Source: an uncultured Clostridia bacterium (GTDB lineage Bacteria; Bacillota; Clostridia; TANB77; CAG-508). Taken from it: DNA of 39,852 nt. Positions 1 through 39,852 of the stretch are shown piece after piece. How positions within the stretch are numbered: the first letter of the stretch is position 1; each line of letters begins with the position of its first letter. The stretch covers positions 1-39,852 of the forward strand of contig CANQPZ010000011.1 in NCBI GenBank assembly GCA_947625895.1. The letters are read 5' to 3'. A program made the position numbers and the translations under genes. Below the pieces are notes generated by a model, which searched no databases, was not told the origin of the DNA, and saw only the letters and a list, made by a program, of their open reading frames with translations.

Positions 1-203
1 TTATATATGCAATATATATTTGTATAGTTTATTTTGTAGGTAACAAATTACTAAATAAAGGTGTAAATGTGGATTAAATAAATTACAATTTGTGTGAGTA
101 AGATAGATAAAAAACTGTAATACTTGAAAAAATGAAAACCGTGTATTACAGATGGGAAAAGGAATACATCGAAAAAAGAATTTATCACCTCGACCAAAAT
201 ATT

Positions 204-245
204 AGAGTATCAAGGACTTAAAAAAAGTACTTGATACTCTTTTTA
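204..245 (+). terminator. Rho-independent terminator
   Basis: A perfect 11-bp stem (AGAGTATCAAG / CTTGATACTCT) is followed by a run of T. No gene upstream is present in the window, so it probably terminates a gene lying to the left. Confidence 0.6.
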
Positions 246-321
246 AAATTTAACTACTCTTTAACTGCTCAGTAATTGATTAAGAACATTAACAGATTCG
301 TCTTTGAAAATAATAGACATG

Positions 322-353
322 TAATGAAAATGGCCCCCGATAAATCGGAGGCC
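322..353 (-). terminator. Terminator of the 384-875 gene
   Basis: Read on the minus strand, GGCCTCCGA and TCGGGGGCC form a 9-bp stem (one G-T pair) with loop TTTA, followed by a T-rich stretch. It starts about 30 bases after the stop codon of the minus-strand gene. Confidence 0.6.
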
Positions 354-383
354 ACCAATCACTTACCGCACTATGTTATATTG

Positions 384-875
384 TTATCTGATTATTATAT
401 AGAACTCTTCTCGGTTATGTTTAGCCCATAACGCTTTTTCGGGCTTATTTTTTTCTCCTTTTGGCAAAGTTATCTTTCGATATGATACTCCTGCCATTTC
501 TGGTTCCTTATAGCAGATCTGATTCTCATTTGCAAGTACATATTCCAGAAAATGTTTCCTTGCCTCATCCAATAAGTGAGGCTGTGGAACGTAAATTTCA
601 ATCTGCGGATGAATCAAATCTGGATCATCAGGTTTACTCATCTTTTTTGTTAAAAGAACTCTGTAAGCACTGGGCGTGGACCCGGGTAGGTCTCTGTGGA
701 CTTGGAGCAAATTTCTTCCACCGAAAAGTTTTGTTGCCAGTGGCAACGTTGTCGCATACATCCCTGTATCAATCATTTCATATATATAACTCGCAGAGAT
801 TTTTTTGGTACCATTGTAATATGTGGGTATTCCCCAAAATTCTTTTTCAATATTCTCAAATTGTTGAGGTATCAT
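384..875 (-). CDS. Protein of unknown function, 163 aa, probably acquired
   Basis: I do not recognise the family. The start was moved from 950 to 875 because the reverse strand reads AGGAGGGGAGTT-ATG there, an ideal ribosome binding site. A promoter (941-969) lies where the longer frame would have to begin. The 163-residue product starts MIPQQFENIEKEFWGIP and is soluble, with no signal peptide or membrane segment. It has a proline-rich middle and a charged C-terminus (GEKNKPEKALWAKHNREEF). Codon use is richer in G and C than the AT-rich genes to its right, suggesting transfer. It stands alone with its own promoter and terminator. Confidence 0.65.
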   Translation of the reverse strand: MIPQQFENIEKEFWGIPTYYNGTKKISASYIYEMIDTGMYATTLPLATKLFGGRNLLQVHRDLPGSTPSAYRVLLTKKMSKPDDPDLIHPQIEIYVPQPHLLDEARKHFLEYVLANENQICYKEPEMAGVSYRKITLPKGEKNKPEKALWAKHNREEFYIIIR

Positions 876-940
876 AACTCCCCTCCTGACGGTGAATGCG
901 GCAGTGATTGTGCGAAGATACAAAAGCGTATCTAAATGAT

Positions 941-969
941 AGTATAACATAAGTTTACATAATTGTAAA
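941..969 (-). promoter_or_regulatory. Promoter of the 384-875 gene
   Basis: On the minus strand: TTTACA, 17 bases, TATACT, with TG one base before the -10 hexamer (extended -10). It lies about 65 bases upstream of the ATG at 875. Confidence 0.6.
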
Positions 970-1030
970 GTAAAATGAAAGTGGCTTTTTGGAGTTAACT
1001 CTAATTTTAGAAATTAATCGAAACAAGAAA

Positions 1031-1059
1031 TTTACAAATATTTAGTTTTTTGTTATATT
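1031..1059 (+). promoter_or_regulatory. Promoter of the 2H phosphoesterase gene
   Basis: TTTACA, a 17-base spacer, then TATATT, ending 40 bases before the start codon. Confidence 0.55.
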
Positions 1060-1098
1060 TTTATAAAAGAAATAATAACACGTAAAGGTGATAAATAG

Positions 1099-1614
1099 AT
1101 GAATTATATAAATGAAGGGAAAAGAGATATATTAATAATTCCAAAATTTAATAATATAAAAATAATTCAAGATGTGAGAAAAAGATATGATGAATTATTT
1201 GATATTATTGCACCTCATATAACTTTAGCTTTTCCTTTTAAAAGAGATATTCCTAATGAAAAGTTAAAGGAACAATTGTTAGATATAGTAAAGGATATTA
1301 AACCTTTTAAGATAAAATGCAAAGGTATAACATTAAATAAAGATGAGAAAGCTAATACTTATTACATTTTCTTAAATATAGTAGAGGGAAAAGAAATAAT
1401 TAGCCAAATAAATCAAAAAATTTATCAAAATATATTAAAAGATATAGATATAAAAAAATATAATTATGAACCTCATATAACTCTTGGTAATACAAATAAT
1501 GCTAATGAGATCATAGAAATAAATGAAGAATTTGAAACTATAGTAGATAGTATTGTAGTAGAACAAATAGGAAAAAATGAGGAGTCTATTATAGAATTTG
1601 AAGTTTCTTTATAA
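1099..1614 (+). CDS. 2H phosphoesterase / 2'-5' RNA ligase family protein
   Basis: A 171-residue cytoplasmic protein with the two signature histidine motifs of the 2H phosphoesterase superfamily: PHITLAF near residues 39-45 and PHITLGN near residues 125-131. Such pairs act as the general acid and base on 2',3'-cyclic or 2'-5' phosphodiester bonds in RNA or nucleotides. The family includes LigT/ThpR and Bacillus YjcG. The size is typical for the single-domain form. AAAGGTGAT precedes the ATG and a TTTACA-17-TATATT promoter lies upstream. The physiological substrate cannot be told from sequence. The small membrane protein 38 bases downstream probably shares its transcript. Confidence 0.8.
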   Translation: MNYINEGKRDILIIPKFNNIKIIQDVRKRYDELFDIIAPHITLAFPFKRDIPNEKLKEQLLDIVKDIKPFKIKCKGITLNKDEKANTYYIFLNIVEGKEIISQINQKIYQNILKDIDIKKYNYEPHITLGNTNNANEIIEINEEFETIVDSIVVEQIGKNEESIIEFEVSL

Positions 1615-1652
1615 TAATAAATTTCAAAAGATAATAATAGAAGGTGAAAAGA

Positions 1653-1985
1653 ATGAAGAAATCAAGAATATTTTTTTTAGTAACAATAATTTGTCTAATA
1701 ATTACTATAATATGTATTTGTATTGAAAAGAATATGACTAATAAAATTGATGATAAAGCTTGGAAAAGTGATTCAATAGATTACATTAAAGCTAAAGAAG
1801 AATATGATACGACAGGAGATAGAACAAAATTAGATAAATATGAAGAAGAAATTGAAGAAGTGTCAAACCTAGAGGATAAGAGAGATATGATTTTGGTTAC
1901 ATATCTTGTAACAGGTGGAATAACAGTCATAATGCTAATAATTAGCATAGTTTTGAATATTAAGGGAAAAAATAAATCTAAGTAA
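1653..1985 (+). CDS. Small two-pass membrane protein, unknown function
   Basis: 110 residues. The ATG at 1653 is chosen over the GTG at 1644 because AGAAGGTG sits at ribosome-binding distance before it. An N-terminal hydrophobic segment (FFLVTIICLIITIICICI) is followed by an acidic, lysine-rich region of about 55 residues (KAKEEYDTTGDRTKLDKYEEEIEE) and a second hydrophobic segment (ILVTYLVTGGITVIMLIISIVL). This predicts two helices around an external or internal charged loop. No family is recognised. A strong terminator follows at 2023-2059. Confidence 0.65.
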   Translation: MKKSRIFFLVTIICLIITIICICIEKNMTNKIDDKAWKSDSIDYIKAKEEYDTTGDRTKLDKYEEEIEEVSNLEDKRDMILVTYLVTGGITVIMLIISIVLNIKGKNKSK

Positions 1986-2022
1986 GAAAAAACTAAGCTA
2001 GTTTTGGCTATTTCGACTAATT

Positions 2023-2059
2023 AAAAGTTTTGAAAGTTCATAGTTTCAAAACTTTTTTT
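2023..2059 (+). terminator. Terminator after the 1653-1985 gene
   Basis: A perfect 13-bp stem (AAAAGTTTTGAAA / TTTCAAAACTTTT) with an 8-base loop and a T-run. Confidence 0.85.
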
Positions 2060-2081
2060 ATTATTAAATCAGATTATTGAC

Positions 2082-2110
2082 TTTACTATACAACCCTATT
2101 TTGCTATACT
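2082..2110 (+). promoter_or_regulatory. Promoter of the 2144 gene
   Basis: TTTACT, 17 bases, TATACT, with a TG dinucleotide one base upstream of the -10 hexamer (extended -10). Confidence 0.6.
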
Positions 2111-2143
2111 AATGTAAAATTTGATTAATGGAGATAACCTTGT

Positions 2144-2614
2144 ATGAAAGTTAATATAAAAGATGAATCTGAATTATATAACTCTTTTGATAAGTTTGAA
2201 GAAACATTAAGTGAAGATCTAATATCATATGTAAACAGTAAAGAGGAAATTACTTCAATAAAAGAAAGAGAGGATATAGAAATAATTTCAACTCAGAAAA
2301 TAGATGAGGAGAAATTTAAAAAAGCCTTTGAAAAATATTGTGATGAACAATTGTTAATAATAAAACGAAAACAAAAAATTAATAGAACAAAACAATTTTG
2401 GATGTTGGTAATAGGTATAGTATTTATTATTTTTTCATTAGTATTAGCTAATAAAATTAATATAATAACTTTAGAAATTGTTTCAACAATTGGTTCTTTT
2501 TCTATTTGGGAATCTGCAAATAGCTGGTTAATAGAGAGTAAAGTTATTAGATATAATAAAAAGAAAGCTATAAAACTAAAAAATAGTGAATTAAAATTTA
2601 TAAATTGTAATTGA
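2144..2614 (+). CDS. Membrane protein of unknown function, 156 aa
   Basis: The first 85 or so residues are hydrophilic and charged (EETLSEDLISYVNSKEEITSIKERED). They are followed by a hydrophobic helix (FWMLVIGIVFIIFSLVLA) and a second, less hydrophobic segment (ITLEIVSTIGSFSIWESANSWLI), then a basic tail (KVIRYNKKKAIKLK). This arrangement predicts a cytoplasmic N-terminal domain on a two-helix hairpin. GGAG lies 9 bases before the ATG. It has its own promoter at 2082-2110 and a shared bidirectional terminator at 2625-2660. No family assignment can be supported. Confidence 0.65.
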   Translation: MKVNIKDESELYNSFDKFEETLSEDLISYVNSKEEITSIKEREDIEIISTQKIDEEKFKKAFEKYCDEQLLIIKRKQKINRTKQFWMLVIGIVFIIFSLVLANKINIITLEIVSTIGSFSIWESANSWLIESKVIRYNKKKAIKLKNSELKFINCN

Positions 2615-2624
2615 TTTAACACAA

Positions 2625-2660
2625 AAAAATAAGCACAAAATTTAATTTATGCTTATTTTT
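2625..2660. terminator. Bidirectional terminator between convergent genes
   Basis: The arms AAAAATAAGCA and TGCTTATTTTT flank a 14-base AT-rich loop. The A-run on one side and T-run on the other let it serve both the 2144 gene and the converging gene that ends at 2665. Confidence 0.8.
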
Positions 2661-2664
2661 CATT

Positions 2665-4407
2665 TTAATATCCTAACATTTTTAGAATTGCAGTTCCTGC
2701 TTTTTCACCTTTTCCTTCATAAGGCCATTCATTTATTGAATATCCTGGGTTATCATTTATTTCTATAATAGCATAATCGTCTTTTTTGACATCATTGATT
2801 ATTATATCAACACCGCATATTTTTCCGTTAAATGATTTAGCTGCTTTTTCTGCAATTTTTTTGAATTTTGCTGGCATAACATCTGTATAATCAACAGCTT
2901 CTCCACCAGTTGAACAGTTTGAATTTGTTCTTAAAAATACTCTTTTTCCTTTTGGTACAACAGATTTATATGTTAAATCTTGTGTTTTTAAAAATTCAAC
3001 AACTGGTTGATCTTTTTTTACTGGAGCATATGTTAATGCATGCCATGGTTCTTTGTTTTTTGCATCAATCAATTCCTCAATTGTAGATTTACCATCACCA
3101 ACAATACTTGCAGCTCTTCTGTGAGCAACACTTAAGCATTTTCCGTTTATTACTAAGAATCTATATTCCATTCCTTTTGCATATTCTTCAATTAGTATGT
3201 TGTCATCAAATGTAAATGCATATTTAATTGCATCTAATATTTGTTTTTTAGCTACTTTTTTAGAGAATACTGTAATACCAGTACCATAGTTTGTATTTCT
3301 TGGTTTTACTACTAGTGGTCCATTATGAAAATCAGCAAGAATGTTATCGATATCATCGCTGTCCATGTCTTTATCTAGTAGTACTGCTTTAGGAACATTA
3401 AGTCCTGCATTTTTCATTATTTGTTTTGATATGAATTTGTCATCAGTAATAATAGGGAATATATAGGTATCCCTGTCTGTTTTATTACCTTCAATTCCAA
3501 ATTCTTTATGACCATTTAAATTAAATTCAACGACACTCTTATTTTCATTAAGTACATTATAATCTATACCTAATTCTATGGCGTCTTTGATTATTGCTGC
3601 ACATTCTGCAACTATTTTTGGATATCTTGTTATGCAATATCTTGTTGCATAACCTTCTTCCATATATTTTTTAGCTAATTCTATTTTTTTGTTTTCAGAA
3701 AGTTTAGATTCTTTATCTGAGTTTGCCTTTAAAAGTGCAATTACTTCTTTTACAGATGCTAAAGATTTTAAAAGATATAATTTTGCTACTTTTTCTAGTG
3801 CTTTATTTAAGTCTGTTAAACTTTTTAATTCTAGTTTTTCTAAGAAACAAAAAGTTAGTGTAACTAAGAAATATAATTCATCTTGGCTAATTCCAAATCT
3901 TGTAGAACTGTCAAGTTTTATATTTGAAAATTCGATATTATTTTTTGAAATTTTCAATGTACAATCACCAAAAACTGGGTTAATCAAATCTGCATATAAT
4001 TTAAAGTTTTCTTTAACATTATTTAATGCTGGTAACATTAGTTTTGGTAAGTTCTTGTTTAATTCAGTCATTTCTTTATAAAAATCTGAATCAATAGATA
4101 TTGTTACTTTATTAGCTAATGATATGTTTTCATAATTTGAAAATGGCCAAATTAATTCTTTATCATTATAACTTTGTACATATACTACATTAGTGATTTC
4201 TTTTAGTTTACTATATGCATCAATAACGTTTTTTTCAGTTGGTGTTTTTATAACAAATATGTTGTCACTATTATTTTTAGTAGTAATAAAATTATTTTTT
4301 GTTTTATCTCCATATGCTTTAGGATATTTTAGTTTTACTGATTTTGCTTCATTGTTCAGTCTTAAAGCATCTCTTTCAATGCTAATATTATACTTTTCTT
4401 GTTTCAT
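2665..4407 (-). CDS. GshF-like protein: degenerate glutamate-cysteine ligase domain fused to an ATP-grasp ligase
   Basis: 580 residues, against roughly 750 for bifunctional glutathione synthetase GshF. Residues 7-95 follow the start of the ligase domain (ISIERDALRL, KAYGDKTKNNFITT, ELIWPFSNYE). The family's metal-binding DxSExQLE stretch reads NNSDNIFVIKT here. The central 150 or so residues are missing, and the ExRxxDxNPF catalytic motif has become IEFSNIKLDSST. Residues about 260-580 form a complete ATP-grasp module: VVKPRNTNYGTGI, LIEEYAKGMEYRFLV, RRAASIVGDG, LRTNSNCSTGG, CGVDIII and IEINDNPG. So the ATP-grasp half looks active while the gamma-glutamylcysteine half looks dead. It is the second gene of an operon, 21 bases behind the GNAT-like gene, with AGAGG before its ATG. 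Its substrate is unknown. A canonical glutathione synthetase is unlikely. Confidence 0.8.
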   Translation of the reverse strand: MKQEKYNISIERDALRLNNEAKSVKLKYPKAYGDKTKNNFITTKNNSDNIFVIKTPTEKNVIDAYSKLKEITNVVYVQSYNDKELIWPFSNYENISLANKVTISIDSDFYKEMTELNKNLPKLMLPALNNVKENFKLYADLINPVFGDCTLKISKNNIEFSNIKLDSSTRFGISQDELYFLVTLTFCFLEKLELKSLTDLNKALEKVAKLYLLKSLASVKEVIALLKANSDKESKLSENKKIELAKKYMEEGYATRYCITRYPKIVAECAAIIKDAIELGIDYNVLNENKSVVEFNLNGHKEFGIEGNKTDRDTYIFPIITDDKFISKQIMKNAGLNVPKAVLLDKDMDSDDIDNILADFHNGPLVVKPRNTNYGTGITVFSKKVAKKQILDAIKYAFTFDDNILIEEYAKGMEYRFLVINGKCLSVAHRRAASIVGDGKSTIEELIDAKNKEPWHALTYAPVKKDQPVVEFLKTQDLTYKSVVPKGKRVFLRTNSNCSTGGEAVDYTDVMPAKFKKIAEKAAKSFNGKICGVDIIINDVKKDDYAIIEINDNPGYSINEWPYEGKGEKAGTAILKMLGY

Positions 4408-4428
4408 AAAAAATTACCTCTTCTCTAA

Positions 4429-5439
4429 CTAATCTAATTCGCTTGCAATTTCTAATTGAATTGTCTTCAATAATGGAACTCTTTCGTTTCCATCAGCACT
4501 TGTACCAACATTTAAATTGATATTTAAAGCATTTATTGGTTTTATGCTATGGTAAATAATTTGTCTTCCATTTAAGAAATTGTAGTATTTTTTTGAATCT
4601 TTTGTGTTTTTACAAATTACGTTGCTTAAATCTGAATATAAATTAGTAGATTGGCAATTTGTATAATCAAATATAAAATTATTATTATTTAATTTCTTTT
4701 TATTATCTAAATCAATCTCTACTATAAAAGTAGGGGCTTCGCATAATACTTTACTAGAATCAAATATCTCATAAAATCCTGCTAAATAAATCTGTACATT
4801 AATATTTTCTTCTTGTAATTCTCTTACGGCTTTTGATATTGAATATAAACTACATGTATTTCTACAGTCTATTTCACATACAAGTCTAATTTTTTTATCT
4901 TTATTAAGGTAGTAAGCACCTTTAATTGCTGATTTAAATAATTCTTTTCCTAATCCTCTTATTTTATTTCCATTATTATCTATTGCATTGGCTTTTGTTA
5001 ATATACCTGTTATAGATAAAACATTCTCATTCTCAGATGGGAAATATGGATTATCATGAATTGACTTATTATTTTCAAATTTAATAGTTGTTGCTCCTAA
5101 TATTTCATTGTGTCCAAATTCATTTTTACGTGTAGATAACATTACTGGGTAGTGTAAAATATTTTTTACTATATTACTAATGTTAGGAACATGCATAAAA
5201 TCTTTATTTCCAGTGAAATTTGAATCATAAAAATAAGCTAGATCAAATATTGAATCTCTAACTAAATTTTTGCTTTTCATTGATTGAAATAAATGAAAAT
5301 TTATATTAGGTTCATTTGTTTTTTTAAATTGTTCTGTTTTCTCCTCCATTTCTTTAATATAAGTTTTAAAAATCTTTTGTTTAATATCCCCATTTATCTT
5401 TTTATTAGGTCGGGGTTTTTCTTTTTCTTCTTTTTCCAT
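4429..5439 (-). CDS. GNAT-like acetyltransferase-fold protein
   Basis: 336 residues, cytoplasmic, with a very basic and acidic N-terminus (MEKEEKEKPRPNKK). Around residues 115-230 the pattern resembles a GNAT fold: a beta strand (EILGATTIKFEN), a second strand (VLSITGILTKANAID), then KIRGLGKELFKSAIKGA, which fits the acetyl-CoA pyrophosphate loop (Q/R/K-x-x-G-x-G/A). RLVCEIDCRNTCSLYSISKA then fits the next strand and helix. The flanking parts are not recognised. AGGAG precedes the ATG. It is the first gene of an operon with the GshF-like ATP-grasp protein, so it may acylate the substrate or product of that ligase. This is an inference from context. Confidence 0.55.
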   Translation of the reverse strand: MEKEEKEKPRPNKKINGDIKQKIFKTYIKEMEEKTEQFKKTNEPNINFHLFQSMKSKNLVRDSIFDLAYFYDSNFTGNKDFMHVPNISNIVKNILHYPVMLSTRKNEFGHNEILGATTIKFENNKSIHDNPYFPSENENVLSITGILTKANAIDNNGNKIRGLGKELFKSAIKGAYYLNKDKKIRLVCEIDCRNTCSLYSISKAVRELQEENINVQIYLAGFYEIFDSSKVLCEAPTFIVEIDLDNKKKLNNNNFIFDYTNCQSTNLYSDLSNVICKNTKDSKKYYNFLNGRQIIYHSIKPINALNINLNVGTSADGNERVPLLKTIQLEIASELD

Positions 5440-5526
5440 AATAGTCTCCTATTTTTAAAGATGGTAGTATGCGGTATACTCCTGTTTTTGCATAAAATAG
5501 AAGATATAACCAGTACTACATAATCT

Positions 5527-5555
5527 ATGATACTCGGATTTTTGCCAAAAAGCAA
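5527..5555 (-). promoter_or_regulatory. Candidate promoter of the GNAT-like/ATP-grasp operon
   Basis: On the minus strand: TTGCTT, 17 bases, TATCAT. It lies about 90 bases upstream of the start codon at 5439. Both hexamers deviate from consensus. Confidence 0.4.
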
Positions 5556-5849
5556 TTTGTAAAAAAATAGCTTTTTTAACTAAAAAAGTCATTTTTTTCA
5601 AAATTTCTGAAAATTAAATGATGTTTTCTTTGCCGATTACCTCTTTTTTTCTCTTTTTTACTCTTTTTTACTATCACATATGATTTGACAAATGCATAAG
5701 TCTTGTATTTAAATAAAAAATTAGGATTTTAGGCTTATAAATCAACTTTTATTTATTAATATTATTTATTGAAATGCCCTATTTTAAAGGCTTTCTGAAC
5801 AAATATAAAAAATATATTATAGTACAGAAATAGGGAAGAAGTGCAAAGT

Positions 5850-5889
5850 AAAAAAGCATACAAGATGTATAAAATCTTATATGCTTTTT
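5850..5889 (-). terminator. Terminator after the MazG-like gene
   Basis: The arms AAAAAGCATACAAGAT and ATCTTATATGCTTTTT form a stem with a single mismatch, and a T-run follows on the minus strand. It lies immediately downstream of the stop codon at 5899. Confidence 0.75.
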
Positions 5890-5898
5890 ATTTAGAAT

Positions 5899-6207
5899 TT
5901 AATCTGCTTCTTCTAAAAAAATCTTTTTATCAAATGCTCCTTTTTTATCCTTTTTTTCGTTTCTTATTTTTTCAAAATCCTCTATGGAAATATTCATAGA
6001 ATTTAATATACCGTAAATTACTTCAACTATATCAGCTAATTCTTCAACATTATTATCTTCTAGATATTCTTTAACTTCTTCTTGAAGCTTTTTATTCAAT
6101 TCTTTTCGGTATTCGTCATTATCTAAAATTCTATATTTACAGTTTTCTTCTTTAGATTTAATGATTTCTATTATTTTATCTCTAACTAATTTATTATATG
6201 TTTTCAT
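5899..6207 (-). CDS. MazG-like / phosphoribosyl-ATP pyrophosphohydrolase-like protein
   Basis: 102 residues beginning MKTYNKLVRDKIIEIIKS, the characteristic start of a small all-alpha NTP pyrophosphohydrolase subgroup. The EEVKEY and EELADIVEVIYGIL segments (residues about 43-48 and 55-68) match the ExxE...ExxD metal-binding helices of the MazG superfamily. Members hydrolyse nucleoside triphosphates to monophosphates and pyrophosphate, often as housecleaning of non-canonical nucleotides. The exact substrate cannot be read from sequence. GGAG precedes the ATG. It is a single gene with its own promoter and terminator. Confidence 0.8.
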   Translation of the reverse strand: MKTYNKLVRDKIIEIIKSKEENCKYRILDNDEYRKELNKKLQEEVKEYLEDNNVEELADIVEVIYGILNSMNISIEDFEKIRNEKKDKKGAFDKKIFLEEAD

Positions 6208-6244
6208 ATTTTCTCCAATTACAATAATTATTTAAACCATTCTG

Positions 6245-6273
6245 ATTATAGCATATGAAAAAAGTATATTCAA
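6245..6273 (-). promoter_or_regulatory. Promoter of the MazG-like gene
   Basis: On the minus strand: TTGAAT, 17 bases, TATAAT, with an extended -10 TG. It lies 38 bases upstream of the ATG at 6207. Confidence 0.7.
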
Positions 6274-6375
6274 TTTGTATAGTGGCATGAAAAGAATTGG
6301 TTTTATCAAGTAATATTTAATTAATTTTGAAATTAAAAAACAGGGGAAATACCTATATATAAAGGATATACTAAC

Positions 6376-6404
6376 TTTACATAATATCACAAAAGTGGTA
6401 AAAT
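6376..6404 (+). promoter_or_regulatory. Promoter of the lipoprotein gene
   Basis: TTTACA, 17 bases, TAAAAT with an extended -10 TG. The predicted transcription start is near 6411, so the ATG at 6411 would be leaderless. That supports the start at 6429. Confidence 0.6.
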
Positions 6405-6428
6405 TAGAGTATGAAAGGAGTGTTGAAA

Positions 6429-7121
6429 ATGAAGAGACGGTTTATAGTTACATTAACTGTAATACTGTTATCCGTATTCCTATTGGGATGCAACGTCAGA
6501 GGTTCAAATGACTTCGTAAGTAAAACGGTTGTATTGAAGGACAATGTCTATGGCAACATGAGAATAACAATTTGGAATGAAGAATTTTCTCCTTACGATT
6601 ATTCTTCCTGTCTGAAAGTAGCAAATGACGTAATGAAAAACAGTCTAAAGGACGCATACAAAGAATGCACAATAATTCCGATGACTGTAAACGAGATGTA
6701 CGACTATTATCTTTATCCTAAAGGACTGCAGTATAATAACAAGATTCTATTAAATGTGGATGACACACTCTATGACAGCGAAAGAGATATCATTCTTACG
6801 ATTGTACATGAACAATTACATTTTAATGGAAGAATTGCTGTTAGCGGTCTGAATGAAGAAGAGAATGTGATATTAGCAGAATATGTCGTATATCATCTTT
6901 CAAAAAAGTTATGCTGCGACTATGACAACGAAACATTCCAAGATGTTGACTATGGGCATTCGCCTGTAATTCCTGAATTAGATGAGCATCTAAGTGAATT
7001 GTATGATGTTTATTTGGGAAATGCAAAATTAGACAAAAGTCTGAAAACGATAATCATTGATGCCTTTGAAAACACTCAAGAGGTGGCGAAAATCAACTTC
7101 GCCACCCACTTTTTTATATAA
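6429..7121 (+). CDS. Lipoprotein with an HExxH motif, putative metalloprotease
   Basis: 230 residues. The start is set at 6429 because AAAGGAG lies just before it. A type II signal peptide ends in the lipobox LLGC (Cys21), predicting anchoring to the outer membrane leaflet. In the middle, ILTIVHEQLHFNG gives an HExxH zinc-site pattern, and EEENVILAEYVVYHL about 25 residues later could supply the third ligand, as in gluzincin-type proteases. No known family is recognised beyond that. G+C and codon use are higher than in neighbours. The last 14 or so codons run through the first of several perfect palindromes (7082-7269), so the native C-terminus may have been replaced by that element. Confidence 0.6.
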   Translation: MKRRFIVTLTVILLSVFLLGCNVRGSNDFVSKTVVLKDNVYGNMRITIWNEEFSPYDYSSCLKVANDVMKNSLKDAYKECTIIPMTVNEMYDYYLYPKGLQYNNKILLNVDDTLYDSERDIILTIVHEQLHFNGRIAVSGLNEEENVILAEYVVYHLSKKLCCDYDNETFQDVDYGHSPVIPELDEHLSELYDVYLGNAKLDKSLKTIIIDAFENTQEVAKINFATHFFI

Positions 7122-7269
7122 TAGGAAATTGCTCCGCATTTCCTATTATATAAAGGCTTCGCCACAAATCTACACAAAATTTCTAAAGAAATTTTGGCGG
7201 GCGAACAATTGACGCGGACTTTGCAATAAATTTATATAGTATAACATATAAAAATGTCCGCTATTGTTC
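7082..7269. repeat. Cluster of four nested or consecutive inverted repeats
   Basis: Four palindromes lie side by side. GGTGGCGAA / TTCGCCACC (7082-7106). TTTATATAATAGGAAAT and its exact complement (7113-7154, 17 bp, loop TGCTCCGC). CAAAATTTCT / AGAAATTTTG (7175-7196). An interrupted stem, GAACAAT...GCGGAC with GTCCGC...ATTGTTC (7203-7269). The first two overlap the end of the lipoprotein gene and may terminate it. The whole looks like a non-autonomous mobile or structured repeat element. Its identity is unknown. Confidence 0.6.
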
Positions 7270-7274
7270 TATAT

Positions 7275-7308
7275 AAACAAAAAGTGCCCTCTCAGACACT
7301 TTTTGTTT
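7275..7308. terminator. Terminator overlapping the end of the 7292-7708 gene
   Basis: AAACAAAAAGTG and CACTTTTTGTTT form a perfect 12-bp stem with a 10-base loop. On the minus strand the left arm encodes the last residues (QTKSV) of the gene that stops at 7292. Confidence 0.7.
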
Positions 7309-7708
7309 GTTCATAACCGTTTCGCCATTTGATTAATCGTATTTCATTTTTGATCTCTATAACTCTTTGATATAATCTTTCAACAAATTCTGCATCTTCA
7401 TCATACATTTGATAAAGAAAAAAATTACCAATATTCTCATAAGTGTTTATAATGTCTGTTACTATGCTATCAACTTGCAAAATAAATGATTTATAGTCTC
7501 CGTTGTTAACAGAAAGTGAATAGTATAAACCATCATAAGATACAGATTTAGCACCACTTTCTAAGCTTCTCCGAACCGAATCATACAGAATTGTCAGATC
7601 TTCTGCCTTCTGAATAAAATTACCTATTCTCCGTTTGAATATAATATCTAGAAAAATTGATGTGCAAATGACAAAAAGTAATATTAAAATGACTAAGTGG
7701 CCAACCAT
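7292..7708 (-). CDS. Small membrane-anchored protein, unknown function
   Basis: 138 residues with one N-terminal membrane helix (VILILLFVICTSIFLDIIF) followed by RR and a soluble, probably helical region rich in Asp, Glu and Tyr. This predicts a single-pass protein with a cytoplasmic or external C-domain of about 110 residues. The start is supported by AGGAGG upstream of ATG. It is one of the few genes here ending in TGA. No family is recognised. Confidence 0.65.
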   Translation of the reverse strand: MVGHLVILILLFVICTSIFLDIIFKRRIGNFIQKAEDLTILYDSVRRSLESGAKSVSYDGLYYSLSVNNGDYKSFILQVDSIVTDIINTYENIGNFFLYQMYDEDAEFVERLYQRVIEIKNEIRLIKWRNGYEQTKSV

Positions 7709-7761
7709 ACTAATACCTCCTAAAAATATTTAATGGATATTGTCTATAAGTTATTTGTACT

Positions 7762-7790
7762 ATTATAACAGGCATTTGGCTATAATTCAA
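7762..7790 (-). promoter_or_regulatory. Promoter of the 7292-7708 gene
   Basis: On the minus strand: TTGAAT, 17 bases, TATAAT, with an extended -10 TG. It is located about 55 bases before the ATG. Confidence 0.65.
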
Positions 7791-7800
7791 CAAAAGATGG

Positions 7801-9030
7801 TTATTCTGTCATTTCTTTATTATAATATTTATTTCTACAATATTTTTTAGCAAGTCCGCCTTCACTAGTTTCTCTATAGTGGCTCTGCAAATCTTTTCCA
7901 GTTTCATACATAGTTTCTACTACAACATCAAAAGATATACTTCTATTTTTAGGTGATAACATTGCTATTTTAGATGCGTCAACTGCTCTTATTGCAGCAA
8001 CAGCATTTCTTTCAATACATGGAATTTGAACATATCCATAGATTGGATCACATGTTAAACCTAAATGATGTTCCATAGCTATTTCTGCTGCATTTCCAAT
8101 TCTATCTATATCTAGTTTTAAAATGTATGCAGAAGCGGCAGCTGCCATTGAACAAGCTGTACCAATCTCTGCTTGACAACCACATTCAGCACCACTTATG
8201 GAAGCATTCGTTTTTACAATATTCCCAATTAATCCTGCAACAGCAAGAGCATTTATAATTGTTTCTTCTGATACTTTTTTATCGTGATTGTAATAATATA
8301 AAACTGATGGTAAAACACCTGAAGATCCACAAGTTGGAGCTGTTACAATTTGTCCACCAGAAGCATTTTCTTCGTTTACAGCAACTGCATATGAGCTTAG
8401 TAATCTTGTTTGTTTTAAAGAATCATCTTCATTTTCAACTACTGTATTAAACATATTCTGTGCACATCTTGATAATCTTAATCTTCCTGGTAATTTTCCT
8501 GTTGTGTTTAATCCTTTTTCAACAGATTGTTGCATTGCAATCCAAACTTTTTTTAAATAGTCTTTTAGTTTTAAACCTTCTACTTGAAATACATATTCGT
8601 GTAATTGTAAATTATTATTTTTGCAATATAACTTTATGTCCTCAAACTTTTTCAAGCTATAAATTCTAGGGATGTCAGAATATTCTTTTCCATCAATTTT
8701 TATTGTTCCTCCACCAATAGAGTAAACTGTCCAATCATCTAATTGGGTATCATTGTTATATCCTATAATTTGCATTGTATTTGGGTGTATAGGACAGTTT
8801 TTTTCAGTGTCAAATATTATTTCTGTTTCTATATTACCCACGGCTTGCTTTATTATATAATCTGTTAAATGTCCTTTTCCAGTAAGTGCTAATGAACCAT
8901 ATAGAATGACTTTTAATTTTGTTGTATGGGGATACTGTGTTAAAAAAGTTTCAATAGCTCTTTTTGGTCCCATTGTATGAGAACTTGAAGGACCATTTCC
9001 AATTTTATAAAGTTCATATAATGATTGCAT
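7801..9030 (-). CDS. sdaA: L-serine dehydratase, iron-sulfur type, single chain
   Basis: 409 residues. It deaminates L-serine to pyruvate and ammonia in the cytoplasm using an oxygen-labile [4Fe-4S] cluster. The N-terminal part carries the beta-domain signature IGNGPSSSHTMGPKRA (residues about 10-25). The C-terminal catalytic part has APTCGSSGVLP, GAECGCQAEIGTACSMAAAA and HLGLTCDPIYGYVQIPC, which contain the cluster cysteines. Both halves lie on one chain, as in E. coli SdaA, rather than split into SdaAA and SdaAB as in many Bacillota. The ribosome binding site is weak (TAGG). The pyruvate produced could feed the ferredoxin oxidoreductase encoded further right. Confidence 0.95.
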   Translation of the reverse strand: MQSLYELYKIGNGPSSSHTMGPKRAIETFLTQYPHTTKLKVILYGSLALTGKGHLTDYIIKQAVGNIETEIIFDTEKNCPIHPNTMQIIGYNNDTQLDDWTVYSIGGGTIKIDGKEYSDIPRIYSLKKFEDIKLYCKNNNLQLHEYVFQVEGLKLKDYLKKVWIAMQQSVEKGLNTTGKLPGRLRLSRCAQNMFNTVVENEDDSLKQTRLLSSYAVAVNEENASGGQIVTAPTCGSSGVLPSVLYYYNHDKKVSEETIINALAVAGLIGNIVKTNASISGAECGCQAEIGTACSMAAAASAYILKLDIDRIGNAAEIAMEHHLGLTCDPIYGYVQIPCIERNAVAAIRAVDASKIAMLSPKNRSISFDVVVETMYETGKDLQSHYRETSEGGLAKKYCRNKYYNKEMTE

Positions 9031-9141
9031 TGTTAAAACCTACTTTCTTCTTATTATTCAAACGTAAATTATCATAATAAGAACTAAATATCAATACATA
9101 AAATGCACAAAAATGGAGTTATATAAAAGTTCCTTCTTTTG

Positions 9142-9147
9142 TATAAT
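9142..9147 (+). promoter_or_regulatory. -10 element before the ribbon-helix-helix gene
   Basis: A perfect TATAAT lies 20 bases upstream of the GTG start. The hexamer at 17-base spacing (TTATAT) is weak, which would fit a repressor-controlled promoter. Confidence 0.4.
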
Positions 9148-9167
9148 TTCACGGGGAGGTGAAATAA

Positions 9168-9332
9168 GTGAGAAGGAGGAAAAATTATATTCAGTTTACT
9201 TGTAGAATAGAAGAAAATTTATTAGAAGAGATAAAGAGAATAGTTTTAGATAATGAATTATATTCAATTAATAGTTTTATTAATGAGTGTTTAGAATTTG
9301 CTATTAAGGAAAATATAAAAAGTGTAAAATAA
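9168..9332 (+). CDS. Small ribbon-helix-helix (CopG/Arc-like) DNA-binding protein
   Basis: Too short for the ORF track: 54 residues from GTG at 9168, preceded by GGGGAGGTG at good spacing. The protein reads MRRRKNYIQFTCRIEENLLE and continues EEIKRIVLDNELYSINSFIN. It has a basic N-terminus, one short strand (IQFTCRI) and two helices, the layout of ribbon-helix-helix repressors. Such dimers insert the strand into the DNA major groove, and many are antitoxins or self-repressing regulators. No toxin gene adjoins it. A TATAAT at 9142-9147 lies close upstream with a weak -35. The DNA target is unknown. Confidence 0.75.
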   Translation: MRRRKNYIQFTCRIEENLLEEIKRIVLDNELYSINSFINECLEFAIKENIKSVK

Positions 9333-9399
9333 TGTGTTCTTTTTTATATTAATATAAGTAAATTAATATTTGATTTTATATGCCAACTTGTTTACATAA

Positions 9400-9428
9400 T
9401 TTACTTTTCAAGAATAAAATGGTATAAT
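9400..9428 (+). promoter_or_regulatory. Promoter of the 9535 gene
   Basis: TTTACT, 17 bases, TATAAT. A leader of about 100 bases follows before the start codon. Confidence 0.6.
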
Positions 9429-9534
9429 CAAATTACTACAGATTGTAGATATTTTACTAGGATCTGTCTTTAGTAAAGTGTCTTAATTTGGAATAGTTCA
9501 TCAAAAACATTTTTATTTATGCAGGAGGAGAATT

Positions 9535-10203
9535 ATGGTGAACAATCGGAAGCAATACAACAGCATGAACCAAGGTCAGTTAATCTGGAGGGAAAAGGAA
9601 GAAGAGGATAGAAAGGACGAAAGGGGCAGAATGGATAAGTTGGCAAGAAGAGAAAAAATGGAGCGTACTTTCCACCGAATCAAGATCATCAGTGTTTTAA
9701 GTTTTTTCATTGTGCTTTTCCTTGTTGATGCCTATTGCGTAGTATCGTGCCTTTCCTATTTAAACAGGGCACATGTAGTAACAGAAGTTGGACATGAAAT
9801 TGACATTAGTGAGTACAAACCAAAAGTAGAGAGGTATGACACATCGTGGTTGTTTAATAGAGAAGAGGATGATATTGACTGGAATAGGATAGGGGATTAC
9901 AAAGTAAGGTTTATTCCAAAATTATTTGGGATTAGTCACACATTGACTATTAGTGTGGTTGACACAACGCCTCCTGAGATTATATTAGGCGAAATTGGCG
10001 AAGATGAGTGTTTTTCTAGTATTGATGAAGCTATTTCTCGGGATTTTGTAGTGATCGATAATTATGATGGCAACATTACACAAAATACCAAAGTGGACTA
10101 TTTCAAGAAAGACGGAAGAAACTATTCTATATTCTATACGGTTAAAGATTCATCAGGAAATGAAACAGTTATGAAACAGGACGTAAAGATCGGAAATGCC
10201 TAG
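9535..10203 (+). CDS. Membrane-anchored protein with a bacterial Ig-like (DUF5011-type) domain
   Basis: 222 residues. A strongly charged cytoplasmic N-terminus (REKEEEDRKDERGRMDKLARREK) precedes one membrane helix (IISVLSFFIVLFLVDAYCVVSCL, about residues 50-72), leaving about 150 residues outside. The extracytoplasmic part contains VVDTTPPEIIL and YSIFYTVKDSSGNETVMKQDV, the typical start and end of HYR/DUF5011 Ig-like modules found in Bacillota surface proteins. GGAGGAG precedes the ATG. The base composition is higher in GC than in its neighbours, suggesting transfer. The Ig-like domain is probably adhesive or structural, but no enzymatic function can be claimed. Confidence 0.7.
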   Translation: MVNNRKQYNSMNQGQLIWREKEEEDRKDERGRMDKLARREKMERTFHRIKIISVLSFFIVLFLVDAYCVVSCLSYLNRAHVVTEVGHEIDISEYKPKVERYDTSWLFNREEDDIDWNRIGDYKVRFIPKLFGISHTLTISVVDTTPPEIILGEIGEDECFSSIDEAISRDFVVIDNYDGNITQNTKVDYFKKDGRNYSIFYTVKDSSGNETVMKQDVKIGNA

Positions 10204-10243
10204 ACTTATATTCTGGCATGTATTAATTCCAAGTTAGGACTAA

Positions 10244-10281
10244 CAGAAAGCGCGTTTGAGTATTATCAAATGCGCTTTCTG
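10244..10281 (+). terminator. Hairpin after the Ig-like gene
   Basis: CAGAAAGCGCGTTTGA and TCAAATGCGCTTTCTG form a 16-bp stem with one G-T pair. The T-run is poor (AATTTATTA), so termination may be weak. Confidence 0.6.
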
Positions 10282-10311
10282 AATTTATTAAATATCATAA
10301 AGTTTATGTTA

Positions 10312-10340
10312 TTGTAAAAGTTTAAAAAATAAATTAAAAT
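10312..10340 (+). promoter_or_regulatory. Candidate promoter of the ASCH gene
   Basis: TTGTAA, 17 bases, TAAAAT, ending 39 bases before the start codon. Confidence 0.45.
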
Positions 10341-10379
10341 ATATTAAATTTAAATCTTTTATGAGAGGTGAAAATTTAG

Positions 10380-10718
10380 ATGATACATCAAATGAAATTG
10401 AAAGCTAAATATTATGATTACATTAAAAATGGAACTAAAAGAATAGAATTAAGATTATATGATGAAAAAAGAAGTAAAATACAAATAGGTGATGAGATAG
10501 AATTCTTCAAAGAACCAGAATTAACTGAAAGCATAAAATTAAAAGTAAGAGGATTGTTAAAATATCAAACATTTATAGATTTGGTAGAAGATATTGATAT
10601 ATCCTTATTAGCAGATAAATCTATAACTAAAGAAGAATTATTAGATATCCTAGAAACATTTTATCCAATTGAGCAACAAAAACAGTATGGAGTTATCGGA
10701 ATACGTTTAGAGAAATAA
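10380..10718 (+). CDS. ASCH domain protein
   Basis: 112 residues. The beginning (MKLKAKYYDYIKNGTKRIELRLYDEKRSKIQIGDEIEF) is typical of ASCH domains, a PUA-like beta-barrel fold. The conserved K-x-G-x-K-x-x-E-x-R stretch lines the proposed nucleic-acid or ligand pocket. The end (YPIEQQKQYGVIGIRLEK) matches the closing strand of the family. Characterised relatives include E. coli YqfB, an N4-acetylcytidine amidohydrolase, but the family is broad and RNA-related roles are also proposed. AGGTG precedes the ATG. Single gene. Confidence 0.8.
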   Translation: MIHQMKLKAKYYDYIKNGTKRIELRLYDEKRSKIQIGDEIEFFKEPELTESIKLKVRGLLKYQTFIDLVEDIDISLLADKSITKEELLDILETFYPIEQQKQYGVIGIRLEK

Positions 10719-10781
10719 GAGAGTGCGCTATTAGAGTGAGTTTACTGGATTTTTTAAAGTCTTTATATTAGAAATATAATA

Positions 10782-10810
10782 TTGATTTTAAATTTTCTTG
10801 TATATATAAT
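10782..10810 (+). promoter_or_regulatory. Promoter of the 10872 gene
   Basis: TTGATT, 17 bases, TATAAT. Confidence 0.65.
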
Positions 10811-10871
10811 TGATATGAAATATATAGACTAATACGTAAATGGCTAAAAAGAATTAAAATTGGAGGTTATT

Positions 10872-11558
10872 ATGGAGGATGAGAAGGCTAAAATAAGAAC
10901 AAATCATTCTAAAAAATTATGTATTGCGTTTCTAGTATTAGGACTTATTGCAATTGCTCTATGTTGGATTCCAGTAGTAGGAATTGTTGCATCAATATTG
11001 GCATTAGTTATCTCAATAGTTTTAAATATAAAAAGAATTAAAAATAAAGGAAAAAGAAATAAATTTATTATAGTAGGAATTGTATGTTGTATACTTGGAA
11101 TTGTTATTAGCTTAGTTAGTACATCATTATTCTTTCATTATTTTAAATCTAATTCAGCAGGAACAGTAGCTAGTTTGATGAGTGATGCGGATAAAGAAGA
11201 TTATAATTCAATGATAAATAAATATATTGGAGATTCAAAAAGTGGTTCTGAAGTACATGAAATGATTCAAGAAATTGTTACTCAAAATAATCAATATATA
11301 GATCAATCTGGAAAATTTATTTGCATAGATGCTAGCAACATAACAGATGCAAATGAAGGTTGGAATAATATAGGTATGAATGCAGATGCTTTTCAAGGTG
11401 GAGAAAATAACTATGTAAATGTTAGTGACTCATCAAGAATGATGAAAGAAGTTTCTAGTAAAATTTCTTCAAGAAAGGATTATATAGTTACTGTTAGTAC
11501 AGATCCGGAAGGATGTACAGACGATATTATTCATATAGTTAAAATTGTGGAAAAATAG
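10872..11558 (+). CDS. DUF4190-like membrane protein with an extracytoplasmic domain
   Basis: 228 residues. The start at 10872 is preferred to the TTG at 10860 because GGAGG lies 5 bases before it. Two hydrophobic helices (LCIAFLVLGLIAIALCWIPVVGIVASILALVISIVL) followed by a third (FIIVGIVCCILGIVISLVSTSLFF) resemble the DUF4190 membrane module. The remaining 130 residues (SAGTVASLMSDADKEDYNSM and onward) are hydrophilic and presumably outside. The role is unknown. It has its own promoter and a strong terminator. Confidence 0.65.
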   Translation: MEDEKAKIRTNHSKKLCIAFLVLGLIAIALCWIPVVGIVASILALVISIVLNIKRIKNKGKRNKFIIVGIVCCILGIVISLVSTSLFFHYFKSNSAGTVASLMSDADKEDYNSMINKYIGDSKSGSEVHEMIQEIVTQNNQYIDQSGKFICIDASNITDANEGWNNIGMNADAFQGGENNYVNVSDSSRMMKEVSSKISSRKDYIVTVSTDPEGCTDDIIHIVKIVEK

Positions 11559-11564
11559 ATAAAA

Positions 11565-11595
11565 AAAAGATACCTTGAAAGGTATCTTTTCTATT
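11565..11595 (+). terminator. Terminator after the 10872 gene
   Basis: AAAAGATACCT and AGGTATCTTTT form a perfect 11-bp stem with a 4-base loop, just after the stop codon. Confidence 0.8.
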
Positions 11596-11624
11596 TGCGG
11601 ATTACATATTTTTTGCTTTTGTTC

Positions 11625-11774
11625 TTAACCTTTATTTTGCTTTTTATCTTTTGTTATTTCTTCAAGTTTTTTAGCTTTTTCTTTTTGCTTATCTAGTGGC
11701 AACCATGCAAATTCAGAACAAACTTGTTCACCATACATGGTTGTATTTGATTTTTCATCTTCATCCTTATACAT
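11625..11774 (-). CDS. Small acidic/lysine-rich protein, 49 aa
   Basis: Below the ORF-track cutoff. Starting at an ATG preceded by AAGGGG, the minus strand encodes MYKDEDEKSNTTMYGEQVCS and continues EFAWLPLDKQKEKAKKLEEI. The codon choice is like that of real genes nearby, and the C-terminus is a charged helix. There is one cysteine and no membrane segment. No family is recognised. Its position between two terminators suggests an independent small gene. Confidence 0.55.
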   Translation of the reverse strand: MYKDEDEKSNTTMYGEQVCSEFAWLPLDKQKEKAKKLEEITKDKKQNKG

Positions 11775-11838
11775 AGAAAATCCCCTTCTTAAATACTAAT
11801 CTATATTTATATTATTGGGTAAGAATCAAAAATTATAC

Positions 11839-11874
11839 AAAAAATAAGATATGTTTAAACATATCTTATTTTTT
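11839..11874. terminator. Palindromic bidirectional terminator
   Basis: A nearly perfect 36-base palindrome centred on TTTAAA (arms AAAATAAGATATG / CATATCTTATTTT), with A- and T-runs at its ends. It lies directly after the stop codon of the minus-strand glycosyltransferase gene. Confidence 0.8.
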
Positions 11875-11878
11875 TATT

Positions 11879-13345
11879 TTATGAATTCAGTTCTTTATTT
11901 TTAATATGTTTTTTTACATATTCATATATTTCTTTTAAACCTGGGACAGCCAATATGCATAATAACATTTGGATTGAATACATATATCTATTTTGTGCTT
12001 CAACTAGAATTAATAAAAGTGCAGAACCATGAATTATAATATAAAGCAATATTTGTTTTAGGTTCTTTTTTTTGTTAGTGTCTATTAATCCAAGTGCTAC
12101 TAAAAATGATAAAATAATATAATAATAATTATTTAAATCAATTATATATTTTCTAATTATGTTTGAAACTTTGTAATGTTCATTTATATCAAATGAATAA
12201 GCTGTTATTGATAATCTTGCACTATCTGTATTAAATAAAGTTTTTGCTTTATTCTCAAAAAAATCTTTTTTATAAATATCACTAGTTCCATCTTTAATAG
12301 TTGTAATTAATTCTGACATTATTTCTTTATTTGCTTTATTATAATCATAATCATATTTTTTTATTGCATCAAAATACATACCATAAATTTCATCCGAATA
12401 ATGACCATTACCACGAAGTCCTACATTAAGGTAACATGGTATGGTATTCCTATCAACCTTATCTTTAATTATTTGATCTATTCCTGTGAAGATTATATTT
12501 TGAGTTGATATGAAAGAGATAATTATTATTACTATGCTTATAAATTTAGATAATATTTCTTTTTTTATATTCAAACCATCTTTCTTAAAATTATTTAAAA
12601 AATAATATATTGCAAATGCGATTATTAATACAGGTGCAAAATTCTTGAAAAATGAACTTAATGCAAGAATTAGTCCAATTAATAACAAAGAAAGTAAAGA
12701 TATGATTTTATTTTTCTTATTATTTTTTTCCAATATTAAAAAGATATAAATTGCTAGTAATATTAATAATATTCCTAAATGTTCTTGAGTAAATATTAAT
12801 GTATATAAAATATTTGCAGGCCAGAAAATATAAATTAATGCAGCAATAAATCCATATTTAGGATTGTCAAATATTAAATTAGTTACTTTATATACTAAGA
12901 CTGAAACGATAGTTAAAATAATTGCATTTGTTATTAAGGCAACTATTTGTGCATTACCCAAAACTTTATATATAAGATTAAGCAAGAAAGGCCATAATAT
13001 CCAATGGTTATATACTCTGTGGTAGTCAAACATGAAATTTAAAGATTGTGATGTTCTTAAAGCAGTACGAAAATCTGACACTTGTGATATATAAGAGTTA
13101 AATAAAAATACTGTGCCTAACCTAGTTATTAAAGCTAATAATAGTATTATAGGTAAGTAATATTTTTTATTAATCTTTATATTAATCTTTTGATTAATAT
13201 ATTTTATTTTTACTAAAAATAAAATGGCGATAACTGCGCAAAATATTATTATTGGTTTTAAGTCTGTTATTCCATAAGATATAGGGTAGATTAAAACTAA
13301 TATTGAAAAAATTAAAACTAGAAAATTTAAAATTTTATTTTTCAT
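11879..13345 (-). CDS. GT-C family (PMT/ArnT-like) membrane glycosyltransferase
   Basis: 488 residues with about 11-12 hydrophobic segments. After the second to third helix the external loop reads YISQVSDFRTALRTSQ, which carries the acidic residue typical of the first loop of GT-C enzymes of the ArnT/PMT (GT39/GT83) type. These transfer sugars from polyprenyl-phosphate donors. FKNFAPVLI and a large extracytoplasmic loop (GLRGNGHYSDEIYGMYFDAI) follow. The C-terminal helices carry the AQNRYMYSIQMLL motif, like the (A/H)xRY motif common in these proteins. The acceptor may be a teichoic acid, lipid or surface protein, but cannot be determined. GAGG precedes the ATG. Single gene. Confidence 0.75.
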   Translation of the reverse strand: MKNKILNFLVLIFSILVLIYPISYGITDLKPIIIFCAVIAILFLVKIKYINQKINIKINKKYYLPIILLLALITRLGTVFLFNSYISQVSDFRTALRTSQSLNFMFDYHRVYNHWILWPFLLNLIYKVLGNAQIVALITNAIILTIVSVLVYKVTNLIFDNPKYGFIAALIYIFWPANILYTLIFTQEHLGILLILLAIYIFLILEKNNKKNKIISLLSLLLIGLILALSSFFKNFAPVLIIAFAIYYFLNNFKKDGLNIKKEILSKFISIVIIIISFISTQNIIFTGIDQIIKDKVDRNTIPCYLNVGLRGNGHYSDEIYGMYFDAIKKYDYDYNKANKEIMSELITTIKDGTSDIYKKDFFENKAKTLFNTDSARLSITAYSFDINEHYKVSNIIRKYIIDLNNYYYIILSFLVALGLIDTNKKKNLKQILLYIIIHGSALLLILVEAQNRYMYSIQMLLCILAVPGLKEIYEYVKKHIKNKELNS

Positions 13346-13488
13346 TTTTAACTCCTCATTGATTTTTTGTTCAATATTTAAATGTATTTTCCATATTATT
13401 TTGTTCTATAATTTTTTCATTAATATCTTAACATAAAAATTAATGCTTGCATATAAATATTATTATTTTCTATCTACTATAAAATATA

Positions 13489-13535
13489 AAAAGAAAATAC
13501 CAGTATTTTAAGTATAACTAAAATACTGGTATTTT
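13489..13535 (-). terminator. Terminator of tRNA-Arg(TCT)
   Basis: A perfect 17-bp inverted repeat (AAAATACCAGTATTTTA and its complement) with an 8-base loop, immediately downstream of the CCA end of the minus-strand tRNA. Confidence 0.8.
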
Positions 13536-13611
13536 GGTGAACCAGGAGGGGTTCGAACCCCCGACCCCGCGCTTAGAAGGCGCGTGCTCTATCCAACTGA
13601 GCTACTGATCC
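13535..13611 (-). tRNA. tRNA-Arg (anticodon TCT)
   Basis: On the minus strand a full cloverleaf can be drawn. The acceptor is GGATCAG / CTGGTTC and the D arm is GCTC...GAGC. The anticodon stem is CGCGC / GCGCG with loop CTTCTAA (anticodon TCT, reading AGA/AGG). The T arm is GGGGG-TTCGAAC-CCCTC. CCA is encoded. AGA is the dominant arginine codon in this AT-rich genome. Confidence 0.95.
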
Positions 13612-13623
13612 AGAACGCTTTAT

Positions 13624-13652
13624 AGTATATATTGTTTTGCCTCATTTGTCAA
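13624..13652 (-). promoter_or_regulatory. Promoter of tRNA-Arg(TCT)
   Basis: On the minus strand: TTGACA, 17 bases, TATACT. The -10 lies 12 bases upstream of the mature tRNA 5' end. Confidence 0.75.
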
Positions 13653-13682
13653 TACTTTTACAATATTTATTTTGCAAATTTA

Positions 13683-13711
13683 TTTACAAAATACTTGCTT
13701 TTTGGTATATT
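13683..13711 (+). promoter_or_regulatory. Promoter of the HAD phosphatase gene
   Basis: TTTACA, 17 bases, TATATT with an extended -10 TG. Confidence 0.65.
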
Positions 13712-13736
13712 ATCATCGTTGAAATAGGAGGCTATT

Positions 13737-14369
13737 ATGTTAAATTTTGATAGCATTATTTTTGATTTAGATGGAACTTTGTGGGATACTTTACAAAGTT
13801 CGGTTGATATTTTAGCAGAATTCAAAAAGAAACATTCTGATATAACAAAAGATTTAACACCTGAAATTGTTAGATCTTGAATGGGATTATCTTTTAAAGA
13901 TATTGTAGATAAATATTATGGATATCTAGATAGGAAAACAGCTGAAAAATATGTTAGAGAAGTTTTTGATGAGGATGTAAAAAAATTAACAAAAGATGGT
14001 GCTGTTTTATATAAAGGTGTTGAAAAAACAATAAAAGACTTATCATCATATTGCAAATTATACATTGTAAGTAACTGTCAAGAAGGATATATTGAAGCAT
14101 TTTTATCTACTAGTAAATTAGGAAAATATTTTGATGATTTTGAATCTAATGGAAGAACTAAATTAGAAAAAGGGGATAACATTAAGTTACTAATAGAAAG
14201 AAATAATTGCAAAAGGCCTGTTTATGTCGGTGATACTATAAAGGATAAAGAAGCGGCTGAAGAAGCAAAGATTCCTTTTGTTTTTGCTTCCTATGGTTTT
14301 GGTAATGTTGAGAAATATGATTATAAAATAGATTCTTTTAGTGATCTTTCAAAGATTGTTATTAATTAA
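13737..14369 (+). pseudogene. HAD-superfamily phosphatase interrupted by an in-frame TGA
   Basis: The frame starts at ATG 13737 behind a perfect AGGAGG and encodes MLNFDSIIFDLDGTLWDT, which is HAD motif I with Asp10 and Asp12. At codon 48 (13878-13880) it meets TGA. The same frame then continues without further damage to 14369. It includes LYIVSNCQ (motif II), LEKGDNIKLLIE (motif III lysine region) and VYVGDTIKDKEAAEEA (motif IV). The total of about 210 codons is normal for phosphoglycolate-phosphatase-like HAD enzymes. One nonsense codon in otherwise clean sequence suggests a very recent mutation, a sequence error, or TGA recoding. Without readthrough, the 13881 ORF would lack the catalytic aspartates and be inactive. 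Confidence 0.85.
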
Positions 14370-14384
14370 TATCTTATTTATCTA

Positions 14385-14413
14385 TTGATATTTTAAGCAA
14401 AATACTCTATAAT
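14385..14413 (+). promoter_or_regulatory. Promoter of tRNA-Arg(ACG), possibly also of metK
   Basis: TTGATA, 17 bases, TATAAT, one of the best promoters in the window. It lies 33 bases before the tRNA 5' end. Confidence 0.75.
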
Positions 14414-14446
14414 GTACGAAGTGATATTTTTTATCTAAAAATATAT

Positions 14447-14523
14447 GCACCAGTAGCTTAGCTGGATAGAGCACTCGGCTACGAACCGAGAGGTCGGGGA
14501 TTCGAATTCCTCCTGGTGCACCA
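14447..14523 (+). tRNA. tRNA-Arg (anticodon ACG)
   Basis: The acceptor is GCACCAG / CTGGTGC and the D arm is GCTT...GAGC. The anticodon stem is CTCGG / CCGAG with loop CTACGAA (anticodon ACG, presumably deaminated to ICG to read CGN). The T arm is GGGGA-TTCGAAT-TCCTC, and CCA is encoded. There is no terminator between it and the SAM riboswitch 27 bases downstream. Confidence 0.95.
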
Positions 14524-14546
14524 GATATATTAAAAATATTAAATAC

Positions 14547-14701
14547 AATTTTATCAAGAGTGGACGAGAGAATCGGCTTTATGACTCCACAGCAACCTAT
14601 TGAATTAGGTGCTAATACCGACAAAGTTACAATAATTGTGCTTTGAATGATAATTTATTTACAAATTATTAGGCTCTGTACAATTTGTACAGAGCTTTTT
14701 T
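14547..14701 (+). promoter_or_regulatory. SAM-I (S-box) riboswitch with terminator, controlling metK
   Basis: The conserved S-box core is visible: TTATCAAGAG at 14551, CAGCAACC at 14590, and GGTGCTAATACCGAC at 14609. A P1-like closing pair (TTATCA with TGATAA at 14648) ends the aptamer. An expression platform follows: GCTCTGTAC / GTACAGAGC (14673-14695) with a T-run is the terminator. By family rules SAM binding favours the terminator, so metK is shut off when SAM is abundant. I see no separate promoter between the upstream tRNA and the aptamer. Confidence 0.93.
14673..14701 (+). terminator. SAM-responsive terminator in the metK leader
   Basis: A 9-bp GC-rich stem (GCTCTGTAC / GTACAGAGC) with an AATTT loop and a T-run, 23 bases before the metK start codon. 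Confidence 0.88.
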
Positions 14702-14723
14702 GAATAAGAAAGGATGAATAATA

Positions 14724-15866
14724 ATGAGAAAATTTTTTACTTCAGAAAGTGTAACAGAGGGACATCCAGATAAATTATGTGATTATATTTCAGATAGTGT
14801 TTTGGATAGTTTTTTGAGTCAAGATAAAAATGCAAGAGTTGCATGTGAGGTCGTTGCTGGTAAAGGAGTAATATTTGTAACAGGTGAAGTAACATCAATT
14901 GCAAATGTTGATATAGAACAAGTTGTAAGAAATGCAATTAAAGGAATTGGTTACTTCGGAAAAGATACAGATATTGATTATAAAACTTGCAATATAATTA
15001 TTAATATGTCAAAACAATCCACAGATATTGCATTAGGTGTGGATTCATCACTAGAAGATAAAGAAGGAGAGAAAGTAGAATCTGAAGGTGCTGGAGATCA
15101 AGGATTAATGTTTGGTTTTGCCTGTGATGAAACTAAAGAATTGATGCCTTTACCTATTTCGTTAGCTCATAAATTAGCAAGAAGATTAAGTGAAGTTAGA
15201 AAAAACAAAATAATAGACTATTTAGGAGCAGATGGTAAAGTTCAGGTTACAGTAGAGTATGAAGATGATAAACCTATAAGAGTTGATACTATTGTTGTTT
15301 CTACACAACATAAAGATGGAATTGAACATGAAATTATAGAAAAAGACATAAAAGAAAAAGTTATTAATTTTATTGTTCCAAATGATTTATTAGATAAGAA
15401 TACAAAATATTTTATTAATCCTACAGGAAGATTTGTTATTGGAGGACCACTTGGAGATAGTGGATTAACTGGAAGAAAAATAATTGTAGATACTTATGGT
15501 GGATATAGTCGTCATGGTGGAGGCGCTTTTTCTGGAAAAGATCCAACAAAAGTTGATAGATCAGCTGCTTATATGGCAAGACATATTGCAAAAAATGTTG
15601 TTGCAAATGGATATGCAAGAAAATGTGAAGTACAATTTGCATATAGTATTGGTGTTGCAAGACCTGTTTCTATTTATATTGATACTTTTGGAACTGGAAC
15701 TATACCAGAAGAAGAGATAGTTGAGAAGATAAATAAAAAATTTGACTTAACACCTAGGGGAATAATAAATTATTTAGATTTACAAAAACCAATTTTCACG
15801 CAAACGACTAATTATGGACATTTTGGAAAAGAAAATTTGGCTTGGGAAAAAATTGTTAAGATGTAA
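14724..15866 (+). CDS. metK: S-adenosylmethionine synthetase
   Basis: 380 residues, close to the usual 385-400. It condenses methionine and ATP to S-adenosylmethionine in the cytoplasm, and the active enzyme is a tetramer. Landmarks in order are [16 protein letters not shown] (ATP site, residues 4-19), [15 protein letters not shown] (methionine/ATP site), [24 protein letters not shown] and [22 protein letters not shown] (catalytic lysines). The C-terminal part is [21 protein letters not shown] precedes the ATG. Regulation is by the S-box immediately upstream. It ends in a bidirectional terminator shared with the converging gene. Confidence 0.97.
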
Positions 15867-15897
15867 AAAAATCAGACTTTAAAAGTCTGATTTTTTT
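15865..15897. terminator. Bidirectional terminator between metK and the HExxH gene
   Basis: ATCAGACTT and AAGTCTGAT with flanking A- and T-runs. It begins at the metK stop codon and overlaps the last codons (KKSDF) of the minus-strand gene ending at 15879. Confidence 0.8.
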
Positions 15898-17003
15898 GCT
15901 ATTTGTGTTCCAAAAATAAATTCTTTTAATGATCTAAAAATTTTTTGTACTTTTGATAATTTGTTATTTGTTAAAAGTATTGGTAAATTTTCACTATTTG
16001 GTTGAGGTATGTTTAAAACTTTGCCATACTTGATAATTTGGCCTTTTTTCTCATTTATACCAATTAATATTTTAGTACAGAATTTATTATAAAATGTATA
16101 ATTATCAGAAATGATTAGGAGTTTTTTATATTCTTCTAATTCTTGTTCAAACTGTTTTATTTCTTCTAAAGTGCATAAGTGTGACAGTTTTTTCTTAAAG
16201 CAAGAAGAAAGTATTTTATTTTGTGTTTTTTCTACTATATTTATTATTTGTTTCTTCTGAATTTCAATTTGCATTCTTAATGATTTTAATTTTAGTTCAG
16301 AAGAATCTTCAGTTTCAAACTTTTGAGATAAAATTGCTAAGTCTGTTTCTAAATTTAGTAACTTATCAAATGAAAGTGCTATATCATTATAAACCTCAGA
16401 AGAACTGGCTTCTGTAAATGCCTTTTCAAACGTTGATGTACCATAAAGAGTGCTAAAATATAAAGCTTCTTTTCCTGTAAAGAAAAGCATTTGATTAATT
16501 AGTGCACATTCTATTGGATAATATTCAGGACTTTCTGTTGAAAGTGATAAACCATAATATGTTACGTTTTCTTTTTGAGATGATTGTGTTCTTGAGGCAA
16601 CTAATTGAGTTGCAGCTTCATTTAATGCTAGTCCAATTTGTGTATTTAAATCATATAATCCTAATTTTACTAATTTTCCTTTTTGATCTTTTGTCTCTTG
16701 CATATAATGTATGCATTCATGAATTGCGGGTATATCCATTTTATCTAAATCTAAATTTTCATTAAAAAATATAGAGTTATTTCCATATACGTATTTTGCA
16801 CTAGTACAATTATCTTGCATTTTTGCAGTATACATATTAAGTCTGGATATTTGTATAAATAGATCACTTTGAGATAAGTGCAAATCTGGAAAGGCATTAC
16901 ACAATTTTTCAGAGATGTATGATGCAATCTTATTAATTTGCATTGTATCTAATTTTTTTATATTTTCTAAGCCTTCTTTTCGCAATAAAAATGTTATTCC
17001 CAT
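15879..17003 (-). CDS. HExxH-motif protein, putative metallopeptidase
   Basis: 374 residues, no signal peptide or membrane segment, so probably cytoplasmic. IPAIHECIHYMQE (about residues 91-103) is an HExxH zinc-binding and catalytic motif. About 30 residues later LALNEAATQLVASR offers a Glu as third ligand in an N-E-A-A context, the gluzincin arrangement. The second half is largely helical and charged (ELKLKSLRMQIEIQKKQIINIVEK), probably coiled coil. No named family is recognised. AAGGAG precedes the ATG. Its end lies in the terminator shared with metK. Regulatory proteolysis is possible but unproven. Confidence 0.6.
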   Translation of the reverse strand: MGITFLLRKEGLENIKKLDTMQINKIASYISEKLCNAFPDLHLSQSDLFIQISRLNMYTAKMQDNCTSAKYVYGNNSIFFNENLDLDKMDIPAIHECIHYMQETKDQKGKLVKLGLYDLNTQIGLALNEAATQLVASRTQSSQKENVTYYGLSLSTESPEYYPIECALINQMLFFTGKEALYFSTLYGTSTFEKAFTEASSSEVYNDIALSFDKLLNLETDLAILSQKFETEDSSELKLKSLRMQIEIQKKQIINIVEKTQNKILSSCFKKKLSHLCTLEEIKQFEQELEEYKKLLIISDNYTFYNKFCTKILIGINEKKGQIIKYGKVLNIPQPNSENLPILLTNNKLSKVQKIFRSLKEFIFGTQIAKKSDF

Positions 17004-17326
17004 TTGTTCTCCTTAAAATCTTTCGTATGAAATCATTATACTAACTTTAAATTGCAAAGGGTATAACAGATTGTTTAAGAAAGTATTACGAAAAGATTAC
17101 TTAGAAAATTTTGACCTCCAAAAGCAAGTAGCACTAAGAAAAATGGCATTTTGTAAATTAAAAGAAATAAAAAATTAACAAAATAAAAAAAATAGGTATA
17201 AAGGAGAATATCCCTAAGATTTATTTTGTATTATTATAATTTTTCAATTAATAAACATATTGATTTTTATATATTAAATGTTGATAATTTGTTCAAATAA
17301 TATTTGAGTTTTAAGGAGAAATTACT
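17004..17326. other. Intergenic region with the protease promoter
   Basis: It holds the promoter at 17260-17288. A short frame (17071-17178, TTG start) encodes a 35-residue lysine-rich peptide without a good ribosome binding site. It is listed among the rejected items. The rest is AT-rich without further recognisable signals. Confidence 0.5.
17260..17288 (+). promoter_or_regulatory. Promoter of the dockerin protease gene
   Basis: TTGATT, 17 bases, GATAAT, 38 bases upstream of the start codon. Confidence 0.55.
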
Positions 17327-19273
17327 ATGAAAAACAAAAGGAAATTAGTCATTCTTCTATTGGCAATTTTTATTCTTATATTAGGCAGTAAAAATCTACT
17401 TGCTGCTTCTGTAGAAAATGTCCAATTAGAAGGCGAAGGAATATTAAATTATACGAATAATCCATTTAATCCATTTTATTCAACTTCTAAGAGGGATGAA
17501 AGCCATATAAGTAATAGAATAAGTAGTTTATTCAATAGAGTTGTTGCTGCTACATTACCTTCAAGTTATAGGACTGAAGGACTTACAGTAAAAAATCAAG
17601 GAGAAACTGGTGAATGCTGGGCATTTGCTTATACATCAGCAATTGAAGCGTATAATTTAACTCATAATGGAAGTACTAAAATTTTTTCTCCTAGACACAT
17701 TGATTACTCTTGTAGTAAAAGTTTTACTGAATCTGTAGATTCAAGTAAATATTTTAATAGGGAAGTAACAGATGGAGCAGGAAATTACTTTTTAGCTTCT
17801 GCATATGCTGCATCTAGAAAAGGTCCTGTATTGGAATCTGATATGCCTTTTTCTGAAACTTTAAACAAGATATCAATTAATGATTTAAATAAAGAAAGGC
17901 AAAAACAAATTGAGGATTATGTAATATTTGATAGTGTTTATAAAAAATATACAGGAAGTCAAGTCTCATACTATATGGATCCTACTTGCACAATGCCATA
18001 TAATAATATAGAAGGTTTTAGAAATCAAGTAAAACAACAAATAAAAGAAAATGGTGCTGTATTGACATGTATATTTCAAACAGTGCGAGATAGTGATGTA
18101 TTAGTAAAACAAGATGAATACGGTGTAAATCATGGAGTTTGTATTGTTGGATGGAATGATACATATCAAGCTGCTGGTTGGGACAAACCTGGAGCATATA
18201 TAGCAATAAATTCTTATACTGAAGAAAGTTTTTATGATGGTTATATTTACATATCATATGATGATATATATGTAGAAGAAAATTTATTTGGAATTACAGC
18301 TGTATCAGATGTAGATACAACAAATGTATATGAATATGATGAATTAGGAACTACAGGTGGTGCAACTGGTGAAGACATTGCAGAAGAATGTAGTCAAACA
18401 GAAGAAATAACAGCAGTTAATGTTTTTAATAGAGAAAGTGTAGGAAAAGATGAATTACTAACAGAAGTTGGGGTAGCAAACTGGAGTTATCAAAAAGCGG
18501 AAGTTTATTTTACAGAAGAATTTTCATCTGATAGTGGTGATGAATTACCTAAAAATTGGAAACTTATAGGATCAACAGATACGATGGGCCCTGGATTTAA
18601 GACGATTAGATTAAGCAAACCTACTAAACTTACTAAAGATAAATATGCTATAGCTGTAAGATTTATAGAAGACAATGTTGAAAAACAAGCTTCTGTAGCT
18701 TTGGAAATGCCACTTTCTAGCAATAATTGGTGGGCAAATGTAAAAGGAAATAAAGGGGAATCATTTATAGTTATAGATAAGTTTAATACTAATGGTGGTA
18801 ATACATTTTATATGCTTGGATCTAGAGGTAATTATTATAATAATTGTGTAAAAGGTTATACAACAATTTCAAGTGATATATCTTCTAGCGTTTATGAAAT
18901 AAGAGGTTCAATAGTAACAAAAGTTGATCTTAATACATCATTAGAAGATTTTAAGAGCAAAATAACTGTTCCAGAAGGTAAAGAATATAAAGTAGTAGAT
19001 TCAGAAGGACATGAAGTTTCTGAAAATGATGCTGTTCTAAAAACAGGAGATAAAGTTGTTATTGATTCTAAAGAATATGTTATTTCTGTTAGAGGAGATG
19101 TTACAGGTGACGGAGTAGGAGATATTCTTGATTTAGCAAGAATTCGTGCACATGCTGTAGGAAGAAAAGGATACATACTTACTGGTGCAAGCTTGTATGC
19201 AGCAGACTTGAGCTCAGATAGTCAAGTTGATATTCTGGATATTGTCAGAATGAGGAGAATTTGTGTTGAATAA
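17327..19273 (+). CDS. Secreted papain-family (C1A) cysteine protease with lectin-like and dockerin domains
   Basis: 648 residues. A signal peptide (hydrophobic to about residue 27, LLAAS) is followed by a short propeptide-like region. The C1A catalytic domain spans roughly residues 78-335: VKNQGETGECWAF gives the oxyanion Gln91 and nucleophile Cys97, GVNHGVCIVGWND gives His269, and AYIAINSYTEE gives Asn295. Residues about 355-515 resemble the Lectin_like module often fused to bacterial C1 proteases. A short module then leads to a C-terminal type I-like dockerin. This has two Ca-binding loops, DVTGDGVGDILD and DLSSDSQVDILD, each with the helix (LARIRAHAVG; IVRMRR). GGAG precedes the ATG. The cohesin gene lies 66 bases downstream with its own promoter, so the protease is probably docked on that surface protein. 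Confidence 0.93.
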   Translation: MKNKRKLVILLLAIFILILGSKNLLAASVENVQLEGEGILNYTNNPFNPFYSTSKRDESHISNRISSLFNRVVAATLPSSYRTEGLTVKNQGETGECWAFAYTSAIEAYNLTHNGSTKIFSPRHIDYSCSKSFTESVDSSKYFNREVTDGAGNYFLASAYAASRKGPVLESDMPFSETLNKISINDLNKERQKQIEDYVIFDSVYKKYTGSQVSYYMDPTCTMPYNNIEGFRNQVKQQIKENGAVLTCIFQTVRDSDVLVKQDEYGVNHGVCIVGWNDTYQAAGWDKPGAYIAINSYTEESFYDGYIYISYDDIYVEENLFGITAVSDVDTTNVYEYDELGTTGGATGEDIAEECSQTEEITAVNVFNRESVGKDELLTEVGVANWSYQKAEVYFTEEFSSDSGDELPKNWKLIGSTDTMGPGFKTIRLSKPTKLTKDKYAIAVRFIEDNVEKQASVALEMPLSSNNWWANVKGNKGESFIVIDKFNTNGGNTFYMLGSRGNYYNNCVKGYTTISSDISSSVYEIRGSIVTKVDLNTSLEDFKSKITVPEGKEYKVVDSEGHEVSENDAVLKTGDKVVIDSKEYVISVRGDVTGDGVGDILDLARIRAHAVGRKGYILTGASLYAADLSSDSQVDILDIVRMRRICVE

Positions 19274-19284
19274 AAATAAAGGGG

Positions 19285-19313
19285 TTGACGTAATACCTAA
19301 AAAATAGTATAAT
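19285..19313 (+). promoter_or_regulatory. Strong promoter of the cohesin gene
   Basis: TTGACG, 17 bases, TATAAT. It is closer to consensus than the promoter of the protease gene upstream. Confidence 0.8.
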
Positions 19314-19339
19314 ATAAAGAGTTAAAGGAGAAATTTTAA

Positions 19340-20080
19340 ATGAAAAAGAAGATTGTATTAGTTTTATTAATGATAATTTCACTAATGAGCGTACTTACAG
19401 CAAGGGTTTTCGCTGCTGATTCATTTTCTGCATCATTAACCCCAAGTACAACAAGGGTTACAAAAGGTGGAGAATTTACAGTAACTTTAAAAATATCATC
19501 AATCAATGTTCAAGATGGTATAAGTGGAGTTGAAGGTACGTTAAAATATGATCCAGATGTCTTAAGTATTACAAAAAATGATATAAAAGCAGCTGATGGA
19601 TGGGCAGTTGATTTTAGTGAAGATACTTTGAAATTTGAAGTAGATAGATCTGATTCAACAAAAGAAGATGCTGAAATAGCTACATTTAAATTTAAAGTTA
19701 ATCAAAATACAAGTAATACAACAGCTACTGTTTCAATAGTTTCAATTGCAGGTGGAAATGCTAGTTTAAGTGAAAAAATAAAAATCACTGATCTTGTTAC
19801 GAATGTTACAATAGCAAGCTCAGGAACAACTTCACCTACAGCAACAAGTTCCCCAAGTTCATCACCATCAACATTACCAACAGTTAATCCAACACAAAAC
19901 CCAAGTTCAAATCCAGGTACAAATCCGGGTTCAGGTGATGAAAACGTAGTTGAAAACACAACTAGAAAAGATTCTGATATGCCATATACTGGTGCAGAAG
20001 CTTATATAATACCACTAATAATAGTTATATCTTTATTAGGAATAGCTTCTTACATCGGATATAAAAAAATAGGTAAATAA
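19340..20080 (+). CDS. Cell-wall-anchored cohesin domain protein
   Basis: 246 residues. A signal peptide ends near VFAADS (about residue 26). One cohesin domain follows (about residues 27-155), with LTPSTTRVTKGGEFTVTLKIS, GVEGTLKYDPDVLSI and AEIATFKFKV. A Thr/Ser/Pro/Asn linker of about 50 residues (TSSPSSSPSTLPTVNPTQNP) spans the wall. The C-terminus is a sorting signal: MPYTG (residues 214-218, an LPXTG variant), a hydrophobic helix (IIPLIIVISLLGIASYIGY) and the basic tail KKIGK. A class of sortase would link it to peptidoglycan. Only one cohesin is present, so it would anchor one dockerin enzyme at a time. It has its own strong promoter and a clean terminator. Confidence 0.9.
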   Translation: MKKKIVLVLLMIISLMSVLTARVFAADSFSASLTPSTTRVTKGGEFTVTLKISSINVQDGISGVEGTLKYDPDVLSITKNDIKAADGWAVDFSEDTLKFEVDRSDSTKEDAEIATFKFKVNQNTSNTTATVSIVSIAGGNASLSEKIKITDLVTNVTIASSGTTSPTATSSPSSSPSTLPTVNPTQNPSSNPGTNPGSGDENVVENTTRKDSDMPYTGAEAYIIPLIIVISLLGIASYIGYKKIGK

Positions 20081-20090
20081 ATATAAAGTT

Positions 20091-20125
20091 AAAGACAACC
20101 TAAATTCATAGGTTGTCTTTTTTTT
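20091..20125 (+). terminator. Terminator after the cohesin gene
   Basis: AAAGACAACCTA and TAGGTTGTCTTT form a perfect 12-bp stem with a 6-base loop and a long T-run. Confidence 0.9.
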
Positions 20126-20184
20126 GTGTTTAATATATAATTCTACTTGTTTACTAGAGCTTAAAGAAATGAGGACGCTGACTA

Positions 20185-22086
20185 ATGTCAAAAAAATTAT
20201 TAATAACAGAAAAGCCGAGTGTTGCAATGGAATTTGCAAAGGCACTAAAAATAAATACTACTAGAAAAAACGGATATTTAGAGTCAGACGAATGGATTAT
20301 AACATGGTGTGTAGGTCATTTAGTTACAATGTCATATCCAGAAAAATATGATGAGAATATGAAAAAATGGCGTTTAGACACATTACCATTTATACCAAAG
20401 GAATGGAAATACGAGATAATCCCACAAGTTGAGAATCAGTTTAATATTGTAAAAGATTTAATGCAAAGAGAAGATGTAAGTGAAATATACAATGCTGGTG
20501 ACTCAGGAAGAGAAGGGGAATATATACAAAGACTAGTTTTTATGATGGCTCATCCAAATCCAAATGCTGAAATGAAAAGAGTTTGGATTGACTCACAAAC
20601 CGAAGAAGAAATTCTTAAAGGTATAAAAGAGGCTAAACCTTTATCTGAATATGATAGCCTGTCAGATTCAGCATATTTACGTGCTAAAGAAGACTACTTA
20701 ATTGGAATTAATTTTTCGAGATTGTTGTCAATTATTTTTGGAAGAAGAGTTGCTAAACAAATTAGTGAAGAACGTGTTTCAATTTCTATAGGAAGAGTTA
20801 TGACTTGTGTCCTAGGAATGGTTGTTTCAAGGGAAAGAGAGATACGTGATTTTAAGAAAACAAAATTTTATAAAATATCTGGAGATTTTGGAGAGGAAAA
20901 TTCATTTAAAGCAGAATGGAAATCTCAAGAAGGATCTGAATATTTTGAATCACCTGAGCTATATAATGAAACAGGATTTAAAAAAGAAGAAAATGCAAAA
21001 AAGTTTATAGAAAAACTTAATGGTAAAGAGGCAATAATTGAAGAGCTTAAAAAATCTAAACAGAAAGAGAATCCACCATTATTATTTAACTTAGCAGAAG
21101 TCCAAAATGAATGCACAAAACGTTTTAAAATAAAACCAGATGAAACGTTAGAGATTATTCAAGAATTATATGAGAAAAAACTAGTAACATATCCAAGAAC
21201 TGATGCAAGAGTACTATCAACAGCGATTGCAAAAGTTATTACTAAAAACTTAAATGGAATTGCTAAAGGTTTTAAAAATGATGAAGTTCAAGCAATTCTA
21301 AAAAAGATGTCAGAGGAAAAGTATTCAACTAACCTTATAAAAACTAAATATGTAAATGATTCAAAAATAACAGACCACTATGCCATAATTCCTACTGGCC
21401 AAGGATATGAAAATTATGATAAATTATCTGATTTAAAAAAGAATGTATATATATTAATAGTAAAAAGATTTTTGAGTATCTTTTATCCTCCAGCTGAATA
21501 TAATAAGCTTGCATTAACAATCAAAATCGAAAATGAAAGATTTTTTGCTAATGAAAAGGTTTGTACTAAAAGAGGATATTTAGATGTCTTAAAAGGCGAA
21601 AATGACGATAAAGAAGATGATGTAAAAATATCTTCTGACTTGAAAAAAGGTCAAAAAATAAAAGTTAATCAGATAGAAACAAAAGAAGCTGAAACATCTC
21701 CACCTACAAGATATAATTCTGGTTCAATGATTCTTGCAATGGAAAATGCAGGTAAGCTTATTGAAGATGAAGAGTTAAGAGAGCAAATTAAAGGTGCAGG
21801 AATAGGAACAAGTGCAACTCGTGCGGAAATAATGAAAAAACTTGAGAGAATTGGATATATTGCAATTAATCCTAAAACTCAAATTATTACACCAACTGTA
21901 AAAGGGGAGGCTATTTACGATGTGGTTGCAGCTTCAATGCCAGATATGTTAAATCCTGATCTTACAGCTAGCTGGGAAAAAGGATTAGATATGGTTGCAA
22001 AAAAAGAAATAGAGCCTGAAATATTTATGGATAAGTTAGAAAAATATATAAAAAATAAGATAGGGAAATTAGTAATACCTATGTAA
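20185..22086 (+). CDS. topB: DNA topoisomerase III
   Basis: 633 residues, type IA topoisomerase acting on single-stranded regions to decatenate and relax DNA. The Toprim domain starts at once (LLITEKPSVAMEFAKAL, catalytic Glu) and has the acidic NAGDSGREGEYIQ motif. SISIGRVMTCVLG is the conserved SxGRVQTP-like segment, and YPRTDARVL holds the active tyrosine (about Tyr336). The C-terminal segment GIGTSATRAEIMKKLERIGYI fits the family. No zinc-finger tail is present, and the length is shorter than the 700 or more residues of Bacillus TopB. GAGG lies before the ATG. It stands alone, with terminators on both sides. Confidence 0.93.
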   Translation: MSKKLLITEKPSVAMEFAKALKINTTRKNGYLESDEWIITWCVGHLVTMSYPEKYDENMKKWRLDTLPFIPKEWKYEIIPQVENQFNIVKDLMQREDVSEIYNAGDSGREGEYIQRLVFMMAHPNPNAEMKRVWIDSQTEEEILKGIKEAKPLSEYDSLSDSAYLRAKEDYLIGINFSRLLSIIFGRRVAKQISEERVSISIGRVMTCVLGMVVSREREIRDFKKTKFYKISGDFGEENSFKAEWKSQEGSEYFESPELYNETGFKKEENAKKFIEKLNGKEAIIEELKKSKQKENPPLLFNLAEVQNECTKRFKIKPDETLEIIQELYEKKLVTYPRTDARVLSTAIAKVITKNLNGIAKGFKNDEVQAILKKMSEEKYSTNLIKTKYVNDSKITDHYAIIPTGQGYENYDKLSDLKKNVYILIVKRFLSIFYPPAEYNKLALTIKIENERFFANEKVCTKRGYLDVLKGENDDKEDDVKISSDLKKGQKIKVNQIETKEAETSPPTRYNSGSMILAMENAGKLIEDEELREQIKGAGIGTSATRAEIMKKLERIGYIAINPKTQIITPTVKGEAIYDVVAASMPDMLNPDLTASWEKGLDMVAKKEIEPEIFMDKLEKYIKNKIGKLVIPM

Positions 22087-22112
22087 AAAGGATAGAAATC
22101 TATCCTTTTTTT
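22085..22112 (+). terminator. Terminator after topB
   Basis: AAAAAGGATAGA and TCTATCCTTTTT with a 2-base centre and a T-run, starting at the stop codon. Confidence 0.85.
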
Positions 22113-22181
22113 CATATATCATAAAAATATGGTAATTGTGGTGAATATGTGATAGTATTAAGCAAGAATAGGATAAAAAAT

Positions 22182-25100
22182 ATGGAATTTAAAATAGTTT
22201 ATGGTAAAAGTGGGGCAGGAAAGACCACATATATTTATGATGAGATAAAAGAAAAAATAAAAGAGAATAACAAAATATATATAGTTGTTCCTGAACAGTT
22301 TTCTTTTTCTGCCGAGAATAATTTATTAAACGTTGTTGACGGAAATAGTAGTATTAATGCAGAAGTTTTGACCCTAAGCAGAATGGCTGATAGGGTTATT
22401 TCTGAGGTTATGGGAAATTATCAAATTCATTTATCTAAAGTCGGCAAAAGCATGATAATCTATGATATTATCGAAAACTTAAAAAAGGAAACGAATTTTT
22501 TAAAGAGTTCAGACAAAAATTTAGAACTTGTATTAAATATGATTACTGAATTTAAAAAGCATAACGTTAATCCTCAAACTATTCAAGATGGAATTGAAAC
22601 TATTGATGATAAGTATTTGAATTTAAAATTAGAAGATGCTAGAAAGATTTTTCAAAAGTATCAAGATAGGATTGCTGAAAATTATATTGATGAAGCGGAT
22701 TCATTAGATATTTTAGCCGATCATATTGAAGAAGTTAATTTTTTTAATGATTCAATAATTTACATAGATGAGTTTGCAGGTTTTACACCTAATGAATATA
22801 GAATTATAGAGAAATTATGCACAATAGCAAAAGAAATTACTGTTACGATTTGCACAGATTCTTTGCAAAAAGTGGATAACATAGATGATAGTATATTTTA
22901 TTTCAATGAAATTACTGCTGAAAAACTAATTGAAATAGCTAAAAGAAATGGTTGCTTTTTAACTAAAGTTCATTTAGATGAAAATAAAAAATTTAAAAAT
23001 GAAGAATTAAAGGTATTAGAACAAAATTTATATGTAAATAATTCCAAATATGAAGATTGCACAAAAGATATCTCTTTGTTTATTGCAAAAAATCCTTATT
23101 CTGAATGCGAAAATGTTGCAAGCCAAATTTTGAAATTAGTTAGAGAATGTGGATATAGATATAGAGATATTGTTGTAATTTCTGCAGATATGGAACGATA
23201 CTCTGCTGATGTAAAAGCAATTTTTGAAAAATATAATATTCCTGTTTTTATAGATGAAAAGAAAGATGTTAGCAATAATATATTGATGAAATTTATGATT
23301 TCACTACTAAATGTTATTACAAATAATTTTTCATATGAATCTGTTTTTTCATATATAAAATCTGGAGTTCTAAATTATAATGAAGAAGATATATTTTTGC
23401 TTGAAAATTACGTTAATAAATGGGGAATAAGAGGAAACAAGTGGTATAAAGATGATTTCAATTATGAGGAAAAGAATGATATTCAAGATAGATTGAATGA
23501 TTTAAGAAAAGAAATAGTTTCTCCTATATTAGATTTTAAAAATGATTTTAATGGCGAAAAAACTGCTAAAGAGATAACTGTAGAGTTATATAAATTTATA
23601 ACGGATAATCATATACAAGAAAATATTTTAAATAGGGCTGATTTATTTGAAAGTGCTGGAAATATAGAAATAGCAGAAGAATATAGAGCTGGCGTAAAAA
23701 TATTTTTTGATGTTCTTGACGAAATTTATATGATTTTTGAAAATGATAAAATGTCATTTGATAGATATAATAAGATATTGCAGATAGGAATTGCAAAATC
23801 AGAGTTTGGAAGAATTCCTTCTTCTTTTGATCAAGTTCTATTTGGAGATGTTGATAGATCTAAGGCAACAGATGTTAAAGTTTTATTCTTAATAGGAGTT
23901 AATGATGATGTAATTCCAAAAATTCTAAAAGATGAAGGTTTCTTTAATGATAAAGACAGAGATAAGTTAAAAGAGAATAATTTAGAAATTGCTAAGAATT
24001 CTATTGAACTATTATATGAAAATCAATTTAACATATATAAAGTTTTGACTATGCCTGAAGAAAAATTATTCTTATCTTATACAGCAACAGATAAGGAATC
24101 AAATTCTTTAAGACCATCAATTTTAATTACTCAAATTAAAAAAATCTTTCCTAACTTGACGGAAGATAGTGATGTTGTAAATAATAAAAAGGAAATTACA
24201 ACAAGAGAAGCAACTTTTGATACGGCTATTGACAAATATAAGCAATTTATTGATGATCAAGAAATCGAGGATGAATGGAAAGAAATAATTTTGTGGTACA
24301 AAAGAAATAATGCCCAGAGAATGAAGAAAATACTTGAAGGAGCTAGCTACAATAATTTACCTGAAAAAATTTCAGCCAAAAATATTGAAAAAATGTATGG
24401 AAAAAGCTTACGTGCCAGTGTATCTAGACTTGAACAATATAGGAGTTGTCCTTTTTCATTCCACTTAAAGTATGGATTGAAGTTAAAAGAACAAGAAGAA
24501 TTAAAGATTAGACCTTTGGATACAGGTAATTTTATGCATGAAGTAATTGATGAAGTATTTTCGAAAATTGAAGATGCTGAAATTGATATAAAAGCAATAA
24601 CAGACGATGAATTGAAAAAGATTGTAAATGACATCATAAATCAAAAATTGAATATGAGTAAGAATTATATATTTTCAAGTTCTCCAAAATTTATTGCACT
24701 TACAACAAGACTAAAAAAGGTTATCTTTCAATCAATAGGTTATATTGTTGAACAATTTAAAAACAGCAAATTTGAATTATATGGACATGAAGTTGAGTTT
24801 AGCGAAAAATCAGCTTTAAAGCCAATGAAAATAGAATTAGAGAATGGTAATAATGTTGTAATTACAGGAAAAATTGACAGAATTGATGTGGCTAAAACTG
24901 ATAATAATACTTATGTTAGAATTATTGATTATAAATCTTCTGTAAGAGATGTCGATTTAAATAAGGTTGTAGCAGGAATTCAAATTCAGTTATTAACTTA
25001 CTTAGATGAAGTTGCAGTACAAAAGAATTTTGATCCAGCAGGAATTTTATATTTTGGTTTAATTGATACAATCGTTAAATCAGATAAGAATATTTCAGAT

Positions 25101-25520
25101 GAAGAAATTAAAAAGAAACTAAGTAAACAGTTTAAGATGAAAGGTTTGATTGTTGCAGATGTCGATATTGTAAAAATGATGGACACAAGCCTTGAACCAT
25201 CTACATATTCTGATACAATTCCAGTTTATTTGGATAAGGATGGCAATATTAGTAAGTCAAAATCAAGTGCATTAGATAAAGAAAAATTTGAAAATTTACA
25301 AAAATATATTAAGAATATAATTTCACAAATTTCTAAAGAAATTTTTAGTGGAAGTATTGATATTAAACCTTATTATATGAATAAAAAATCGCCTTGTGAT
25401 TATTGCGAATATAAGTCTATATGTAATTTTAATCCTAAATTCAAAGGCAATGATTATAGATATATAAAAAATATGAGTAAAGAATATATTTTGGATGAAA
25501 TTGCTAATAGAAAGGAATAA
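22182..25520 (+). CDS. addB: AddB subunit of the AddAB helicase-nuclease
   Basis: 1112 residues from ATG 22182. The GTG at 22149 in the ORF track has no ribosome binding site, whereas AGGAT precedes 22182, and the resulting MEFKIVYGKSGAGKTT matches the family start. Walker A is GKSGAGKT. The C-terminal RecB-like nuclease shows GKIDRID and IIDYKSS (metal-binding Asp and Lys). The iron-sulfur staple has its first cysteine at YRSCPFSF and the last three in PCDYCEYKSICNF. With AddA it processes double-strand ends for RecA loading. The usual downstream addA is not in the window: a terminator and converging genes follow. Confidence 0.93.
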   Translation: MEFKIVYGKSGAGKTTYIYDEIKEKIKENNKIYIVVPEQFSFSAENNLLNVVDGNSSINAEVLTLSRMADRVISEVMGNYQIHLSKVGKSMIIYDIIENLKKETNFLKSSDKNLELVLNMITEFKKHNVNPQTIQDGIETIDDKYLNLKLEDARKIFQKYQDRIAENYIDEADSLDILADHIEEVNFFNDSIIYIDEFAGFTPNEYRIIEKLCTIAKEITVTICTDSLQKVDNIDDSIFYFNEITAEKLIEIAKRNGCFLTKVHLDENKKFKNEELKVLEQNLYVNNSKYEDCTKDISLFIAKNPYSECENVASQILKLVRECGYRYRDIVVISADMERYSADVKAIFEKYNIPVFIDEKKDVSNNILMKFMISLLNVITNNFSYESVFSYIKSGVLNYNEEDIFLLENYVNKWGIRGNKWYKDDFNYEEKNDIQDRLNDLRKEIVSPILDFKNDFNGEKTAKEITVELYKFITDNHIQENILNRADLFESAGNIEIAEEYRAGVKIFFDVLDEIYMIFENDKMSFDRYNKILQIGIAKSEFGRIPSSFDQVLFGDVDRSKATDVKVLFLIGVNDDVIPKILKDEGFFNDKDRDKLKENNLEIAKNSIELLYENQFNIYKVLTMPEEKLFLSYTATDKESNSLRPSILITQIKKIFPNLTEDSDVVNNKKEITTREATFDTAIDKYKQFIDDQEIEDEWKEIILWYKRNNAQRMKKILEGASYNNLPEKISAKNIEKMYGKSLRASVSRLEQYRSCPFSFHLKYGLKLKEQEELKIRPLDTGNFMHEVIDEVFSKIEDAEIDIKAITDDELKKIVNDIINQKLNMSKNYIFSSSPKFIALTTRLKKVIFQSIGYIVEQFKNSKFELYGHEVEFSEKSALKPMKIELENGNNVVITGKIDRIDVAKTDNNTYVRIIDYKSSVRDVDLNKVVAGIQIQLLTYLDEVAVQKNFDPAGILYFGLIDTIVKSDKNISDEEIKKKLSKQFKMKGLIVADVDIVKMMDTSLEPSTYSDTIPVYLDKDGNISKSKSSALDKEKFENLQKYIKNIISQISKEIFSGSIDIKPYYMNKKSPCDYCEYKSICNFNPKFKGNDYRYIKNMSKEYILDEIANRKE

Positions 25521-25594
25521 TAAAGGTAACAAAAGATACGCTTAAAGTAAAAAGATAATTATATTTATTATTGAAAAGGGAATAAGTAGAAATA

Positions 25595-25635
25595 AAAAAA
25601 CCTTCTTTGTTTTGTTTAACAAAGAAGGGTTTTTA
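25595..25635. terminator. Bidirectional terminator between addB and porB
   Basis: The arms AAAAACCTTCTTTGTT and AACAAAGAAGGGTTTTT pair apart from one wobble, with A- and T-runs on opposite sides. Confidence 0.85.
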
Positions 25636-25650
25636 TATAAAAGTTTAACC

Positions 25651-26610
25651 TTATTCTTGTTCTTTATTTGTCATTTCTTCAAGATCTAATAGTTCTTGCC
25701 AACGTCTATCTACTTCTTCTTGGAATTCTTTAATCATCCACTCATTACCTTGTTTAAACATATGTTTAAATCTTTTTTGTGGTCTTAAAAATTCTTCTAC
25801 TGGAAGTTTTTTAGCTGGTTTATATGTGATGTGATATTTTCCATCAACAACTTCATATAAAGGCCAGTAACATGTATCGGCAGCAAGTTTATTTATTACC
25901 ATTAAATCTTCTGTATTATATCCCCAACCTCTTGGGCAAGGTGCCATTACATTTAAGAATGCTGGACCTTTTGTATAAATAGCTTTTTCTGATTTTTCAT
26001 ATAAATCTTTGAAGTTTGTCATTGCTAATGTTTGAGCAACATAAGGAATGTGATGACCTACCATTATTTTTGATAAATCTTTTCTATTTTGCATTTTTCC
26101 AGGAATAACTGATCCTGCAGGAGATGTTGTAGTGTCAGCAAATCTTGGTGTTGCTGATGAACGTTGAATACCTGTATTCATGTATGCTCCGTTATCATAG
26201 CAAACATATACCATATCGTGACCTCTTTCCATAGCTCCTGAAAGTGATTGTAAACCTATATCATAAGTTCCACCGTCACCACCAAATGCGATGAATTTTG
26301 TTTCTTTTCCTTCTGGTAATTTTCCTTGTTCTTTCATAGATTGATAAGCTGCTTCAACTCCTGAAAGAGTTGCTCCAGCACATTCAAATGCTGTATGTAT
26401 AAAAGAATCTGTCCAAGCTGTATATGGATATATGAAAGTAGAAACTTCCATACAACCAGTTGCATTTGCAATAACTGCATGATCTTCTGGCTTTAATGCT
26501 CTTAAAACCATTCTAGCAACTGCAGGTGCTCCACAACCAGCACACATTCTGTGTCCAGATGTTAGTCTAGAAGGTTTATTAACCATAATTTCTTGTAAAT
26601 TATATGCCAT
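25651..26610 (-). CDS. porB: Pyruvate:ferredoxin oxidoreductase, beta subunit
   Basis: 319 residues, the thiamine pyrophosphate-binding subunit. SGHRMCAGCGAP and NATGCMEV carry cysteines for the proximal [4Fe-4S] cluster, with a fourth in VMAPCPRGWG. GGDGGTYDIGLQSLSGAMERG together with YDNGAYMNTG is the GDG...N thiamine diphosphate motif. The complex oxidises pyruvate to acetyl-CoA and CO2 and reduces ferredoxin. Its ATG overlaps the porA stop (TAATG), so translation is coupled. It is the last gene of the operon. Pyruvate rather than another 2-oxoacid is inferred from the overall Por-like sequence. Confidence 0.93.
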   Translation of the reverse strand: MAYNLQEIMVNKPSRLTSGHRMCAGCGAPAVARMVLRALKPEDHAVIANATGCMEVSTFIYPYTAWTDSFIHTAFECAGATLSGVEAAYQSMKEQGKLPEGKETKFIAFGGDGGTYDIGLQSLSGAMERGHDMVYVCYDNGAYMNTGIQRSSATPRFADTTTSPAGSVIPGKMQNRKDLSKIMVGHHIPYVAQTLAMTNFKDLYEKSEKAIYTKGPAFLNVMAPCPRGWGYNTEDLMVINKLAADTCYWPLYEVVDGKYHITYKPAKKLPVEEFLRPQKRFKHMFKQGNEWMIKEFQEEVDRRWQELLDLEEMTNKEQE

Positions 26611-27797
26611 TATTTATCCCCCCTTAAACCTAAATATCTGTAAGGATTTTCATTTTTACCTTCTTTTTCAATTTCAATTAAATCATTATATACTGATTCA
26701 ATTTCTTTTGTAGTTGTATCTCTACCTCCAATACCATAAACGTAATTTACAGTTGGAATAGTTAATTTTTCATTGTACATTCCTGATACAACATCTTCAT
26801 ATAATGCACCACCTTGGCCATTTAAAGAATCTGCTTTATCAAGTACTGCAACAACTTTTGCTTTTGATAATGCTTTTGCAATTTCTTCACCTGGGAATGG
26901 TCTGAATACTCTAACTTTAAGTAATCCAGCTTTAATTCCTTTTTCTCTTAATTCATTAACAGTTTGTTTTACTGTTCCTGCTGTAGAGTTCATACAAACG
27001 ATTACATATTCTGCATCATCTAATTTATATTCTTCAAATAATCCATATTTTCTTCCTGTCATTTTTTCAAATTCTTTTGAAACTTCTAAGATTACTTTTT
27101 TAGCATTTTTCATTGCTATAGCTTGTTGAGCTTTATGTTCAAATAGATAACTTTGTAGATCTAATGGTCCTATTGCCATTGGATTTTTGTCATCTAATAA
27201 ATAATGCTCTGGAGTATATTTTCCAACGAATTCTTTTACTTTTTCATCTTCAATTAGTTCTATGTTTTCAATTGAATGAGAAGTAATGAATCCATCTTGG
27301 CATACCATTAATGGTAGTAGAACATCCTTATGTTCTGCTATTCTGTTTGCCATAATTGTATTATCATATGCTTCTTGATTGTTTTCTGAAAATAATTGAA
27401 TCCATCCGCTATCTCTAGCACCCATGGCATCAGAATGATCATTATGGATATTTAATGGTCCTGATACAGCTCTATTTACAAGAGATAGAACTATTGGAAG
27501 TCTTAAACTTGATGCGATATATATCATTTCCCACATTAGAGATAAACCATTAGCTGATGTAGCAGTCATTGTTCTTGCACCTGCTGCTTCTGAACCTATA
27601 CAAGCACTCATTGCACTATGTTCACTTTCAACTGCAACAAAGTTTGTATCTACTTGTCCATTACTTACAAAAGTAGAGAAATATTGTGGTATTTCTGTAG
27701 ATGGTGTAATAGGGAAGGCAGCAACTACATCTGGATTAATTTGTTTCATAGCTGTAGCTACGGCTTCATTACCACTTAATCTTTCACGAATTCCCAT
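26610..27797 (-). CDS. porA: Pyruvate:ferredoxin oxidoreductase, alpha subunit
   Basis: 395 residues. The start MGIRERLSGNEAVATAMKQINPDVVAAFPITPSTEIP is characteristic of the pyrimidine-binding alpha chain, with VESEHSAMSACIGSEAAGARTMTATSANGLSLMWE carrying the conserved catalytic-pocket Glu. NIHNDHSDAMGARDSGWIQLFSENNQEAYD and the domain II stretch LLKVRVFRPFPGEEI follow. AAGGAGG precedes the ATG. It sits 2 bases after porD and overlaps porB by one base, giving the operon order C-D-A-B. Confidence 0.93.
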   Translation of the reverse strand: MGIRERLSGNEAVATAMKQINPDVVAAFPITPSTEIPQYFSTFVSNGQVDTNFVAVESEHSAMSACIGSEAAGARTMTATSANGLSLMWEMIYIASSLRLPIVLSLVNRAVSGPLNIHNDHSDAMGARDSGWIQLFSENNQEAYDNTIMANRIAEHKDVLLPLMVCQDGFITSHSIENIELIEDEKVKEFVGKYTPEHYLLDDKNPMAIGPLDLQSYLFEHKAQQAIAMKNAKKVILEVSKEFEKMTGRKYGLFEEYKLDDAEYVIVCMNSTAGTVKQTVNELREKGIKAGLLKVRVFRPFPGEEIAKALSKAKVVAVLDKADSLNGQGGALYEDVVSGMYNEKLTIPTVNYVYGIGGRDTTTKEIESVYNDLIEIEKEGKNENPYRYLGLRGDK

Positions 27798-27799
27798 AT

Positions 27800-28093
27800 T
27801 TAAACCTCCTTTTCAATTGCTTTGAAAGGACAAACTTTTGCACAAACCATGCATCCTTTGCAAGCATCATAATTAAAATTAGTTCTTTTCTTTTCTTTAG
27901 TAACTGGTATTGCGTCATCTGGACATACTGGCCAACATAAACCACATTGTTTACATTTTTCTTCTATCCATATAGGCTTTTGACTACGCCAGTCACCTGT
28001 TTTAAATTCCTTAGCATTTCCAGCATCATAAATGTTTCCACCTATTGTTAGATCTTGATAAGGAGTTTTTGGATTAATTTTATTCTCAGTCAT
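27800..28093 (-). CDS. porD: Pyruvate:ferredoxin oxidoreductase, delta (ferredoxin-like) subunit
   Basis: 97 residues from the ATG at 28093. The upstream ATG at 28099 is too close to AAAGGA. Two [4Fe-4S] ferredoxin motifs are present: CKQCGLCWPVCPDDAI and CKGCMVCAKVCPFKAI. This subunit carries electrons from the thiamine site to external ferredoxin. It lies 14 bases after porC and 2 bases before porA, in the middle of the operon. Confidence 0.93.
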   Translation of the reverse strand: MTENKINPKTPYQDLTIGGNIYDAGNAKEFKTGDWRSQKPIWIEEKCKQCGLCWPVCPDDAIPVTKEKKRTNFNYDACKGCMVCAKVCPFKAIEKEV

Positions 28094-28107
28094 AACCATC
28101 TTCCTTT

Positions 28108-28689
28108 CTATTTAACTTTTTCTACTTGTTTTAAAGCCATTTCTAGTGCTTTCATATTTCCATCTATAACTTCAGGCTTTTTAGCAAATTTATGTTTAAA
28201 AGAACCTACCATATCATTTAAGAACTCTTCGTCTGTCATGATTTGAGATACTTTTACAATTGCTGCAAGCATTGGTGTATTAGGAAAATATTTTCCTAGA
28301 GCTTCCATTGAAATTTTTCTTGCGTCAATTTTGTAAATTGATCCATCATAATCTTTTAGTACTTCTTTTAAATACTCATTATCTTTTGTAGTATTGATAA
28401 CTATGGCTCCTGTTGTTTTTAAACCACTTGCAACATCAACAACTCCAAGAAGTGTGTCATCAACAACTACAACATAATCTGGTTCATAAATGTTGCTATG
28501 AATTGTGATTGGTTCTGTACTGATTCTGTTATATGCTGTTATTGGAGCACCCATTCTTTCTGGACCATATTCAGGAAATCCTTGAATATATTTTCCTGTG
28601 TTAAATGCTGCATCTGCAAGTAGAAGAGAAGCTGTTTTAGCACCTTGTCCACCTCTACCGTGCCATCTTATTTCAATTAAGTTTTGCAT
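28108..28689 (-). CDS. porC: Pyruvate:ferredoxin oxidoreductase, gamma subunit
   Basis: 193 residues. IRWHGRGGQGAKTASLLLADAAFNTGKYIQGFPEYGPERMGAPITAYNRIS is the diagnostic gamma-subunit start, with the GRGGQG loop and PEYGPER motif. DYVVVVDDTLL and an ending rich in Lys and Val match the family. AAAGGAGG lies before the ATG. It follows the 28726-29400 gene by 36 bases without a terminator and is first of the four por genes. Confidence 0.93.
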   Translation of the reverse strand: MQNLIEIRWHGRGGQGAKTASLLLADAAFNTGKYIQGFPEYGPERMGAPITAYNRISTEPITIHSNIYEPDYVVVVDDTLLGVVDVASGLKTTGAIVINTTKDNEYLKEVLKDYDGSIYKIDARKISMEALGKYFPNTPMLAAIVKVSQIMTDEEFLNDMVGSFKHKFAKKPEVIDGNMKALEMALKQVEKVK

Positions 28690-28725
28690 ATGTAGTTTTC
28701 CTCCTTTATATTAAAAAATAAATTA

Positions 28726-29400
28726 TTATCTTCCTATCATATTAAGATTAAATTCATACCCATTTCCATCTGTACATTCTATAACTGCTGAAAGTTTTTT
28801 ATTACCATTTTCTGTAGTTGTTGTAGCATAAACTCTACTTGCTTCAGGAATGTCTTGAATATAACCATCAACTTTAAATTTTCCAGTATTATAAGCATTT
28901 TCTATATCTACGTAATATAATCTACCAGATTCACCAAGTAATAAAAGAATTGGATAATCATATCCATCAACTAAAAAAGTATAGTCTGATTTAATGTTTT
29001 CCGGAATATTGTTTATTGGATACTCTAAAGAAACTTGAACTTTAGAATTTTCATTTAATAATGATTCTGAATCTTGACCTATTAGAACTTTATTAGAATT
29101 TTCTAATGTTACTAGATATAATCTCGGAGAATCTTCTACTAATGGTTCAAATGTTTTGTTTTGACTTGATGTGGTATTAGATTCTGAATTTGCTTTTGTA
29201 TATATTTTTGATGGTAGAACAACATCTGCTTTTTTTGCAACTTGGATATCGTCTACAGAAATGTATTCACTATTTTCATCTTTAGCATCAGCTGTTTTTA
29301 TATTCTTTCTAGGTATAAAAAAAGCGATAATTGCTACGGCAATAAGAACAATAGCACAAATTCCTAATATGTTAAGGAATAACTTTTTCTTTCTTCGCAC
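28726..29400 (-). CDS. Membrane-anchored protein of unknown function at the head of the por operon
   Basis: 224 residues from a GTG start with a perfect AAGGAGG. A basic MRRKKK end precedes one helix (LNILGICAIVLIAVAIIAFFI), then a Ser/Thr/Asn linker and an extracytoplasmic domain. That domain has repeated beta-strand-like segments (RLYLVTLENSNKVLIGQD, YPILLLLGESGRLYYVDIEN), perhaps a propeller- or lipocalin-like fold. No family is recognised. The only promoter I see for the por genes is upstream of it, so it is probably cotranscribed with them. A functional link to pyruvate oxidation is not obvious. Confidence 0.6.
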   Translation of the reverse strand: MRRKKKLFLNILGICAIVLIAVAIIAFFIPRKNIKTADAKDENSEYISVDDIQVAKKADVVLPSKIYTKANSESNTTSSQNKTFEPLVEDSPRLYLVTLENSNKVLIGQDSESLLNENSKVQVSLEYPINNIPENIKSDYTFLVDGYDYPILLLLGESGRLYYVDIENAYNTGKFKVDGYIQDIPEASRVYATTTTENGNKKLSAVIECTDGNGYEFNLNMIGR

Positions 29401-29448
29401 AAATTACCTCCTTAATTGAATTTTAGTAAAGTACTTTTTACCATTGCT

Positions 29449-29477
29449 ATTATATAGGAAATAAAAAAATATAACAA
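29449..29477 (-). promoter_or_regulatory. Promoter of the 28726-29400/por operon
   Basis: On the minus strand: TTGTTA, 17 bases, TATAAT, about 50 bases before the GTG start. Confidence 0.6.
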
Positions 29478-29605
29478 GATATTATAAGATAAATTATATA
29501 AAATTATTAAATCTAAAAAATTTTATAGTCAAAAAAATTATTGAATTATATATGATGTGTATTTGTTTGCGGAACCGGTGATTGTGTCGATTTTAAAACA
29601 ATAAT

Positions 29606-29622
29606 ATTACAAAAATATTACA
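29606..29622 (-). promoter_or_regulatory. WalR (YycF) box upstream of minD
   Basis: ATTACA-5 bases-ATTACA on the plus strand, i.e. TGTAAT-N5-TGTAAT on the minus strand, a perfect match to the WalR consensus TGTWAH-N5-TGTWAH. It ends 7 bases upstream of the minD -35 element. The assignment rests on consensus and on the shared layout at ftsA. Confidence 0.6.
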
Positions 29623-29629
29623 TTTTGCA

Positions 29630-29658
29630 TTGACTTTTTATATAAAAAAATATAAGAT
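29630..29658 (+). promoter_or_regulatory. Promoter of the minD-minE-rodA operon
   Basis: TTGACT, 17 bases, TAAGAT, about 50 bases before the minD start. Confidence 0.65.
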
Positions 29659-29709
29659 ATTAGAAGTAAAAGCAAATACGAGTTATCGCTTTTAATCAAG
29701 GAGGATAAT

Positions 29710-30504
29710 ATGGGAGAAGTTATAGTAATAACATCTGGTAAAGGTGGAGTTGGAAAAACAACAACAACTGCAAACTTAGGTTCTGCACTAGCTTTGGCCG
29801 GTAAAAAGGTTGCTTTAGTAGATACAGATATAGGTTTAAGAAATCTAGACGTTGTTATGGGACTAGAGAACAGGATTGTATATGACATTGTTGATGTCAT
29901 TGAAGAAAAATGTAAAGTTAGACAAGCTTTGATAAAAGATAAACGTTTTAAAGAATTGTTTTTACTTCCAGCAGCTCAGACAAGAGATAAGACTGCTATT
30001 AATGAAGAACAAATGAAAGAATTAATTTCTAAATTAAAAGAAGAATTTGAGTATATATTAATAGATTGTCCTGCTGGTATAGAGCAAGGTTTTAAAAATG
30101 CAATTGTTGGTGCTGATAGGGCAATTGTTGTTACTACAGCAGAAATTTCAGCAATTAGGGATGCTGACAGAATTATAGGTCTACTAGAATCTTCAGATAT
30201 TAAAAACCCAGAATTAATAGTAAATAGATTACGTCCAGCTATGGTAAAAAAAGGTGAAATGATGGATGTTGATGATATTGTTGATTTACTATCAATAGAT
30301 TTAATTGGTGTTGTTCCTGATGATGAATACATCATAACTCAAACTAATAAAGGTGAGCCTGTTATATCTAACAGAAAAGCACCTTCAGGAAAGGCATATA
30401 TTGAAATCTCAAGAAGAATTTTAGGAGAAAATATTGATGTAAGTGTACCTGGAAAAGAAACAGGTTTCTTTGCAAAATTAAAAAGAGCTTTTGGAAAAAA
30501 ATAG
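29710..30504 (+). CDS. minD: Septum-site determining ATPase MinD
   Basis: 264 residues. The deviant Walker A GKGGVGKTT (residues 10-18) and the ATP/Mg motif LVDTDIGLRNLD mark a ParA/MinD ATPase. The membrane-targeting amphipathic helix ETGFFAKLKRAFGKK is at the C-terminus. MinD binds the membrane in its ATP form and recruits MinC to block FtsZ rings away from midcell. minE follows 20 bases later. No minC is visible in the window. AAGGAGG precedes the ATG. Confidence 0.96.
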   Translation: MGEVIVITSGKGGVGKTTTTANLGSALALAGKKVALVDTDIGLRNLDVVMGLENRIVYDIVDVIEEKCKVRQALIKDKRFKELFLLPAAQTRDKTAINEEQMKELISKLKEEFEYILIDCPAGIEQGFKNAIVGADRAIVVTTAEISAIRDADRIIGLLESSDIKNPELIVNRLRPAMVKKGEMMDVDDIVDLLSIDLIGVVPDDEYIITQTNKGEPVISNRKAPSGKAYIEISRRILGENIDVSVPGKETGFFAKLKRAFGKK

Positions 30505-30524
30505 ATAATAACTGGAGGTAAACA

Positions 30525-31088
30525 ATGTTTGAAGGAATTTCAACTTTTTTTAAAAGAGTTTTTAAAGTAGGAAATTCAGCAGATGAAACATCTAAAGACA
30601 CAGCAAAAGAGAGATTACATTTAGTACTTATGCAAGATAGGGCTAATGTGTCTGCAGACTTTCTAGACTTAATGAAACAAGAAATTATAGAAGTTATCAA
30701 AAAATATATAGATGTTGATGAAAAAGAGATAGATGTTAGATTAACAAATCAACCTAATGATGACGGAACAACTGGTGCACCTGCACTTTATGCTAATATA
30801 CCAATCATTAATATAAAGAATGATGTTAAAGGCGAAAAAATTAGAGAACAAAAAGAGATGGAAGAAAAAAGCAAATTAGCAGATAATAAAGAAAATGAGC
30901 AAGAAGAAAAAGAAGAAATCGAAAAGGATGAAGAAGTAGAGCAAGAAGAAAAAGATAAGAAACAAAAAAAGAATAAAAAACATGGAAAAGAAGAGAATGA
31001 CGAGGAAGACATAAAAGAATCTGAAGAAGATAATGAGGATGTTGAAGAAGAAAATAGTAAAGACGATGATGATGAATCTGATGAATAA
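30525..31088 (+). CDS. minE: MinE with a long charged C-terminal extension
   Basis: 187 residues, about twice the usual length. Residues 1-100 form a normal MinE: an N-terminal amphipathic membrane and MinD-binding segment (FEGISTFFKRVF), KERLHLVLMQDRANVSADFLDLMKQEIIEVIKKYIDVD (MinD-stimulating helix and topology domain) and EIDVRLTNQ. A tail of about 85 residues follows, made almost only of Glu, Lys, Asp and Asn (EEKEEIEKDEEVEQEEKDKK and a final DDDDESDE), predicted disordered. Its coding DNA is a purine-rich low-complexity run. The frame is intact and rodA begins 48 bases later. MinE triggers ATP hydrolysis by MinD. The tail's role is unknown. Confidence 0.92.
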   Translation: MFEGISTFFKRVFKVGNSADETSKDTAKERLHLVLMQDRANVSADFLDLMKQEIIEVIKKYIDVDEKEIDVRLTNQPNDDGTTGAPALYANIPIINIKNDVKGEKIREQKEMEEKSKLADNKENEQEEKEEIEKDEEVEQEEKDKKQKKNKKHGKEENDEEDIKESEEDNEDVEEENSKDDDDESDE

Positions 31089-31136
31089 ATTTTAGCTCAT
31101 TGCTGTTTTTAAATATTACTGATGATGAGGTTGTAA

Positions 31137-32240
31137 ATGAGAAAAAAACTTTTAAAGAATATGGATTGGGGAGTATTAATCTGTACATTGTTACTATTTA
31201 TAGTAGGATTATTTGCACTCTTTTCTACTACTCAAAATTCTAATTATAATGAATTTATAAAACAATTGAAATGGTTTGCTATTAGCATACCATTTTTCGT
31301 ATTGGCTGTTGTGATTGATTATGAAAAGATTTTGAAAATTGCACCTGCTGCTTATGGAGTGTGTATATTCTTATTAATACTTGTTATATTTACGAATCCA
31401 ATCTCAGGAGCAAGTAGTTGGTTCACAATTGGTGGTGTTTCATTCCAGCCTTCAGAAATTGGCAAAGTTGTAACTATTTTATTTATGGCATATACATTGA
31501 ATCTAATACAGGCAAAAGGCAGAAAGGAAATTAATAGATTTCCTAAATTAATTGCATTTATAGCAGTAGCTGCTTTACCAATCTTTTTAATATTAAAAGA
31601 ACCTGACTTAGGTACATCTATTGCATATATTTTTGCAACAGTATTTATTCTTTTTACATCTGGAATTAATAAAAGATATATATTTTTAGCAATTTTGATT
31701 ATAGCAATAACAGCACCAATTATATATATGAATTTACCTGCACATGCTCTTGCAAGAATTGATGTCTTTATGCATCCAGAAAAAGATCCTAGAGGGGCTG
31801 GATATAACATAATGCAATCAAAACTTGCCATTGGAGCTGGAGAAGTATTTGGAATAGGTTATCTTCAAGGTAACCAAACTCAGTTAGGATATTTGCATCC
31901 AAAAACAACTGACTTTATTTTTTCTGCTATAGGGGAAGAAATGGGGTTTGTTGTTGCAGGAGCAATTGTTATTTTATATGTAATTTTAATTACTAGAATT
32001 ATTTTTATTGCAAAGACGGCAAAAGATAATGTTGGATCATGTATTACGATTGGAATTGCAGGTATTTTGTGTTTCCATATGCTTCAAAATATAGGAATGA
32101 CAATTGGTTTATTACCAATTACTGGTGTTCCTTTACCTTTTGTAAGTTATGGTGGAAGTTCACTGCTTGCTAATTTTATTGCAATTGGGTTGGTGCTTAA
32201 TGTTAGTGCGCGTCGTCAAAAAGCCATATTCATCGAATAG
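31137..32240 (+). CDS. rodA: RodA (SEDS peptidoglycan glycosyltransferase)
   Basis: 367 residues with about 10 membrane helices, a member of the FtsW/RodA/SpoVE family that polymerises lipid II. Landmarks are SWFTIGGVSFQPSEIGK (residues about 95-110), the LKEPDLGTS motif containing the catalytic-loop Asp, and GYLHPKTTDFIFSAIGEEMGF. LPITGVPLPFVSYGGSSLLAN lies near the C-terminus. Clustering with minD and minE and the overall sequence favour RodA (elongation) over FtsW. GAGG precedes the ATG. No terminator separates it from minE, so the three genes form an operon. A large hairpin element follows the stop codon. Confidence 0.92.
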   Translation: MRKKLLKNMDWGVLICTLLLFIVGLFALFSTTQNSNYNEFIKQLKWFAISIPFFVLAVVIDYEKILKIAPAAYGVCIFLLILVIFTNPISGASSWFTIGGVSFQPSEIGKVVTILFMAYTLNLIQAKGRKEINRFPKLIAFIAVAALPIFLILKEPDLGTSIAYIFATVFILFTSGINKRYIFLAILIIAITAPIIYMNLPAHALARIDVFMHPEKDPRGAGYNIMQSKLAIGAGEVFGIGYLQGNQTQLGYLHPKTTDFIFSAIGEEMGFVVAGAIVILYVILITRIIFIAKTAKDNVGSCITIGIAGILCFHMLQNIGMTIGLLPITGVPLPFVSYGGSSLLANFIAIGLVLNVSARRQKAIFIE

Positions 32241-32242
32241 GC

Positions 32243-32455
32243 GTTGAAAAAATAATCAGCATCTTGCTTCGTTAAAATTAAGTTTTGAAATCCTCATGTA
32301 CACACGTACACTCCGGTGTTCAAAACTTAATTTTGCCTTGCAATATACTAATTCTTTTTTCAACCTGATGACGGAAAAGATCATCGTACGCCTCCGGTAT
32401 TTTAATTGTAATTTGCCTAGCATAATGGCAATTCTTTTTCCAACCTGATGACAGA
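32243..32455. repeat. Palindromic repeat element between rodA and dusB
   Basis: An outer imperfect inverted repeat (32243-32267 with 32340-32364, 21 of 25 positions matching) encloses a perfect 16-bp inverted repeat (32274-32289 with 32319-32334). The loop contains TACACACGTACACTCCGG. A second, decayed copy of the right half follows. The 25-mer ATTCTTTTTTCAACCTGATG-ACGGA at 32351 recurs at 32431 with 2 differences (period 80), and CTCCGGTGTT has a counterpart CTCCGGTATT. It probably forms a large stem-loop, terminates rodA, or is a MITE-like unit. No coding function is seen. Confidence 0.7.
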
Positions 32456-32482
32456 GGAAAGTAAAGTAAAAGGAAATTTTAT

Positions 32483-33454
32483 ATGTTTGTTCATAAATTA
32501 AAAATTGGAAATGTAGAACTTGAAAATAATATTTTACTTGCTCCAATGGCAGGAGTAACCGATCTTGCTTTTAGAAAAATCTGTAAAGATTGTGGAGCTG
32601 GTCTTGTTGAGTGCGAAATGGTAAGTAGTAAAGCCATTTTTTACAATGATGAAAAAACATTAAAGATGTTAAATACAGACGGAGAAAAAAGACCTATATC
32701 AATGCAAATTTTTGGAAATGAACCTGATATTATGGGTGAAGCTGCTAAATTTTTAAATGGAAAGGCTGATATTATTGATATAAATATGGGATGCCCTGCT
32801 CCAAAAGTTGTAAAAAATGGAGATGGAAGTAAGTTATTACTTGATTTAGAACTTGTTGGAGAAATCGTCAGAAGTGTTGTAAAAAATAGTGAGATTCCTG
32901 TTACTGTAAAAATAAGAAAAGGATGGGATGATAATAATATTGTTGCAGTTGATGCTGCAAAAATTATAGAAGAGGCAGGAGCATCTGCAATTATAGTTCA
33001 TGGAAGAACACGTGATCAATTTTATACTGGAAAAGCTGATTGGGATATCATTAGAAAAGTAAAAGAAAATGTTTCTATACCTGTCATAGGTAATGGTGAT
33101 ATTATTGATGGAAAGACTGCTCAGGAAATTTTTGAAAAAACAGGTGTTGATGGCATAATGATAGGAAGAGCTTCTTTGGGAAATCCATGGATTTTTAAAG
33201 AGGTCATTTCATATTTAAATAATGAAGAATATGTTGGTATATCTAAGGAAGAAGTTTTAGATACAATCTTAAAACATTATGAATTGTTGTATAAAGAAAA
33301 AGGCGAGTATACTTGCGTTAGAGAGATGAGAAAGCATATTGCTTGGTATGTAAAGGGGATGAAAGATGCCAGTACTTTACGAAATGAAATAAATTTATTA
33401 GAGAATATGGATGAAGTTATAGAAAAATTGAAAAATTTCTTTGAAAAAAATTAG
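32483..33454 (+). CDS. dusB: tRNA-dihydrouridine synthase
   Basis: 323 residues. It reduces uridines in the tRNA D-loop to dihydrouridine with FMN and NADPH. The TIM-barrel start LLAPMAGVTDLAFRKICKDCGAGLVECEMVSSKA, DIIDINMGCPAPKVVKNGDGSKLL (catalytic Cys at about residue 104), VTVKIRKGWDD, IIVHGRTRDQFYTGKADWD and GNGDI...GIMIGRASLGNPWIF (FMN phosphate site) give a clear DusB. AGGA lies before the ATG. No promoter is obvious between the hairpin element and the gene. Confidence 0.95.
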   Translation: MFVHKLKIGNVELENNILLAPMAGVTDLAFRKICKDCGAGLVECEMVSSKAIFYNDEKTLKMLNTDGEKRPISMQIFGNEPDIMGEAAKFLNGKADIIDINMGCPAPKVVKNGDGSKLLLDLELVGEIVRSVVKNSEIPVTVKIRKGWDDNNIVAVDAAKIIEEAGASAIIVHGRTRDQFYTGKADWDIIRKVKENVSIPVIGNGDIIDGKTAQEIFEKTGVDGIMIGRASLGNPWIFKEVISYLNNEEYVGISKEEVLDTILKHYELLYKEKGEYTCVREMRKHIAWYVKGMKDASTLRNEINLLENMDEVIEKLKNFFEKN

Positions 33455-33594
33455 GAAAATCTACTTTAATTTTACATAAAAACTTTCATTATTCAGTTAT
33501 ACAATTTGAAATCAAAAAAATATTATTTTTTCTGTCACTTTTTGTTGATTTTTGCGAAAAAGTGTTATATATTTAATACGATTTATAAAAATAT

Positions 33595-33633
33595 GTTACA
33601 AACGAGTTACAAAAGCATTACAAAAACGTGACG
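33595..33633 (-). promoter_or_regulatory. Tandem WalR (YycF) boxes upstream of ftsA
   Basis: GTTACA (33595), GTTACA (33606) and ATTACA (33617) stand exactly 11 bases apart, and a degenerate GTGACG continues the phase at 33628. On the minus strand this reads TGTAAT-N5-TGTAAC-N5-TGTAAC, fitting the WalR consensus TGTWAH-N5-TGTWAH. The array ends 7 bases upstream of the -35 hexamer, as at minD. Confidence 0.65.
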
Positions 33634-33640
33634 CATTCTA

Positions 33641-33669
33641 TTGACTTTTTTACAGAAATGTAATATTCT
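33641..33669 (+). promoter_or_regulatory. Promoter of ftsA-ftsZ
   Basis: TTGACT, 17 bases, TATTCT. The -35 and flanking ATTGACTTTTT are identical to the minD promoter, at the same distance (24 bases) from a TTACA repeat. Confidence 0.65.
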
Positions 33670-33709
33670 AAAACATATTTAAAAGATGTTGAAAAATGGA
33701 GGAATTATC

Positions 33710-34942
33710 TTGGCAATAGGAGATATAATTGTTGGAATTGATATAGGCACTTCCAAAGTTAGTACTGTCGTTGGCGAAGTTAATAATTTCAAGCAAATAG
33801 AGATAATTTGCAATACAACATGTAAATGCAATGGAATCAATAAAGGACAAATTATTGATGAGGATGCTATCTCTAATGCTATTTCTAGAACAATGAATGA
33901 AGCAGAAGAAATTGCTAATTTCAAAATTTCATCAGCATATATTACTATTCCAGGAAAATATATTACTATAGTTCAAAATAGTGTAGTAAAAGAGACAAAG
34001 GAAAAGCTAGAAAGCATTTCTTCAAAAGATGTTATTTCTGCACTAAATTCTGTTAGAGAAATTGAAATACCAGATGATTGTGAATTAATAGACATTCTTC
34101 CAGATAAATTTATTTTAGAAGACGGAAAAGTTGTTGACGATCCTATTGGAAAATTCAGTTCTAGTTTTACATTGATGGCACAATTAATATTAGCAGATAA
34201 AAATTACATAAAGAAGCTTACAAGCATCTGTAAAAAATCTGGAATTGATATAGATGGAATAGTTCCAATTACTCTTGCTGAAAGAAATTTAGTTTTGGAT
34301 AATAATGAATTAGATGATAATGTAATGATTCTTGATATCGGTGGAGGAAACACTGAAATAGGAATATTTAACGGTAATTCATTCTTATATACAAATACAC
34401 TTTCTCTTGGTGGAGATAATGTTACAAGCGATATTGCATATGTACTAAACATATCAAAAGAAGAAGCTGACAAATTAAAGAGACAATATGGTTTAGCATT
34501 AAAATCTTTTATAGATAATGATACAAACATTATACTTAATACATATAATGGTGCAGACACTAGAAATAAAACAATTAAGAGTTCTGAACTTATTGAAATA
34601 ATCGAAGCTAGAATTGAAGAAATATTTTCTTTAATTAATAAAGACATTACAGCACAAGGTTTAAAAAATGACATTAACTATGTGGTTTTAACAGGTGATG
34701 GAATTACAAACATTAGTAAAAGCGATATGGCTGGTAAGATTATTTTAAATACTCAAGTTAAATTTGCATCAGCAAGACTTTTAACTACAGTTAAACCTAC
34801 TTATAGAACAAGTTATGCACTTATCAGATATATTTCTTCAAAACCTTTTGTAAAAAGAGTTTCTAGTACTATTGATACAAAATCTGAAAAATCATTAATA
34901 AAAACTGTATTAGGAAAAGTTAGAGATTTCTTTTATTCATAA
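33710..34942 (+). CDS. ftsA: Cell division protein FtsA
   Basis: 410 residues from a TTG start at 33710, chosen because GGAGG lies 7 bases before it. The ATG at 33686 in the ORF track has no ribosome binding site and adds nine non-family residues. It is an actin-fold ATPase: IIVGIDIGTSKVSTVVGEV (phosphate 1), a 1C domain (SSAYITIPGKYITIVQN), VMILDIGGGNTEIGIFNG (phosphate 2) and VVLTGDGITNI (adenosine motif). The C-terminal amphipathic helix (SLIKTVLGKVRDFFYS) anchors FtsZ filaments to the membrane. Cotranscribed with ftsZ. Confidence 0.95.
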   Translation: MAIGDIIVGIDIGTSKVSTVVGEVNNFKQIEIICNTTCKCNGINKGQIIDEDAISNAISRTMNEAEEIANFKISSAYITIPGKYITIVQNSVVKETKEKLESISSKDVISALNSVREIEIPDDCELIDILPDKFILEDGKVVDDPIGKFSSSFTLMAQLILADKNYIKKLTSICKKSGIDIDGIVPITLAERNLVLDNNELDDNVMILDIGGGNTEIGIFNGNSFLYTNTLSLGGDNVTSDIAYVLNISKEEADKLKRQYGLALKSFIDNDTNIILNTYNGADTRNKTIKSSELIEIIEARIEEIFSLINKDITAQGLKNDINYVVLTGDGITNISKSDMAGKIILNTQVKFASARLLTTVKPTYRTSYALIRYISSKPFVKRVSSTIDTKSEKSLIKTVLGKVRDFFYS

Positions 34943-35039
34943 AAGAAAGTTAAGTAGTTTTTAATTTTATCATTGATAGAGAAAAATTCTATCTAAAAAT
35001 AACTTTATATATATTTTAATTTGAAGGAGGAGTTACCGA

Positions 35040-36149
35040 ATGATAATGGAAAACGATGATAACAACAATTACATGATGGATGGAACAGCTACAATTAAAG
35101 TAATCGGTGTTGGTGGAGCCGGAAATAATGCTGTAAACAGAATGATTGAAGCTGGAATAAAAAATGTAGAATTTTTATCTGTTAACACAGATAGACAAGC
35201 ACTTCAAATGTCTAAAGCATCAACAAAAATTCAAATAGGTGAAAAACTTACTAGAGGACTTGGAGCTGGAGCAAACCCTGATATAGGAACTCAAGCAGCT
35301 GAAGAAAGTCGCACAGAAATAGCTGAAGCTTTACGCGGAGCTGATATGGTATTCGTTACTGCTGGTATGGGTGGTGGAACTGGAACAGGTGCAGCACCAA
35401 TAGTAGCTGGAACAGCAAAAGAAATGGGAATTTTAACAATAGGTGTTGTTACAAAACCATTTACTTTTGAAGGAAAGAAAAGATTAGCTCAAGCTGAAAG
35501 AGGAATTGAGAATTTAAAAGGTAAAGTTGATACTTTAGTTGTAATCCCAAATGATAAATTATTACAAGTTATAGATAGAAAAACATCAATAATTGAAGCT
35601 TTCAGAATGGCTGATGATATATTAAGACAAGGTGTTCAAGGTATATCAGATTTAATTGCTGTACCTGGACTAATCAATCTAGACTTTGCTGATGTTAAAA
35701 CAATAATGTTAGATAGAGGAATGGCTCATATGGGTATTGGTATTGCTTCTGGTGAAAACAGAGCAGAAGATGCTGCAAAACAAGCTATTCAAAGTCCATT
35801 ACTTGAAACATCAATTGAAGGAGCTAGAGGAGTTATTATTAATATTACTGGTGGTAGCGATGTTGGATTACATGAAGCAAATACTGCTGCTGAACTTATC
35901 CAACGCAGTGCTGATCCTGAAGCAAATATTATATTTGGTTCTGTTACTGATGATTCTATGGGTGATGAGATCCAAATCACTGTTATTGCTACAGGTTTTG
36001 AAAATGAAGATGAACAAGAACAAAAAGTTACAGGAATAGTAGATAGAGCTTGGAACAAAAAAATGAACACACCTACTTCTTCAGATTCAACAAATAGCAA
36101 TGAATTGGATATTCCAACTTTCTTAAGAAAAAATAAAAATATGAAATAA
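35040..36149 (+). CDS. ftsZ: Cell division GTPase FtsZ
   Basis: 369 residues. The tubulin-like GTPase has [32 protein letters not shown] (tubulin signature, GTP binding), the T7 loop [11 protein letters not shown] with its catalytic Asp, and a short C-terminal linker. The conserved tail [14 protein letters not shown] binds FtsA and SepF. AAGGAGG is 9 bases before ATG 35040, favoured over the ATG at 35046. It is 97 bases from ftsA with no separate clear promoter. A strong terminator closes the operon. Confidence 0.97.
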
Positions 36150-36190
36150 TGTATCCATTATTGTCAAAGAAAATATATATAGTAAGAAAT

Positions 36191-36230
36191 AAAAAGAAAT
36201 AATCTACTTAGTGTAGATTATTTCTTTTTT
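36191..36230 (+). terminator. Terminator of ftsA-ftsZ
   Basis: A perfect 17-bp stem (AAAAAGAAATAATCTAC and its complement) with a 5-base loop and a T-run. Confidence 0.9.
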
Positions 36231-36243
36231 TCTACAATAAGAT

Positions 36244-36276
36244 GTGACATGTTTTTTAATAAATTTAAAATATAAT
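36244..36276 (+). promoter_or_regulatory. Candidate spoIIG-type promoter
   Basis: A perfect TATAAT (36271-36276) has nothing resembling a -35 at 17 bases, but TGTGAC stands 21 bases upstream. The Bacillus spoIIG promoter also has an abnormally long spacer and needs Spo0A. No good Spo0A box (TGTCGAA) is visible. Confidence 0.35.
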
Positions 36277-36336
36277 CATTTTAATCTGAAATAGGAAGGA
36301 ATGATTATGTATGCACATTAGTTTTCAAGGAGAGTA

Positions 36337-37183
36337 ATGTATATGACTATATATGTTGACATTGTTTTCATAGAAAATTTGATTATGAACTTATCAGTTA
36401 TTTTTGTAGAAGCTATTGTGCTAAACTTAGTTGGTAAAAAATTTAGAAAAGTCATTGCAGGTATTATTGGAAGTGTTTTTTATATCTTAACTTTAATTTT
36501 TCCGTTTATTTCATCATTGCAAGTAATAGTTACTGTTATTTTAGTTAAAATTGCTTTTGATCCATACTCATTAAAAATTTTATTAAAAGAAACATTTTTA
36601 TTTTATTGTATTAATTTTGTTTTTGGTGGTGTTTCTTTTGCACTTATTAACTTGTGGAATAAAGGAAAAGTTACGATATTAAATGGAATATTGTTTGGAA
36701 AATTTAACCTTATTGGAATATGCTTGAGTGCAATCATAGGAAGCGTTATTATAATAATTTTCTTAAAGAAAAATAAAAAAAATATTCTTAGAGATGCAGT
36801 TATAGTAGTAGATGGAAAGGAAAAGAAAGTAAGAATTTTATTTGACACTGGCAATTTATTAAGAGAGCCATACACAGATAAACCTGTTATTATTGTGGAA
36901 AAAAATATTTTAAAAGATCTTATAAGTGGAAAAGTGTTAGATGATTTAAGTAATATTATAAATCGGAAAAATGAAATTACCTATTGGAATGTTTATTATT
37001 CCATATAAAAGTATAGGCAATCAAAGTGGATATTTACTTGGATTCAAGCCTGATTATATAATTCTTAAGGGTAATGAAAAAAAAGTTCTAAAAGATGTAG
37101 TTATAGGAATTTGTGAAGATACATTAAGTGAAAATAATTTATATTCCGGAATTTTTGGATTGGAAATAGAAGGTATAGTTTAG
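36337..37183 (+). pseudogene. spoIIGA: SpoIIGA sporulation sigma-E processing protease, frameshifted
   Basis: Five N-terminal membrane helices (IYVDIVFIENLIMNLSVIFVEAIVL and onward) lead to a cytoplasmic aspartic protease domain with ILFDTGNLLREP (active Asp170). The frame then leaves the family at residue 211 and stops at 37008. Reading one base later from the A5 run at 36967-36971 restores the conserved tail: RKMKLPIGMFIIPYKSIGNQSGYLLGFKPDYI, ending at 37183. So a single extra A (or a ribosomal shift) separates two intact halves. SpoIIGA cleaves the pro-sequence of SigE, encoded 50 bases downstream. AAGGAG precedes the ATG at 36337. ATG 36343 is an alternative start. Confidence 0.88.
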
Positions 37184-37233
37184 AAAATTGTTTTTCAAAC
37201 TAAATTTGTGCCTTAGGAAGGATAAGAAGGAAT

Positions 37234-37947
37234 ATGAATATACTTGAGATTTTAAAAAATTTATTTAAAAAATTCACAAAAAGTGATTTGGAAAAGTTAC
37301 CTATTTTTTATATCAATGGAAGCCAAACTTTGCCACCACCGCTTAGTCCGGAGGAAGAAACAGAAGTATTATCAAAAATTAAGGATGATGAAAATTCCAA
37401 GAAAATACTGGTTGAAAGAAATTTAAGATTAGTAGTATATATAGCTAAAAAATTTGAGAACACAGGAGTTGATCTAGAAGATTTGATTTCAATTGGCACA
37501 ATTGGGCTAATGAAGGCTATAAATACGTTTAATGTAGATAAAAATATAAAACTTGCGACATATGCTTCAAGATGCATAGAAAACGAAATTTTGATGTACT
37601 TAAGAAGAAGCAATAGAATTAAAAGTGAAGTTTCTATTGATGAGCCACTTAATCAAGATAGAGATGGAAATGAACTACTTTTGTCTGACATACTTGGAAC
37701 AGATGAGGATATAATTTATAAAAATTTAGAAGATGAAGTAGATTATAAATTACTGAAAATTGCAATATCAAAACTTACTGATAAAGAAAAATATATTATG
37801 AATTTAAGATTTGGAATGGCCGGCTATAAAGAAAAAACTCAAAAAGAAGTTGCTGATATGCTGGGAATTTCACAAAGTTATATATCAAGATTAGAAAAGA
37901 AAATAATGTTAAAAATGCGTAAAGAAATCTCAAGTAAAACTGGATAG
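37234..37947 (+). CDS. sigE: RNA polymerase sporulation sigma factor SigE
   Basis: 237 residues. The N-terminus [38 protein letters not shown] is an amphipathic pro-sequence as in pro-SigE, removed by SpoIIGA on septum formation. [40 protein letters not shown] is region 2 and [31 protein letters not shown] follows it. [24 protein letters not shown] is the region 4 helix-turn-helix. It directs mother-cell transcription early in sporulation. It lies directly after spoIIGA, as in Bacillus and Clostridium, but the usual sigG is not next. Confidence 0.95.
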
Positions 37948-37985
37948 ATATAAATGATAGTTAATTACTTTGCGATTTCTTAATT

Positions 37986-38014
37986 ACATAAATTTAAGGT
38001 TTTAATCATACATA
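37986..38014 (+). promoter_or_regulatory. Candidate SigE-type promoter before the GerS-like gene
   Basis: ACATAAA, 14 bases, CATACATA, close to the SigE consensus (GCATATT-N14-CATACAnT). It ends 32 bases before the start codon. No SigA promoter is evident there. Confidence 0.4.
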
Positions 38015-38046
38015 TTAATAAGAATTTTTTGAGAGGATGACATTAA

Positions 38047-38643
38047 ATGAAAAGAAAAATTTTTATTGTGTGTATGATTTTTTTGTTCTTAATTTCTTGC
38101 GTTTTTGGTTATAAATTTTTTATTACTGGAAATAATAAAAACATCGATAACATTGGTGAGATAAATGATTTTATTTTGCAAATTAAAAATTATGATGTAG
38201 AAGCAAATGTAACAATTTATAGTAATAAAAATTCAAATACATATAATTTGAAACAACGTAAAGTGGAAGATTATCAAATTCAAGAAATTAATGATAATGA
38301 AGGAAATGGATTGATAATCGAAAATGACAATAATAAGGTGACAATAAAGAACACTAAACTTTCTGTAGAAGAGGTTTTTGAAAACTATAATGAAGTGGCA
38401 AAAAATGATGTTGGTTTTGATTCTTTTATAGAAAATTATGAAAATAGTGATGATGTTGAAATTACTGAAAATGAAAAATATTATATTGTATTTGTTAAGA
38501 TAAAAAACTCAAGAAATAAATATATAGAAAACAAGACTCTTTATATAGACAAGACTGAAAATAGGCCTGAAAAAATTGAAATTAAAGATGTAAACAATAA
38601 AGAAACAATTATCATAGAATATACTAAGTTTCAAATATTATAG
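38047..38643 (+). CDS. LolA/GerS-like lipoprotein
   Basis: 198 residues. A signal sequence with a lipobox-like LISC (Cys18) suggests a lipoprotein. NYDVEANVTIYSNKNSNTYNLKQ and the later KKY/YIVFVKIKN and NKTLYIDKTENRPEKIEIKD stretches resemble the LolA-fold germination lipoprotein family (GerS of Clostridioides difficile), where GerS acts in cortex modification before spore germination. The protein is divergent and acidic. Context supports the call: it follows sigE, has a SigE-like promoter, and precedes mazF, as gerS, alr and mazEF cluster in C. difficile as I recall. Here alr and the antitoxin gene are absent. Confidence 0.6.
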   Translation: MKRKIFIVCMIFLFLISCVFGYKFFITGNNKNIDNIGEINDFILQIKNYDVEANVTIYSNKNSNTYNLKQRKVEDYQIQEINDNEGNGLIIENDNNKVTIKNTKLSVEEVFENYNEVAKNDVGFDSFIENYENSDDVEITENEKYYIVFVKIKNSRNKYIENKTLYIDKTENRPEKIEIKDVNNKETIIIEYTKFQIL

Positions 38644-38709
38644 AAATATCTAATAATAAAATTCAATAACTTACCAGTTCGATATATAGAATTATTAGGA
38701 GTGATTGTT

Positions 38710-39063
38710 ATGGTAATCAAAAGAGGAGATATGTTTTATGCTGATTTAAGTCCAGTAATTGGTTCAGAACAGGGAGGTGTAAGACCTGTTTTAATAATTC
38801 AAAATGACACAGGAAATAAGTATAGTCCAACAGTAATTGCGGCAGCCATTACCTCTCAAGTTGGAAAAAATAAATTGCCAACACATATTGAAATTGATTC
38901 AAAGGATGTTGGCTTAAAATCTGATTCAGTAGTTCTTGCAGAACAAATCAGAACAATTGATAAGAGCAGATTAAAAGAAAAAATTGGTCATATAGATGAT
39001 GAAAAAATTATGGGAAAAATAAATAGCGCTATAGGTATAAGTTTTGGTTTAGCTAATGATTAA
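38710..39063 (+). CDS. mazF: MazF/PemK-family endoribonuclease toxin
   Basis: 117 residues from ATG 38710, where AGGAG is well spaced. The GTG at 38701 would overlap that site. [31 protein letters not shown] (beta-barrel start with the catalytic Arg in GGVRPVLI), [37 protein letters not shown] and IGHIDDEKI are all family landmarks, as in Bacillus NdoA (EndoA). It cuts mRNA at short sequence motifs. A mazE/ndoAI-type antitoxin normally precedes it. Only 66 non-coding bases separate it from the lipoprotein gene here, so the antitoxin is not encoded adjacently. Confidence 0.93.
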
Positions 39064-39090
39064 ATTAATTGGAAAGTTGAGAATTAATAT

Positions 39091-39759
39091 ATGAACATTA
39101 ATAATAGGTTAGTTTCACTTATTTATAGAATTTGTGTGTTTTGTCTAGGATTTTTTTCTTTGACTTATGATTTTGGAATTTGGAATGGAAACTTTAAAAT
39201 TGGTAATCTTTTTTATTTTACTATTATTAGCAATTTGTTTTGTTTAGGATTATTTTTTGTTCTAATTATAGTTACTATAAGAGATATAATAAAATATGGA
39301 ATTAAAGGAAGTAGTACTATTTCCCCACATATAAAAGGAGAAATTACAATTTCTATTCTACTTACGATGACAGTTTATCATTTTATTTTAGTTCCATATG
39401 CATTAAAAATAAATCCATATCAGAATTTTAAAGTTGTTGATATTATATTTCATTATTTAGTACCAACTTTAACAATTTTTGATTGGATTTTATTTGATAG
39501 TAAGAGAAGATACAGATGGTATGATCCGTTTATATGGATTATTGGACCATATTTATATGTTATTTTTATATTTATACAAGCTAATTTTGGAATAGCTAGT
39601 AAAATTGATTCTAGTTTAAGTGATTATATTTATGCTTTCCTTGATGTTCGATTAATAGGTAATACTGATGTTATAATAAATATATTGAGTTTGACTGTTG
39701 CTTTTGTTATTGTGGGATATTTGATATATGGAATAGATAGAATTAAACTTGAAACTTGA
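39091..39759 (+). CDS. Pr6Pr-family integral membrane protein
   Basis: 222 residues with six predicted membrane helices. FYFTIISNLFCLGLFFVLI, VYHFILVPYAL, and the signature IIFHYLVPTLTIFDWILFDSKRRYRWYDPFIWIIGPYLYVIFI match the Pr6Pr family of membrane proteins, which is related to eukaryotic FAR-17a/AIG1 proteins. Eukaryotic relatives are fatty-acid ester hydrolases with a Thr and His in the membrane, and bacterial function is not established. The ribosome binding site is weak. It ends in TGA followed directly by in-frame TAA. Confidence 0.75.
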   Translation: MNINNRLVSLIYRICVFCLGFFSLTYDFGIWNGNFKIGNLFYFTIISNLFCLGLFFVLIIVTIRDIIKYGIKGSSTISPHIKGEITISILLTMTVYHFILVPYALKINPYQNFKVVDIIFHYLVPTLTIFDWILFDSKRRYRWYDPFIWIIGPYLYVIFIFIQANFGIASKIDSSLSDYIYAFLDVRLIGNTDVIINILSLTVAFVIVGYLIYGIDRIKLET

Positions 39760-39778
39760 TAAAAAAAGAGTGCTTTTG

Positions 39779-39852
39779 AAGTGCACCCCGATTAGTAGAC
39801 CATAATAAAAAAGAGTTATGGTATACTTTAATCGGAGGTGTATTTTTTATGG
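39779..39852 (+). mobile_element. Left end of a probable IS3-type insertion sequence (cut by the window)
   Basis: TGCACCCCGATTAG at about 39782 faces TTAATCGGAGGTGTA at about 39828 as an imperfect inverted repeat. GCACCCC and TAGAC-type ends resemble IS3-family termini. A TATACT -10 (39822-39827) and GGAGGTG lead into an ATG at 39849, presumably the start of the transposase orfA, of which only the first codon is present. Confidence 0.45.

Follow-up and report, generated by a model that had tools for sequence, protein, structure and literature searches.

The closest described relatives of the protein discussed here all use related ATP-grasp parts. In the glutathione-forming GshF/GshAB (NCBIfam PRK02471 and TIGR01435; PDB IDs 3LN6 and 3LN7), this half follows a glutamate-cysteine ligase (GCL) half, so that one chain has two activities. 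In cyanophycin synthetase CphA1 it forms the G domain (TIGR02068; PDB IDs 7WAC and 7LG5), to which a MurE-like C-terminal domain is added; the residue roles used below are those of the cyanophycin synthetase structure paper (PMC9427784). In Ngg, the N-acetylglutaminylglutamine synthetase of the osmoprotectant NAGGN (TIGR03103), a GNAT part and a related ATP-grasp part are fused in a single chain that N-acetylates one glutamine and joins a second (PMC8070244).

The window, that is, the whole stretch of 39,852 nucleotides analyzed from an uncultured Clostridia bacterium, harbors a pair of genes related to these systems but arranged differently (Table 1). A GNAT-like gene is followed, 21 bases downstream, by a gene encoding a shortened GshF; both open reading frames and the spacing are as placed by the initial annotation. 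The possible terminator beyond the pair was not picked up by the stricter rule of the scan, and the promoter scan was uninformative (29 found for 24.8 expected). No description of such a ligase/GNAT pair was found in open-access papers. We regard the ligase as a genuine variant of GshF, conserved within its lineage and specific to it, to which an unnamed GNAT gene is firmly linked. To note, elsewhere in the window (17327-19273, plus strand) lies the gene of a papain-family peptidase whose C-terminus matches dockerin weakly, under the Pfam cut-off; it adjoins a small cohesin-domain protein (19340-20080, plus strand). In this genome of 1.5 Mb, the two may be a cohesin/dockerin pair that carries a protease.

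Table 1. Features of the ligase/GNAT locus (positions in the window).
Feature	Position	Strand	Basis
Possible terminator: A+T-rich inverted repeat then T run, 3' of the ligase gene	2623-2660	-	Sequence reading
Eroded GshF, 580 aa (GCL remnant and intact ATP-grasp half)	2665-4407	-	ORF and family matches
ATP-grasp half, GshF/cyanophycin-synthetase type, residues 236-580	2668-3702	-	Structure matches, alignments, residue roles from PMC9427784
GCL remnant, residues 1-235 (good conservation over 1-90; shrinkage and divergence over 91-235; no catalytic His or Arg)	3703-4407	-	PF04262, profile match, site tally
GNAT-like partner gene, 336 aa, first of the pair	4429-5439	-	ORF, relatives, neighborhoods
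Extension C-terminal to the GNAT fold, residues 250-336, fold unassigned	4432-4692	-	Outside GNAT matches
GNAT fold, residues 40-249, with G162-x-G164 loop and DC[RT]N..S motif	4693-5322	-	Foldseek, VIA-align, invariant columns

The first half of the ligase is still recognizable as a GCL. The Pfam family Glu_cys_ligase (PF04262) matches residues 5-103 above its cut-off (E-value 7.8e-11), the remainder of the protein matching ATP-grasp families. Profile-profile alignment to the GCL of GshF gives an E-value of 1.1e-33 for residues 1-240 and of 3.2e-8 for residues 93-235 alone, hence the entire remnant, beyond its start, is homologous to GCL. Since the AlphaFold2 model of the protein failed (pLDDT 33, pTM 0.19, with the window and L024 sequences as input), the fold of the remnant is argued from this profile alignment. 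Compared with a 719-residue GshF of the same taxonomic family (L100), the window ligase falls short by 139 residues, its four main gaps measuring 14, 20, 74 and 20 residues; identity amounts to 43% over residues 1-90, 15% over residues 91-235 and 49% over residues 236-580.

The erosion reaches the active site. The catalytic positions of GCL, which we take to be E27, E29, D60, E67, H150, E328 and R330 in E. coli numbering, were located from the GshF motifs and compared in 13 full-length eroded orthologs and seven GshFs. All seven GshFs display E, E, D, E, H, E and R. The H150 and R330 positions are occupied by other residues in 13 of 13 eroded orthologs, and the E67 position, a valine in the window copy, is not Glu in 12 of the 13; the E27, E29, D60 and E328 positions are mixed. 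Searches of the window's genome (~95% complete) revealed no other GCL, of either the GshA or the GCS2 type (both Pfam families). From the active-site loss in every ortholog, the GCL half appears no longer to make gamma-glutamylcysteine. The initial annotation had described an eroded GCL half lacking about 150 core residues and its first activity, which agrees well with these observations; its account of the motifs needs a minor correction, as the window copy retains by alignment a Glu at the E27 position (E11) and at the E328 position (E159), so that some of the ligand residues persist.

Is the remnant on its way out? Simple Nei-Gojobori counts yield Ka/Ks ratios of 0.18-0.51 in the GCL remnant and 0.07-0.19 in the ATP-grasp half, indicating that the remnant is under purifying selection, though less constrained. 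Chance or an assembly artefact is ruled out by 13 intact, open orthologs from several genera and two families, and a decaying pseudogene by the absence of stop codons in them together with the Ka/Ks ratios of the remnant. The wider notion of a GshF heading for loss, with a first half devoid of present function, draws on the faster evolution of the remnant; it is hardly credible in view of the same open frames and ratios and of the invariant residues that residues 1-90 hold in the ortholog alignment. The initial annotation had suggested that the remnant may persist for substrate docking or dimerization; purifying selection is compatible with such a scaffold, without specifying the role.

The ATP-grasp half, by contrast with the first half, retains its catalytic residues by alignment (K324, K368, R416, R430, N497, D534 and E549), in line with the intact motifs reported by the initial annotation. 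Its donor side is GshF-like: the P-loop carries Tyr374, the residue found in GshF, where CphA has His267 (L151 has Met), and Tyr374 is accompanied by the hydrophobic I319. The protein also retains STGG, a motif of GshF. The acceptor loop, with S557, N559 and W561, differs from those of GshF, CphA and Ngg, and these three residues differ from every GshF of other Clostridia compared. Ser557, invariant in the alignment of eroded proteins, corresponds to Arg458 of CphA, which binds aspartate; among the other proteins aligned, this position is His, Asn or Leu in the GshFs and stand-alone relatives and Ala in Ngg. W561, W455 and H456 are further residues of the eroded clade. N559 is common to this clade and to the GshFs of the same family, which implies that the acceptor side began changing before the first domain was lost. 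The acceptor-loop residues suggest an acceptor other than glycine or aspartate, without identifying it.

None of the described enzymes accommodates this protein. The GshF models score below their cut-offs (PRK02471, 346.1 bits versus 425; TIGR01435, 225.2 versus 656) and are followed, among the NCBIfam matches, by cyanophycin synthetase and the NAGGN synthetase family. Among solved structures, the best matches are those of GshAB, 3LN7 (E-value 6.5e-61) and 3LN6. Despite whole-length homology and a shared ATP-grasp half with the same catalytic residues, membership of GshF/GshAB is ruled out by the lost His, Arg and E67 positions and the sub-cut-off scores, the ATP-grasp half alone being that of a GshF; shortening, the altered acceptor loop and the fixed GNAT partner set the protein further apart. 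CphA1 shares the ATP-grasp type and its catalytic residues, but the window protein ends after this half, without the MurE-like C-terminal domain, and Tyr374 and Ser557 replace the P-loop His and the acceptor Arg458, which excludes it from that family. Ngg combines a GNAT with a related ATP-grasp part (hhalign E-value 2.5e-27); however, it is one fused chain without a GCL remnant, and the two separate genes seen here and a score of 143.9 bits versus a 569-bit cut-off for TIGR03103 rule out membership. The amidotransferase gene of the NAGGN operon is absent from the window locus, and neither the glutamine amidotransferase (AsnO) nor the M42 peptidase of that operon is a shared neighbor in 14 loci. 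A known two-domain family with an assigned function, which the initial annotation had named as an outcome that would contradict it, did not emerge: no family model names the eroded ligase.

Orthologs were searched in the genus, family, order and class of the window's organism and in one named contig of an uncultured Clostridia bacterium (L024). This yielded 13 full-length eroded proteins, the window's included, and one cut off by masked sequence (L099). They are distributed over several genera of one family, within which identity to the window ligase is 53-63%, and one genus of a second family (L151). In all of the 14 loci, the GNAT gene lies directly upstream, on the same strand and 11-37 bases off; beyond these two, the loci have no gene in common across genera. 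ATP-grasp plus GNAT is a known combination in microviridin-type clusters, and the pair might accordingly modify a ribosomal peptide or a protein. This is very improbable: the lack of a shared third gene means that no precursor gene of at least 70 amino acids is common across genera, and the ATP-grasp half is of the GshF type rather than the microviridin type.

Other genera of the same family harbor genuine GshFs of 719 residues (L100-L105), without a GNAT partner in the stretches fetched. A 46-row tree of the ATP-grasp half, with cyanophycin synthetases as outgroup, places the eroded proteins in one clade (100/99) that is sister to these GshFs (joint clade 100/100). This is most simply explained by a single loss within the order. 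The same-family GshFs (L100:5177-7336; L101-L105) display a peculiarity of their own: they keep the GCL motifs, exhibit SKGGE instead of STGG and have an Asn in place of the conserved acceptor-loop His, and with these changes they may not make ordinary glutathione. A phage or plasmid origin of the pair was rejected, no relative of the GNAT protein having been found in plasmids or phages and none of the ligase in viral contigs.

Stand-alone ATP-grasp proteins of the GshF type were also encountered. One joining the tree nearby (L063:1465-2469), located between transporter genes, was rejected as an eroded form: it has no GCL remnant, and neither a GNAT neighbor nor a GCL gene is present in the fetched stretch. 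Another belongs to a seven-gene run conserved in two genomes (L118:4283-10209; L119:3533-9449). This run, which also encodes a methyltransferase, a DUF3419 protein, a CoaE-like kinase and two radical-SAM enzymes, one of them equipped with a B12-binding domain, looks like a small biosynthetic cluster.

The relationship to GshF invites a conservative reading, in which the protein is a salvage synthetase that adds the last residue to imported gamma-glutamyl dipeptides such as gamma-Glu-Cys, yielding glutathione or a close analogue, with a GNAT linked to it, for example, by acetylating thiol adducts. The GshF-like Tyr374 and I319, the retained STGG and the position of GshFs as nearest relatives in the tree all fit. 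We nevertheless regard it as unlikely, albeit worth keeping in mind, since S557, N559 and W561 are unlike those of the GshFs of other Clostridia, the fixed GNAT partner is left unexplained and the intact GshFs of the same family lack such a partner in the fetched stretches.

The partner itself has no credible match in Pfam or NCBIfam, nor do 19 relatives. Its AlphaFold2 model, built from two sequences, is of modest confidence (pLDDT 57, pTM 0.58); residues 40-249 match many GNATs (Foldseek best E-value 6.5e-5, VIA-align Z about 11-12). The GNAT-like neighbor pointed out by the initial annotation is thus a real GNAT fold by structure comparison, and one that travels with the ligase. G162, G164 and the DC[RT]N..S motif are invariant in a 20-member alignment of the family. 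Assignment to the GNATs with a CoA-binding loop follows from this modest-confidence model, the loop glycine G162 being missing from the copies of another family, f5. The GNAT family was seen in this order only: a sample of the class (381 genomes) returned the window's family alone, and a scan of the order added two f5 genomes. One genome (G704) carries the GNAT gene without the ligase: this GNAT-family member, from another family of the order (L152:6007-7041), has the ligase neither adjacent nor elsewhere in its genome.

A second clade of the GNAT family, 22-31% identical to the window protein, is associated with a different enzyme in the same taxonomic family. There, a Beta-Ala-His/cytosolic non-specific dipeptidase of the M20 kind (TIGR01893) follows in 11 of 11 assessable loci; three of these dipeptidases were scanned by the family model and two passed its cut-off. 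A further locus runs into the edge of its contig; L111 is truncated by the end of a contig, and L114 is split in two. Both pairs occur together in two genomes (G004 and G009). The search of the window's genome for a relative of this dipeptidase gave none. The dipeptidase is unrelated to the ligase and is a hydrolase, so that the GNAT family accompanies enzymes either making or breaking short peptides. The NAGGN operon likewise has a peptidase, of the M42 type.

Pairing with two enzymes of opposite chemistry could also mean that the GNAT-like protein is a binding or regulatory partner of peptide-bond enzymes, devoid of acyltransferase activity, and that the ligase product is an unmodified peptide. 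The extensions outside the GNAT fold and the f5 copies without G162 go in this direction, but the invariant G162, G164 and DC[RT]N..S of the 20-member alignment are what would be expected if CoA is still bound, which makes this reading improbable.

The reading we prefer, tentatively and at slightly less than an even chance, is that the two genes act as one unit to produce a short peptide that is N-acylated, or modified in some other way by the GNAT, in the manner of Ngg, the dead GCL part being kept as a scaffold. The initial annotation had likewise suggested an acylated amino acid or peptide, joined by the ATP-grasp domain. The GNAT-like protein would first use an acyl-CoA, probably acetyl-CoA, to acylate an amino acid or dipeptide on its amino group. 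The ATP-grasp half, whose conserved residues suggest this chemistry, would then activate the free carboxylate of the acylated molecule as an acyl phosphate and couple it to an amino acid through the amino group of the latter; glycine and aspartate are improbable as this acceptor. The GCL half, in view of the purifying selection, would serve as a structural or docking part. The pair would work like Ngg but have been built separately, from a GshF. The hhalign comparison reveals no recognizable similarity between the GNAT family and the GNAT part of Ngg (whose profile is made of two sequences); the analogy therefore rests on gene pairing, and with related ATP-grasp halves the pair would be a parallel invention. 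Some features count against the N-acyl peptide: the GshF-like donor residues Y374 and I319 would equally fit a gamma-glutamyl donor, the GNAT model is modest, G162 is lost in f5 and one genome has the GNAT without the ligase.

Taken further, the pair might represent a lineage-specific pathway of small-genome Clostridia to an undescribed N-acyl peptide, possibly a thiol, an osmolyte or a signal, in which a glutathione synthetase became a ligase of a single reaction, with a dead domain as scaffold, and an unnamed GNAT family partners this ligase and, in a sister clade, a dipeptidase; this larger proposal is rather unlikely. In practical terms, eroded proteins of this kind may receive glutathione synthetase labels, even though synthesis starting from free amino acids is not expected of them. 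The locus provides a clear case of a two-activity enzyme in which one half dies while the other half and the core of the dead domain stay under selection, and intact relatives in the same family are available for comparison with the eroded ligase. It also links a GNAT family absent from Pfam and NCBIfam to peptide-bond enzymes. Should the product prove to be an N-acyl peptide, uncultured Clostridia would have a new small molecule to offer, one that two genes make directly testable.
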